Assembly: GCA_030019475.1 (NCBI GenBank)
Contig: JASEER010000010.1
Coordinates: 24,001-62,625, forward strand
Direction of reading: 5' to 3'
Origin: Thermoanaerobacterales bacterium
GTDB taxonomy: Bacteria > Bacillota > Desulfotomaculia > Desulfotomaculales > JASEER01
Length of the DNA: 38,625 nucleotides
Shown: positions 1 through 38,625 of the stretch, in pieces
Position numbering within the stretch: the stretch's first letter is position 1
How the letters are laid out: each line of letters starts with the position of its first letter
Made by a program: the position numbers and the translations under genes
The notes under the pieces: model-generated
Databases searched by the model: none
What the model was told of the DNA's origin: nothing
What the model saw: the letters and a program-made list of their open reading frames with translations, nothing else

Positions 1-293
1 CCATGCCCGACGGCGGCAGGTTGAGGATCGAAACGTCGCACAGCCGGGAATGGGTGAAGGCCGTCTTCGAGGATACGGGGCAAGGGGTGCCGCCCGACGT
101 CCTGCCTCACATCTTCGAACCTTACGTCACCACCAGGGAACAGGAAGGCGGGCACGGGTTGGGCCTGGCCATTTCGCACCAGATCATAGGCGTCCACGGG
201 GGACGCATGAAAGCCGAGAGTGAGGTCGGGAAAGGGACGAGAATCTTCATATACCTGCCAGCCAGGGGAGGCGACGCAGGCGATGCCGCCTAG
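1..293 (+). CDS. Sensor histidine kinase, C-terminal ATPase part (5' truncated by window edge)
   Basis: Only the last ~96 residues are in the window; the gene enters from the left edge. They form the end of a HATPase_c domain: the G1 box DTGQG, an F box with HIFEPYVTT, and the G2 box GHGLGLA, followed by the usual closing strand ending in FIYLP. The phosphoacceptor histidine and the sensor region lie outside the window, so the stimulus is unknown. The stop overlaps the start of the following response regulator, so kinase and regulator are translationally coupled and probably form a pair. The NtrC-type regulator at 1442-2791 has a receiver very like that of the neighbouring regulator and could be a second target (inference). 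Confidence 0.9.
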   Translation, partial: MPDGGRLRIETSHSREWVKAVFEDTGQGVPPDVLPHIFEPYVTTREQEGGHGLGLAISHQIIGVHGGRMKAESEVGKGTRIFIYLPARGGDAGDAA

Positions 294-675
294 GATACTG
301 ATTATCGACGATGAGGAAGAGATGTGCTGGGCCCTGGCCCGGGCCATGGGCAAGGAGGGGTACACTGTCACCACGGTCACCAATCCGCGCCAGGGGCTTG
401 AAATGTTCAGGCGGGACGGGGCGGACACCGTGCTGCTGGACCTGGTGATGCCCGAAATGGACGGTCTGACCCTCCTGAGACATATCCGGACCATCGACCA
501 TAAGGTGCCGGTGATTATGATCACCGGACACGGTTCGCTGGAGAACGCTCTCGACCTGGTGACCGCCGGGGCTACGGGTTACGTTACCAAGCCCTTTAAC
601 GTCAAGGATATTCGGGAAATCGTAAGGCGCCTGTTGCAGGGCAAGGGGGGCAGCGGCTGTGTGGAAGCTGATTAG
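283..675 (+). CDS. Receiver-only response regulator (CheY-like)
   Basis: A 130-residue protein made only of a receiver domain. It starts PRILIIDDEEEM (acidic pair DD), has the phosphoacceptor aspartate in TVLLDLVMPEMDG, the conserved threonine/serine region PVIMITGHGS and the lysine in VTKPFN. No output domain follows. The ATG at 283 was chosen because it overlaps the kinase stop, has AGGGGAGG about 12 bases upstream, and gives an N-terminus matching the homologous NtrC-type protein; an in-frame start at 220 only adds sequence shadowing the kinase. It may act as a phosphate sink or relay between the kinase and the sigma-54 activator (inference). Confidence 0.9.
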   Translation: MPPRILIIDDEEEMCWALARAMGKEGYTVTTVTNPRQGLEMFRRDGADTVLLDLVMPEMDGLTLLRHIRTIDHKVPVIMITGHGSLENALDLVTAGATGYVTKPFNVKDIREIVRRLLQGKGGSGCVEAD

Positions 676-1441
676 CCTTGGGATCATTGTATTATGCCTT
701 GTGGTGACGGGGGCCGCGGTTTGCAGCGCCGCGCAGCCCCTCAGCCTGCAGACGGGAAACCCGGACGTCACCGCCGGCATCAGGTTCGAGGGGGCCCTCG
801 TGCCTTTCTGGGGCGACATGCCCGACGGTTGCCAGGTCGTGGTGAAGGCGCGCGGTCCCGTCACCACGCACCCCGTACGGGCGAAGACGGGACTCGATCT
901 TTCGCCGGCCGTCGTGGGCGGGCTGCCTTCCCTCTATCAGATCCTGAGTTCGGTCCCTTTGCAGGACATCGGTGAAGACATCAGGAGGGAGATCGGCATT
1001 GATCCGCATTACACGGCCCTCACAGTCGACAGCCGGGTCTTCAATGTCAATGAAACGGACGAAGCGGATGTGCCGGGCGGGCTGCGCGACCTGCGGAGCA
1101 GGCAGGCCGTCCGGCAGCTGGTGGCGGACGGCCTCTACGGTCACTTCGAGGGTGCCGTCGAGACCACCGAGAACGGCTTTTCCGGCATCCTGTATGTGCC
1201 GGCCGGCGGGCCCCTTAAGGACATTCAACTGACAGCCTACGCCATTAAGGACGGAAAGATAGTCGCCACCGCCGCCGGCAGCCTGGATATCCCGCAGCGG
1301 TATTTCACGCGGCCTTTCGGCGAAACCCCGGAAGAACGGATGATCTACCTGGGTATTCTCTTTCTGAGCTTTGTCACGCTCTCCCTTACGGCGCTGGAGT
1401 GGCTGCAAAAAGGCAGGACCAGCCCCGCGGCGCGGAAATGA
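659..1441 (+). CDS. Exported, C-terminally membrane-anchored protein, Alph_Pro_TM (TIGR02186)-like
   Basis: 260 residues with a clear signal peptide (hydrophobic core at residues 4-20, SAAQ cleavage-like site near 25), an extracytoplasmic domain of about 200 residues and one C-terminal membrane helix (about residues 228-249) followed by a basic cytoplasmic tail. The pattern of a signal peptide, a domain beginning with a beta segment about a gain-of-function-like 'F-GALVPFWGD' motif and a C-terminal anchor resembles the Alph_Pro_TM family, whose members often sit near TauE/SafE exporters; this assignment is from memory of the family. The GTG at 659 lies inside the end of the response regulator gene, so the three genes form a coupled operon. 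The stop is directly abutted by the stop of the opposing NtrC-type gene. Confidence 0.65.
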   Translation: MWKLISLGIIVLCLVVTGAAVCSAAQPLSLQTGNPDVTAGIRFEGALVPFWGDMPDGCQVVVKARGPVTTHPVRAKTGLDLSPAVVGGLPSLYQILSSVPLQDIGEDIRREIGIDPHYTALTVDSRVFNVNETDEADVPGGLRDLRSRQAVRQLVADGLYGHFEGAVETTENGFSGILYVPAGGPLKDIQLTAYAIKDGKIVATAAGSLDIPQRYFTRPFGETPEERMIYLGILFLSFVTLSLTALEWLQKGRTSPAARK

Positions 1442-2791
1442 TCACTTCAACCCGTACTTCTGCATTTTGAATAGGAGGGTCGTGCGGGCAATACCCAGCT
1501 TCTTTGCCGCCCTGCTCCTGTTCCCGCCGCATTCGGCCAGGGCCCTGGCGATCAGTTCCGCCTCCATGTTCTTCAACGTGGACCCCTCGGGCAGGGATGC
1601 CGGTACCAGTTTGTTCCGCAGGAGCCCCCCGGCCGGGTGAAACTCGTGCGGCAAATGGTCGGGTCCGATCACCCCGTCGGTGCTTAAGATCACAGCCCGT
1701 TCCAGCACGTTTTGCAGTTCACGGACGTTCCCCGGCCAGTCGTAGGCCAGGAGCAGTTCCATCGCCTCTTCGGAGATGCGGCATCCCCGGTTCGCCGGGC
1801 AGAACTTCTCCAGGAAATGGGCGGCCAGGAGAGGGATATCCTCGCGGCGCTCCCGCAGGGGCGGGAGATGGATGCGGATGACGTTCAGACGGTAGAAGAG
1901 GTCTTCGCGGAACTTCCCCTCTTTGACCGCTTTCTCCAGGTCCTTGTTCGTCGCGGCGACGACCCGGATATTGACGTGCACGGGGGTGGCGCCGCCGAGG
2001 CGTTCAAAAGTATGTTCCTGGAGGACGCGCAGCAGCTTGGCCTGCATTGTCGGGGACATCTCCGCGATCTCGTCCAGAAAAATGGTGCCGTTGTCGGCAA
2101 GCTCAAAGCGCCCGATGCGGCTGGATGTGGCGCCTGTAAAGGCGCCCTTTTCGTGCCCGAAAAGCTCGCTTTCGAGGAGCTGCTCGGGTATCGCCGCGCA
2201 GTTGACCGTGACGAAGGGACCCGACGCCCGCTGGCTGAGGCGGTGGATGGCTACCGCCACCACCTCTTTCCCCGTGCCGCTTTCACCCGTTACCAGCACG
2301 GTGGCGTCGGTGGGGGCGACCCGGGTGATGAGGTCGCGGATCTTAACCATGGCCGGGGTCTCGCCGATGATTCCCTGGTGATCTTTCGTCAGCTCGGAGC
2401 GCAGGTAGCCCACTTCTTCCTTCAGGCGGTTCAGCTGCAACGCCCGCTGAACCGTGATCTTCAACTGGTGGAGGTCAAACGGCTTGGCCACGTAGCCTAT
2501 GGCGCCGTTGGCCAGAGCCTCAATGGCCACCTCCAGGGTTCCGTGGCCGGTGATCATAATCACCGGCAGGTCGGGGTCGGTTTCCATGATCTTACGCAGC
2601 ACTTCCAGCCCATCTATGTCGGGCATCTTGAGGTCCAGCAGGACCAGCGAGGCCCCTTCCTCGGCCAGGATCTCAAGGCCCCTCCGGCCTTTGGTGGCGG
2701 TAGTGACCAGGTACCCCTCCTGTCGCATGGCGCGTGAAAGGGCCCAGCACATTTCCTCTTCGTCGTCGATAATCAGTATCCGGGGAATCAA
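1442..2791 (-). CDS. NtrC-family sigma-54-dependent response regulator
   Basis: 449 residues in three domains: a receiver (about 1-120; phosphoacceptor in LVLLDLKMPD, lysine in AKPFD), a sigma-54 AAA+ domain (about 135-370; Walker A GESGTGKE, the sigma-54 contact loop GAFTGA, Walker B FLDEI, arginine finger region LPPLRERREDI) and a Fis-type HTH at the C-terminus (NRSRAAKKLGIARTTLLFKM). It should activate sigma-54 promoters when phosphorylated. The TTG at 2791 is preferred: AGGAGGAGG lies 8 bases upstream (2800-2808) and the protein then starts MIPRILIIDDEEEM, like the paralogous receiver protein at 283-675. A further upstream in-frame TTG at 2818 lacks a ribosome site. Possible targets in the window are the -24/-12 promoters at 11270 and 15199 (inference). 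Confidence 0.95.
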   Translation of the reverse strand: MIPRILIIDDEEEMCWALSRAMRQEGYLVTTATKGRRGLEILAEEGASLVLLDLKMPDIDGLEVLRKIMETDPDLPVIMITGHGTLEVAIEALANGAIGYVAKPFDLHQLKITVQRALQLNRLKEEVGYLRSELTKDHQGIIGETPAMVKIRDLITRVAPTDATVLVTGESGTGKEVVAVAIHRLSQRASGPFVTVNCAAIPEQLLESELFGHEKGAFTGATSSRIGRFELADNGTIFLDEIAEMSPTMQAKLLRVLQEHTFERLGGATPVHVNIRVVAATNKDLEKAVKEGKFREDLFYRLNVIRIHLPPLRERREDIPLLAAHFLEKFCPANRGCRISEEAMELLLAYDWPGNVRELQNVLERAVILSTDGVIGPDHLPHEFHPAGGLLRNKLVPASLPEGSTLKNMEAELIARALAECGGNRSRAAKKLGIARTTLLFKMQKYGLK

Positions 2792-2951
2792 GCAGGAAAC
2801 CTCCTCCTGGACGGCCAATGTACCTTAGTTCACAAAGAGGAAGGATCTAAAGATACCGGGAGCGGAAGATCGAAGCCCTTAAACTGCCGAAAACAAGCGC
2901 AATCACTACAAAATGTGAAAGCCGGCCCGTGCAAATCTTTCGCCGAGGGTA

Positions 2952-2980
2952 TTGACATTAATATATCGCCTTGGTAGCTT
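2952..2980 (+). promoter_or_regulatory. Candidate sigma-A promoter for the YezD-like gene
   Basis: A perfect -35 hexamer TTGACA (2952-2957) is followed after 17 bases by TAGCTT (2975-2980), a weak -10. The spacing is ideal, and the inverted repeats immediately downstream suggest a regulated promoter. It is the best promoter candidate for the gene at 3225. Confidence 0.45.
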
Positions 2981-2986
2981 TAAAGC

Positions 2987-3024
2987 AAGGTAAATTACCT
3001 TAAGCATTGGTGAAAGTATTCACC
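2987..3024. promoter_or_regulatory. Two adjacent operator-like inverted repeats
   Basis: AAGGTAA-A-TTACCTT (2987-3001) is a 7-1-7 perfect palindrome, and GGTGAA-AGTA-TTCACC (3009-3024) is a 6-4-6 one. They sit just downstream of the candidate -10 at 2975, where a repressor would block initiation. No known operator is recognised. Confidence 0.45.
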
Positions 3025-3224
3025 ATCACTTAGTAATGACAACCCCGGGGTTAACGTGGTACACGGTGATCGTCTCCTGGAACTTGGGGTAGTGACGATC
3101 TTCGGCTCAGCTCTAGGAAGGTGAAAGTTGCCGACTTTAACAGAGAAGAGCACGGCCGTAATGAGCCCGCGAGCAAGGGAACGGACGGTGATTGTTGCAG
3201 TAAGGTAATGGAAGGTGAGCAGGT

Positions 3225-3419
3225 TTGCTGGGGGAGTTGACCAGGCGGGAAGAACAGGTGATTCTCTTCATCCGGCAGCTTGGTTGGGGCGAGGTAAAGA
3301 TTAGAGTCGAAAACGGGCAACCCGTTCTTATCTATGAGGCCATCAGGACCGTACGGCTGGAAGAAGACACGCGGTCCGAGAAACCGCCCAAGGCGGCCCG
3401 ATCTCGTACAAAACCTTAA
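3225..3419 (+). CDS. YezD-like small protein (DUF2292 family)
   Basis: 64 residues starting at a TTG with GGAAGGTGAG upstream. The core (residues 8-45) fits the DUF2292/YezD pattern: an N-terminal helix, then LGWGEVKIRVENGQPV, a short beta-hairpin, ending in IRTVRLE. The family is of unknown biochemical function; its members are often found near sulfur-assimilation genes (family knowledge), which would fit the sulfur-anion theme of this window. The basic tail after residue 50 (KPPKAARSRTKP) is probably disordered. A strong terminator follows at 3443, so it is a single-gene transcript with an unusually long leader. Confidence 0.7.
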   Translation: MLGELTRREEQVILFIRQLGWGEVKIRVENGQPVLIYEAIRTVRLEEDTRSEKPPKAARSRTKP

Positions 3420-3442
3420 GACAGGCCGAATCGAACAACGAT

Positions 3443-3478
3443 AGGCCGGCATTCCCCGTTGGGGGTGCCGGCCTTTTT
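3443..3478 (+). terminator. Rho-independent terminator after the YezD-like gene
   Basis: Stem arms AGGCCGGCA and TGCCGGCCT flank a loop that can itself pair (CCCC/GGGG), and are followed by TTTTTAT. Confidence 0.9.
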
Positions 3479-3566
3479 ATATATACCCTTCATTTCAAGC
3501 TGAAGATATCTGACCGCGGTTCCTTCTCGCCCCGGGTTGCACCAAGCGCTGGGAGGGATGAACGAC

Positions 3567-4436
3567 GTGCGCCAGAATGCCGAAAAGATGCTGGCCATCC
3601 TGCTGGAACACCCGGACGGCCCGCCGACGGCCGAGCAGGTCGAGGCCCGCTACGGGATCAAACGGCAAACCTATTACCACTGGAAGCGCAAGTTAACCAG
3701 GGCGGGCCTGGACCTCTTACGGAGGTCCTTGGAGCAGCAGGACCAGCAGGCCGAACTGATCCGCCAAAATGAACTCTTAAAGAAAAAAGTGGAGCGCCTG
3801 GAACAGATGAAACTGGGGTGGGAGCTTCGCTTCAAGTGGCTCTGGTGGCAGCTTGAGGCCTACAGGGGAACGGATTTCCAATCCTATCTCCGGACTCTCA
3901 AGAGACAATTGCCCCCGGTGACGGGCGGCGAAAGGGATACTGTTCAGCCTGGATTCAGCGTAGAAGACAGGGAGGTGAGCGTGTTGGAGGAAAAGAAGGT
4001 CCGGGACATTATGGTCGCCCAGCCGGACAGTTTCATTGTCGGTCCGGAACACACGATGCGCCACGTGGTGGCCAGCTTCGCGCGCTACGGGGGTGACGAT
4101 TGCCTGGCCCTGGTCGTCAAGGAAGGCCAGGTAATCGGGCTGCTGACGGTGATGGATATCCTCCAGGCTATCCAGCCCCCCTACACCAGGTTCTTCAGCG
4201 GTCCCGAGGTCTATTGGGACGGCCTTTTCAGCCAGCGCGTGCGCAACGTCAGCCATCTGAAGGTCTGGGACTTTATGCGGCCCGTTGTCGCCGTCGGCCC
4301 CGACGATCCCCTGATGAAGGTGTCCAATATCCTGGCCAAGCACAAAACCGAGATCGTCCCGGTGATGGACGGCGACAAGCTGGTCGGCGTCGTCCGCGTC
4401 CAGGACATGTTCAGGACGATCGCCGAGGTGGTCTAA
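3567..4436 (+). CDS. HTH / coiled-coil protein fused in frame to a CBS-domain pair
   Basis: One uninterrupted frame of 289 residues. The N-terminal part (about 1-60) is a helix-turn-helix of the kind seen in transposase-like or regulatory proteins (EARYGIKRQTYYHWKRKL), followed by a charged coiled coil (about 60-100). A low-complexity linker leads to two CBS domains (about 142-200 and 230-285), which bind adenosine nucleotides in other proteins. The CBS part begins EEKKVRDIM, very like the separate CBS protein at 6043-6564. GTG at 3567 was chosen since GGGAGGG lies 9 bases upstream; ATG 3558 directly abuts that ribosome site. A second strong ribosome site at 3970-3978 precedes an in-frame GTG at 3981, so a CBS-only product is likely. 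It may be a nucleotide-responsive DNA-binding regulator, or two genes merged by loss of a stop. Confidence 0.8.
   Translation: MRQNAEKMLAILLEHPDGPPTAEQVEARYGIKRQTYYHWKRKLTRAGLDLLRRSLEQQDQQAELIRQNELLKKKVERLEQMKLGWELRFKWLWWQLEAYRGTDFQSYLRTLKRQLPPVTGGERDTVQPGFSVEDREVSVLEEKKVRDIMVAQPDSFIVGPEHTMRHVVASFARYGGDDCLALVVKEGQVIGLLTVMDILQAIQPPYTRFFSGPEVYWDGLFSQRVRNVSHLKVWDFMRPVVAVGPDDPLMKVSNILAKHKTEIVPVMDGDKLVGVVRVQDMFRTIAEVV
3970..3983 (+). promoter_or_regulatory. Internal ribosome site and GTG start inside the HTH-CBS gene
   Basis: GGGAGGTGA (3970-3978), close to the full anti-16S complement, stands 5 bases before an in-frame GTG at 3981 (a TTG follows at 3984). Initiation here would give a ~151-residue CBS-pair protein starting like the paralogue at 6564. 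Confidence 0.6.
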
Positions 4437-4469
4437 AGGGCGAACAGCCGAACGGCAGGGTCACACAGA

Positions 4470-4503
4470 GGGGGCCGCCTGTGAATGACGGCCCCCTTCT
4501 TTT
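4470..4503 (+). terminator. Rho-independent terminator between convergent genes
   Basis: GGGGGCCG (4470-4477) pairs with CGGCCCCC (4489-4496) and is followed by TTCTTTT. It ends the HTH-CBS transcript; the opposing transporter gene ends at 4521. Confidence 0.85.
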
Positions 4504-4520
4504 ATGTGCTGACTAACCGG

Positions 4521-5945
4521 CTAGCGTGTGGCCCGTGCCGCCCGCACCGCCCCGGAGGGCTCATGCTGCGCGGCGATTATCCGCCGGGAGAGGATGCTCA
4601 GGAGCAGACCGACGGCGACGGCCAGCGCGAGGACGACCAGAATGGCGGTGGCCGTATGCATATACCACCACAGGAGCAGGTAGCCGGTGCTGATCACGAT
4701 GGACATCAGCATCAGGGGGAAGGCGATCTTAAAGAAGCTCATAAAGGTGATGGGCTGCCCGCGTTTCTCGGCCATCCCGATGACGACGACGTTGGCCGAA
4801 GCGCCGATGATCGTGCCGTTACCGCCCAGGCAGGCCCCCAGCGACAGCGACCACCACAGGAAGTTCAGGGACTCGATGGGGATGTTGCCGATCGCCCCCA
4901 TGTCCTTGATCAGGGGAATCATGGTGGCCACAAACGGGATATTGTCCACGAAGGCCGAGGCGATGGCGGACACCCAGAGGATGATCATGCCGGTGGGCAC
5001 GATGGCCCCGCCGGTGGCATCCATGACCCTCTCGGCCAGCATCTTGATGACACCGACCTCCTCCAGGCCGCCGACGATGACGAAGAGCCCGATGAAGAAG
5101 AAGATCACCGGCCACTCCACCTGCTGCAGGGGATGCTCCGGTTCCGCCCGGGTGACCAGGAGCAGGAGGCTGGCGCCGGCCAGGGCGATAACGCTGGATT
5201 CCATGTGCAGGTACTGGTGCATGAGGAAACCGGCGATGACCAGGCCGATGACGACCAGGCACTTCTTGAGCAGGGGGATATTCCTCAGCTCGGCGCGCTC
5301 ATCGAAGTCGAAGATGCGCAGCCGCACGTCCTCGCTCACCCGGAGCTTCTTACGGTAAAGAAGCTGCATGATGAAGATGGTCGTGACGTGGACGAGGATG
5401 ATGACGGACGTCAGGTTGATAACGAAGTCCAGGAACCCGAGGTGGGTGGCGCTGCCGATCATGATGTTCGGCGGGTCGCCAATCAGGGTGGCGGTGCCCC
5501 CGATATTGGAAGAGAGGATTTCGGCGATCAAAAAGGGTATGGGGCTTAGCTCCAGCTTACGGGCGATGGCGAAGGTAACGGGCACCACCAGCAGCACGGT
5601 CGTAACGTTGTCCAGGAAGGCCGACAGGATGGCGGTCACGCCGGCGAGAGAGGCGAGAATGGCCAGGGGCTGGCCCTTGGCCAGCTTGGCGGCCTTGATG
5701 GCCAGGAACTCGAAGACGCCGGTCTCGCGGGTGATGCCGACAATAATCATCATGCCGACCAACAGGCCGATCGTGTTCCAGTCAACCGCTTCCACGGCGG
5801 TTTCCGGCGTCAGGATGCCGGCGATGACCAGCACCGAGGCGCCGCAGAAGGCGGCCACGGCACGGTGGATCTTCTCCGAGACGATGATGGCATAGGTTAT
5901 CAGGAAGATGGCCGTAGCCACAAATACCTGGGTGGATTCTGTCAT
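4521..5945 (-). CDS. NhaD/ArsB-type (ion transporter superfamily) membrane protein, paralogue 1
   Basis: 474 residues, almost entirely hydrophobic, with about 11-12 membrane helices. Family signatures are the amphipathic start FLITYAIIVSEKIHRA, the re-entrant-type motif AFLDNVTTVLL, the GGTATLIGDPPNIMIGSA segment and a second inverted-repeat half with AFVDNIPFVATMIPL and GNGTIIGASANVV. These mark the ArsB/NhaD Na+/H+ or anion transporter families; the substrate cannot be read from sequence, and arsenic genes are absent. The start ATG has GGGAGATG upstream. A close paralogue (about three quarters identical by eye) lies in the opposite orientation at 18137-19582. A good sigma-A promoter precedes it. 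Confidence 0.9.
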   Translation of the reverse strand: MTESTQVFVATAIFLITYAIIVSEKIHRAVAAFCGASVLVIAGILTPETAVEAVDWNTIGLLVGMMIIVGITRETGVFEFLAIKAAKLAKGQPLAILASLAGVTAILSAFLDNVTTVLLVVPVTFAIARKLELSPIPFLIAEILSSNIGGTATLIGDPPNIMIGSATHLGFLDFVINLTSVIILVHVTTIFIMQLLYRKKLRVSEDVRLRIFDFDERAELRNIPLLKKCLVVIGLVIAGFLMHQYLHMESSVIALAGASLLLLVTRAEPEHPLQQVEWPVIFFFIGLFVIVGGLEEVGVIKMLAERVMDATGGAIVPTGMIILWVSAIASAFVDNIPFVATMIPLIKDMGAIGNIPIESLNFLWWSLSLGACLGGNGTIIGASANVVVIGMAEKRGQPITFMSFFKIAFPLMLMSIVISTGYLLLWWYMHTATAILVVLALAVAVGLLLSILSRRIIAAQHEPSGAVRAARATR

Positions 5946-5991
5946 TTTTTCATCTCCCTCATCTGGATACCCTATGGGGGATCAAGTCCTA

Positions 5992-6020
5992 ATAATATCA
6001 CAGCCTGCGTTCATCCACAA
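5992..6020 (-). promoter_or_regulatory. Candidate sigma-A promoter for the NhaD/ArsB-type gene
   Basis: On the minus strand TTGTGG (6020-6015) and TATTAT (5997-5992) are separated by exactly 17 bases, about 45 bases before the ATG. Confidence 0.55.
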
Positions 6021-6042
6021 CGGTCACCTTGCGCGTCCACGG

Positions 6043-6564
6043 TTAGAGAACGGCGTCGGCGACGGCCTTGAAGACCTCGTTCATGCGCACCATGCCAACG
6101 ATGACCCCGTTTTCCATCACGGGGACCGACCCGATGTTGGCGGTCAGCATCAGGTGAATCGCCTTGAGAAGCGGGGCGTCAGCATCGACCGTGATCAGTT
6201 CCAGGGGACGCATGACTTCGGACGCCGGCTTCTGGGCTTCGGCCCGGCTGCGCTGCTCAAAGAACCCCTCCCACGGCACGTCGGGGACGTCGACCTCCCA
6301 GGGGAGTCCCCGGGGGAGCTTGTCGGCGTCGAGCAGCTGCGGTTCCACCGCCCTGATCAGGTCGCGGTAGGTGAGCAGCCCGACCAGGCGCCGCTGTCCG
6401 TCAAGGACCAGCACCGACCGGTGCCCCGTGTACTCCCCGGTCGGCAATTGCTTAAAGGAAGAGGCGACGGCGGCGACGGCCTCCCTAACGGTTGCATTCT
6501 GGGGAACGGTGGCGTACTCCTCGATAGGGATCATAAGGTCGCGAACCTTCTTTTCCTTCGGCAC
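6043..6564 (-). CDS. CBS-domain pair protein
   Basis: 173 residues with two CBS domains (about 8-70 and 115-172). It starts MPKEKKVRDLM and ends VRMNEVFKAVADAVL. Between the domains it carries a WEGFFEQR segment matching WDGLFSQR in the CBS part of the gene at 3567, so the two are paralogues. CBS pairs sense AMP/ATP/SAM-like ligands; having such proteins next to SLC13/ArsB-type transporters suggests control of transport or of a partner (inference). The GTG at 6564 was chosen: GGGGAGGG (6571-6578) lies 6 bases upstream and the start aligns with the paralogue; the longer frame to 6642 has no support. It lies 111 bases downstream of the SLC13 gene and is probably co-transcribed with it. Confidence 0.88.
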   Translation of the reverse strand: MPKEKKVRDLMIPIEEYATVPQNATVREAVAAVASSFKQLPTGEYTGHRSVLVLDGQRRLVGLLTYRDLIRAVEPQLLDADKLPRGLPWEVDVPDVPWEGFFEQRSRAEAQKPASEVMRPLELITVDADAPLLKAIHLMLTANIGSVPVMENGVIVGMVRMNEVFKAVADAVL

Positions 6565-6675
6565 ATGAAACCCTCCCCGTTCTGGCGGTACGCTTCCGGG
6601 CTGACCACCCGGGTTTGCCAGCCAGACGCGCCACCGGCGCACCTGGCCCGGTCGTACAGATTATTCACGTGGGGC

Positions 6676-8190
6676 TTACTTAAGCAGGGCGGGCATCCCC
6701 ATCAGCGGCCAGATCACGAGGATCATAATGGCCAGGATACCCAGCGTAAGGACGGACGGGATGAGCCCGTAGGTGAAGAACTCCCCGGTCGTGAACTGCT
6801 TGGACTGGTAGGCGATGGCGTTGGGCGCCGCGCCGATCAGCAGTATATAAGGTACGGATGCCATCGAGGTGGCCGCGAAAAGGATCATCTCCGGGTTGAT
6901 CCCCAGGTACTTGCTTACCACCAGCGCGATGGGCAGGGTGATGGCGATGGCGGCCACGTTCATAATGAAGTTCGTCAGCATCATCACCAGGAACGAGATA
7001 GCCAGGACGAACACCAGCCAGTGGGAGTTCACGAACAGGCTCAGGAAGTTCACGGCCATCCACTCGGCGGCGCCCGTCTTCCAGAGGCAGAACCCGATGC
7101 TCATCGCGCCCGCGAAGAGGAGGATGATGTTCCAGGAGATCTTGTGTTCCAAATCCTTCACGTCAAAGAAGCGGAAGAGGAAGAACACCAGTCCGCCGAG
7201 GAGAAGGAGGACACTGCGGTTGATACCCGACAGGGCGGGGACAAATTGCTGCACGACCAGCAGGCCCAGGACGATGGCGGTCACGACTGCGACAAAGATC
7301 TCCTGCCTGGTGATGGGCCCCATCTGCGCGGCCATGGCCTTAACCTTCTCCCGCACGCCCTCGATACGCGTCTTCTCCGGCCGGAAGAGGAGAATGCAGA
7401 GGAGCCATACCATCACGACGAGAACGATACCCAGGGGGAACATATACTTGGAGAACGCCAGGAAGGTCACCGTCTCCCCGGTGAATTCCTGGTACATCCC
7501 GACCGCGGCCGGGTTGCGCGCGCCGCCCATCATAGTCATCATGCTGCCGGCGCCGGCCGCCCAGGCCATCCCGATGAAGAGGCCCTTGCCGAAGCGGGTC
7601 GGCCTCTCGTCGCTGCCGTAAAGGCTCAGGATGACCATCAGGATGGGGAACATGGCCGCGGCGACGGCGGTGTGGGCCATCGCCCAGGTCATGACCATCG
7701 TGATGGCGAAAACACCGAACATTATAACGCGGGTGTCCTCGCCGGCCACCTGGATCATCCTGAAGGCCATACGCTGGGTCAGTCCGGACTTGGAGAAGGC
7801 CAGCCCGACGAAGAGCGCGCCCAGGATGAAGAGCACCGAGGGGTCCATAAAATCGTGGAAGGCGTCAGCGGCCGGGCGGATTCCCCACAGCCCCTGGAAC
7901 ACGCCGATGGCAATGGCCGTAACGCCGATCGGTACAACCTCGAAAACCCACCAGATGCCGGCCATCAGGAACAGGCCGATGGCGCGCTGGCCCTGCTGGG
8001 TGAGGGCGAATTCCTTTCCGCCCGGATCGACCGCCGGGGCGAAGGGAGGCAGGAAGTAGAAGAGGAAAAAGGCTCCCAGTCCCAGGGCGATGAAAAAGAT
8101 CCGGCGCCAGTCAATTGTAGTGCTCGGTGCCGTCATCTCCTTCACGCCGGCCAACCTTTTCTGTTCAACCGCAGTAGCATTGCTCGCCAA
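6676..8190 (-). CDS. SLC13/DASS-family sodium:anion symporter
   Basis: 504 residues with about 11-13 membrane helices. The DASS features are the early IGLFLMAGIWWVFEVVPIGVTA segment, the first-half motif MMTMMGGARNPAAVGMY, the TNFIMNVAAIAITLPIA segment of the second half and the PYILLIGAAPNAIAY motif. Known relatives import dicarboxylates, tricarboxylates or sulfate with sodium; the substrate here is not readable. The TTG at 8190 is preferred over ATG 8208 because AGAGGTGAT lies just upstream with correct spacing, whereas nothing suitable precedes the ATG. Soluble N-terminal ~25 residues precede the first helix. It probably leads an operon with the CBS protein downstream. Confidence 0.9.
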   Translation of the reverse strand: MASNATAVEQKRLAGVKEMTAPSTTIDWRRIFFIALGLGAFFLFYFLPPFAPAVDPGGKEFALTQQGQRAIGLFLMAGIWWVFEVVPIGVTAIAIGVFQGLWGIRPAADAFHDFMDPSVLFILGALFVGLAFSKSGLTQRMAFRMIQVAGEDTRVIMFGVFAITMVMTWAMAHTAVAAAMFPILMVILSLYGSDERPTRFGKGLFIGMAWAAGAGSMMTMMGGARNPAAVGMYQEFTGETVTFLAFSKYMFPLGIVLVVMVWLLCILLFRPEKTRIEGVREKVKAMAAQMGPITRQEIFVAVVTAIVLGLLVVQQFVPALSGINRSVLLLLGGLVFFLFRFFDVKDLEHKISWNIILLFAGAMSIGFCLWKTGAAEWMAVNFLSLFVNSHWLVFVLAISFLVMMLTNFIMNVAAIAITLPIALVVSKYLGINPEMILFAATSMASVPYILLIGAAPNAIAYQSKQFTTGEFFTYGLIPSVLTLGILAIMILVIWPLMGMPALLK

Positions 8191-8295
8191 GGTAATCACC
8201 TCTCTCATTAGTTAGACGGGATTGCCGGCCGCCGGGGCGGGGTCGCTCACGCGGGGCCGAAGGTGCGTTTAATGACAATTTCTTTGCGAACGCTA

Positions 8296-8324
8296 TTGCG
8301 TCTGTAAGCCTGCTGTGCTATACT
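8296..8324 (+). promoter_or_regulatory. Candidate rightward sigma-A promoter in a gene-free region
   Basis: TTGCGT (8296-8301), 17 bases, TATACT (8319-8324). No coding gene follows before the terminator at 8926. Its -10 overlaps that of a minus-strand promoter. Confidence 0.5.
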
Positions 8325-8347
8325 ACCGGTAACGGCCGTGGTGACAA
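8320..8347 (-). promoter_or_regulatory. Candidate leftward sigma-A promoter for the SLC13 operon
   Basis: On the minus strand TTGTCA (8347-8342), 16 bases, TAGTAT (8325-8320). Transcription would start near 8313 and give a ~120-base leader. A 9-base direct repeat TGACAATTT (8273-8281 and 8342-8350) covers the -35 and a point inside the leader. Confidence 0.5.
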
Positions 8348-8925
8348 TTTAATCGCACTCCAGCACTTTGCTATAACGCGCCTTATCACAAGGGATCAGT
8401 CCGGTACGACAGGCGCTTGGCGAGTTCGTCCTGAAGGCTTCCGCCGCGATGAGTGGGGCTCACGGCGGTGGAACGTCTTCGAGGTTTGAATGCCACCTCT
8501 GCCTTTGGATCACCTCCTCGGCCGGTAACCTGTGCCGGGGTTTCCGTGTTGCCGGTTGCGGTAAAGTTTGTGCTCAAAACCTTTGTGCGCAAAACTCCGG
8601 CCATACTTAAGTGACATTTATAGCAAGATGGATGCCAGCTATTCTCGGCGATGGGTGTTTTTATTGTTGACACCCGGCGCGGCGCGGTAAAGACCCGCTT
8701 TGAATTTGACAGAGCGCTTGGCTGCGGCCGCTTTGAGTGACGGCGTACTGACAGTTACCCGGTATAGTGATTAAAGTTCGACACTTAAAACCTGTTTGTT
8801 GGCAGGCTGTGGCGTCCAACAGTACAAGTATTGTGATGACAACCTTTGTGAAATTTAGTACTTTTGGTTGGCTAAAATGTACCACACACCTCCAATGCCG
8901 TCAATATAAATCTGTGGTTTGGCGT
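8348..8925. other. Gene-free region, possible non-coding transcript
   Basis: No frame here has good coding character, a recognisable domain and a ribosome site together. The rightward promoter at 8296 and the terminator at 8926 would delimit a ~630-base RNA. It contains GGATCACCTCCT (8507-8518), identical to the 3' tail of bacterial 16S rRNA; the opposite strand therefore reads as a perfect ribosome site but has no start codon at a usable distance. Confidence 0.3.
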
Positions 8926-8967
8926 AAAAAAACGGCCCTGCGGGATACGACCGGCAGGCCGTTTTTG
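8926..8967 (+). terminator. Bidirectional hairpin terminator
   Basis: ACGGC-C-CTGC pairs with GCAG-GCCGT (one bulged C); an A-run precedes it and TTTTTG follows, so it can work on either strand. Confidence 0.7.
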
Positions 8968-9009
8968 TCCCTACACTCCGTGTCAAAGCCCGGATTTCGG
9001 GCGCCGACA

Positions 9010-9038
9010 TTGACATTTGAAGCCCCCTCCGGTATCAT
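9010..9038 (+). promoter_or_regulatory. Sigma-A promoter of tRNA-Thr
   Basis: TTGACA (9010-9015), 17 bases, TATCAT (9033-9038), ending 34 bases before the tRNA. Confidence 0.8.
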
Positions 9039-9072
9039 AAAATATGTGCCAGGCCGCTGTGTGCCGGGCCGT

Positions 9073-9148
9073 GCTGGCGTAGCTCAGCCGGTAGAGCAGC
9101 GCACTCGTAATGCGCAGGTCGTCGGTTCAAGTCCGACCGCCAGCTCCA
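9073..9148 (+). tRNA. tRNA-Thr (anticodon CGT)
   Basis: A complete 76-base cloverleaf with encoded CCA: acceptor arms GCTGGCG/CGCCAGC, D arm GCTC/GAGC, anticodon arm GCGCA-CTCGTAA-TGCGC with anticodon CGT, T arm GTCGG-TTCAAGT-CCGAC. It reads ACG threonine codons. It is a single-gene unit with its own promoter and terminator. Confidence 0.97.
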
Positions 9149-9159
9149 GTGAAATCAAG

Positions 9160-9188
9160 GCCTCCGGGAAATGTCCGGAGGCTTTTTC
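9160..9188 (+). terminator. Rho-independent terminator of tRNA-Thr
   Basis: GCCTCCGG and CCGGAGGC around a 7-base loop, then TTTTTCGTTT. Confidence 0.93.
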
Positions 9189-9272
9189 GTTTGGTTGCGG
9201 CCCACGTCACTTTGGATGCCGTTAAGGGGTTATTAAGTAAAGGCACGATCAAACCGGGGGAGGGGAATCGCA

Positions 9273-11171
9273 TTGCGTAGCGGATGCCCTAAAGGATTGA
9301 AGGCGTTCCTGGCCATCGCCCTGGCCGGGAGCCTGGTACTCGCCGGTTGCGGCCAAGTGCCTGGGGCGGGGGCCTTGATTACCACGCCCCGGGTTGAGGG
9401 GCCGGTTCAACCGCAACCCGGGGCGGCCGTGTACACGCCCGAGGAACTGGCGAACATCGTCCAACCTTTTCTGCCCGAAGGGGCACGGCTGGAGAAGCCC
9501 TCCGATATGGACGGCGACCAGCGACTGGATCTACCCGCCGTGCAGGCGGCAGACCTGACCGGGGACGGGCAACCGGAGATCATTGCCGGTTACCGCCCGG
9601 GTGCGCCGACCAGTGAGGACGGACCGCAGCCGTCGGCGGGCTCGGTCGGGGCGCTGGTGCTGCGGGCCGACGGTGAGAAGTGGGAGAAGGTCTGGCAGCG
9701 GGAGGGCTTCGGTTACGTCCTGGGCCGGCTGCAGGCCATTGATATCACGGGGGACGGCTGCAACGAGTTGCTGGTCGGTGGCGTGATCGGCATTTCGGCG
9801 GGCGCCGGCCTCGAGATCCTGTCGTGGGACGGCCGGGGTCTGAAGACCATTGCACGCACCGGGTACCACCGCCTGGACATCGAGGATATGCCGGGGATCT
9901 ACGGCCGGGACGGGAAGCCGGAGCTGGCTACGTGGTCAAAGGACACCGGCCCGGCGATGATGGTCGAGGTCCGGCGTTGGGACGGGCAGAAACTGGTGCC
10001 GGCCGGGGATGTCTACGGGACATACTTCCCGAAGGTGGTCACGTACTATCAAGAGTGGGTCAAGAAGATGCCTGAGGCCGCCTTCCTGTGGTACTACTTG
10101 GCCGACGCCCGGGTGAAGGCCGGGGATCCGCAAGGTGCGCTGGAGGCGGTGGATAAGGGCCTGGCCGTGCTTGCGGAATCGGGATACCCGGAGCGCGAGC
10201 GCTTCCTGCTCGTCCGGGGGCGGGCGCTGGCCGGCCTGGGACGCCACCGGGACGCCGTTACCGTTTACACCGGTCTCATCGGCCGGTGGGATGGTACGCC
10301 GGGCCGCCTGGACCAGGGCGGCCTGGCTCCCGTGCGGCGGATGGCGGCCAAAGCCTACTACGGCCGGGGCGAGGCCTACCTGGCGCTGGGTGATGAGGCC
10401 CGGGCGCGCGCCGACTGGGAGCGGGCGCGGGAGCTGGACAAGGACTGGGATAAGCCGGCACGCGCCCTGACGCGCCTGGACCTGGTTGCCTCGGAGCGGC
10501 TGATCGGCGACTGGGTGGCACGGAACCTGCCGGGGGGCGGCGGCGACATCGCCGGACGGCTGGCGGCCTGGGCGAAGGCGCAGACCCTGCCCGGCGGCGA
10601 AAGGCTGATTGTCCGGGGAGTGACGCCGGAGAACAACTACCCCGGCAAGGGCACCCCTCGGATACTCCTGGTGGACTGGGCGGTATCGAAGGAGCCGACG
10701 GCGCCCATGCAGGCGCATGGGGTGTACTGGTCCTGGAACGGCACGCTGCCCTCGCAGGTTGTCTTCTACAGCGTCGACGCCGGCGCGCTCGGGCACGGGC
10801 TGGACCAGAGCCGCGCGGTGATGCAGGCGCGGCAGGAGGGGACGAAGGTGGCTGCGTTCTACGACACGGCCTACGGCGGCAGCGGCAGCCCGGTGCCCGT
10901 CCTATACCTCTGGAGCCTGCAAAAGGACGGCTGGCGGATCCTCTGGCGTTCCGACGCCGCCTCCGAATGGCGGAGTTTTCACGGTAAGATACGGTTCACC
11001 GGTCCCGGTCTGGAGAAGTTCACCCTGGAAAGCGACTCCTGGTACGTGGGTGACGGCAAGGACCAGATCTTCCACGAGGCCAACCCCGGGCCCCACCGGC
11101 AGTACCTGGACACCTGGGAACTGAAGGGTGACGGCTATGAGTTGAAGGAGACACGGACCCTTCCTTCGTAA
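9273..11171 (+). CDS. Lipoprotein with beta-propeller-like and TPR regions
   Basis: 632 residues. A lipoprotein signal with lipobox LVLAGC (cysteine 26) predicts attachment to the outer face of the membrane. Residues about 75-240 hold FG-GAP/VCBS-like repeats (DMDGDQRLDLPAVQAADLTG, DITGDGCNELLVGG), residues about 265-400 hold three or so TPR-like helix pairs (FLWYYLADARVKAGDPQGAL, AYYGRGEAYLALGDEARARA), and the last 200 residues are beta-rich. Such proteins occur widely in Peptococcaceae-like Clostridia without an assigned role. The TTG start has GGGGGAGGGG upstream. It stands alone between the tRNA terminator and its own terminator at 11224. Function unknown; a surface protein-interaction role is plausible. 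Confidence 0.85.
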   Translation: MRSGCPKGLKAFLAIALAGSLVLAGCGQVPGAGALITTPRVEGPVQPQPGAAVYTPEELANIVQPFLPEGARLEKPSDMDGDQRLDLPAVQAADLTGDGQPEIIAGYRPGAPTSEDGPQPSAGSVGALVLRADGEKWEKVWQREGFGYVLGRLQAIDITGDGCNELLVGGVIGISAGAGLEILSWDGRGLKTIARTGYHRLDIEDMPGIYGRDGKPELATWSKDTGPAMMVEVRRWDGQKLVPAGDVYGTYFPKVVTYYQEWVKKMPEAAFLWYYLADARVKAGDPQGALEAVDKGLAVLAESGYPERERFLLVRGRALAGLGRHRDAVTVYTGLIGRWDGTPGRLDQGGLAPVRRMAAKAYYGRGEAYLALGDEARARADWERARELDKDWDKPARALTRLDLVASERLIGDWVARNLPGGGGDIAGRLAAWAKAQTLPGGERLIVRGVTPENNYPGKGTPRILLVDWAVSKEPTAPMQAHGVYWSWNGTLPSQVVFYSVDAGALGHGLDQSRAVMQARQEGTKVAAFYDTAYGGSGSPVPVLYLWSLQKDGWRILWRSDAASEWRSFHGKIRFTGPGLEKFTLESDSWYVGDGKDQIFHEANPGPHRQYLDTWELKGDGYELKETRTLPS

Positions 11172-11174
11172 GTT

Positions 11175-11197
11175 TGGGGTCAAGCACTTAACTTAAA
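11175..11197 (+). repeat. Single arm of the dispersed GGGTCAGGCAC repeat
   Basis: GGGGTCAAGCACTTAACTTAA closely matches one arm of the inverted repeats at 22092-22176 and 23462-23514 (consensus GGGGTCAGGCACTTTxCTTAA). It follows the lipoprotein stop by three bases; no second arm is seen. Confidence 0.55.
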
Positions 11198-11223
11198 AAC
11201 TATACTCAAAGGTCTAAACATAA

Positions 11224-11262
11224 GCCCCGGGGGACACAGGGCGCCCCCGTGGCTTTTCTTTT
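11224..11262 (+). terminator. Rho-independent terminator of the lipoprotein gene
   Basis: GCCCCGGGGG pairs with CCCCCGTGGC (one mismatch) and is followed by TTTTCTTTT. Confidence 0.85.
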
Positions 11263-11269
11263 GGAGCGA

Positions 11270-11285
11270 TGGCACGGTTCTTGCT
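11270..11285 (+). promoter_or_regulatory. Sigma-54 (-24/-12) promoter of the LldP-type permease
   Basis: TGGCAC-GGTTC-TTGCT matches the sigma-54 consensus TGGCACNNNNNTTGCW at every defined position. Transcription should start near 11295-11297, right at the first in-frame ATG, which argues that translation starts further downstream at TTG 11331. Confidence 0.88.
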
Positions 11286-11330
11286 AAAAAGGTTATGGTG
11301 ACAACCATAGCCGACGAAGGGGTTTTGACA

Positions 11331-13127
11331 TTGCCGGAGAAACAGTCGACGCAAACCCAAAGAGTTAAGCACAAAAGCAGGGTGGGAACCGTCGGGCGCC
11401 TGCGCTGGGCGCCGGCCCTTTTACTCGGGGGGGTTCTCCTCTGGCCCGCGGCCTGGGCGGCGGGGGCGGTCCTTTTCGAGGGGACGCGGACCTGGACGCA
11501 GGCCTACGCTCCCGTTGCGGGCAGCGTGGGGTGGTCCTCCCTGGCCGCGGCGCTGCCCATTGTTATCATCTTCGTCTTCCTGGCGGGGTTGCGCCGGCCC
11601 GCGCTGACCTCGGCCCTGCTCGGCCTCCTGGCGACCGGCGCGCTGGCCGTTTTGGTCTGGGGCATGCCCGCCCGCCTGGCCGTCAACAGCGCCCTCTTTG
11701 GGATGCTGATGGCCGTCTTTCCCATCCTCTGGACGCTGCTGAACGCCGTGTGGATCTTTAACATGCTGGTCGACAGCGGGTACTTCGACGTCCTGAAACG
11801 CTCCCTCTACCGCGTGACCCGCGACCGCCGCCTACAGACGCTGTTGATCGGTTTCGGCTTCACCACCCTGCTCGAGGCCATCGCCGCCTTCGGCGCACCG
11901 ATCGCCATCGTCGCCGGGATGCTGGTCGGTTTCGGGTTTCCTCCGATGCTGGCCGCGGTAATCACGCTCCTTAGCGATACAACCATCGCCTCCTGGGGCA
12001 CGCAGGGCATGCCGGTGATGGTCCTGAATTCGGTGACCGACCTGGATATCGGTTCCCTGGCGGCCGTCATCGGCCTGCAGACGCCGGTGGCCACCGCCCT
12101 CTTCCCGCCGGTCGTCGTCCTGCTGGTGGCGGGTTGGAAGGGGCTCCGGGAGGTATGGCCGGCGGCGGGAGCCATGGGCTTGGCCTACCTGGGGGTCGCC
12201 GTGGTCACCGCCTTCTACACCGGGCCGTACATCGTCGGCATCGCCGCCTCCCTGGCGGCCATCGCCACCCTGCTGGCGATCCTGCGCTTCTGGTCACCCC
12301 GCACGACCTGGCTTCTGGACGGGGACGGCGAGGATGAGAAGGGCGGGGCGCCGGACGGCGAGGACCTGAATCCGGTCACGGTACTGCGCGCCTGGTCGCC
12401 CTACCTCCTGCTGGTCCTGGTGGTCGGCCTGGTGAACAGCACCACGTTGAAGATCTGGCTGGCGCGCCTCTGGACGGTGAGCATCCCCTGGCCGGGCCTG
12501 CACAACGCCGTCATGAAAACGGCTCCCGTGACCGCCGGCCCGGAACCCTACGCCGCGGTGTACAGCCAGCCGGTGCTGGCCGTAGGGGGTACCCTGGTCC
12601 TGGCCGCCGGCATCCTGGCGGCGCTGACTCTGGGGGTCAGGCCCTCGCGGGCCGCCGTCATCTACGCCTTAACGCTGCGGCAGTTGCTCAAGCCGGGCGG
12701 CACGATCGTAATGATCCTGGGCATCGCCTATCTGATGAACTACTCCGGCATGACCTACACCATCGGCCTGGCGTTCGCCTCCACCGGATTCTGGTTTCCG
12801 ATGGCGACGGTGCTCCTGGGGATGGTCGGCTGCACCCTGGCGGGAAGCGTGGCCGCATCCAACGCCCTCTTCGGCAACCTCGCCGTCGTCGGCGGGCAGC
12901 AGCTCGGACTTGATCCCACCTTCGCCGCCGCCACCCTCAGCTCCGGGGGCACGATGGGCAAGGCGGTGGCCTTCCAGGACATTGTTATCGCCACCGCGGC
13001 CTTGAAACTGCACAACAAGGAAGGGGAACTCATCCGGCGCGTCTTCTGGATCAGCGTTTTCTTCGCCGTCTTCCTTGGCGCCCTGGCCATGGCTCAGCAG
13101 CACTGGCTGCCGGCATTGATCCGGTAA
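11331..13127 (+). CDS. lldP: LldP-type lactate/glycolate permease
   Basis: 598 residues with about 13-14 membrane helices and the length typical of the lactate permease family (TC 2.A.14). Recognisable family segments include NSALFGMLMAVFPILWTL, LIGFGFTTLLEAIAAFGAPI, LSDTTIASWGTQGMPV, LMNYSGMTYTIG and GCTLAGSVAASNALFGNL; the C-terminal half keeps the SSGGTMGKAVAFQDIV pattern. It should import lactate or a related 2-hydroxy acid with protons. TTG 11331 was chosen because GAAGGGG lies 8 bases upstream and because the sigma-54 promoter would start transcripts at about the upstream ATG (11295). The adjacent downstream gene is a sigma-54 activator, its likely regulator. Confidence 0.9.
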   Translation: MPEKQSTQTQRVKHKSRVGTVGRLRWAPALLLGGVLLWPAAWAAGAVLFEGTRTWTQAYAPVAGSVGWSSLAAALPIVIIFVFLAGLRRPALTSALLGLLATGALAVLVWGMPARLAVNSALFGMLMAVFPILWTLLNAVWIFNMLVDSGYFDVLKRSLYRVTRDRRLQTLLIGFGFTTLLEAIAAFGAPIAIVAGMLVGFGFPPMLAAVITLLSDTTIASWGTQGMPVMVLNSVTDLDIGSLAAVIGLQTPVATALFPPVVVLLVAGWKGLREVWPAAGAMGLAYLGVAVVTAFYTGPYIVGIAASLAAIATLLAILRFWSPRTTWLLDGDGEDEKGGAPDGEDLNPVTVLRAWSPYLLLVLVVGLVNSTTLKIWLARLWTVSIPWPGLHNAVMKTAPVTAGPEPYAAVYSQPVLAVGGTLVLAAGILAALTLGVRPSRAAVIYALTLRQLLKPGGTIVMILGIAYLMNYSGMTYTIGLAFASTGFWFPMATVLLGMVGCTLAGSVAASNALFGNLAVVGGQQLGLDPTFAAATLSSGGTMGKAVAFQDIVIATAALKLHNKEGELIRRVFWISVFFAVFLGALAMAQQHWLPALIR

Positions 13128-13148
13128 TGGAGACGCCCGCGTCCGCCG

Positions 13149-13193
13149 GCCCGCCCGGCTGATGCAGAAATGCATCAGCCGGGCGGGCCTCTT
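13149..13193 (+). terminator. Terminator-like 18-bp perfect hairpin after lldP
   Basis: Arms 13149-13166 and 13171-13188 are perfectly complementary (18 bp) around a GAAA tetraloop, followed by CTCTTTG, a weak U-tract. The inner part is the palindrome TGATGCA-GAAA-TGCATCA, which recurs at 15078. Confidence 0.7.
13160..13177. promoter_or_regulatory. Putative activator-binding palindrome, copy 1
   Basis: TGATGCA-N4-TGCATCA, identical in arms and spacing to the site at 15078-15095. It lies about 180 bases upstream of the activator start, a place for autoregulation, but is embedded in a terminator-like stem. Confidence 0.5.
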
Positions 13194-13353
13194 TGTGCGC
13201 GGTCCCCCGCTCAACCGCGACGGACCGGGGCACCCCGGTACCCCGATGCCATTTTCTATCACCCCTGCCGGAAAACAGAAGGCCCCTGTGCCAGGAGATG
13301 TGTCGCGTAATATCGAAACAAGATATAAAACCGTATCGGCAGGAGGGGGACGG

Positions 13354-15099
13354 ATGCTCCGTTTCTTCAACGACGACCAGTTTATCGCCCTTATGGACAT
13401 CCTCAGCCAGGCGGTGATCCTGGTAAACGACGAAGCGGTCGTAGTCGGTATCAACCGGGCCGCGGCCGACCTCTTCAGGCTCGATAAGAACGCCGTGATC
13501 GGGCAGCCGGTCGCCGGCCTGGGCATCAGCTCGCCGCTGCCCCGCGTCTTGCGCGAGCGGGTCCGCCTGGAGATGCGCCGGGAGCATCACGGGGAAAAGG
13601 TGCTGATCGCCAACCACCTGCCGCTGTTTAAGGAGAACGTCCTGGTGGGGGCGGTCAGTTCTTACGCCGATGTCACCACCGAGGACCAGCTGGAGCAGAG
13701 GCTGATTCGCCTGAAGGGTGCGGGGCGCGTCCTTGACGCCATCATGGAGAACTCCTACGACGGCATCTGGGTGATGAACGGCCGGGGCGAGGTCCTGATG
13801 GTCAGCAAGTCTTGGGAGAGGTTCAGCGGGATCAGCCGCGAGGAGATGATCGGCAAGTCGGTCTTCGACATCGTCAAGCAAGGCTATCAGACCGATTCCC
13901 CCGCTATCCACGCCATCCGGGAGCGCCGCCCGGCCACGATCATGTACCAGACCCGGACGGGGAAGCGCGCCCTGGCCACCTCGGTTCCGGTCTTTGACGA
14001 GCACGGCAATATCTGGCGTATTATTTCCAACATTCGTGACGTTACGGAGATGGAGGAGTTGCGGGAGAAGCTCGAAGAGGCCGAGACCACGGCCCGGCGC
14101 AGCGAGGAGGAACTCCGCCTCCTGCGGAAGGCCGTGCTCGACATCGGGGAGATGGTCGTGCAGAGCAAGGCCATGCACGAGTTGACCGAACTGGTGGCGC
14201 AGATCGCCCGGGCCGACGCCTCGGTCCTGCTCCTCGGGGAGTCGGGCGTGGGGAAGGGCGTCGTCGCCAACCTGATCCACAAGCTCAGCCCGCGCTGCGA
14301 GGGCCCTTTCTTGAAGATCAACTGCGGGGCCATTCCCGAACACCTCATTGAATCGGAACTCTTCGGCTACGAAGAGGGCTCCTTCACCGGCGCCCGGAAG
14401 AAGGGCAAGCTCGGGATGTTCGAGCTGGCCAACAAGGGCACCCTGTTCCTGGACGAGATCGGGGAGATCCCGCTGGCGCTTCAGCCCAAACTCCTTCAGG
14501 CCCTGGAGGACCGCCGGATTATGCGCGTCGGCGGGACGAAGCCGGTGGAGCTGGACGTGCGGGTCATCGCCGCCACCAACCGGGACCTGAAGGAGATGGT
14601 CGACCGGGACCTCTTCCGGGCCGACCTCTATTACCGCTTAAACGTCATCCCGGTGACCATCCCGCCTTTGCGGGAACGGCCCGAGGACATCACCCCCCTG
14701 GGGCAGTACTTCCTGCGCTACTTCAATGAGAAATACGGCCTGGAGAAGAGGCTTTCGCCGGGAGCGATCAGCGCCCTCAACCGCTACCACTGGCCCGGCA
14801 ACGTGCGGGAACTGAAGCACGTCATCGAGCGGACGGTGGTGACCACGGCCGGCAACACTATCCACGTAAGGCAGCTGCCCCCGGCCGTTCGCGGGGAGAG
14901 CGGCGGGAACAGGCCGCCGGGCCTGCCGTCCCTGAAACAGGCCCGCGAGGAACTGGAGAAAAGGCTCATCACCGAAGCCCTGGCGCGGTACGGGAGCACT
15001 CATAAGGCGGCGGCGGCCCTTGGCGTTGCCCAGCCGACCATTGTACGTAAGGCGCAAAAATATAAGATCCGCCCTGGTGATGCAAAATTGCATCATTGA
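13354..15099 (+). CDS. Sigma-54-dependent transcriptional activator with two PAS domains
   Basis: 581 residues: a first PAS-like domain (about 8-110, ending in SSYADVTTEDQLEQ), a second PAS domain (about 125-235, with SYDGIWVMNGRGEVLMVSKS and a closing NIRDVTEM), a coiled-coil linker, the AAA+ sigma-54 domain (about 265-500; Walker A GESGVGKG, loop GSFTGA in place of GAFTGA, Walker B FLDEI, RERPEDITPL) and a Fis-type HTH (THKAAAALGVAQPTIVRK). PAS input with no receiver means it responds to a ligand or redox signal, not to phosphorylation. ATG 13354 has AGGAGGGGG upstream; the frame extends further 5' without support. It lies between the two sigma-54 promoters and its 3' end encodes one of the palindromes, so it probably controls lldP and the sulfotransferase operon (inference). 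Confidence 0.94.
   Translation: MLRFFNDDQFIALMDILSQAVILVNDEAVVVGINRAAADLFRLDKNAVIGQPVAGLGISSPLPRVLRERVRLEMRREHHGEKVLIANHLPLFKENVLVGAVSSYADVTTEDQLEQRLIRLKGAGRVLDAIMENSYDGIWVMNGRGEVLMVSKSWERFSGISREEMIGKSVFDIVKQGYQTDSPAIHAIRERRPATIMYQTRTGKRALATSVPVFDEHGNIWRIISNIRDVTEMEELREKLEEAETTARRSEEELRLLRKAVLDIGEMVVQSKAMHELTELVAQIARADASVLLLGESGVGKGVVANLIHKLSPRCEGPFLKINCGAIPEHLIESELFGYEEGSFTGARKKGKLGMFELANKGTLFLDEIGEIPLALQPKLLQALEDRRIMRVGGTKPVELDVRVIAATNRDLKEMVDRDLFRADLYYRLNVIPVTIPPLRERPEDITPLGQYFLRYFNEKYGLEKRLSPGAISALNRYHWPGNVRELKHVIERTVVTTAGNTIHVRQLPPAVRGESGGNRPPGLPSLKQAREELEKRLITEALARYGSTHKAAAALGVAQPTIVRKAQKYKIRPGDAKLHH
15078..15095. promoter_or_regulatory. Putative enhancer palindrome, copy 2
   Basis: TGATGCA-AAAT-TGCATCA, a perfect 7-4-7 palindrome overlapping the last codons of the activator gene, centred about 125 bases upstream of the -12 element at 15210. 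This is a typical enhancer distance for sigma-54 activators. Confidence 0.7.
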
Positions 15100-15114
15100 T
15101 ACAAGCAAGTATCA
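15097..15114. promoter_or_regulatory. Putative enhancer palindrome, copy 3 (tandem)
   Basis: TGATAC-AAGCAA-GTATCA is also 18 bp long and shares TGATRC...GYATCA with copy 2. The two centres are 19 bp apart, about two helical turns, as for tandem enhancer sites. Confidence 0.65.
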
Positions 15115-15198
15115 CTTTGTCCGATCTGATATCGTTGGGGATGCTCATTCGACCGCTGGACCACACAGAAAATCCGTTTGCAATAGTGGCCCGCAAGT

Positions 15199-15214
15199 TG
15201 GCACGTAAATTGCT
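15199..15214 (+). promoter_or_regulatory. Sigma-54 (-24/-12) promoter of the sulfotransferase gene
   Basis: TGGCAC-GTAAA-TTGCT fully matches the sigma-54 consensus. Transcription would start near 15225, leaving a leader of about 57 bases before the ATG at 15282. Confidence 0.92.
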
Positions 15215-15281
15215 AAACGAATGGGGTAGGAGCGTGCACGCCTGATCACCACCTTATTGTGGAAAGGAGACAGTTTGGCGC

Positions 15282-16442
15282 ATGGCAATTATTCTGCCGG
15301 AGAAACCCATCTTCGTCATCGGCGCGGAGCGGTCCGGAACCACCCTGCTGATGGCCATGCTTGGCTGCCACCCCCGCATCGCCGTGCCGGAGGTCGGCTG
15401 GTTGTGGCCGCGGTTCTACCCCTATCTGTACAGTTACGGAGACCTCAATAACGACGAGAATTTCCGAACCCTGGCCGACGAAATGCTCTTCGGCCTGAAC
15501 CACGACCTCTGGGGGATGAAGCTCAACCCGCGGACCGCGGTGGACGAAATTGTCGGCATGGTCCGCGAGCGCAGCTTCGCGGGGATCTATTGCGCGATGC
15601 ATGAGCGGTTCGCGCAGGAACAGGGCAAGCCGCGCTGGGGCCAGAAGACCCCGCACAACCTGTACTTTGTGGGCCCGATCAAGGAGGCCTTCCCCCAGGC
15701 CCAGTTTATCTACATCGTCCGCGACGGGCGGGACGCCAGCGTGGACTACCTGGAGTCTTCCTTCGGCCCGATGAACATCTTCTGCGCCGCCGAGAGCTGG
15801 AAGATGTGCTGGAACTTCGTGAAACCGTGGCGCGAGAAGCTCACCCCGCAGGGCGACTGGCTCGACGTCAAGTACGAGGACCTGTGCCGCAAGCCGGAAG
15901 AGGTCCTGCGCAAGGTCTGCGAGTTCCTCGGCGAAGAGTACTCGACGGCGATGCTGGACTTCTACAAGACCGATATCGGCAAGAACCGGGGTTCCACGCG
16001 GGACCACAAGCCGCTGGGCCACGCGGTCAGCGACAGGTATGTCGGCATCTACAAGCGGCTTCTGAGCATCCGCGATCAGCAGGTTTTCGCCGCCGTGGCC
16101 GGCAAGGAGCTGGAGGAGGCCGGCTATACCAACGACGTGGAACCGATTGAGATCACGCCGGAGGACGAGGCCCTCTGGCGGGAGAGGGACGGGCGTATCA
16201 GGGCGGCCCTCCTGGACGGCACCGAAGGGCACATCCTATTCGAGAGCTACCGCGACTGGCTGGTGGACCAGCGGGAGGCCCGGAGAAGAAGGGGCATCTG
16301 GAAAGAGGAGGACGCCGGAAAGGTCTGGCCCGAAGGCGATCCCTACGAGGAACTGATCGTGGGCTTCCGCGCCTGGCGGCAGTGGAAGGAGCATTTCAGC
16401 ATCAAGAGACAGTATACCCGCAAGGGCAAGGTTGTTCTGTAA
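15282..16442 (+). CDS. Sulfotransferase-family protein
   Basis: 386 residues. The 5'-phosphosulfate loop is FVIGAERSGTTLLMAMLGCH near the N-terminus and the 3'-phosphate motif is IYIVRDGRDASVDYLESS (about residues 145-163), both as in PAPS-dependent sulfotransferases; a conserved lysine or arginine-rich segment and VKYEDLCRKPEEVLRKVCEFLG follow. It should transfer sulfate from PAPS to an alcohol or amine; the acceptor is unknown. The last ~120 residues are charged and less family-like. ATG 15282 has AAAGGAGA 11 bases upstream. It is driven by its own sigma-54 promoter, uncommon for this family, and precedes an SLC13-type transporter. No PAPS-synthesis genes are in view. Confidence 0.9.
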   Translation: MAIILPEKPIFVIGAERSGTTLLMAMLGCHPRIAVPEVGWLWPRFYPYLYSYGDLNNDENFRTLADEMLFGLNHDLWGMKLNPRTAVDEIVGMVRERSFAGIYCAMHERFAQEQGKPRWGQKTPHNLYFVGPIKEAFPQAQFIYIVRDGRDASVDYLESSFGPMNIFCAAESWKMCWNFVKPWREKLTPQGDWLDVKYEDLCRKPEEVLRKVCEFLGEEYSTAMLDFYKTDIGKNRGSTRDHKPLGHAVSDRYVGIYKRLLSIRDQQVFAAVAGKELEEAGYTNDVEPIEITPEDEALWRERDGRIRAALLDGTEGHILFESYRDWLVDQREARRRRGIWKEEDAGKVWPEGDPYEELIVGFRAWRQWKEHFSIKRQYTRKGKVVL

Positions 16443-16475
16443 GCGCCCGCAAGGCGGCCCACAACTGAATAATGC

Positions 16476-16534
16476 AGGGCGGATCGGGGTACGGCAGTTA
16501 GAAAGGACCCCGTACCCTGATGCGCCTTTCTTTC
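16476..16534 (+). terminator. Imperfect-stem terminator after the sulfotransferase gene
   Basis: The segment 16476-16494 pairs with 16510-16528 over about 19 positions with three mismatches (core GGGTACGG/CCGTACCC), followed by TTTCTTTCC. The following gene may thus have its own promoter or be reached by read-through. Confidence 0.65.
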
Positions 16535-16600
16535 CGACTGGTTAACTAAGGGGATGGATTACATTGTAGTTATCGGGCCACGAAAGGAGGTCCTCTTCTA

Positions 16601-18037
16601 ATGAACCGTAATGCCATCAAGATTGGCATTGGTCCCGCCCTATATATCCTGGCGCTGTTCATGCCGTTCCTGGGCGACCTGAGCGCCCGGGTGGGCTTCG
16701 GCATTCTGGTCTGGGTGGCCTACTGGTGGGTTTCCGGCGCGGTGCCGTTCTTCTGGACAATGACGGTGCCTCTCCTCGGGGCGTCGCTTGTCCCGATCCT
16801 GCCGTTGAAGAAGGTCATCCAGACCTACATCGACCCGCTGATCATCTTGATCCTGGCCACCTGCCTGATCTCGGGCGCCTGGATCAAATGGGGTGCGGCC
16901 CGCCGGCTGGCCCTGAAGTTCATGAGCCTGACCGGCAACAACGTGCGCAACCAGGTCGTAATGTGGTTCGTCCTGTCGTCCTTGATCAGCTCGGTCGTGG
17001 CCGACACGATCACGCCGGTCGCCCTGGCCCCCGTCGTAATCGCCCTCCTGGTCGGGGCCGGCTACGCCACCTATGATGACCGGCTTAAATCAAAATCGGC
17101 CGGTAACATCATGATGGCCGTGGCCTGGGGCGCTTCGAACGGCGGCTTCGTCACGCCTCTGGCCGGCGGACAAGCCCTGGTGGTCTACGCCATGCTCCAG
17201 GAACAGCTCGGGGCCCCCGTGGACTTTGTCTCATGGTCGATCCGGGCGGTGCTGCCGGTCATCTTCATCACCCTGTGCATCATCCCCTTCCTGCGCTGGG
17301 GCCTGAAATATGATGTGGACACCTTCCCGGGGAGCAAGAACATTTATAAGGAAGAGTTGGCCAAGCTGGGGCCGATGAGCAGGGCGGAGAAGGTTTCCCT
17401 TTACGGTTTTCTCCTGGGTATCGTGATCGTGTTCGCGGAGCCCCTTTTCCGCGACTACCTGCCGTACAAGATTGAGCCCTCGATCCTATTCCTGCTCATC
17501 GCCATTGCAATGTTCCTCATCCCGGCGAATAAGAGCGGAGAAAAGGTGCTCAGCGAGGACATCATCAAGAAGTACTTCCCGATCAACGCCCTGGTCATCT
17601 GGCCGACGGCCATCGCTATGGCCCGCATCCTTGAGGAAAGCGGGGCGACGGCCGTGATCGGTACCTGGCTCGCGCCCCTGGCGACGGCGTCCGCCGGGGT
17701 GGCGCTGGCCGGCTTCACCGGGGTGGCCGGCTTGATGACGCAGTTCAGCACCAATACGGCGGCCAACGCCGTGGTCGTGCCGATCGCCATTCAGACCATG
17801 AAGGCGGCGGGGCAGAACATCATCCCGTGGATCTACGCCGTCGGCAGCATGGGCGCCCTCGGCTACGCCGTGGTCTCGGCCAACGGCGGGATGGCGGTCC
17901 TGGCGGGCTACGGGATGGACATCAAGCGCCTGTTCTACAACGGGATGATCATCGCCGCCATCGCCTTTGCGGCCAACTGGGTGTTCTGGTACACGGTGAT
18001 GTTTGTCCTGAAGCTGGCCTTCTACCAGACGACCTAG
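16601..18037 (+). CDS. SLC13/DASS-type anion transporter
   Basis: 478 residues and about 11-12 membrane helices. The hallmark repeats of the DASS fold are present: SLISSVVADTITPVALAPVV in the first half and LMTQFSTNTAANAVVVPIAI in the second, with ASNGGFVTPLAGGQALVVYAML and GYAVVSANGGMAVLAGYGM as the partner segments. It should carry a dicarboxylate, sulfonate or sulfate with a cation; the substrate is not determined. It is only distantly like the SLC13 protein at 6676. The ATG has AAAGGAGG upstream. It follows the sulfotransferase gene by 158 bases containing an imperfect terminator. Confidence 0.88.
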   Translation: MNRNAIKIGIGPALYILALFMPFLGDLSARVGFGILVWVAYWWVSGAVPFFWTMTVPLLGASLVPILPLKKVIQTYIDPLIILILATCLISGAWIKWGAARRLALKFMSLTGNNVRNQVVMWFVLSSLISSVVADTITPVALAPVVIALLVGAGYATYDDRLKSKSAGNIMMAVAWGASNGGFVTPLAGGQALVVYAMLQEQLGAPVDFVSWSIRAVLPVIFITLCIIPFLRWGLKYDVDTFPGSKNIYKEELAKLGPMSRAEKVSLYGFLLGIVIVFAEPLFRDYLPYKIEPSILFLLIAIAMFLIPANKSGEKVLSEDIIKKYFPINALVIWPTAIAMARILEESGATAVIGTWLAPLATASAGVALAGFTGVAGLMTQFSTNTAANAVVVPIAIQTMKAAGQNIIPWIYAVGSMGALGYAVVSANGGMAVLAGYGMDIKRLFYNGMIIAAIAFAANWVFWYTVMFVLKLAFYQTT

Positions 18038-18082
18038 CCGGAGCGACACCTGTATAGTTGCTTTGCGCCCCTTAGTAATCCG

Positions 18083-18120
18083 CCCGCAGGCCCGTAAAGA
18101 GGGGGCCTGCGGGCCTTTTT
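18083..18120 (+). terminator. Strong terminator just upstream of the second NhaD/ArsB-type gene
   Basis: CCCGCAGGCCC (18083-18093) pairs with GGGCCTGCGGG (18103-18113), then CCTTTTT. The next ribosome site starts only about 5 bases later (18125), so no promoter fits between. Confidence 0.92.
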
Positions 18121-18136
18121 AAACGGAGGGTGAGTC

Positions 18137-19582
18137 ATGAACGAACACCTGCAGGTGGCCCTGGCTACCGGCGTCTTCCTGATAACCTATGCCCTGATTG
18201 TCTCCGAGAAGGTCCACCGCGCCGTGGCGGCTTTCTGCGGCGCCGCGGTCGTGGTGCTGGCCGGGATTCTGACCCCCGAGGGCGCCGTGGAGGCCGTCGA
18301 CTGGAATACCGTGGGCCTCCTGGTCGGGATGATGATCATCGTCGGCGTCACCAGAGAAACCGGCGTCTTTGAATACCTGGCCATCAAGGCCGCCAAGGCC
18401 GCGAAGGGCCGGCCCCTGGCCATTCTGGCCTCTCTGGCGGCGGTGACGGCCCTTCTCTCGGCCTTCCTGGACAACGTCACCACCGTCCTGCTGATTGTCC
18501 CGGTGACCTTCGCCATCGCCCGGAAGCTTAACGTAAGCCCCCTACCCTTCCTGGTCACCGAGATTCTGGCCTCGAACATCGGGGGCACGGCGACGCTCAT
18601 CGGGGACCCGCCGAACATCATGATCGGCAGCGCCACCCACCTGGGGTTCCTGGACTTTGTCATCAACCTGACCCCGGTGATTGTTCTGATCCACGTCACG
18701 ACGATCTTCATCCTGCAACTGCTCTTCCGGCGGCGGCTGCAGGTTCCGGATGCGGTACGGGAACAGATCTTTGAACTGGACGAGACCGCCGAGCTTAAAG
18801 ACTTGGTCCTTCTGCGGCGCTGCCTGGCGGTTATCGGCCTGGTGATCGCCGGCTTCCTGCTGCACCAGGCCCTGCACCTCGAGTCCAGTGTCGTCGCCCT
18901 CACGGGGGCGAGCCTTCTGCTCCTCGTCACCCGGGCCGAGCCCGAACACCCCCTGCAACAGGTGGAGTGGCCGGTGATCTTTTTCTTTATCGGCCTGTTC
19001 GTCGTGGTCGGCGCCCTGGAAGAGGTCGGCGTGATCGAGGCCCTGGCCCGTTTCACGGTGGACTTCACGGGCGGGGTGATCGTGCCGACCGGGATGCTGA
19101 TCCTGTGGATCTCGGCCCTGGCCTCGGCCTTCGTGGATAACATCCCGTTCGTGGCGACGATGATCCCTCTCCTGAAAGGCGTGGGACAACTCGGGGGCCT
19201 GGGGAACTATGACATGAACTTCCTCTGGTGGTGTCTCTCCCTGGGGGCCTGCCTCGGGGGCAACGGGACGATCATCGGGGCTTCGGCCAACGTCGTCGTC
19301 GTGGGGATGGCCGAGAAGCGCGGCCTGCCGATCACCTTCCTGGGCTTTATGAAGGTCGCCTTCCCGCTGATGCTGCTGTCAATTGCCATCAGCACGGCAT
19401 ATATGTACCTGTGGTACGTCTTCCCCACGGGACCCGTCCTGGCCCTGGTGCTTGGGGTTGCGGTGGCCGCCGGCGCGGTGATGTGGGTCCTCTCCCGCCC
19501 GTTGGTGACGGCCGGTGAAGCCCGTGGCGCGTTGGACCGGGCGGCCGGGGAGGAAGGGATGCCGCCTTGCCCGAAGGCCTGA
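18137..19582 (+). CDS. NhaD/ArsB-type (ion transporter superfamily) membrane protein, paralogue 2
   Basis: 481 residues, colinear with the protein encoded at 4521-5945 and about three quarters identical by eye, with the same motifs AFLDNVTTVLL, GGTATLIGDPPNIMIGSA, AFVDNIPFVATMIPL and GNGTIIGASANVV. The two differ most in the cytoplasmic loop around residues 200-220 and in the C-terminal tail. The ATG has GGAGGGTGA upstream. It overlaps the TauE-type gene by 16 bases, so the two are co-translated. The strong terminator directly in front implies expression by read-through or by regulated anti-termination (inference). Confidence 0.9.
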   Translation: MNEHLQVALATGVFLITYALIVSEKVHRAVAAFCGAAVVVLAGILTPEGAVEAVDWNTVGLLVGMMIIVGVTRETGVFEYLAIKAAKAAKGRPLAILASLAAVTALLSAFLDNVTTVLLIVPVTFAIARKLNVSPLPFLVTEILASNIGGTATLIGDPPNIMIGSATHLGFLDFVINLTPVIVLIHVTTIFILQLLFRRRLQVPDAVREQIFELDETAELKDLVLLRRCLAVIGLVIAGFLLHQALHLESSVVALTGASLLLLVTRAEPEHPLQQVEWPVIFFFIGLFVVVGALEEVGVIEALARFTVDFTGGVIVPTGMLILWISALASAFVDNIPFVATMIPLLKGVGQLGGLGNYDMNFLWWCLSLGACLGGNGTIIGASANVVVVGMAEKRGLPITFLGFMKVAFPLMLLSIAISTAYMYLWYVFPTGPVLALVLGVAVAAGAVMWVLSRPLVTAGEARGALDRAAGEEGMPPCPKA

Positions 19583-20319
19583 CGGCGGCCGTCATTCTCT
19601 TCTGCACCGCCCTGGTGTCGGGGACGGCCGGGTTCGGCTTCGCCATGCTGTCTCTGACTTCACTCTCCCTGTTTTTTGACCCCCGTACGGCCGTGGCCTT
19701 CATGGCCGTACATACCCTGACCCAGAACATCGTCCAGCTGACCGGCCTGCGCCGCTACTGCCGCTGGCGGGAACTGGCGCCGTTGCTGGCTGCCGCGGTC
19801 CTCGGGGTGCCCGCCGGGGCGCTTTTTCTGAAGACCATGGACCCGGTCCTGATCCAGCGCTCCCTGGGGCTGGTGGTCATCGCTTTCGTCCTTACCTCGT
19901 TGGCACGGTCCCGCAAGGGGGCCGTGCCGGCGGGCTTTCAAGTCCCGGACCGGCGCCCCCGGACCGAGGCCGTCTGGCGCGTCTTAACCGGGCTGAGCGG
20001 CGGGGTCCTGATGGGGGCCTTTCTCTCCGGGGGCCCGCCCCTCGTGATGTACTCGCTGTGGAAGGGCGGGAGCAGGTTTTCCATCAAGGCCGCTCTTCAG
20101 GCCTTTTTCCTGTTTTGCAACGCTTATGCCCTGGCCCTTTATGCCCTTTCGGGCCTCCTGACGGAGCGCGTCCTGCGCGGCAGCGTCGCTCTCCTGCCCT
20201 TCACCCTCGGCGGCACCCTCATCGGCATGTACCTTTTCCAGCGGATGCCCTCCCCGGTTTTCCGCAAGCTCCTCCTCGTCCTCCTGGCCCTGGTCGGCGT
20301 TACGCTCCTCGTCAAGTGA
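19567..20319 (+). CDS. TauE/SafE-family (TSUP) permease
   Basis: 250 residues, seven to eight membrane helices, with the two-repeat pattern of the family: an N-terminal GTAGFGFAMLSLTSLSLFFD and a second half SGGVLMGAFLSGGPPLVMYS. Family members move sulfite, sulfoacetate, taurine-derived or other anions across the membrane. TTG start at 19567 with GGGGAGGAAGGG upstream; it begins inside the preceding transporter gene and is co-translated with it. Its partnership with an ArsB/NhaD-type pump suggests export of a sulfur-containing anion, consistent with sulfur genes further along (inference). Confidence 0.87.
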   Translation: MPEGLTAAVILFCTALVSGTAGFGFAMLSLTSLSLFFDPRTAVAFMAVHTLTQNIVQLTGLRRYCRWRELAPLLAAAVLGVPAGALFLKTMDPVLIQRSLGLVVIAFVLTSLARSRKGAVPAGFQVPDRRPRTEAVWRVLTGLSGGVLMGAFLSGGPPLVMYSLWKGGSRFSIKAALQAFFLFCNAYALALYALSGLLTERVLRGSVALLPFTLGGTLIGMYLFQRMPSPVFRKLLLVLLALVGVTLLVK

Positions 20320-20332
20320 AGTCTCCCCTGGA

Positions 20333-21331
20333 ATGGAAGGAAGTCCCGCACCGCGGGACGAAATGCATTATACTATGATCAACCCGATCGTTCTGAGCCC
20401 GAAGGCCTGGCTGGACCTGACCCTGCTCCTGCGCCCCGGGCAGGTGGTCCGCCTGGTGGTCGTGGAGGCGGCGCATGACGGGGCCATCGTCAGCCTTGGG
20501 GGCCGCCTCTTCCGGGCCGAAGGGGAATTGCCCGCCCGGCCGGGGGAGGCCTTTACGGCCCTCGTGGAGAGCGCCGCCCCGCATGAGATCAGGGTGCGGC
20601 CGTTGCCGGCCGGCGGCACGCGGGAAGCGGCCGGCCCGACGGGAGACCTGCTGCGGGCTCTGGAACTGCCGTCTGGAAGGGAAAGCGAACACGTGGTGCG
20701 GGAACTGCTTCGCCAGCGGCTTCCGGTGGCCCGCGAGACAGTGTTGCGCCTCCTGGCCGAGATGCGCGGGGTGCCGGAGCAGGAACGCGCGGCCTGGGTC
20801 TCCTCCCGCGTGTGGCTCGAAAGCCTGGGCTGGGAGCGGCCGGAACACCTGCGCGCCGCCCTGGAGTACCTTCTGGGCCGTGCCTCCGCCACCCCCGAGG
20901 GGCACGAGGCCCTGAACCGCGCCCAGCCTCCGACTGGTCAGGATCCGGTCTACGTGTTGAGCCTCAACGGGGGAGAGCGGTTCAACGGGCAGGTCTTTGT
21001 GCGCCGCGGGGGGCAAGGGAAACCGGGGGCCGGCCGGGAGACGGCCGTACGCCTGGTGGTGCGCCTGGAAACCAGGTCCCTCGGCGAGGTGTGGTGCCGC
21101 CTGGACCTGGACGGCGGCGGCCTGGCGGCCCGTATCTGCCTGGCGGACGAGCAGGCGGCTGAGAGGGCGCGGGCGGCGACGCCGAACCTGGAGCGGTTGC
21201 TGGCGGGGACGGGATATGCCGTCCGGGGGGTGGCCGTGGAACGGCGCCGCGTAACTGGCCCTGCGGAACTATTGTTTGACGGCGGGGAAGGGAAGCAGGC
21301 CCTTTACCGGCCGCTTGACGCCCGGGTTTAG
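20333..21331 (+). CDS. FliK-like (flagellar hook-length control) protein
   Basis: 332 residues. The middle is variable and alanine/arginine-rich; the C-terminal ~120 residues (from about residue 200) have the beta-rich look of a FliK C-terminal domain (RLVVRLETRSLGEVWCRLDL, ARICLADEQAAERARAATPN, L..L.G..V). The next gene encodes a FlhB C-terminal-like protein, the usual partner. No other flagellar gene is in the window. The start is uncertain: the ATG at 20333 and in-frame ATGs at 20363 and 20375 all have weak ribosome sites; a palindrome GTCCCGC-ACC-GCGGGAC (20342-20358) lies between them. The assignment rests on pattern and context. Confidence 0.6.
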   Translation: MEGSPAPRDEMHYTMINPIVLSPKAWLDLTLLLRPGQVVRLVVVEAAHDGAIVSLGGRLFRAEGELPARPGEAFTALVESAAPHEIRVRPLPAGGTREAAGPTGDLLRALELPSGRESEHVVRELLRQRLPVARETVLRLLAEMRGVPEQERAAWVSSRVWLESLGWERPEHLRAALEYLLGRASATPEGHEALNRAQPPTGQDPVYVLSLNGGERFNGQVFVRRGGQGKPGAGRETAVRLVVRLETRSLGEVWCRLDLDGGGLAARICLADEQAAERARAATPNLERLLAGTGYAVRGVAVERRRVTGPAELLFDGGEGKQALYRPLDARV

Positions 21332-21346
21332 ACGGGGGCGGGGCAA

Positions 21347-21676
21347 GTGACGATAAGGAGTACGGGATCCGGGGATAAACAGAGTGGTTCCGGGCGCCCG
21401 CGCGCCGCGGCCGCCCTGCGCTACGACCCGGGGAGCGACAACGCCCCGCGGGTTGTGGCCGCGGGGCGGGGGAGGCTGGCCGAGGAAATCGAGGCGCGGG
21501 CCCGGGAGGCCGGGGTGCCGGTCTACCGGGACGCCGGCCTGGCCTGGACATTGACCGGGCTCGGGATCGACCGCGAGGTGCCGCCCGCCCTCTACGAGGC
21601 GGTGGCGGCGGTCATCGCCTGGGTCTACGCATTGGAGGAGAAGAATGGGGAGCGAGCGGATGCGCGTGGTGATTGA
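21347..21676 (+). CDS. FlhB C-terminal-like (EscU/YscU family) small protein
   Basis: 109 residues, corresponding to the cytoplasmic export-switch domain of FlhB: ALRYDPGSDNAPRVVAAGRG, IEARAREAGVPVYRDAGLAW, then IPP-type VPPALYEAVAAVIAWVY. The membrane part and the self-cleaving NPTH motif are missing (NAPR at that position), so it cannot autocleave like full FlhB. Such stand-alone domains (often called FhlX-like) occur in Firmicutes next to a FliK-like gene. GTG start at 21347. It overlaps the RNase HI gene by 32 bases. Confidence 0.85.
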   Translation: MTIRSTGSGDKQSGSGRPRAAAALRYDPGSDNAPRVVAAGRGRLAEEIEARAREAGVPVYRDAGLAWTLTGLGIDREVPPALYEAVAAVIAWVYALEEKNGERADARGD

Positions 21677-22121
21677 GATCGACGGCGGCAGCCGGGGAAA
21701 CCCCGGGCCGGCGGCCGCCGCCCTGGTCGTGCGCGACGGGGATGACGGGCGGGTGCTGGACGAGAAGAGCTGGTATCTGGGGGAAACGACCAACAACGTC
21801 GCCGAGTGGACGGCGCTTGAGAACGCGGTGAGATACCTGGCCGCCGTGGCGGCCAAGCACGGTCCGGTGCAGGCGCTCATCCGCGCCGACAGCGAGCTGG
21901 TGGTGCGCCAGTTCAACGGGGCCTACCGTATCAAGCAGCCCCATCTCCAGGAGATCGCCCTCGGCATCCGCGATTTCCTGCAGCGTCACCCGGAGGTCAG
22001 TGTGCGCCTTGTGCACGTGCCGAGGGAAGAGAACAAGCGCGCCGACGCCGGGGTGAACCGTGAACTGGACCGGTTTCAAAAGAACAGCAAGGTTAAGAAA
22101 GGGGTCAGGCACTTTTCTTAA
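21645..22121 (+). CDS. rnhA: Ribonuclease HI
   Basis: 158 residues of the RNase H fold: first catalytic aspartate in IEIDGGSRGNPGPAAAA, the glutamate in NNVAEWTALENAV, the second aspartate in IRADSELVVRQFNGAY and the last in ENKRADAGVNRELD. It degrades RNA in RNA-DNA hybrids. ATG 21645 has GGAGGAGAA upstream. The C-terminal residues KVKKGVRHFS and the stop codon are supplied by the left arm of an inverted-repeat element (22092-22176), so the original C-terminus has been replaced or extended. It is translationally coupled to the FlhB-like gene. Confidence 0.93.
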   Translation: MGSERMRVVIEIDGGSRGNPGPAAAALVVRDGDDGRVLDEKSWYLGETTNNVAEWTALENAVRYLAAVAAKHGPVQALIRADSELVVRQFNGAYRIKQPHLQEIALGIRDFLQRHPEVSVRLVHVPREENKRADAGVNRELDRFQKNSKVKKGVRHFS

Positions 22122-22176
22122 AGGTACTTTTATAATCAAAATAGTTTTAAGTTAGGGGTCTGACCCCTTTCTTAAC
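22092..22176. repeat. Dispersed inverted-repeat element, copy A
   Basis: An 85-base element with 17-bp perfect terminal inverted repeats GTTAAGAAAGGGGTCAG (22092-22108) and its complement (22160-22176). It carries the core GGGGTCAGGCACTTTTCTTAA shared with copies at 11175 and 23462. It spans the end of rnhA and could fold into a long hairpin in RNA. Confidence 0.8.
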
Positions 22177-22202
22177 AAGACGGGATAAAGGAGGTCTCAA
22201 GT

Positions 22203-22877
22203 ATGCCGGAACAGCATGACGTGCCGCCGCGGGGAGCCTTTCTGCAGCGCGACCGGGAGACCTACGCCATCGCGCCCCGCATGGCGCCGGCCGGAATCCT
22301 GGACGTGGCCGCCCTGCGGCGGCTGGCCGATGTCGCCGAGCGGTTCAACATCCCGATCATCAAGATCGGCAACGCCCAGCGCATCGTCCTCGTCGGCCTC
22401 AAGGCGGAGCAGGTCGAGCCCGTCTGGGAGGCGCTGGGCATGGAGCCCGCTCCCGCGGTGGGGCCCTGCGTGCATTACGTGGCAGGCTGCCCGGGGACGG
22501 TTGCCTGCCGCTACGGGCAGCAGGACGCCCTCGGGCTGGCCGGGGAGATCGACCGCCGCCACATCGGCGAGGGGGAGCTGGCGGCCAAGTTCAAGATCGG
22601 TGTCTCCGGCTGCCCGTTCAACTGCTGCGAGTCCTGGCTGCGGGACTTCGGCGCCTTCGGCAAGAGCAAGGGCTGGACGGTGATTGTCGGGGGACGGGCC
22701 GGGATGCGCCCGCGCATCGGGGACAAGCTGGCCGAAAACGTGAGCGCGGAAGAGGTAATGGATCTGCTGCGGCGCACCATCGCCGCTTACAAAGAACTCG
22801 GCCGGAAGGGCGAGCGCCTGGGGACGACCATCGAGCGGGTCGGCTTCGAGGAGTTCCGGAAGCTGATCGACGCCTGA
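22203..22877 (+). CDS. Small siroheme/[4Fe-4S] sulfite- or nitrite-reductase-like protein
   Basis: 224 residues. A NirB/SirA ferredoxin-like half-domain (about 10-80) is followed by a siroheme-iron-sulfur domain with cysteines in CVHYVAGCPGTVACRYG and SGCPFNCCESWLRDFG, giving the C-x5-C ... C-x3-C spacing that ligates the siroheme-coupled cluster. The size and domain plan match the monomeric low-spin assimilatory-type sulfite reductase of Desulfovibrio (about 218 residues), and not dissimilatory DsrAB. It should reduce sulfite or nitrite by six electrons, or act in siroheme handling. The ATG has AAAGGAGG upstream. The DUF2148 gene follows by 43 bases and is probably co-expressed. Confidence 0.85.
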   Translation: MPEQHDVPPRGAFLQRDRETYAIAPRMAPAGILDVAALRRLADVAERFNIPIIKIGNAQRIVLVGLKAEQVEPVWEALGMEPAPAVGPCVHYVAGCPGTVACRYGQQDALGLAGEIDRRHIGEGELAAKFKIGVSGCPFNCCESWLRDFGAFGKSKGWTVIVGGRAGMRPRIGDKLAENVSAEEVMDLLRRTIAAYKELGRKGERLGTTIERVGFEEFRKLIDA

Positions 22878-22920
22878 AGCAAGAACCAGGACTTCTTGGA
22901 GCAAGGGGAGGGGCAATGTC

Positions 22921-23448
22921 TTGCAGGGTACAGTGAGGATGGTTGGGCATCTCATGGCCCTCGCCGCCCGCACGGCGCCGAAGGCCCTGGGGCAGGACTA
23001 TCTTGCGCTGCGGGTCGTCGACGGCCCGGAACTGGACCGGCTCGCCGGGGAAATGGCGGCCTACGGGGCCGAAACCGGCAAGAAGGACTGGGACCGGGAC
23101 GGAGACAACATCCGCCGCTCGGACGCCGTGCTGCTCATCGGCCTGGCCGACCCCAAAACCGCCGGCCTAAACTGCGGGGCCTGCGGGGTGAGCCGCTGCG
23201 AGGACCTGGCCCGCCGCGAAGGGCCGGAATTCGCCGGCCCGGTCTGCGCGTGGCGCCTGATCGACCTGGGCATCGCCGCCGGCTCGGCGGTCAAGACGGC
23301 ATCAATCCTCAACGTGGACAACCGCGTCATGTACCGCGTGGGGGTGGCCGCCCGGCGCCTGGGCCTCATCCAGGCCGACATCGCCCTGGGCATCCCCCTT
23401 TCCGCCACCGGCAAAAACATCTACTTCGACCGCGCCCCCAAAACCTGA
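22921..23448 (+). CDS. DUF2148 (ferredoxin-like) protein
   Basis: 175 residues, alpha/beta with cysteines in GLNCGACGVSRCEDLARR and GPVCAWRLIDLGIAAGSAV, the arrangement expected for an iron-sulfur cluster in the DUF2148 family, whose role is unknown. The family's 'DN R..Y..G.AA..LGL' section is visible (DNRVMYRVGVAARRLGLIQA). TTG 22921 has GGGGAGGGG 7 bases upstream. It may deliver electrons to the siroheme protein directly upstream (inference from adjacency only). Confidence 0.85.
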   Translation: MQGTVRMVGHLMALAARTAPKALGQDYLALRVVDGPELDRLAGEMAAYGAETGKKDWDRDGDNIRRSDAVLLIGLADPKTAGLNCGACGVSRCEDLARREGPEFAGPVCAWRLIDLGIAAGSAVKTASILNVDNRVMYRVGVAARRLGLIQADIALGIPLSATGKNIYFDRAPKT

Positions 23449-23461
23449 AGTTTTAAGTTAA

Positions 23462-23514
23462 GGGTCAGGCACTTTACTTAAATCGCTCAGACTTTTAAGT
23501 AAAGTGCCTGACCC
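23462..23514. repeat. Dispersed inverted-repeat element, copy B
   Basis: GGGTCAGGCACTTTACTTAAA (23462-23482) and its exact complement (23494-23514), 21 bp perfect, around an 11-base loop. It follows the DUF2148 stop by about 14 bases. The arms share the GGGTCAGGCACTTTxCTTAA core with copy A. Confidence 0.85.
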
Positions 23515-23535
23515 CTTACTAAAATCGAGCGGAAG

Positions 23536-23573
23536 GCAAAGAAGGCCGGCGCGATAGCGCCGGCCTTCTTTGC
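23536..23573. terminator. Bidirectional terminator between convergent genes
   Basis: A 17-bp perfect stem (23536-23552 with 23557-23573) around GATA, with AAAG and CTTT at its base, lies between the DUF2148 and FBP aldolase/phosphatase genes. Confidence 0.7.
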
Positions 23574-23598
23574 AGCGGTGGTGCTAGGGGTGCGGGGT

Positions 23599-24714
23599 TT
23601 ACTCCGCCTTCTTCTCCTTCTTGTGCGGCACCACGAAGCGGTCCTTCAGCTTCTCCATTACCTGCGGCATTGTCGTGTATTCCATTTCATCCAGGTGCAG
23701 CCGGTGCGGCTCGAAGGGGCCCAGGCGGCGCATAAAGTCGGCGATCCGGGTCGCCTCCCGGCGCGCTTCGTCGAAGGCCGGGTCGTTGAACATGTCCTGC
23801 GGGCCGACGAGCTTGCCCTCGGCGAGTTGGAACCCGAGGCAGATCACGCGCGGCGGACCGTCAAAGCGGGTCGGGCGGGCCTCCCGCTGCGCGACGGGCA
23901 TCAGCGGCCCGCTGTGGGAGCCGCGCATCCAGCCGGAGACCAGGTGCGGGTGGGCGTAGGCCTCCAGGACCTCGCCGACGGCGGGATAGCCGCTCTGGCA
24001 GCGGACGATACAGACCGGGTCGTCCTTGCCGACGTAGCGCCCGGCCATCAGGTTCAGGCGCTGGGTGCTGGAAACGGCCGCGATCTGACCGGTGCCGCGG
24101 TGGAAGATGCGCTTGATGCAGTAGCGCCCCGGAGCACCGATGAAGATCAACATATCATAGATCTCCTCGGGGGCGGAGAAGATGATCTTCTTATTGTCGA
24201 TCAGGTCGCGCACCTCGAAGTTGAAGCCGCAGTGCATGTTCGGGTCGATGACCAGGCCGATGGTGTTGAAGGGATCGGCGAAGATCTTGTAAAGGGGCAG
24301 GTTCCAGGCCCCCGGCTCGGTTTTGTCCGCCATGAAGATGAGGATCGGCTCGCTCTTGCGCTCCTCGACCTCCATCTCGGCGACGCCCGGCCCCATGCCC
24401 TTGATGTTCCCGGAAAAGGCGTCGGCAAGAAGGTCCTGCCCGGCGCCGTAAAGCTTCAGCTTCTTGGCCACCTCGGTGCAGGCGATGAAGGTGTCCCAGG
24501 CCAGCTGGTGGATCTCGCCGCAGTTGCGGCCCAGCTCGTGGGTCAGGATGAGGTTGATGTCGTCACCGACGCTGGTGACGTGAAAGTCAATCAGAAGCGG
24601 GCTCCCCGAGAGAATGCCGCGGGCTTTTTCCAGGAGTTCGGGGTGGACCGCGGAATGCCCCACGAACCCGCCGACATCGGCTTTAATTACCGAGACAGTA
24701 ATCTTCCTGCTCAC
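23599..24714 (-). CDS. fbp: Archaeal-type fructose-1,6-bisphosphate aldolase/phosphatase
   Basis: 371 residues, the usual size for this bifunctional enzyme, which condenses triose phosphates and removes a phosphate to give fructose 6-phosphate in gluconeogenesis. Recognisable segments are SVIKADVGGFVGHSAVHPEL, VGDDINLILTH, DAFSGNIKGMGPG, PFNTIGLVIDPNMHCGF and RYVGKDDPVCIVRCQSGYPA, with the catalytic tyrosine and lysine lying in the last, and DMF/DPAFDEARR near the end. The GTG at 24714 was chosen: GGAGGAG lies 6 bases upstream and the candidate promoter would start transcription near 24733, just before it. It is found in archaea and in deep or thermophilic bacteria. It fits a pathway feeding hexose phosphate to the glucan/trehalose operon downstream. 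Confidence 0.95.
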   Translation of the reverse strand: MSRKITVSVIKADVGGFVGHSAVHPELLEKARGILSGSPLLIDFHVTSVGDDINLILTHELGRNCGEIHQLAWDTFIACTEVAKKLKLYGAGQDLLADAFSGNIKGMGPGVAEMEVEERKSEPILIFMADKTEPGAWNLPLYKIFADPFNTIGLVIDPNMHCGFNFEVRDLIDNKKIIFSAPEEIYDMLIFIGAPGRYCIKRIFHRGTGQIAAVSSTQRLNLMAGRYVGKDDPVCIVRCQSGYPAVGEVLEAYAHPHLVSGWMRGSHSGPLMPVAQREARPTRFDGPPRVICLGFQLAEGKLVGPQDMFNDPAFDEARREATRIADFMRRLGPFEPHRLHLDEMEYTTMPQVMEKLKDRFVVPHKKEKKAE

Positions 24715-24739
24715 TTGGTTCTCCTCCCCCAAAGATGGT

Positions 24740-24767
24740 GGTATACTATTTCTATGCTACGTGGCAA
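24740..24767 (-). promoter_or_regulatory. Candidate sigma-A promoter of fbp
   Basis: Minus strand TTGCCA (24767-24762), 16 bases, TATACC (24745-24740). It lies just upstream of the GTG start of fbp. Confidence 0.5.
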
Positions 24768-24893
24768 TATCCTCCCGGATGCCACCTTATTTTTTACACA
24801 CTTAATCCATTTTGGGCTGATTTCTGCTCATTTTGACCATTATGGCCAGCATATTGGCTTGACCTGGACAAACGGGCAAATGGAGGAATTGTC

Positions 24894-25793
24894 TTGGCTC
24901 TTGAGCTTCAAAACGTTCGGGGAAAGACGTATTGCCTCCGGGGTCCGGTGAATGTCGGGGTTTACGACCGGGGCGACGGGACCTGCCTTCTCATCGACAC
25001 CGGACTGGACGAGAGCAGCGGCCGGAAGGTATTGCGCATCCTCAAGGACGCCGGGCTCACCCCGGCGGCCGTTATCAACACCCATTCACACGCCGACCAC
25101 TGCGGCGCCAACCGGTTCATCAAGAAGCGCACGGGCGCCGAAGTCTGGACCAGCCCCCTGGAACGCCCCTTCATCGAGCATACCGCGCTCGAAACCTTCT
25201 ACCTGTTTTCCGCCGTCCCCCCGCGCGAGATGCGGACCAAGTTCCTGATGGCCCAGCCGTGCCCGGTGGACGGGGTGCTGGCGCCGTGTGCACAGGAAGT
25301 AGCAGGCGTGGAACTGGAGGTCCTCGACCTTGCCGGACACTCCCCCGGACAGATCGGCGTCGCGACCCCTGACGGCGTTCTGTTCGCGGCCGACGCCTTT
25401 TTCTCCACGGATGTCATCGAGAAATACCGTCTCCCTTACACCGCGGACGTGGGGGCGGCGTTGGAAACCATTGCCAAGCTGGAGGAGACCGCCTATGCCT
25501 GTTACGTGCCGGGGCATGGCGAACCGGTCGAGGATCCCCGGGAGGCCCTGGCGGCCAACCGGGCCGTGACGGAGAGCATCGCCGGGCTGGTAGTGGAAAT
25601 CGCGGGCCGCGACGGCCGCGCGCGGGAAGAAATAATGAAGGAAATCGTACGGCGGAAGGAGATAACGCTCCATCCCGAACAGTACCTCCTGGTCTTTGCC
25701 ACTGTCTCCGCCTACCTGGGACACCTGGCGGACACCGGCCGCCTGCAGACCAGGTACGACGACGGGGAACTGCTCTGGGCGGCGGCCGGCTGA
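24894..25793 (+). CDS. MBL-fold metallo-hydrolase
   Basis: 299 residues. The metal motif THSHADHCGANRF follows a beta segment and further ligands appear in LDLAGHSPGQIGVATPDG, FAADAFFSTD and YVPGHGEPVEDP, giving a complete two-metal site of the metallo-beta-lactamase fold. The C-terminal ~70 residues are helical. Substrate unknown; glyoxalase II-like thioesterases and quorum-signal lactonases share the core. TTG 24894 has GGAGG 7 bases upstream. It is divergent from fbp, sharing the 180-base gap. Confidence 0.88.
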   Translation: MALELQNVRGKTYCLRGPVNVGVYDRGDGTCLLIDTGLDESSGRKVLRILKDAGLTPAAVINTHSHADHCGANRFIKKRTGAEVWTSPLERPFIEHTALETFYLFSAVPPREMRTKFLMAQPCPVDGVLAPCAQEVAGVELEVLDLAGHSPGQIGVATPDGVLFAADAFFSTDVIEKYRLPYTADVGAALETIAKLEETAYACYVPGHGEPVEDPREALAANRAVTESIAGLVVEIAGRDGRAREEIMKEIVRRKEITLHPEQYLLVFATVSAYLGHLADTGRLQTRYDDGELLWAAAG

Positions 25794-25925
25794 CGGCCAA
25801 GCGGGGCAAAACTGGGAAAGCCGCCGTCCGGTGTGTGCCCCGTCTTGGATCGGCAACAACAATTCAAACCTTGACAGGGACCGCGTGGGAGGCGGTCCCT
25901 ATGTTGGGCAGCCTCGCTACACGAC
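25794..25925. other. Gap with hairpin GGGACCGC/GCGGTCCC
   Basis: No gene. An 8-bp stem (25877-25884 with 25892-25899) has no U-tract on either side, so it is not clearly a terminator; it is convergent to the small protein below. Confidence 0.3.
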
Positions 25926-26099
25926 CTATGTCTTCTTCCGCCAGTTTATGATCCTGCTGACGAACAGCCAGAACAATCCGCCCACCAGCAGATAGACGAC
26001 GGCGGCGGTGAAAACCCCGGGATCCCATCGATGCATCACTATCGGCCCGATCAGGAGGGCGAAACAAACGGCGCCCCCCAGCTTAAAGAAACCTTCCAG
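25926..26099 (-). CDS. Small two-helix membrane protein with a possible CTG start
   Basis: A minus-strand frame of 57 residues with clean membrane-protein character: two hydrophobic helices (about 8-22 and 30-47), a loop HRWDPGVF and a basic end INWRKKT. The amino-acid pattern looks selected, and it begins immediately after an in-frame TAG, so there is no upstream ATG, GTG or TTG until mid-protein. CTG at 26099 has AGAGGG five bases upstream, a good site for a rare CTG start. The alternative is a gene whose start codon was mutated, or a truncated remnant. It belongs to no family I recognise. Confidence 0.5.
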   Translation of the reverse strand: MEGFFKLGGAVCFALLIGPIVMHRWDPGVFTAAVVYLLVGGLFWLFVSRIINWRKKT

Positions 26100-26136
26100 C
26101 GCGACCCTCTATGACCCGTGGCGCCCGAAAAAGACT

Positions 26137-26208
26137 CCGGGGAAGGACGGTCTTTGGTAAGCGGTCAACCCCTCGAGGAGGGGTGGCCTTTCCCCGGAAA
26201 CCAAGTCC
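26137..26208 (+). other. Structured leader region before the E1 alpha gene
   Basis: CCGGGGAA (26137-26144) pairs with TTCCCCGG (26190-26197), enclosing a perfect hairpin ACCCCTC-GAG-GAGGGGT (26168-26184). A second set, GGAC (26145-26148) and TTGG (26154-26157), can pair with CCAAGTCC (26201-26208), which would form a pseudoknot or an alternative fold. No known riboswitch class is recognised. The gene at 26293 begins 85 bases later. Confidence 0.45.
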
Positions 26209-26292
26209 TTATAAACTTTTCTGATTTGCATCGCGGAACCTGCTCTGGGGTCTCCTGAGATGACTTTAACGTGTTAGGAGGGGGAGATTTCC

Positions 26293-27255
26293 ATGATCAC
26301 CAGTACGAAAAAGATCGACCTTCTCGAATCCATGCTCCTGGTTCGCCGTTTCGAAGAAAAGCTGACCGAGATGAGCCGCGCCGGGGAGCGTATAGCCGGG
26401 ATGGTCATCCTCTGCACGGGGCAGGAGGCGGTCGCCGCCGGTGTCTGTCGCGCCCTGGAGCCGGAGGACGTGATCATCAGTAATCACCGTAGCCATGGCC
26501 ACCTCTTGGCCAAGGGCGCTCCCCCGGGGCCGGTAATGGCTGAGATCCTGGGTCGAAGGACCGGCTGCAACAAGGGGAAGAGCGGCACCCTGCACATCGC
26601 CGTGCCGGAGGTGAACGCGCTTTGCACCACGACCGTGGTCGGGGGCGGCATTCCGATTGCCGTGGGGACGGCTTTCGCCGCTCAATACCAGCGGCGTCCG
26701 GTTGTTACGACTTGTTTCTTTGGCGACGGTGCCGCCGACGAGGGCAGTTTTCACGAGGCTTTGAACCTGGCCGCCCTCTGGCATCTGCCGGTGATCTTTG
26801 TTTGTGAAAACAACGCCTGGGCCGGCGCTCAGCGTCACGAAGAGCACACCCTGGTGCAGGACATCGCCACCCGGGCACTCGGCTACGGCATGACCGGCCA
26901 TGTAGTGGACGGCAATGACGCCGTAGCCGTCTACGAGGCTACGCGGGAGGCGCGGCGCCGTTGCTTGGAGGGTAAAGGCCCGGTGTTACTCGAGATGAAA
27001 ACCTACCGCTGGCGGGGACATAGCGAATTCGACCGGCAGCTTTATCAGCCCAAGGAAGAGATCGCGGCTTGGATGGAGCGCTGTCCCATCAAGCTGCTGC
27101 AGGAGGCCCTGCTCGCCGAAGGCGTCTTGACATACGCTGTGGTGGCGGAGATGGAGGACAGGGCGCGCCGGACGGTGGAGGAGGCGGTTGCTTTCGCCAT
27201 GAACAGCCCGTGGCCGGAACCTGAAGAGGCACTGGAAAACGTCTTTTGTGACTAA
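26293..27255 (+). CDS. 2-oxoacid (pyruvate/acetoin) dehydrogenase E1 component, alpha subunit
   Basis: 320 residues of the E1-alpha family: the thiamine-diphosphate motif GDGAADEGSFHEALNLAALW...CENNAWA, the phosphorylation-loop-like RSHGHLLAKGAP and the closing YRWRGHSEFD. With the beta subunit it decarboxylates a 2-oxoacid or cleaves acetoin, transferring the acyl unit to lipoyl-E2. The ATG has GGAGGGGGAG upstream. Acetoin versus pyruvate or branched-chain substrate cannot be decided from sequence alone; gene symbols acoA or pdhA would both fit. The neighbouring beta subunit follows by 42 bases. Confidence 0.92.
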   Translation: MITSTKKIDLLESMLLVRRFEEKLTEMSRAGERIAGMVILCTGQEAVAAGVCRALEPEDVIISNHRSHGHLLAKGAPPGPVMAEILGRRTGCNKGKSGTLHIAVPEVNALCTTTVVGGGIPIAVGTAFAAQYQRRPVVTTCFFGDGAADEGSFHEALNLAALWHLPVIFVCENNAWAGAQRHEEHTLVQDIATRALGYGMTGHVVDGNDAVAVYEATREARRRCLEGKGPVLLEMKTYRWRGHSEFDRQLYQPKEEIAAWMERCPIKLLQEALLAEGVLTYAVVAEMEDRARRTVEEAVAFAMNSPWPEPEEALENVFCD

Positions 27256-27297
27256 TGTGGACTAAGGGACGCTTGGGACAGGAGGAGGTTAATCAAC

Positions 27298-28293
27298 GTG
27301 CAACAACTGACCTTCGGCGAGGCGGTTCGTCAGGCTTTGGTCGAGGAGATGCGGCGCGACCCCGCCGTTTTCCTGGCCGGGGAAGGGGTAGGCGTGAGTA
27401 TTCATGACAACCCCAAGGCCCCGACATACGGCCTCTTGCAGATGTTCAGCCCGGAAAGGGTAAAGGATACGCCGGTCTCGGAGGCGGCCATCGCCGGGCT
27501 GGCCGTGGGCGCCGCGGTGATGGGCCTGCGCCCCGTCGTCGAGATAATGTTTAGCCCTTTCCTGACCATTGCCTCCGACCAGATTGTCAACCATGCGGCC
27601 AAACTGCGATATCTCTCGGGAGGAAAAAGTCGCTTTCCCCTGGTGGTGAGGGTCAAGGCGGGCAGCGGTGCCGGCGCCGGTTGCCAGCACATACACAACC
27701 TGGAGGCCTGGATGGCGCACTGCCCGGGATTGAAGGTCGTCTTTCCTTCTACCCCCGGGGACGCCAAGGGTTTGCTGAAGACGGCGATTCGGGACGACAA
27801 CCCCGTAATTTTCTTTGAGGACATGGTCCTCGGGCTTGTTCCCGGCCCGGTGCCCGGCGAAGAGGTTGAGCACCTGGTCCCGATAGGTAAGGCGGACGTG
27901 AAGCGGCTTGGCCGGGACGTGACGATCGTCGCCTGGGGGAGGCCGGTCCTGGAAGCCCTCAAGGCGGCGGAACAACTGGCGGCTGAAAACGGGGTGGAGG
28001 CCGAGGTCCTGGATCTGCGCACCCTGGCTCCACTTGACAGGGACGCCCTTCTACGTTCGGTGCGTAAGACCGGGCGGCTGGTGGTTGTTCATGATGCTAA
28101 TAAAACGGGGGGGTTCGGCGCGGAGATTGCCGCTACCGTCGCGGAGGAGGCCTTTCCGTCACTGAAAGCCCCCATCCGCCGCGTGGCGGCGTTGGATATC
28201 CCTGTCCCTTTCAGCCCCCCGTTGGCGCAGTACGGCATACCCGACGCGGCCCGGATTATTACGGCGGTGAAAGAGCTCGTCAATTTGCATTGA
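27298..28293 (+). CDS. 2-oxoacid (pyruvate/acetoin) dehydrogenase E1 component, beta subunit
   Basis: 331 residues of the E1-beta/transketolase type: the early FLAGEGVGV strand, the thiamine-binding motif around DTPVSEAAIAGLAVGAAVMG, and the C-terminal lobe with VVVHDANKTGGFGAEIAATV and a final PVPFSPPLAQYGIPDAARI. GTG 27298 with AGGAGG upstream. It pairs with the alpha subunit just upstream. The complex normally needs E2 (acyltransferase) and E3 (lipoamide dehydrogenase), but the next gene, after a 230-base repeat-bearing gap, is an unrelated glucan enzyme, so the partner genes are elsewhere or absent. Confidence 0.92.
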   Translation: MQQLTFGEAVRQALVEEMRRDPAVFLAGEGVGVSIHDNPKAPTYGLLQMFSPERVKDTPVSEAAIAGLAVGAAVMGLRPVVEIMFSPFLTIASDQIVNHAAKLRYLSGGKSRFPLVVRVKAGSGAGAGCQHIHNLEAWMAHCPGLKVVFPSTPGDAKGLLKTAIRDDNPVIFFEDMVLGLVPGPVPGEEVEHLVPIGKADVKRLGRDVTIVAWGRPVLEALKAAEQLAAENGVEAEVLDLRTLAPLDRDALLRSVRKTGRLVVVHDANKTGGFGAEIAATVAEEAFPSLKAPIRRVAALDIPVPFSPPLAQYGIPDAARIITAVKELVNLH

Positions 28294-28458
28294 CTGTGTG
28301 GGTATAAACAACAGTTCAATGCACATCACCATCTGATACGCTCTGGATGAGCCATCTCAATCTTCCACCCTTTTACCCTTGCAGACTGGGGGTCGGCTTA
28401 ACCCTGGTTTACAGGTTTGGAAGTTTGAGATGGCTCACTTTTGGATTATCAAACACAG
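28294..28458. repeat. Nested inverted repeat in the gap after the E1 beta gene
   Basis: A long stem GAGCCATCTCAA-T-CTTCCA (28349-28367) pairs with its complement at 28418-28436 with one mismatch, around a 50-base loop; outer CTGTGT (28294) and ACACAG (28453) add a short second pair. It may be a terminator for the E1 operon or a small mobile-repeat remnant. No gene is seen in the 230-base gap. Confidence 0.5.
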
Positions 28459-28523
28459 CCTTGTCCGTTTCATGGGGGCGCCGCTCATAGGAGCCATAAG
28501 CGGCCGGGAATAATGTCATTACT

Positions 28524-30626
28524 ATGGATTTGCTTCACCGGCTCGCAGGGCTTTACGGGATAGAAATACCCCCGGAAAACACGGCGGGTTGCGCGGCGCG
28601 GGAGCCGCACGTGCTGCTGGAGGCCCTGAAGGCGCTGGGCGCCCCGGTCGAGACTCTGGCCGACGTGCCCCGGGCGCTCCGGGAACGCCGCCTGATGAGA
28701 TGGCGGCGTTCCTGTGAACCGGTGGCCGTGGCGTGGGACGGGGAACCCGCCCGCCTGGAACTGCGGCTTCCGGCGGGACGGGCGGACGGTACGGCCGAGT
28801 GCCGGCTGGACCTTGAGGACGGCCGGGGCATACACCTGACCTGTAACCTGGACCGTTTGCCCGCAGTGAAGGCCGCTTCGGTGGACGGTGAAAGATACGA
28901 GGCCCGCCGGTTGACCCTGCCCCCCGGGCTGCCCTGGGGATACCACCGGCTGACTCTCCGCCTGCCCGGCGGAATACGGGAGACGCTGCTCATCTCCGCT
29001 CCCCGGAGGGTCTATGTTCCGCCTGCCGGGCGTGAGGCCGGCATCTGGGGATGCTTTCTTCCCCTTTATGCTCTCCGTTCCGGGAGAAACTGGGGCGCGG
29101 GCGATTTCACCGACCTGGAACACTTGCTGCGGTGGTGCCGCAAGGTGGGGGCCGGTATGGCGGGTACCCTTCCGCTCCTGCCCGCCTTTCTGGACGAGCC
29201 CTTCGACCCCAGCCCCTACGCGCCGGTCAGCCGCCTGTTCTGGAACGAGTTTTACCTCGACGTGACGTGCGTCCCGGAGGTCCGGAGGTGCCGTGAGGCA
29301 CGGGAACTGCTGGATTCCCCGGAGTTCCGGCAGGAGATCGACGCCCTCCGCGAGGCGCCGCTGGTGGACTACCGGCGGGTGATGGCCGCCAAGCGGGCCG
29401 TCCTGGAACGCTGCGCCCGGCGCTTTTTCACCGAGGGTGCCCGGCGACAGGCGGACTTGTGGCACTGGGTTGACGAAAACCCCGGGGTCCGGGACTACGC
29501 CCGTTTCCGCGCCGCCGTAGAGCACCGGGGGACCGGTTGGCCGGCTTGGCCCGAACGGATGCGGGCGGGGGACCTCCGGGAGGGGGACTATGACGCGGAG
29601 GCCGAACGCTACCACCTGTACGTCCAGTGGCTGGCCGAGGGCCAGTTCGGCGAGCTGTTACGGGCGGCACGGCGCTCCGGGCAAAAACTGTACCTTGACT
29701 TCCCGCTGGGCGTAAGGGCCGACGGGTACGACGTCTGGCGGGAGCGCAAGGCCTTTGCCCTCGGGGCCAGCGCCGGGGCGCCGCCCGATCTCTTATGCGG
29801 CGAGGGCCAGGTCTGGGGCTTTCCCCCGCTGCACCCGGAGCGCATCCGGGAGCAGGGGTACCGTTACTACATTGCCGGCCTGCGCCACCACATGGAGCAT
29901 ACCGGTGTCCTGCGCCTGGACCATGTTATGGGCCTGCACCGCCTCTACTGGGTGCCCAGGGGGCTCACGGCCCGCGAGGGCGTCTATGTCCGCTACCGGG
30001 CCGAGGAGTTCTACGCCATCCTGGCGCTGGAGTCCAGGCGGCACCGTACCCTGATCGTCGGGGAAGACCTGGGCACCGTTCCCGGCTACGTAAGGCCGGC
30101 TATGGCCAGACACAACGTCCTGGGCATGTACGTCCTGCAGTTCGAGACCGCCGCCGACCCGCGCCGGGCGCTGCGGCCCGTCCCCGCCGCCGTTCTGGCA
30201 TCCCTGAACACCCACGATACGCCGCCGTTCGCCGCCTTCTGGCAGGCCAAAGACATTCGGTCCAAGCTGGCTCTGTCCGCTTACCTCTACCGCCTGGGCC
30301 GGCTGGACGTTCTCACGGTAAAGGCGAGACCGGTGTTGCGGGCGTGCCTGGCGCACCTGGCGGCGAGCCCGTCCCGGGTCCTACTGGTCAACCTGGAGGA
30401 CCTCTGGCTGGAGACCGAGCCCCAGAACGTTCCCGGCACCGGGGACGATAACCTCAACTGGCGGCGGAAGGCGCGTCGCTCCCTTGAAGACTTCCGCTGC
30501 GATCCCGAAGTGCTTGCGCTCCTGCGCACGGTGGCCGGCCTCCGGGCCGGCGCCGGGGCGTGGCTGCGCCGGCTTTCCCGGGCCACCGGGGAGCGGGTGT
30601 TGCGCCGGGGAGGCATCAGCCCGTGA
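28524..30626 (+). CDS. malQ: 4-alpha-glucanotransferase (GH77)
   Basis: 700 residues, the long MalQ form with an extra N-terminal domain of about 150 residues. The GH77 core begins near residue 170 with WGCFLPLYALRSGRNWGAGD. Catalytic residues sit in VLRLDHVMGLHRLYWVP (nucleophile aspartate), LIVGEDLGTVP (acid/base glutamate) and NTHDTPP (third aspartate). It transfers maltodextrin segments between glucan chains, releasing glucose. ATG 28524 has only a weak ribosome site. It is the first gene of a close-packed operon ending with treT. Confidence 0.94.
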   Translation: MDLLHRLAGLYGIEIPPENTAGCAAREPHVLLEALKALGAPVETLADVPRALRERRLMRWRRSCEPVAVAWDGEPARLELRLPAGRADGTAECRLDLEDGRGIHLTCNLDRLPAVKAASVDGERYEARRLTLPPGLPWGYHRLTLRLPGGIRETLLISAPRRVYVPPAGREAGIWGCFLPLYALRSGRNWGAGDFTDLEHLLRWCRKVGAGMAGTLPLLPAFLDEPFDPSPYAPVSRLFWNEFYLDVTCVPEVRRCREARELLDSPEFRQEIDALREAPLVDYRRVMAAKRAVLERCARRFFTEGARRQADLWHWVDENPGVRDYARFRAAVEHRGTGWPAWPERMRAGDLREGDYDAEAERYHLYVQWLAEGQFGELLRAARRSGQKLYLDFPLGVRADGYDVWRERKAFALGASAGAPPDLLCGEGQVWGFPPLHPERIREQGYRYYIAGLRHHMEHTGVLRLDHVMGLHRLYWVPRGLTAREGVYVRYRAEEFYAILALESRRHRTLIVGEDLGTVPGYVRPAMARHNVLGMYVLQFETAADPRRALRPVPAAVLASLNTHDTPPFAAFWQAKDIRSKLALSAYLYRLGRLDVLTVKARPVLRACLAHLAASPSRVLLVNLEDLWLETEPQNVPGTGDDNLNWRRKARRSLEDFRCDPEVLALLRTVAGLRAGAGAWLRRLSRATGERVLRRGGISP

Positions 30627-32479
30627 CCGCCGGGCCGCGTCTGGGCGCCGTCTACCTGGGGGACGGATGCTGCCGGTTTTGTGTCTGGGCGCCCCGCGCC
30701 GCGTTCGTAGCGGTCAGTGTCGTTGCGCCTCGCAAGTTCCAGGTGCCGCTGGCCCGCGGGGATCGGGGCTACCATTACGGTACGGTCGATGGGGTGGAGC
30801 CGGGCAGTCTTTACTTCTATCTCCTTGAGGGACAAGACGGGCCAAAGGAACGGCCGGACCCCGCCTCGCGGTACCAGCCCCGGGGCGTCCACGGCCCTTC
30901 GCAGGTTGTGGATCCGCGGGGTTTCGCCTGGTCGGACCGGTGCTGGTTCGGCCCGGCGCAGGACGGCCTGGTCTTTTACGAACTGCACGTGGGCACCTTC
31001 ACCCCCGAGGGGACCTTCGACGCCGTAATTCCCTACGTTGAGGAACTGAAAGACCTGGGCGCCACGGCCCTGGAACTGATGCCGGTGGCCCAGTTCCCCG
31101 GGGAGCGCAACTGGGGATATGACGGGGTTTACCCCTTCGCCGTCCAGGACTCCTACGGCGGGCCCGACGGCCTGCGGCGCATGGTGGACGCCTGTCACCG
31201 GCAGGGGCTGGCCGTGTTCCTTGACGTTGTCTACAACCACCTGGGGCCCGAGGGGAACTACCTGGCGGACTTCGGTCCCTACTTCACCGACCGCTACCGT
31301 ACCCCCTGGGGCGACGCGCTCAACTTCGACGGGCCGCACGCCGACGAAGTCCGGCGCTTCTTCATTGAAAACGCCCTCTACTGGATCCGGGACTTCCATA
31401 TCGACGGGCTGCGGCTGGACGCGGTGCACGCCATCACCGACAAGGCGGCGCTGCCCTTCCTGGAGGAACTGGGTGCCGTGGTGCACCGGGAGGCTGAGCG
31501 GCTGGGCCGACGGGTCTACGTCGTCGCCGAGAGCGACCTGAACGACGCCCGCCTGGTAAGGCCGCGCGCCCTCGGCGGCTACGGCCTTGACGCCCAGTGG
31601 AGCGACGACTTCCACCACTCCCTGCACAGCCTGCTTACGGGGGAGAGGAACGGCTACTACCGGGACTTCGGCGCCCTCGAGCACCTGGCCAAGGCCTTCC
31701 GCCAGGGCTACGTTTACACCGGCCAGTATTCCTCTTTCCGGAAACGACGGCACGGCGGACCGGGCCCGGGCAAGGCGCGGCGGCTTGTCGTTTACGCCCA
31801 GAACCACGACCAGGTGGGCAACCGCGCGCGGGGCGAGCGGCTGTCCACACTTGTCCCTTTCGACGCCCTGAAACCGGCGGCCGCGGTGGTCCTGCTTTCC
31901 CCGTTCATTCCTCTCCTGTTTATGGGGGAAGAATACGGGGAGACGGCGCCCTTTCAATACTTCACCAGCCATTCCGACCCGTCCCTGGTAGAGGCGGTAC
32001 GCGAGGGGCGCCGGGCCGAATTCGCCGACTTTATGGAGGAAGGCGAGGTGCCGGACCCCCAGGACGAGGCCACCTTCCGCCGTTCCCGGCTGAACCGTGA
32101 CCTGCTCCGGCTGGAGCGGCACCGGGCGCTGCGGGCGTTTTACCGCGAACTGCTGACGCTGCGCCGGGAGATGCCGGCGCTGGCCGGACGGGACCCGGAC
32201 GGCCTGGAGGTATCGGCGCACGAAAAGGCAAGGGTGCTGTTCGTCCGCCTCCGGGCCGGGGGGGACGAGGTGTGCCTGATCCTTTCCTTTAATTATGGAC
32301 CGGTGTCACCGACCCTGCCCGTCCCCCCCGGCCGGTGGCGCAAATGCCTGGACGCCGCCGAGGAACGCTGGCTGGGAGACGGGGGCACGGTGCCGGACAC
32401 ACTGGTGTCGATAGGAGAGGTCCGGTTTGCGCTGGGCCCCTGGGCCTGCCTCCTATTACAACGCGTGGGGGAGTCGTAG
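30623..32479 (+). CDS. treZ: Malto-oligosyltrehalose trehalohydrolase
   Basis: 618 residues of GH13: a starch-binding-like N-terminal beta domain (about 1-110) and a TIM barrel. The nucleophile is in DGLRLDAVHAI, the acid/base in VVAESDLND and the transition-state aspartate in YAQNHDQVGN; the FYELHVGTFTPEG segment and MGEEYGE near the barrel end are typical. It cuts maltosyltrehalose to free trehalose, the second step after TreY. GTG 30623 overlaps the malQ stop in GTGA and has GGGGAGG nine bases upstream; the frame extends to 30560 only as shadow sequence. Confidence 0.94.
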   Translation: MTAGPRLGAVYLGDGCCRFCVWAPRAAFVAVSVVAPRKFQVPLARGDRGYHYGTVDGVEPGSLYFYLLEGQDGPKERPDPASRYQPRGVHGPSQVVDPRGFAWSDRCWFGPAQDGLVFYELHVGTFTPEGTFDAVIPYVEELKDLGATALELMPVAQFPGERNWGYDGVYPFAVQDSYGGPDGLRRMVDACHRQGLAVFLDVVYNHLGPEGNYLADFGPYFTDRYRTPWGDALNFDGPHADEVRRFFIENALYWIRDFHIDGLRLDAVHAITDKAALPFLEELGAVVHREAERLGRRVYVVAESDLNDARLVRPRALGGYGLDAQWSDDFHHSLHSLLTGERNGYYRDFGALEHLAKAFRQGYVYTGQYSSFRKRRHGGPGPGKARRLVVYAQNHDQVGNRARGERLSTLVPFDALKPAAAVVLLSPFIPLLFMGEEYGETAPFQYFTSHSDPSLVEAVREGRRAEFADFMEEGEVPDPQDEATFRRSRLNRDLLRLERHRALRAFYRELLTLRREMPALAGRDPDGLEVSAHEKARVLFVRLRAGGDEVCLILSFNYGPVSPTLPVPPGRWRKCLDAAEERWLGDGGTVPDTLVSIGEVRFALGPWACLLLQRVGES

Positions 32480-34912
32480 ATGGAACGGAGCATTTGCATT
32501 CACGGCCACTTCTACCAGCCGCCGCGGGAGAACCCCTGGCTGGAGGACATCGAACTCCAGGATTCGGCCTATCCCTACCACGACTGGAACGAGCGCGTCA
32601 CTGCCGAGTGTTATGAACCCAACACGGCATCCCGCATCCTCGACGGCGAGGGCTGGATCAGGAACATTGTCAACAATTACGCCAGGATCAGTTTCAATTT
32701 CGGTCCCACGCTGCTTTCCTGGATGGAAAAAAAGGAACCCGAGGTGTACCGGGCCATCATCGAAGCCGACCTGCAGAGCCGAAAGAAGTTCTCCGGGCAC
32801 GGCTCGGCCTTCGCCCAGGCTTACAACCATATGATCCTGCCCCTGGCCAACGGGCGTGACAGGTATACCCAGGTCGTCTGGGGGATTAAGGACTTCGAGC
32901 ATCGCTTCGGCCGGAAGCCGGAAGGGATGTGGCTGCCGGAGACGGCGGTCGACCTGGAGACGCTCAAGATCATGGCCGAGCAGGGCATCAAGTTCACCGT
33001 CCTGGCCAACTACCAGGTAAAACGCGTGCGCAAGATCGATGGCGGAGAATGGCGGGACGTCCTGCCCGGCGGAGCGGACACGAAGATGCCCTACGTGGTT
33101 CACCTGCCCGGGACTGACAAAACGATCAGCGTCTTTCTCTACGACGGGGAAGTGGCTCGTGCCGTGGCCTTCGAAAAGCTGCTCTACAGCGGGGAACACT
33201 TCGCGCAGCGCCTGGCCGGGGCCTTTGACGACCGGCGCGAGCCGCAGCTCGTGCATATCGCCACCGACGGCGAGACGTACGGACACCATCACCGGCACGG
33301 GGACATGGCCCTGGCCTACGCCCTGGACCTCATCGAGACCAAGGGGCCGGCGCGCCTGACCAACTACGCGGCGTACCTGGAGCAGCACCTGCCGACCTAC
33401 GAGGCGGAGATCAACGAGTACACCTCGTGGAGCTGTTTCCATGGCGTCGAACGGTGGCGGAACGATTGCGGGTGCAATTCCGGGATGCACCCGGGCTGGA
33501 ATCAGGCCTGGCGCCGCCCCCTGCGCGACGCTCTGGACTGGCTGCGTGACCACCTGGCCCCGCAGTACGAGGAAAAGGCGGCCCGCTACCTCAAAGACCC
33601 CTGGGAGGCGCGCAACGCCTACATAGAGATTATCCTGGACCGCTCGCGCGACAACGTCACGCGGTGGATTGAAGAGCATGCGGCCCGGAACCTGGACCCC
33701 GGCGAGCGGATTACGGTCTTAAAGCTTCTGGAACTGCAGCGCCACGCCATGCTGATGTACACCAGTTGCGGGTGGTTCTTCGACGAGATCTCGGGGATCG
33801 AGACGGTGCAAGTGATCAAGTACGCGGCCCGCGTCGTCCAACTGGCCCGGGAACTCTTCGGTACCTCGCCCGAGCCCCGGTTCCTGGAGATCCTGGCCGG
33901 CGCCGGGAGTAACATCCCCCAGTTCAAGGACGGGGCGAACATCTATCACCGGCTCGTCAAGCCGGCGATGGTCGACCTGCTCAAGGTGGGGGCGCATTAC
34001 GCCATATGCTCGCTGTTTGAGTCCTACGACGACCATTCCCGCATTTACTGTTACAACGTCCACCGGGAAAACTACCAGATCAGCCTGGCGGGCCGGGCGA
34101 CCCTCTCCCTGGGTCGTGTGCGGGTGACCTCGGAGATCACCCACGAGTCGGCGCCGGTCGTCTACGGGGTGGTCTACTTCGGCAACCACAACACCGGCGG
34201 GGGCGTCCGTTATTTCCAGGGCGAAGAGGCCTATCAGGCGATGGTCAAGGAACTGACCGGGGCCTTCAACCGCGCCGACTTCGCCGAAGTCATCAGGCTC
34301 ATCGACCATCACTTCGAGGGTGCGACCTATACCTTACGGCAGCTCTTCAAGGACAAGCAGCGGGAGGTCCTGGACACCATCCTCGAGACCACACTGAAAG
34401 AAGCGGCGGCGGATTACCGGCGGATCTACGACCGGCACGTGGGGCTGATACGCTTCCTGAGGGACCTGGACATCCCCCGGCCCAAAGCCCTCTCTACGGC
34501 CGCCGAGTTCGTGCTGAACACCAGCCTGCGCCGCGCCCTGGCCGGGGAGCCGCTCGACTTTGAACAGGTCCGCGCTCTCCTTGCCGAAGTCGAGATGGCC
34601 GACGTTCCCCTGGACAAGGAAGGCCTGAGCTTCGTCCTGGAGCAAACCCTGGAGAAAATGGGGGACGAGCTGCGGGCCCGGCCCACCGACCAGGCCGTCA
34701 TCGCCGACCTGGACGCGGCGGTGGGGCTCGTGCGCTCCCTGCCCTTCGAGGTCGACCTTTGGAAGGTGCAAAACGTCTACTTCCGGCTGCTGCAGACGAT
34801 CTACCCGGACTTCAAGAAGGCCGCCGCCGAGCAGGGCGACGACGAGGCCGAGGCCTGGGTGGAGGGGTTCTGCGAGCTTGGGGAGAAACTGCGCATCCGG
34901 GGATGCCGGTGA
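32480..34912 (+). CDS. GH57-type glycoside hydrolase (DUF3536-containing)
   Basis: 810 residues. An N-terminal GH57 barrel starts ICIHGHFYQPPRENPW, with the catalytic motif PEGMWLPETAVDLETL (glutamate nucleophile of the WLPE signature), FTVLANYQ and HIATDGETYGHHHRHGD. The long C-terminal half (about residue 320 onward) is the DUF3536-type helical region with no catalytic role known. Family members act on alpha-glucans; the exact bond is unknown. The ATG follows the treZ stop with no gap, and the stop overlaps the treY start by one base, so it is integral to the operon. Confidence 0.87.
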   Translation: MERSICIHGHFYQPPRENPWLEDIELQDSAYPYHDWNERVTAECYEPNTASRILDGEGWIRNIVNNYARISFNFGPTLLSWMEKKEPEVYRAIIEADLQSRKKFSGHGSAFAQAYNHMILPLANGRDRYTQVVWGIKDFEHRFGRKPEGMWLPETAVDLETLKIMAEQGIKFTVLANYQVKRVRKIDGGEWRDVLPGGADTKMPYVVHLPGTDKTISVFLYDGEVARAVAFEKLLYSGEHFAQRLAGAFDDRREPQLVHIATDGETYGHHHRHGDMALAYALDLIETKGPARLTNYAAYLEQHLPTYEAEINEYTSWSCFHGVERWRNDCGCNSGMHPGWNQAWRRPLRDALDWLRDHLAPQYEEKAARYLKDPWEARNAYIEIILDRSRDNVTRWIEEHAARNLDPGERITVLKLLELQRHAMLMYTSCGWFFDEISGIETVQVIKYAARVVQLARELFGTSPEPRFLEILAGAGSNIPQFKDGANIYHRLVKPAMVDLLKVGAHYAICSLFESYDDHSRIYCYNVHRENYQISLAGRATLSLGRVRVTSEITHESAPVVYGVVYFGNHNTGGGVRYFQGEEAYQAMVKELTGAFNRADFAEVIRLIDHHFEGATYTLRQLFKDKQREVLDTILETTLKEAAADYRRIYDRHVGLIRFLRDLDIPRPKALSTAAEFVLNTSLRRALAGEPLDFEQVRALLAEVEMADVPLDKEGLSFVLEQTLEKMGDELRARPTDQAVIADLDAAVGLVRSLPFEVDLWKVQNVYFRLLQTIYPDFKKAAAEQGDDEAEAWVEGFCELGEKLRIRGCR

Positions 34913-37689
34913 TGGGCGGCGCGCGCATCCCGGCGGCCACCTACCGCCTGCAGTTCAACGAGGGCTTCCGCTTCCGGGACGCCGCGGCGCTGGTCCCCTA
35001 CCTTGCGGCCCTCGGGATTACCGACCTCTACGCATCGCCCCTCCTGCAGGCGAGGCGGGGCAGCCCGCACGGGTACGACGTCACCGACCCGACCCGGGTG
35101 AACGAGGCCCTGGGGGGCGGGGAAGGCTTCGCCCTGCTGGCGGATGAACTGCAACGGCACCGGATGGGCCTGTTGCTGGACATCGTCCCCAACCACATGG
35201 CCGCGAGCAGCGAGAACCCCTGGTGGCGGGACGTCCTGCGGAACGGCCCCGACTCGTCCTACGCGGACTTCTTCGATATCGACTGGCGGCCTCTCCGCCC
35301 GGGGCTGCACGGCAAAGTCCTGCTCCCCGTCCTCGGGGCGCCCTACGGCCGCGTCCTGGAAAGCGGGGAGGTCAAGCTCGTGCTGGCCGAGGACGGCCTC
35401 TGGGCGGCGTACCGTGAGCACCGCATGCCGCTTAGCCCGGCTTCCTTCCGCCGGCTGGCGGCCGGATGGGCGGCCGGGTTGCGGGACGCCCTGGGGCCCG
35501 GGCATACGGCGGGGGCGGCCATGATGGAGATCGTTAACCGGCCTTGCGGTGACGCCGCGAAGAGCCTGTGGCGCCTGTACGCGACATCCCCGGAGATAAA
35601 AGCGTTCCTTGACGAGAACCTGCGGCTTCCGGCGGATGACCTCGACCGTCTGCTGGCGGAGCAGTCCTACCGGCTCGCCTACTGGCGGGCGGGGAGTGAG
35701 GAACTCAACTACCGGCGGTTCTTCGACGTCACCGACCTGGCCGGCGTCCGCATGGATGACGAAAAGGTCTTTGAGGCCACCCATGCCCTGGTGTTCGAAC
35801 TGGTCCGCCGGGGAACGGTCACCGGGCTGCGGATCGACCACATCGACGGTCTGTCCGACCCCCGCGCCTACCTTCGGGCCCTCCAGGGACGCCTGGCACG
35901 CCCGGACGGTGATCACAGCTTTTACATTGTAGTGGAAAAAATCCTGGGCCAAGGGGAAGAACTGCCCGGAGACTGGCCGGTGCACGGCACCACGGGCTAC
36001 GACTTTCTCAACCTGGTGAACGCTATCTTCGTGGACGGGGACGGGGCGGCCGAGCTGGACGCGCTGTACGCGCGGTTCGCCGGGGTCCGGACCGGCTTCG
36101 ACCGGCTGGTCTATGAGCAAAAGAAGCGCGTCATGGACCTCCTTTTCCCCGGCGAGGTGCGGGCGCTGGCCTGGCGGCTGGGCCTCCCGGCCGAGGGCGA
36201 CCGGCACGGCCGTGACCTCACGCTGTGGGAGCTGGAGCGGGCGCTGGTCGAGGTGACCGCCTGCCTGCCGGTCTACCGCACCTACATAGACGGGTTTACG
36301 GTGGCCGAGCACGACCGCGATTACATCGAGCACGCCGTGGAGGAAGCCGTCCGCCGGAACCCGGCCGTGACCCGCGCCGCCGGCTTCCTCCGGCGGGTGC
36401 TGCTGTTGCGGTTTCCGCCCGGCCTCACGGCGGAGCAACGAAGGCTGTGGCTGGACTTCGTAATGCGCTGGCAGCAGTTCACCGGCCCGGCCATGGCCAA
36501 GGGGTTTGAAGATACCGCGCTGTACATTTACAACCGGCTGGTGTCCCTCAACGAGGTGGGGGGCGAACCGGCGTCCCGGGGGATCCCGGTGAGGGAGTTC
36601 CACCGCCGCAACGCGGCGCGGGGCAGGCGGTGGCCGCATGCCCTGAACGCCACCTCGACGCACGATACCAAGCGGAGCGAGGATGTCCGGGCGCGGATCA
36701 ACGTCCTGTCGGAGATCGCCGGGAACTGGGCGGCGCGGGTGGAACGCTGGTCCCGGTGGAACAGCGCCCGGAAGCCGGTGGTCGACGGAGCACCCGTCCC
36801 CGACGGGAACATGGAACTTCTCGTCTACCAGACGCTGATCGGCGCCTGGCCCCTGCGCGAAGGCGAGGTTCCCGCCGTCAAGGAACGGTTTCTTAACTAC
36901 CTGGTCAAGGCCGCCCGGGAGGCCAAGGTCCACACGGGCTGGCTCGATCCCGACGACGGATACGAAAAGGCCCTGCAGGCCTTCGCCTCGTCCATCCTGG
37001 AGCCGGACTCGGGTAACCGGTTCCTGGATGACTTTAGGGAGTTCCAGCGGGTCACCGCCTTTTACGGCGCCCTGAACTCCCTGGCCCAGGTCCTGCTGAA
37101 GGCCGCCTCCCCCGGGGTGCCCGACTTTTACCAGGGCACCGAACTCTGGAACCTGTCCCTGGTCGACCCGGACAACCGGCGGCCGGTGGACTTCGGCCTG
37201 CGGGCCCGGCTCCTGGCGTCCCTGATGGAAGAAGAGGCCCTAGGCCGGCGCGCCCTGGTTGAAAAGCTTCTTTCCGGCTGGGACGACGGCCGGGTAAAGC
37301 TGTACGTGACCTACAAAGCCCTCGCTTTCCGCCGGGCGCATGCCGCGCTGTTTGCCGAAGGCGAGTACATCCCCCTGGATGCCGCCGGACCGGCGGGGGA
37401 GCACGTCTGCGCCTTCGCCCGCCGCCATGGGGACGGCTGGGCCCTGGTGGCGGTGCCCCGTCTGGCGGCGCGCCTCCGGCTCAGGGGGGTTCCGGGGAGC
37501 GGCGGGCTTCCCGAAACCGCCTTCCCCCTGGGTGAGGCGGCGTGGGGGGACACCGCGCTCCTCCTGCCCGAGGGCGCGCCCGGCCGCTGGCATAACATTT
37601 TTACCGGGGAAAAGGTGGCGGGCGAATGTCTCCGGGTCGCCGACCTGCTGAGGCATTTTCCCGTGGCCCTGTTGGGTAAAGATAAATGA
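34912..37689 (+). CDS. treY: Malto-oligosyltrehalose synthase
   Basis: 925 residues of GH13_26, somewhat longer than typical. Marker segments are ATYRLQFNEGFRF at the start, GLRIDHIDGLSDP (nucleophile), EKILGQGEELP (acid/base) and TSTHDTKRSEDVRARI (third carboxylate), with DFYQGTELWN near the end. It isomerises the reducing end of a malto-oligosaccharide to an alpha,alpha-1,1 bond, preparing the substrate of TreZ. The ATG at 34912 overlaps the previous stop in TGATG with CCGGGG eight bases upstream; an alternative ATG lies at 34903. TreT follows 17 bases later. Confidence 0.94.
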   Translation: MGGARIPAATYRLQFNEGFRFRDAAALVPYLAALGITDLYASPLLQARRGSPHGYDVTDPTRVNEALGGGEGFALLADELQRHRMGLLLDIVPNHMAASSENPWWRDVLRNGPDSSYADFFDIDWRPLRPGLHGKVLLPVLGAPYGRVLESGEVKLVLAEDGLWAAYREHRMPLSPASFRRLAAGWAAGLRDALGPGHTAGAAMMEIVNRPCGDAAKSLWRLYATSPEIKAFLDENLRLPADDLDRLLAEQSYRLAYWRAGSEELNYRRFFDVTDLAGVRMDDEKVFEATHALVFELVRRGTVTGLRIDHIDGLSDPRAYLRALQGRLARPDGDHSFYIVVEKILGQGEELPGDWPVHGTTGYDFLNLVNAIFVDGDGAAELDALYARFAGVRTGFDRLVYEQKKRVMDLLFPGEVRALAWRLGLPAEGDRHGRDLTLWELERALVEVTACLPVYRTYIDGFTVAEHDRDYIEHAVEEAVRRNPAVTRAAGFLRRVLLLRFPPGLTAEQRRLWLDFVMRWQQFTGPAMAKGFEDTALYIYNRLVSLNEVGGEPASRGIPVREFHRRNAARGRRWPHALNATSTHDTKRSEDVRARINVLSEIAGNWAARVERWSRWNSARKPVVDGAPVPDGNMELLVYQTLIGAWPLREGEVPAVKERFLNYLVKAAREAKVHTGWLDPDDGYEKALQAFASSILEPDSGNRFLDDFREFQRVTAFYGALNSLAQVLLKAASPGVPDFYQGTELWNLSLVDPDNRRPVDFGLRARLLASLMEEEALGRRALVEKLLSGWDDGRVKLYVTYKALAFRRAHAALFAEGEYIPLDAAGPAGEHVCAFARRHGDGWALVAVPRLAARLRLRGVPGSGGLPETAFPLGEAAWGDTALLLPEGAPGRWHNIFTGEKVAGECLRVADLLRHFPVALLGKDK

Positions 37690-37706
37690 GAAGGAGGGGG
37701 CCGGGC

Positions 37707-38625
37707 GTGGGCGTATTGAGGCTCGATGATTATGAAAGCGCGGCGGGCAGCGCGGTGCTTGGGGAGATCCGGGCGCTGGGGGAAAGGCTGCGGGGTTACA
37801 GCCTCCTGCACATCAACTCCACCCGGGTGGGCGGGGGCGTGGTCGAGATCCTCAACTCCCTGGTGCCCCTGATGCAGGAGGTCGGGCTCACGGCCAGGTG
37901 GGCGGTGCTCAAAGCCCCCCCGGAGTTTTTTAACACCACCAAACAGTTTCACAACGGCATGCACGGCCAGGAGGTCCACATCACCGGCGAGATGCTGGAG
38001 AGCTACCTGGCCACCGCCCAGGACAACCGGCACCTGCTGGATGAAGGGGCCGATCTCGTAGTCATTCACGACCAGCAGCCGCTGGGCCTCACCGCCTTCC
38101 GTGGGGACAGCGATGCCCGCTGGATGTGGTACTGCCACATAGACCCCCGGCCCGCCGTTCCGGCGGTATGGTACTTCCTGGCGCCCATGGCCGCCGCCTG
38201 TGACGTCGCCGTCTTCCACCTGCCGGAGTACGCCCGCGACCTGCCGCTGCTGCAGTATTTCATGCCGCCGGCCATCGATCCCCTTTCCGAAAAGAACAGG
38301 GATGTCTCCCAGGAAGAGTACGAGGCGGTGCTGCAGCGGCTGGGAGTGGACCCGGAAGGACCGCCGGTCATCCTGCAGGTGTCCCGCTTCGACCGGCTGA
38401 AGGACCCGGTGGGCGTGATCGACGCCTTCCGGATGGTACGGGAGCACATGCCCTGCCGCCTGATCCTCGCCGGGGGCGGGGCCGACGACGACCCGGAGGG
38501 GATGGTCGTCCTCAACGAGGTGCGCAACCTGGCGGAGGGCGACCCGGATATCACGGTGCTGGCCCTGAGCCCGGACGCCAACCTGGAGATCAACGTCCTG
38601 CAGCGGCGCGCCGACGTCATCGTGC
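37707..38625 (+). CDS. treT: Trehalose synthase/glycosyltransferase TreT-like (3' truncated by window edge)
   Basis: Open at the right edge, 306 codons present. GTG 37707 has AAGGAGGGGG upstream. The N-terminal half matches retaining GT4 trehalose synthases: SLLHINSTRVGGGVVEILN, the HDQQPLG loop, HIDPRPAVPAVW and PPAIDPLSEKNRD; the second Rossmann half begins LQVSRFDRLKDPVGVIDAF and LILAGGG. It makes trehalose from NDP-glucose and glucose, reversible in archaeal relatives. It is the second trehalose-forming route encoded in the operon. The conserved C-terminal donor motif lies outside the window. Confidence 0.88.
   Translation, partial: MGVLRLDDYESAAGSAVLGEIRALGERLRGYSLLHINSTRVGGGVVEILNSLVPLMQEVGLTARWAVLKAPPEFFNTTKQFHNGMHGQEVHITGEMLESYLATAQDNRHLLDEGADLVVIHDQQPLGLTAFRGDSDARWMWYCHIDPRPAVPAVWYFLAPMAAACDVAVFHLPEYARDLPLLQYFMPPAIDPLSEKNRDVSQEEYEAVLQRLGVDPEGPPVILQVSRFDRLKDPVGVIDAFRMVREHMPCRLILAGGGADDDPEGMVVLNEVRNLAEGDPDITVLALSPDANLEINVLQRRADVIV

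Follow-up and report, generated by a model that had tools for sequence, protein, structure and literature searches.

Introduction

Regulators of the CcpN/EF1025 type, known from Gram-positive bacteria, are single chains with a helix-turn-helix (HTH) at the N-terminus and a CBS pair behind it, the same order of parts as in the gene described here (PMC7028823). In EF1025, a protein of 209 aa, the HTH occupies residues 6–50 and the first CBS domain begins at residue 80, and the CBS domains are reported to mediate oligomerisation (PMC7028823). CBS proteins also occur in gene clusters of another kind, in which DASS transporters, two-component systems and CBS proteins together serve sulfate uptake in sulfate reducers, for example Desulfosarcina variabilis (2025, PMC11887813). 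Within these clusters, CBS proteins have been proposed as a second, internal level of control and have been speculated to report the levels of APS, ATP or sulfate (PMC11887813). A further precedent concerns translation. Genes of the SpaO/YscQ type use an in-frame internal start to produce, besides the long form, a short C-terminal one (PMC4443714), and a curated set lists 26 Salmonella genes with in-frame internal starts (PMC11005335).

Here, we analyse a gene from a Thermoanaerobacterales genome in which an HTH-like half, a coiled coil and a CBS pair share one reading frame. The gene lies in a stretch of 38,625 nucleotides, henceforth termed the window. Our preferred reading, to which we give a probability of about 0.55, is a lineage-specific fusion in which an intergenic spacer became a linker, the old start of the CBS gene was kept and probably still yields some short product, and the full-length chain would be a ligand-controlled DNA-binding protein.

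Architecture of the fused gene

The ORF listing contains a frame of 289 aa that runs without interruption from GTG 3567 to a TAA at 4434–4436 (Table 1). Upstream, the same frame offers ATG 3558 and TTG 3537, the latter being the mechanical start of the frame. The N-termini of the relatives in two other genomes, G001 and G049, align from about GTG 3567, and the GGGAGGG at 3551, nine bases upstream of this codon, is the Shine-Dalgarno (SD) sequence of the full-length start (-10.7 kcal/mol). Programmed frameshifting or readthrough was ruled out, as there is a single frame without a stop.

The original prediction, made from the sequence, had described one stop-free frame joining a DNA-binding-like half to a CBS pair, and both the ORF and the Pfam assignment of the second half bear this out. 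The CBS model (PF00571) reaches 61.8 bits over the whole fused protein against a cut-off of 24 and matches in two stretches, as befits a CBS pair. For HTH_Tnp_1 (PF01527), the fused protein scores 16.5 bits, below the cut-off of 24.1, and other HTH models also stay under theirs; the relatives in G001, G014 and G049 pass with 34.3, 30.8 and 29 bits. When compared with NCBIfam, the relatives of the HTH half came nearest to IS3 transposases, with scores far under the cut-off of that family.

An AlphaFold2 model of the fused protein has a mean pLDDT of 76.3 and a pTM of 0.48, and was built on an alignment of 10 sequences whose relatives span the CBS half only, with none for the HTH half. It contains helices at residues 2–14, 22–29, 33–42, 45–99 (the long one) and 104–114, with the CBS pair after residue 140. 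Only two stretches fall below a pLDDT of 50, namely residues 118–139 (3918–3983 in the window), which we read as the old spacer, and residues 206–216 within the CBS half. The top 50 Foldseek matches in the PDB all concern the CBS half, led by 5awe and by structures of AcuB in which adenine nucleotides are bound. A profile search of the PDB with the HTH half returned only weak matches to coiled-coil, TetR and other proteins (best E 0.038). The stretch GLLTVMD in the first CBS domain fits the nucleotide-binding motif G-h-h-T-x-x-D; the equivalent stretch of the second domain, GVVRVQD, is without the T. We infer the putative nucleotide-sensing role of the protein from its membership of the CBS family.

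Table 1. Positions of the features discussed, given in the window unless a locus of another genome is named
Feature	Position	Strand	Remark
Receiver-domain-only protein	220-675		
NtrC-type sigma-54 response regulator	1442..2818	-	Belongs to the cluster
Intrinsic-terminator-like hairpin	3443..3474	+	Strong; 14 pairs, then a T run; between the small upstream ORF and the fused gene
Fused HTH-coiled-coil-CBS pair gene	3567..4436	+	Open frame; start from N-terminal alignment with G001/G049 and SD GGGAGGG 3551
HTH half	3567..3914	+	HTH (helices within residues 2-42), long helix 45-99, helix 104-114; IS3 OrfA-like HTH with W-rich coiled-coil tail
Linker	3915..3980	+	22 codons, read as former intergenic spacer; pLDDT <50 for residues 118-139
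GGGAGGTGA	3970..3978	+	Read as retained Shine-Dalgarno of the CBS gene
CBS pair	3981..4436	+	151 aa from GTG 3981; start homologous to those of stand-alone CBS genes
CitMHS/ArsB-type transporter	4521..5945	-	Same cluster
Stand-alone CBS-pair paralogue	6043..6564	-	Flanked by the DASS and CitMHS transporter genes
DASS-family sodium:anion symporter	6676..8208	-	TIGR00785, 207.8 bits vs cut-off 198.6
W-rich coiled-coil ORF of G003	L065 4516-4812 (G003:C101)	-	Ahead of the CBS gene
ProV-type ABC ATPase of G014	L067 3630-4988 (G014:C213)	+	C-terminal CBS pair
Proteins of ~235 aa	L066 12941-13648 (-); L067 2268-2990 (+), 8675-9370 (+); L069 14253-14960 (+); L107 7790-8500 (-)		

The two halves in related genomes

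The whole protein was searched against 60 genomes: the one that carries it and 59 others from the order, none of these 59 belonging to its family. Matches at 1e-10 were obtained in 25 of the 60, and 20 of these 25 genomes have a CBS match with no HTH match (the exceptions are G000, G001, G003, G014 and G049). HTH-half matches among the 60 came from the window's genome, G001, G014 and G049 only; the coiled-coil part of G003 surfaced in the profile search with the HTH half, not in the whole-protein search. At E ≤ 1e-6, this profile had matches in five of the 113 genomes searched from the order (the window's, G001, G014, G049 and G003) and in 6 of 398 from the phylum, own included. A looser threshold of E ≤ 1e-5 gave 9 of the 113, and at E ≤ 1e-3, 5 of 18 genomes reached through loci were matched.

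The long fused frame is found in the window's genome alone among the five, with 310 open codons against 110–175 in the others. Outside these five genomes, the weak profile matches come from frames 90–198 aa long, bar three of at least 250 aa, which were rejected as fusions on their translations, two being transposase-like (L072, L114) and one HD-domain-like (L116). The idea of a conserved fused family was likewise dropped, since the HTH profile revealed no other fused frame in the 113 genomes of the order, the 398 of the phylum or the 18 reached through loci. A scan of genome contigs, from which records of the own genome may be omitted, gave no near copy of the fused gene. Because the fused frame was found nowhere else in the genomes searched, the fusion is known here from one genome.

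Two relatives keep the halves as neighbouring but separate genes. In G001, which belongs to the same order, an HTH gene (48% identity) stops at a TAA and a CBS gene (41%) begins 14 nt further on, behind AGGGGAGGG. In G003, the coiled-coil part is a separate ORF behind a TauE gene, the helix-turn-helix is absent and a CBS gene comes next, the gap being 136 nt with ATG 4379 as the start codon and 85 nt with GTG 4430 (the longest ORF). One of the two options raised in the original prediction, the fusion of two genes through loss of a stop in their spacer, agrees with this picture, in which the present linker corresponds to the old spacer; the relatives compared for a stop between the halves were split in G001 and G003, and a fused one was found nowhere else in the genomes searched. 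On the sequences compared, fusion by loss of separation is well supported for the genome as assembled.

The reverse course, in which the fused state is ancestral and was split in G001 and G003, seems to us very unlikely. The HTH or coiled-coil half does adjoin a CBS pair in three genomes of different families. However, G014 and G049 possess the HTH half without a stand-alone CBS gene directly behind it, the matching TauE locus of G028 has the CBS gene and lacks the HTH gene, and the 20 genomes with a CBS match and no HTH match count against an ancestral fusion as well. An SD and a start codon retained within the fusion likewise point to former separation. The evidence from G014 is qualified by the gene that follows its HTH gene, which encodes a ProV-type ABC ATPase ending in a CBS pair (60 bits); in G049, no CBS gene was found in the ~0.9 kb between the HTH gene and the contig end.

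Two observations concern the partners of these genes. The HTH gene of G014 also has a CBS-protein neighbour, though of another kind. G003, in retaining the coiled coil without the HTH, suggests that the coiled coil, not DNA binding, pairs with the CBS protein.

Linker and junction

The linker begins behind RQLP, the conserved residues that close the HTH half. Its GC content by codon position is 0.68/0.50/0.64, compared with 0.61/0.35/0.78 and 0.66/0.33/0.86 in the flanks. Of 10548 equally sized coding windows, 812 (7.7%) show values this flat, and the signal is therefore a hint only that the linker was once non-coding spacer.

The +1 frame contains a TGA immediately after the RQLP end, so that adding or removing a single base in the junction's CCCCC run could give separate genes, the HTH gene ending at the homologous place. 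The fused frame could accordingly be an artefact, caused by an indel introduced during sequencing or assembly or by a variant present in part of the population, with the genes truly separate as in G001. The draft state of the genome (87 contigs) and the presence of only one genome of the family in the sample leave some room for this explanation, but the C run is just five bases long and the adjoining DASS, CitMHS and paralogue CBS genes are intact frames. Moreover, the chance that 22 codons of the linker's composition contain no stop is 42%, which would make a real fusion by a single change easy. We regard an artefact as improbable.

Origin of the CBS half and the internal ribosome site

A tree of CBS proteins was built from 32 sequences, a subset of the matches, with the sequence from G058 cut after an upstream stop. 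The CBS half of the fused protein falls in a clade (100/98) with the HTH-adjacent CBS protein of G001 and three proteins of G028 encoded in one cluster, and its exact sister is weakly supported (92/68). The coiled-coil-adjacent CBS protein of G003 lies outside this clade in a poorly resolved position. Aligned starts read VLEEKKVRDIM (3981), VPKEKKVRDLM (6564, the minus-strand paralogue) and MISEKRVRDIM (G001), and the original prediction that the CBS half begins like the paralogue at 6564 thus agrees with the alignment. Because the start codons of the CBS proteins line up, GTG 3981 is in all likelihood the codon at which the CBS gene once began.

The predicted GGGAGGTGA at 3970 and in-frame GTG at 3981 are both present as described, with GTG 3981–3983 standing 3' of GGGAGGTGA. 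The 3' end of the genome's own 16S rRNA, GGATCACCTCCTTTCT, was used as the anti-SD tail for duplex energies. (The 16S rRNA match G000:C12:41215-42956, on the minus strand, has 1742 bases for a model of 1533 positions and seemingly holds ~200 extra bases.) The internal SD pairs with this tail at -12.2 kcal/mol, the lowest value among 548 internal in-frame ATG, GTG and TTG codons of the window and tied only with the adjacent TTG 3984; these candidates derive from 27 putative ORFs, some of which may not be genuine. An SD and a start codon thus stand in frame at a domain boundary, as in internal-start genes, and a second, short CBS product from GTG 3981 is plausible from this retained pair, at about even odds.

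It is also possible, although we rate it clearly below even odds, that the fusion has one product, a full-length HTH-CBS regulator, and that the internal SD and GTG are unused relics. The predicted mean unpaired probability at the internal start is 0.24, a low accessibility for a fairly structured site. Higher values were obtained for 84% of 476 internal positions and for 12 of 13 gene starts, one of these 12 being the start of the HTH half (0.25). The HTH half, moreover, has a good SD of its own, and one-chain HTH-CBS regulators are known in CcpN and EF1025 (PMC7028823).

Comparable internal sites also exist elsewhere in the genome. The pattern GGAGGTGA-N1-6-RTG (ATG/GTG) gave 43 match rows in the 2.28 Mb genome versus 8 for a reversed control. 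Context was read for 28 such rows (25 distinct sites) from 30 fetched loci. The frame is shut at most seven codons upstream in 15 of the 28, which is the pattern of a gene start, and four are in-frame sites preceded by 100 or more open codons and followed by 60 or more (L080, L084, L087, which holds the site of the window, and L098); the site in L080 shares an identical 13-mer with that of the window. Since other long frames of the genome carry such internal SD sites, the internal site is not unique to the fused gene.

What speaks against a single product is that SD and GTG are both kept within a short linker. When the linker was recoded synonymously with its amino acids fixed, an equally strong SD arose in 127 of 5000 draws, and an equally strong SD together with the GTG was retained in 51 of 5000. 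Yet a recent fusion would retain both without selection, so their retention weighs only weakly against a single product.

Gene neighbourhood

On the same contig, upstream of the window, lie a TauE gene, a gene for a 236-aa protein and a HisKA/HATPase_c histidine kinase gene that runs into the window. A DASS transporter, a histidine kinase with response regulator, and CBS proteins therefore stand side by side around the fused gene, as in clusters of the sulfate-uptake type. G001 encodes DASS-type and CitMHS-type transporters, a histidine kinase, a sigma-54 regulator, TauE and three CBS proteins within 16 kb, and G028 has a like set in 19 kb, with no sigma-54 regulator noticed there. The cluster resembles published sulfate-uptake clusters, with sulfate as its putative substrate by analogy; dsrA was detected above cut-off in the genome of this sulfate-reducer-like bacterium, which fits the sulfate-transport reading.

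Several further observations were made around the locus. ORF 22203-22877 (+), of 224 aa, matches the dissimilatory sulfite reductase family weakly; it was considered as a frameshifted sulfite-reductase-like gene, and hence as a sign of assembly error, and this was rejected, as the ORF is a single open frame that is split only in the dsrA match. Upstream of the fused gene, a 64-aa ORF (3225-3419, +) shows a weak DUF2292 match (13.4 bits against a cut-off of 22), and a similar ORF precedes the HTH gene of G049 (L013 1132-1383, +). In five places (Table 1), the gene behind a long TauE-type gene encodes a protein of ~235 aa; the two copies scanned, in L107 and L066, matched nothing in Pfam or NCBIfam at 1e-3.

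Proposed origin and function

In our preferred reading of a fusion that kept its internal start, a gene for an HTH/coiled-coil protein and a CBS-pair gene of a sulfate-uptake-type cluster would have merged by loss of a stop or by a frame shift, and the intergenic spacer would have turned into a flexible linker of 22 codons. Dimerised through its coiled coil, the HTH half may bind DNA, and an adenosyl ligand may be sensed by the CBS pair. Two proteins that formerly interacted or were co-regulated would then act as one ligand-controlled regulator of the adjoining transporter genes. A CBS-controlled DNA-binding regulator of the cluster's transporters is the likely role, with DNA binding, ligand and target all putative.

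The old SD and GTG of the CBS gene survive in frame, so some stand-alone CBS protein is probably still made, and this 151-aa protein from the internal start could pair with the full-length form. The isoforms envisaged in the original prediction are compatible with the fusion, not opposed to it. More tentatively, and somewhat short of an even chance, one frame may yield both an HTH-CBS regulator and a free CBS subunit whose ratio tunes a ligand-controlled switch on the sulfate-transporter genes. The locus has the look of a recent fusion in which the internal ribosome site was preserved. Its link to a DNA-binding half suggests that this CBS pair, at least, has a transcription regulator as its partner, and a relative in which the HTH and CBS proteins are separate offers a concrete pair for study.

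Comparison with known systems

The order of domains is that of CcpN-type regulators, although the HTH of the fused protein scores under the curated cut-offs, and an NCBIfam scan at E ≤ 0.1 returned no CcpN-named family for this protein. Unlike EF1025, it has an IS3 OrfA-like HTH, behind which come a long coiled coil and then a linker of 22 residues, and its gene lies in a sulfate-uptake-type cluster. The HTH resembles that of IS3-family OrfA (PF01527), whose cut-off three relatives of this half pass, but in contrast to OrfA it is followed by a conserved W-rich coiled-coil tail. By inspection of the translations listed around the HTH genes, no transposase-like partner ORF was seen.

Like the clusters of the Desulfosarcina variabilis type, the locus brings together a DASS transporter, a two-component system and several CBS-domain proteins (PMC11887813). 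The response regulators described there are of the WalR type, whereas the present locus has a sigma-54 regulator of the NtrC type and a protein with a receiver domain alone, and the part of that report available to us does not mention an HTH-CBS fusion for the published clusters (PMC11887813). SpaO/YscQ proteins are unrelated to the window protein, and their short form is reported (PMC4443714), while the one considered here is putative. The gene is a variant assembled from known parts, namely HTH-CBS regulators and in-frame internal starts.
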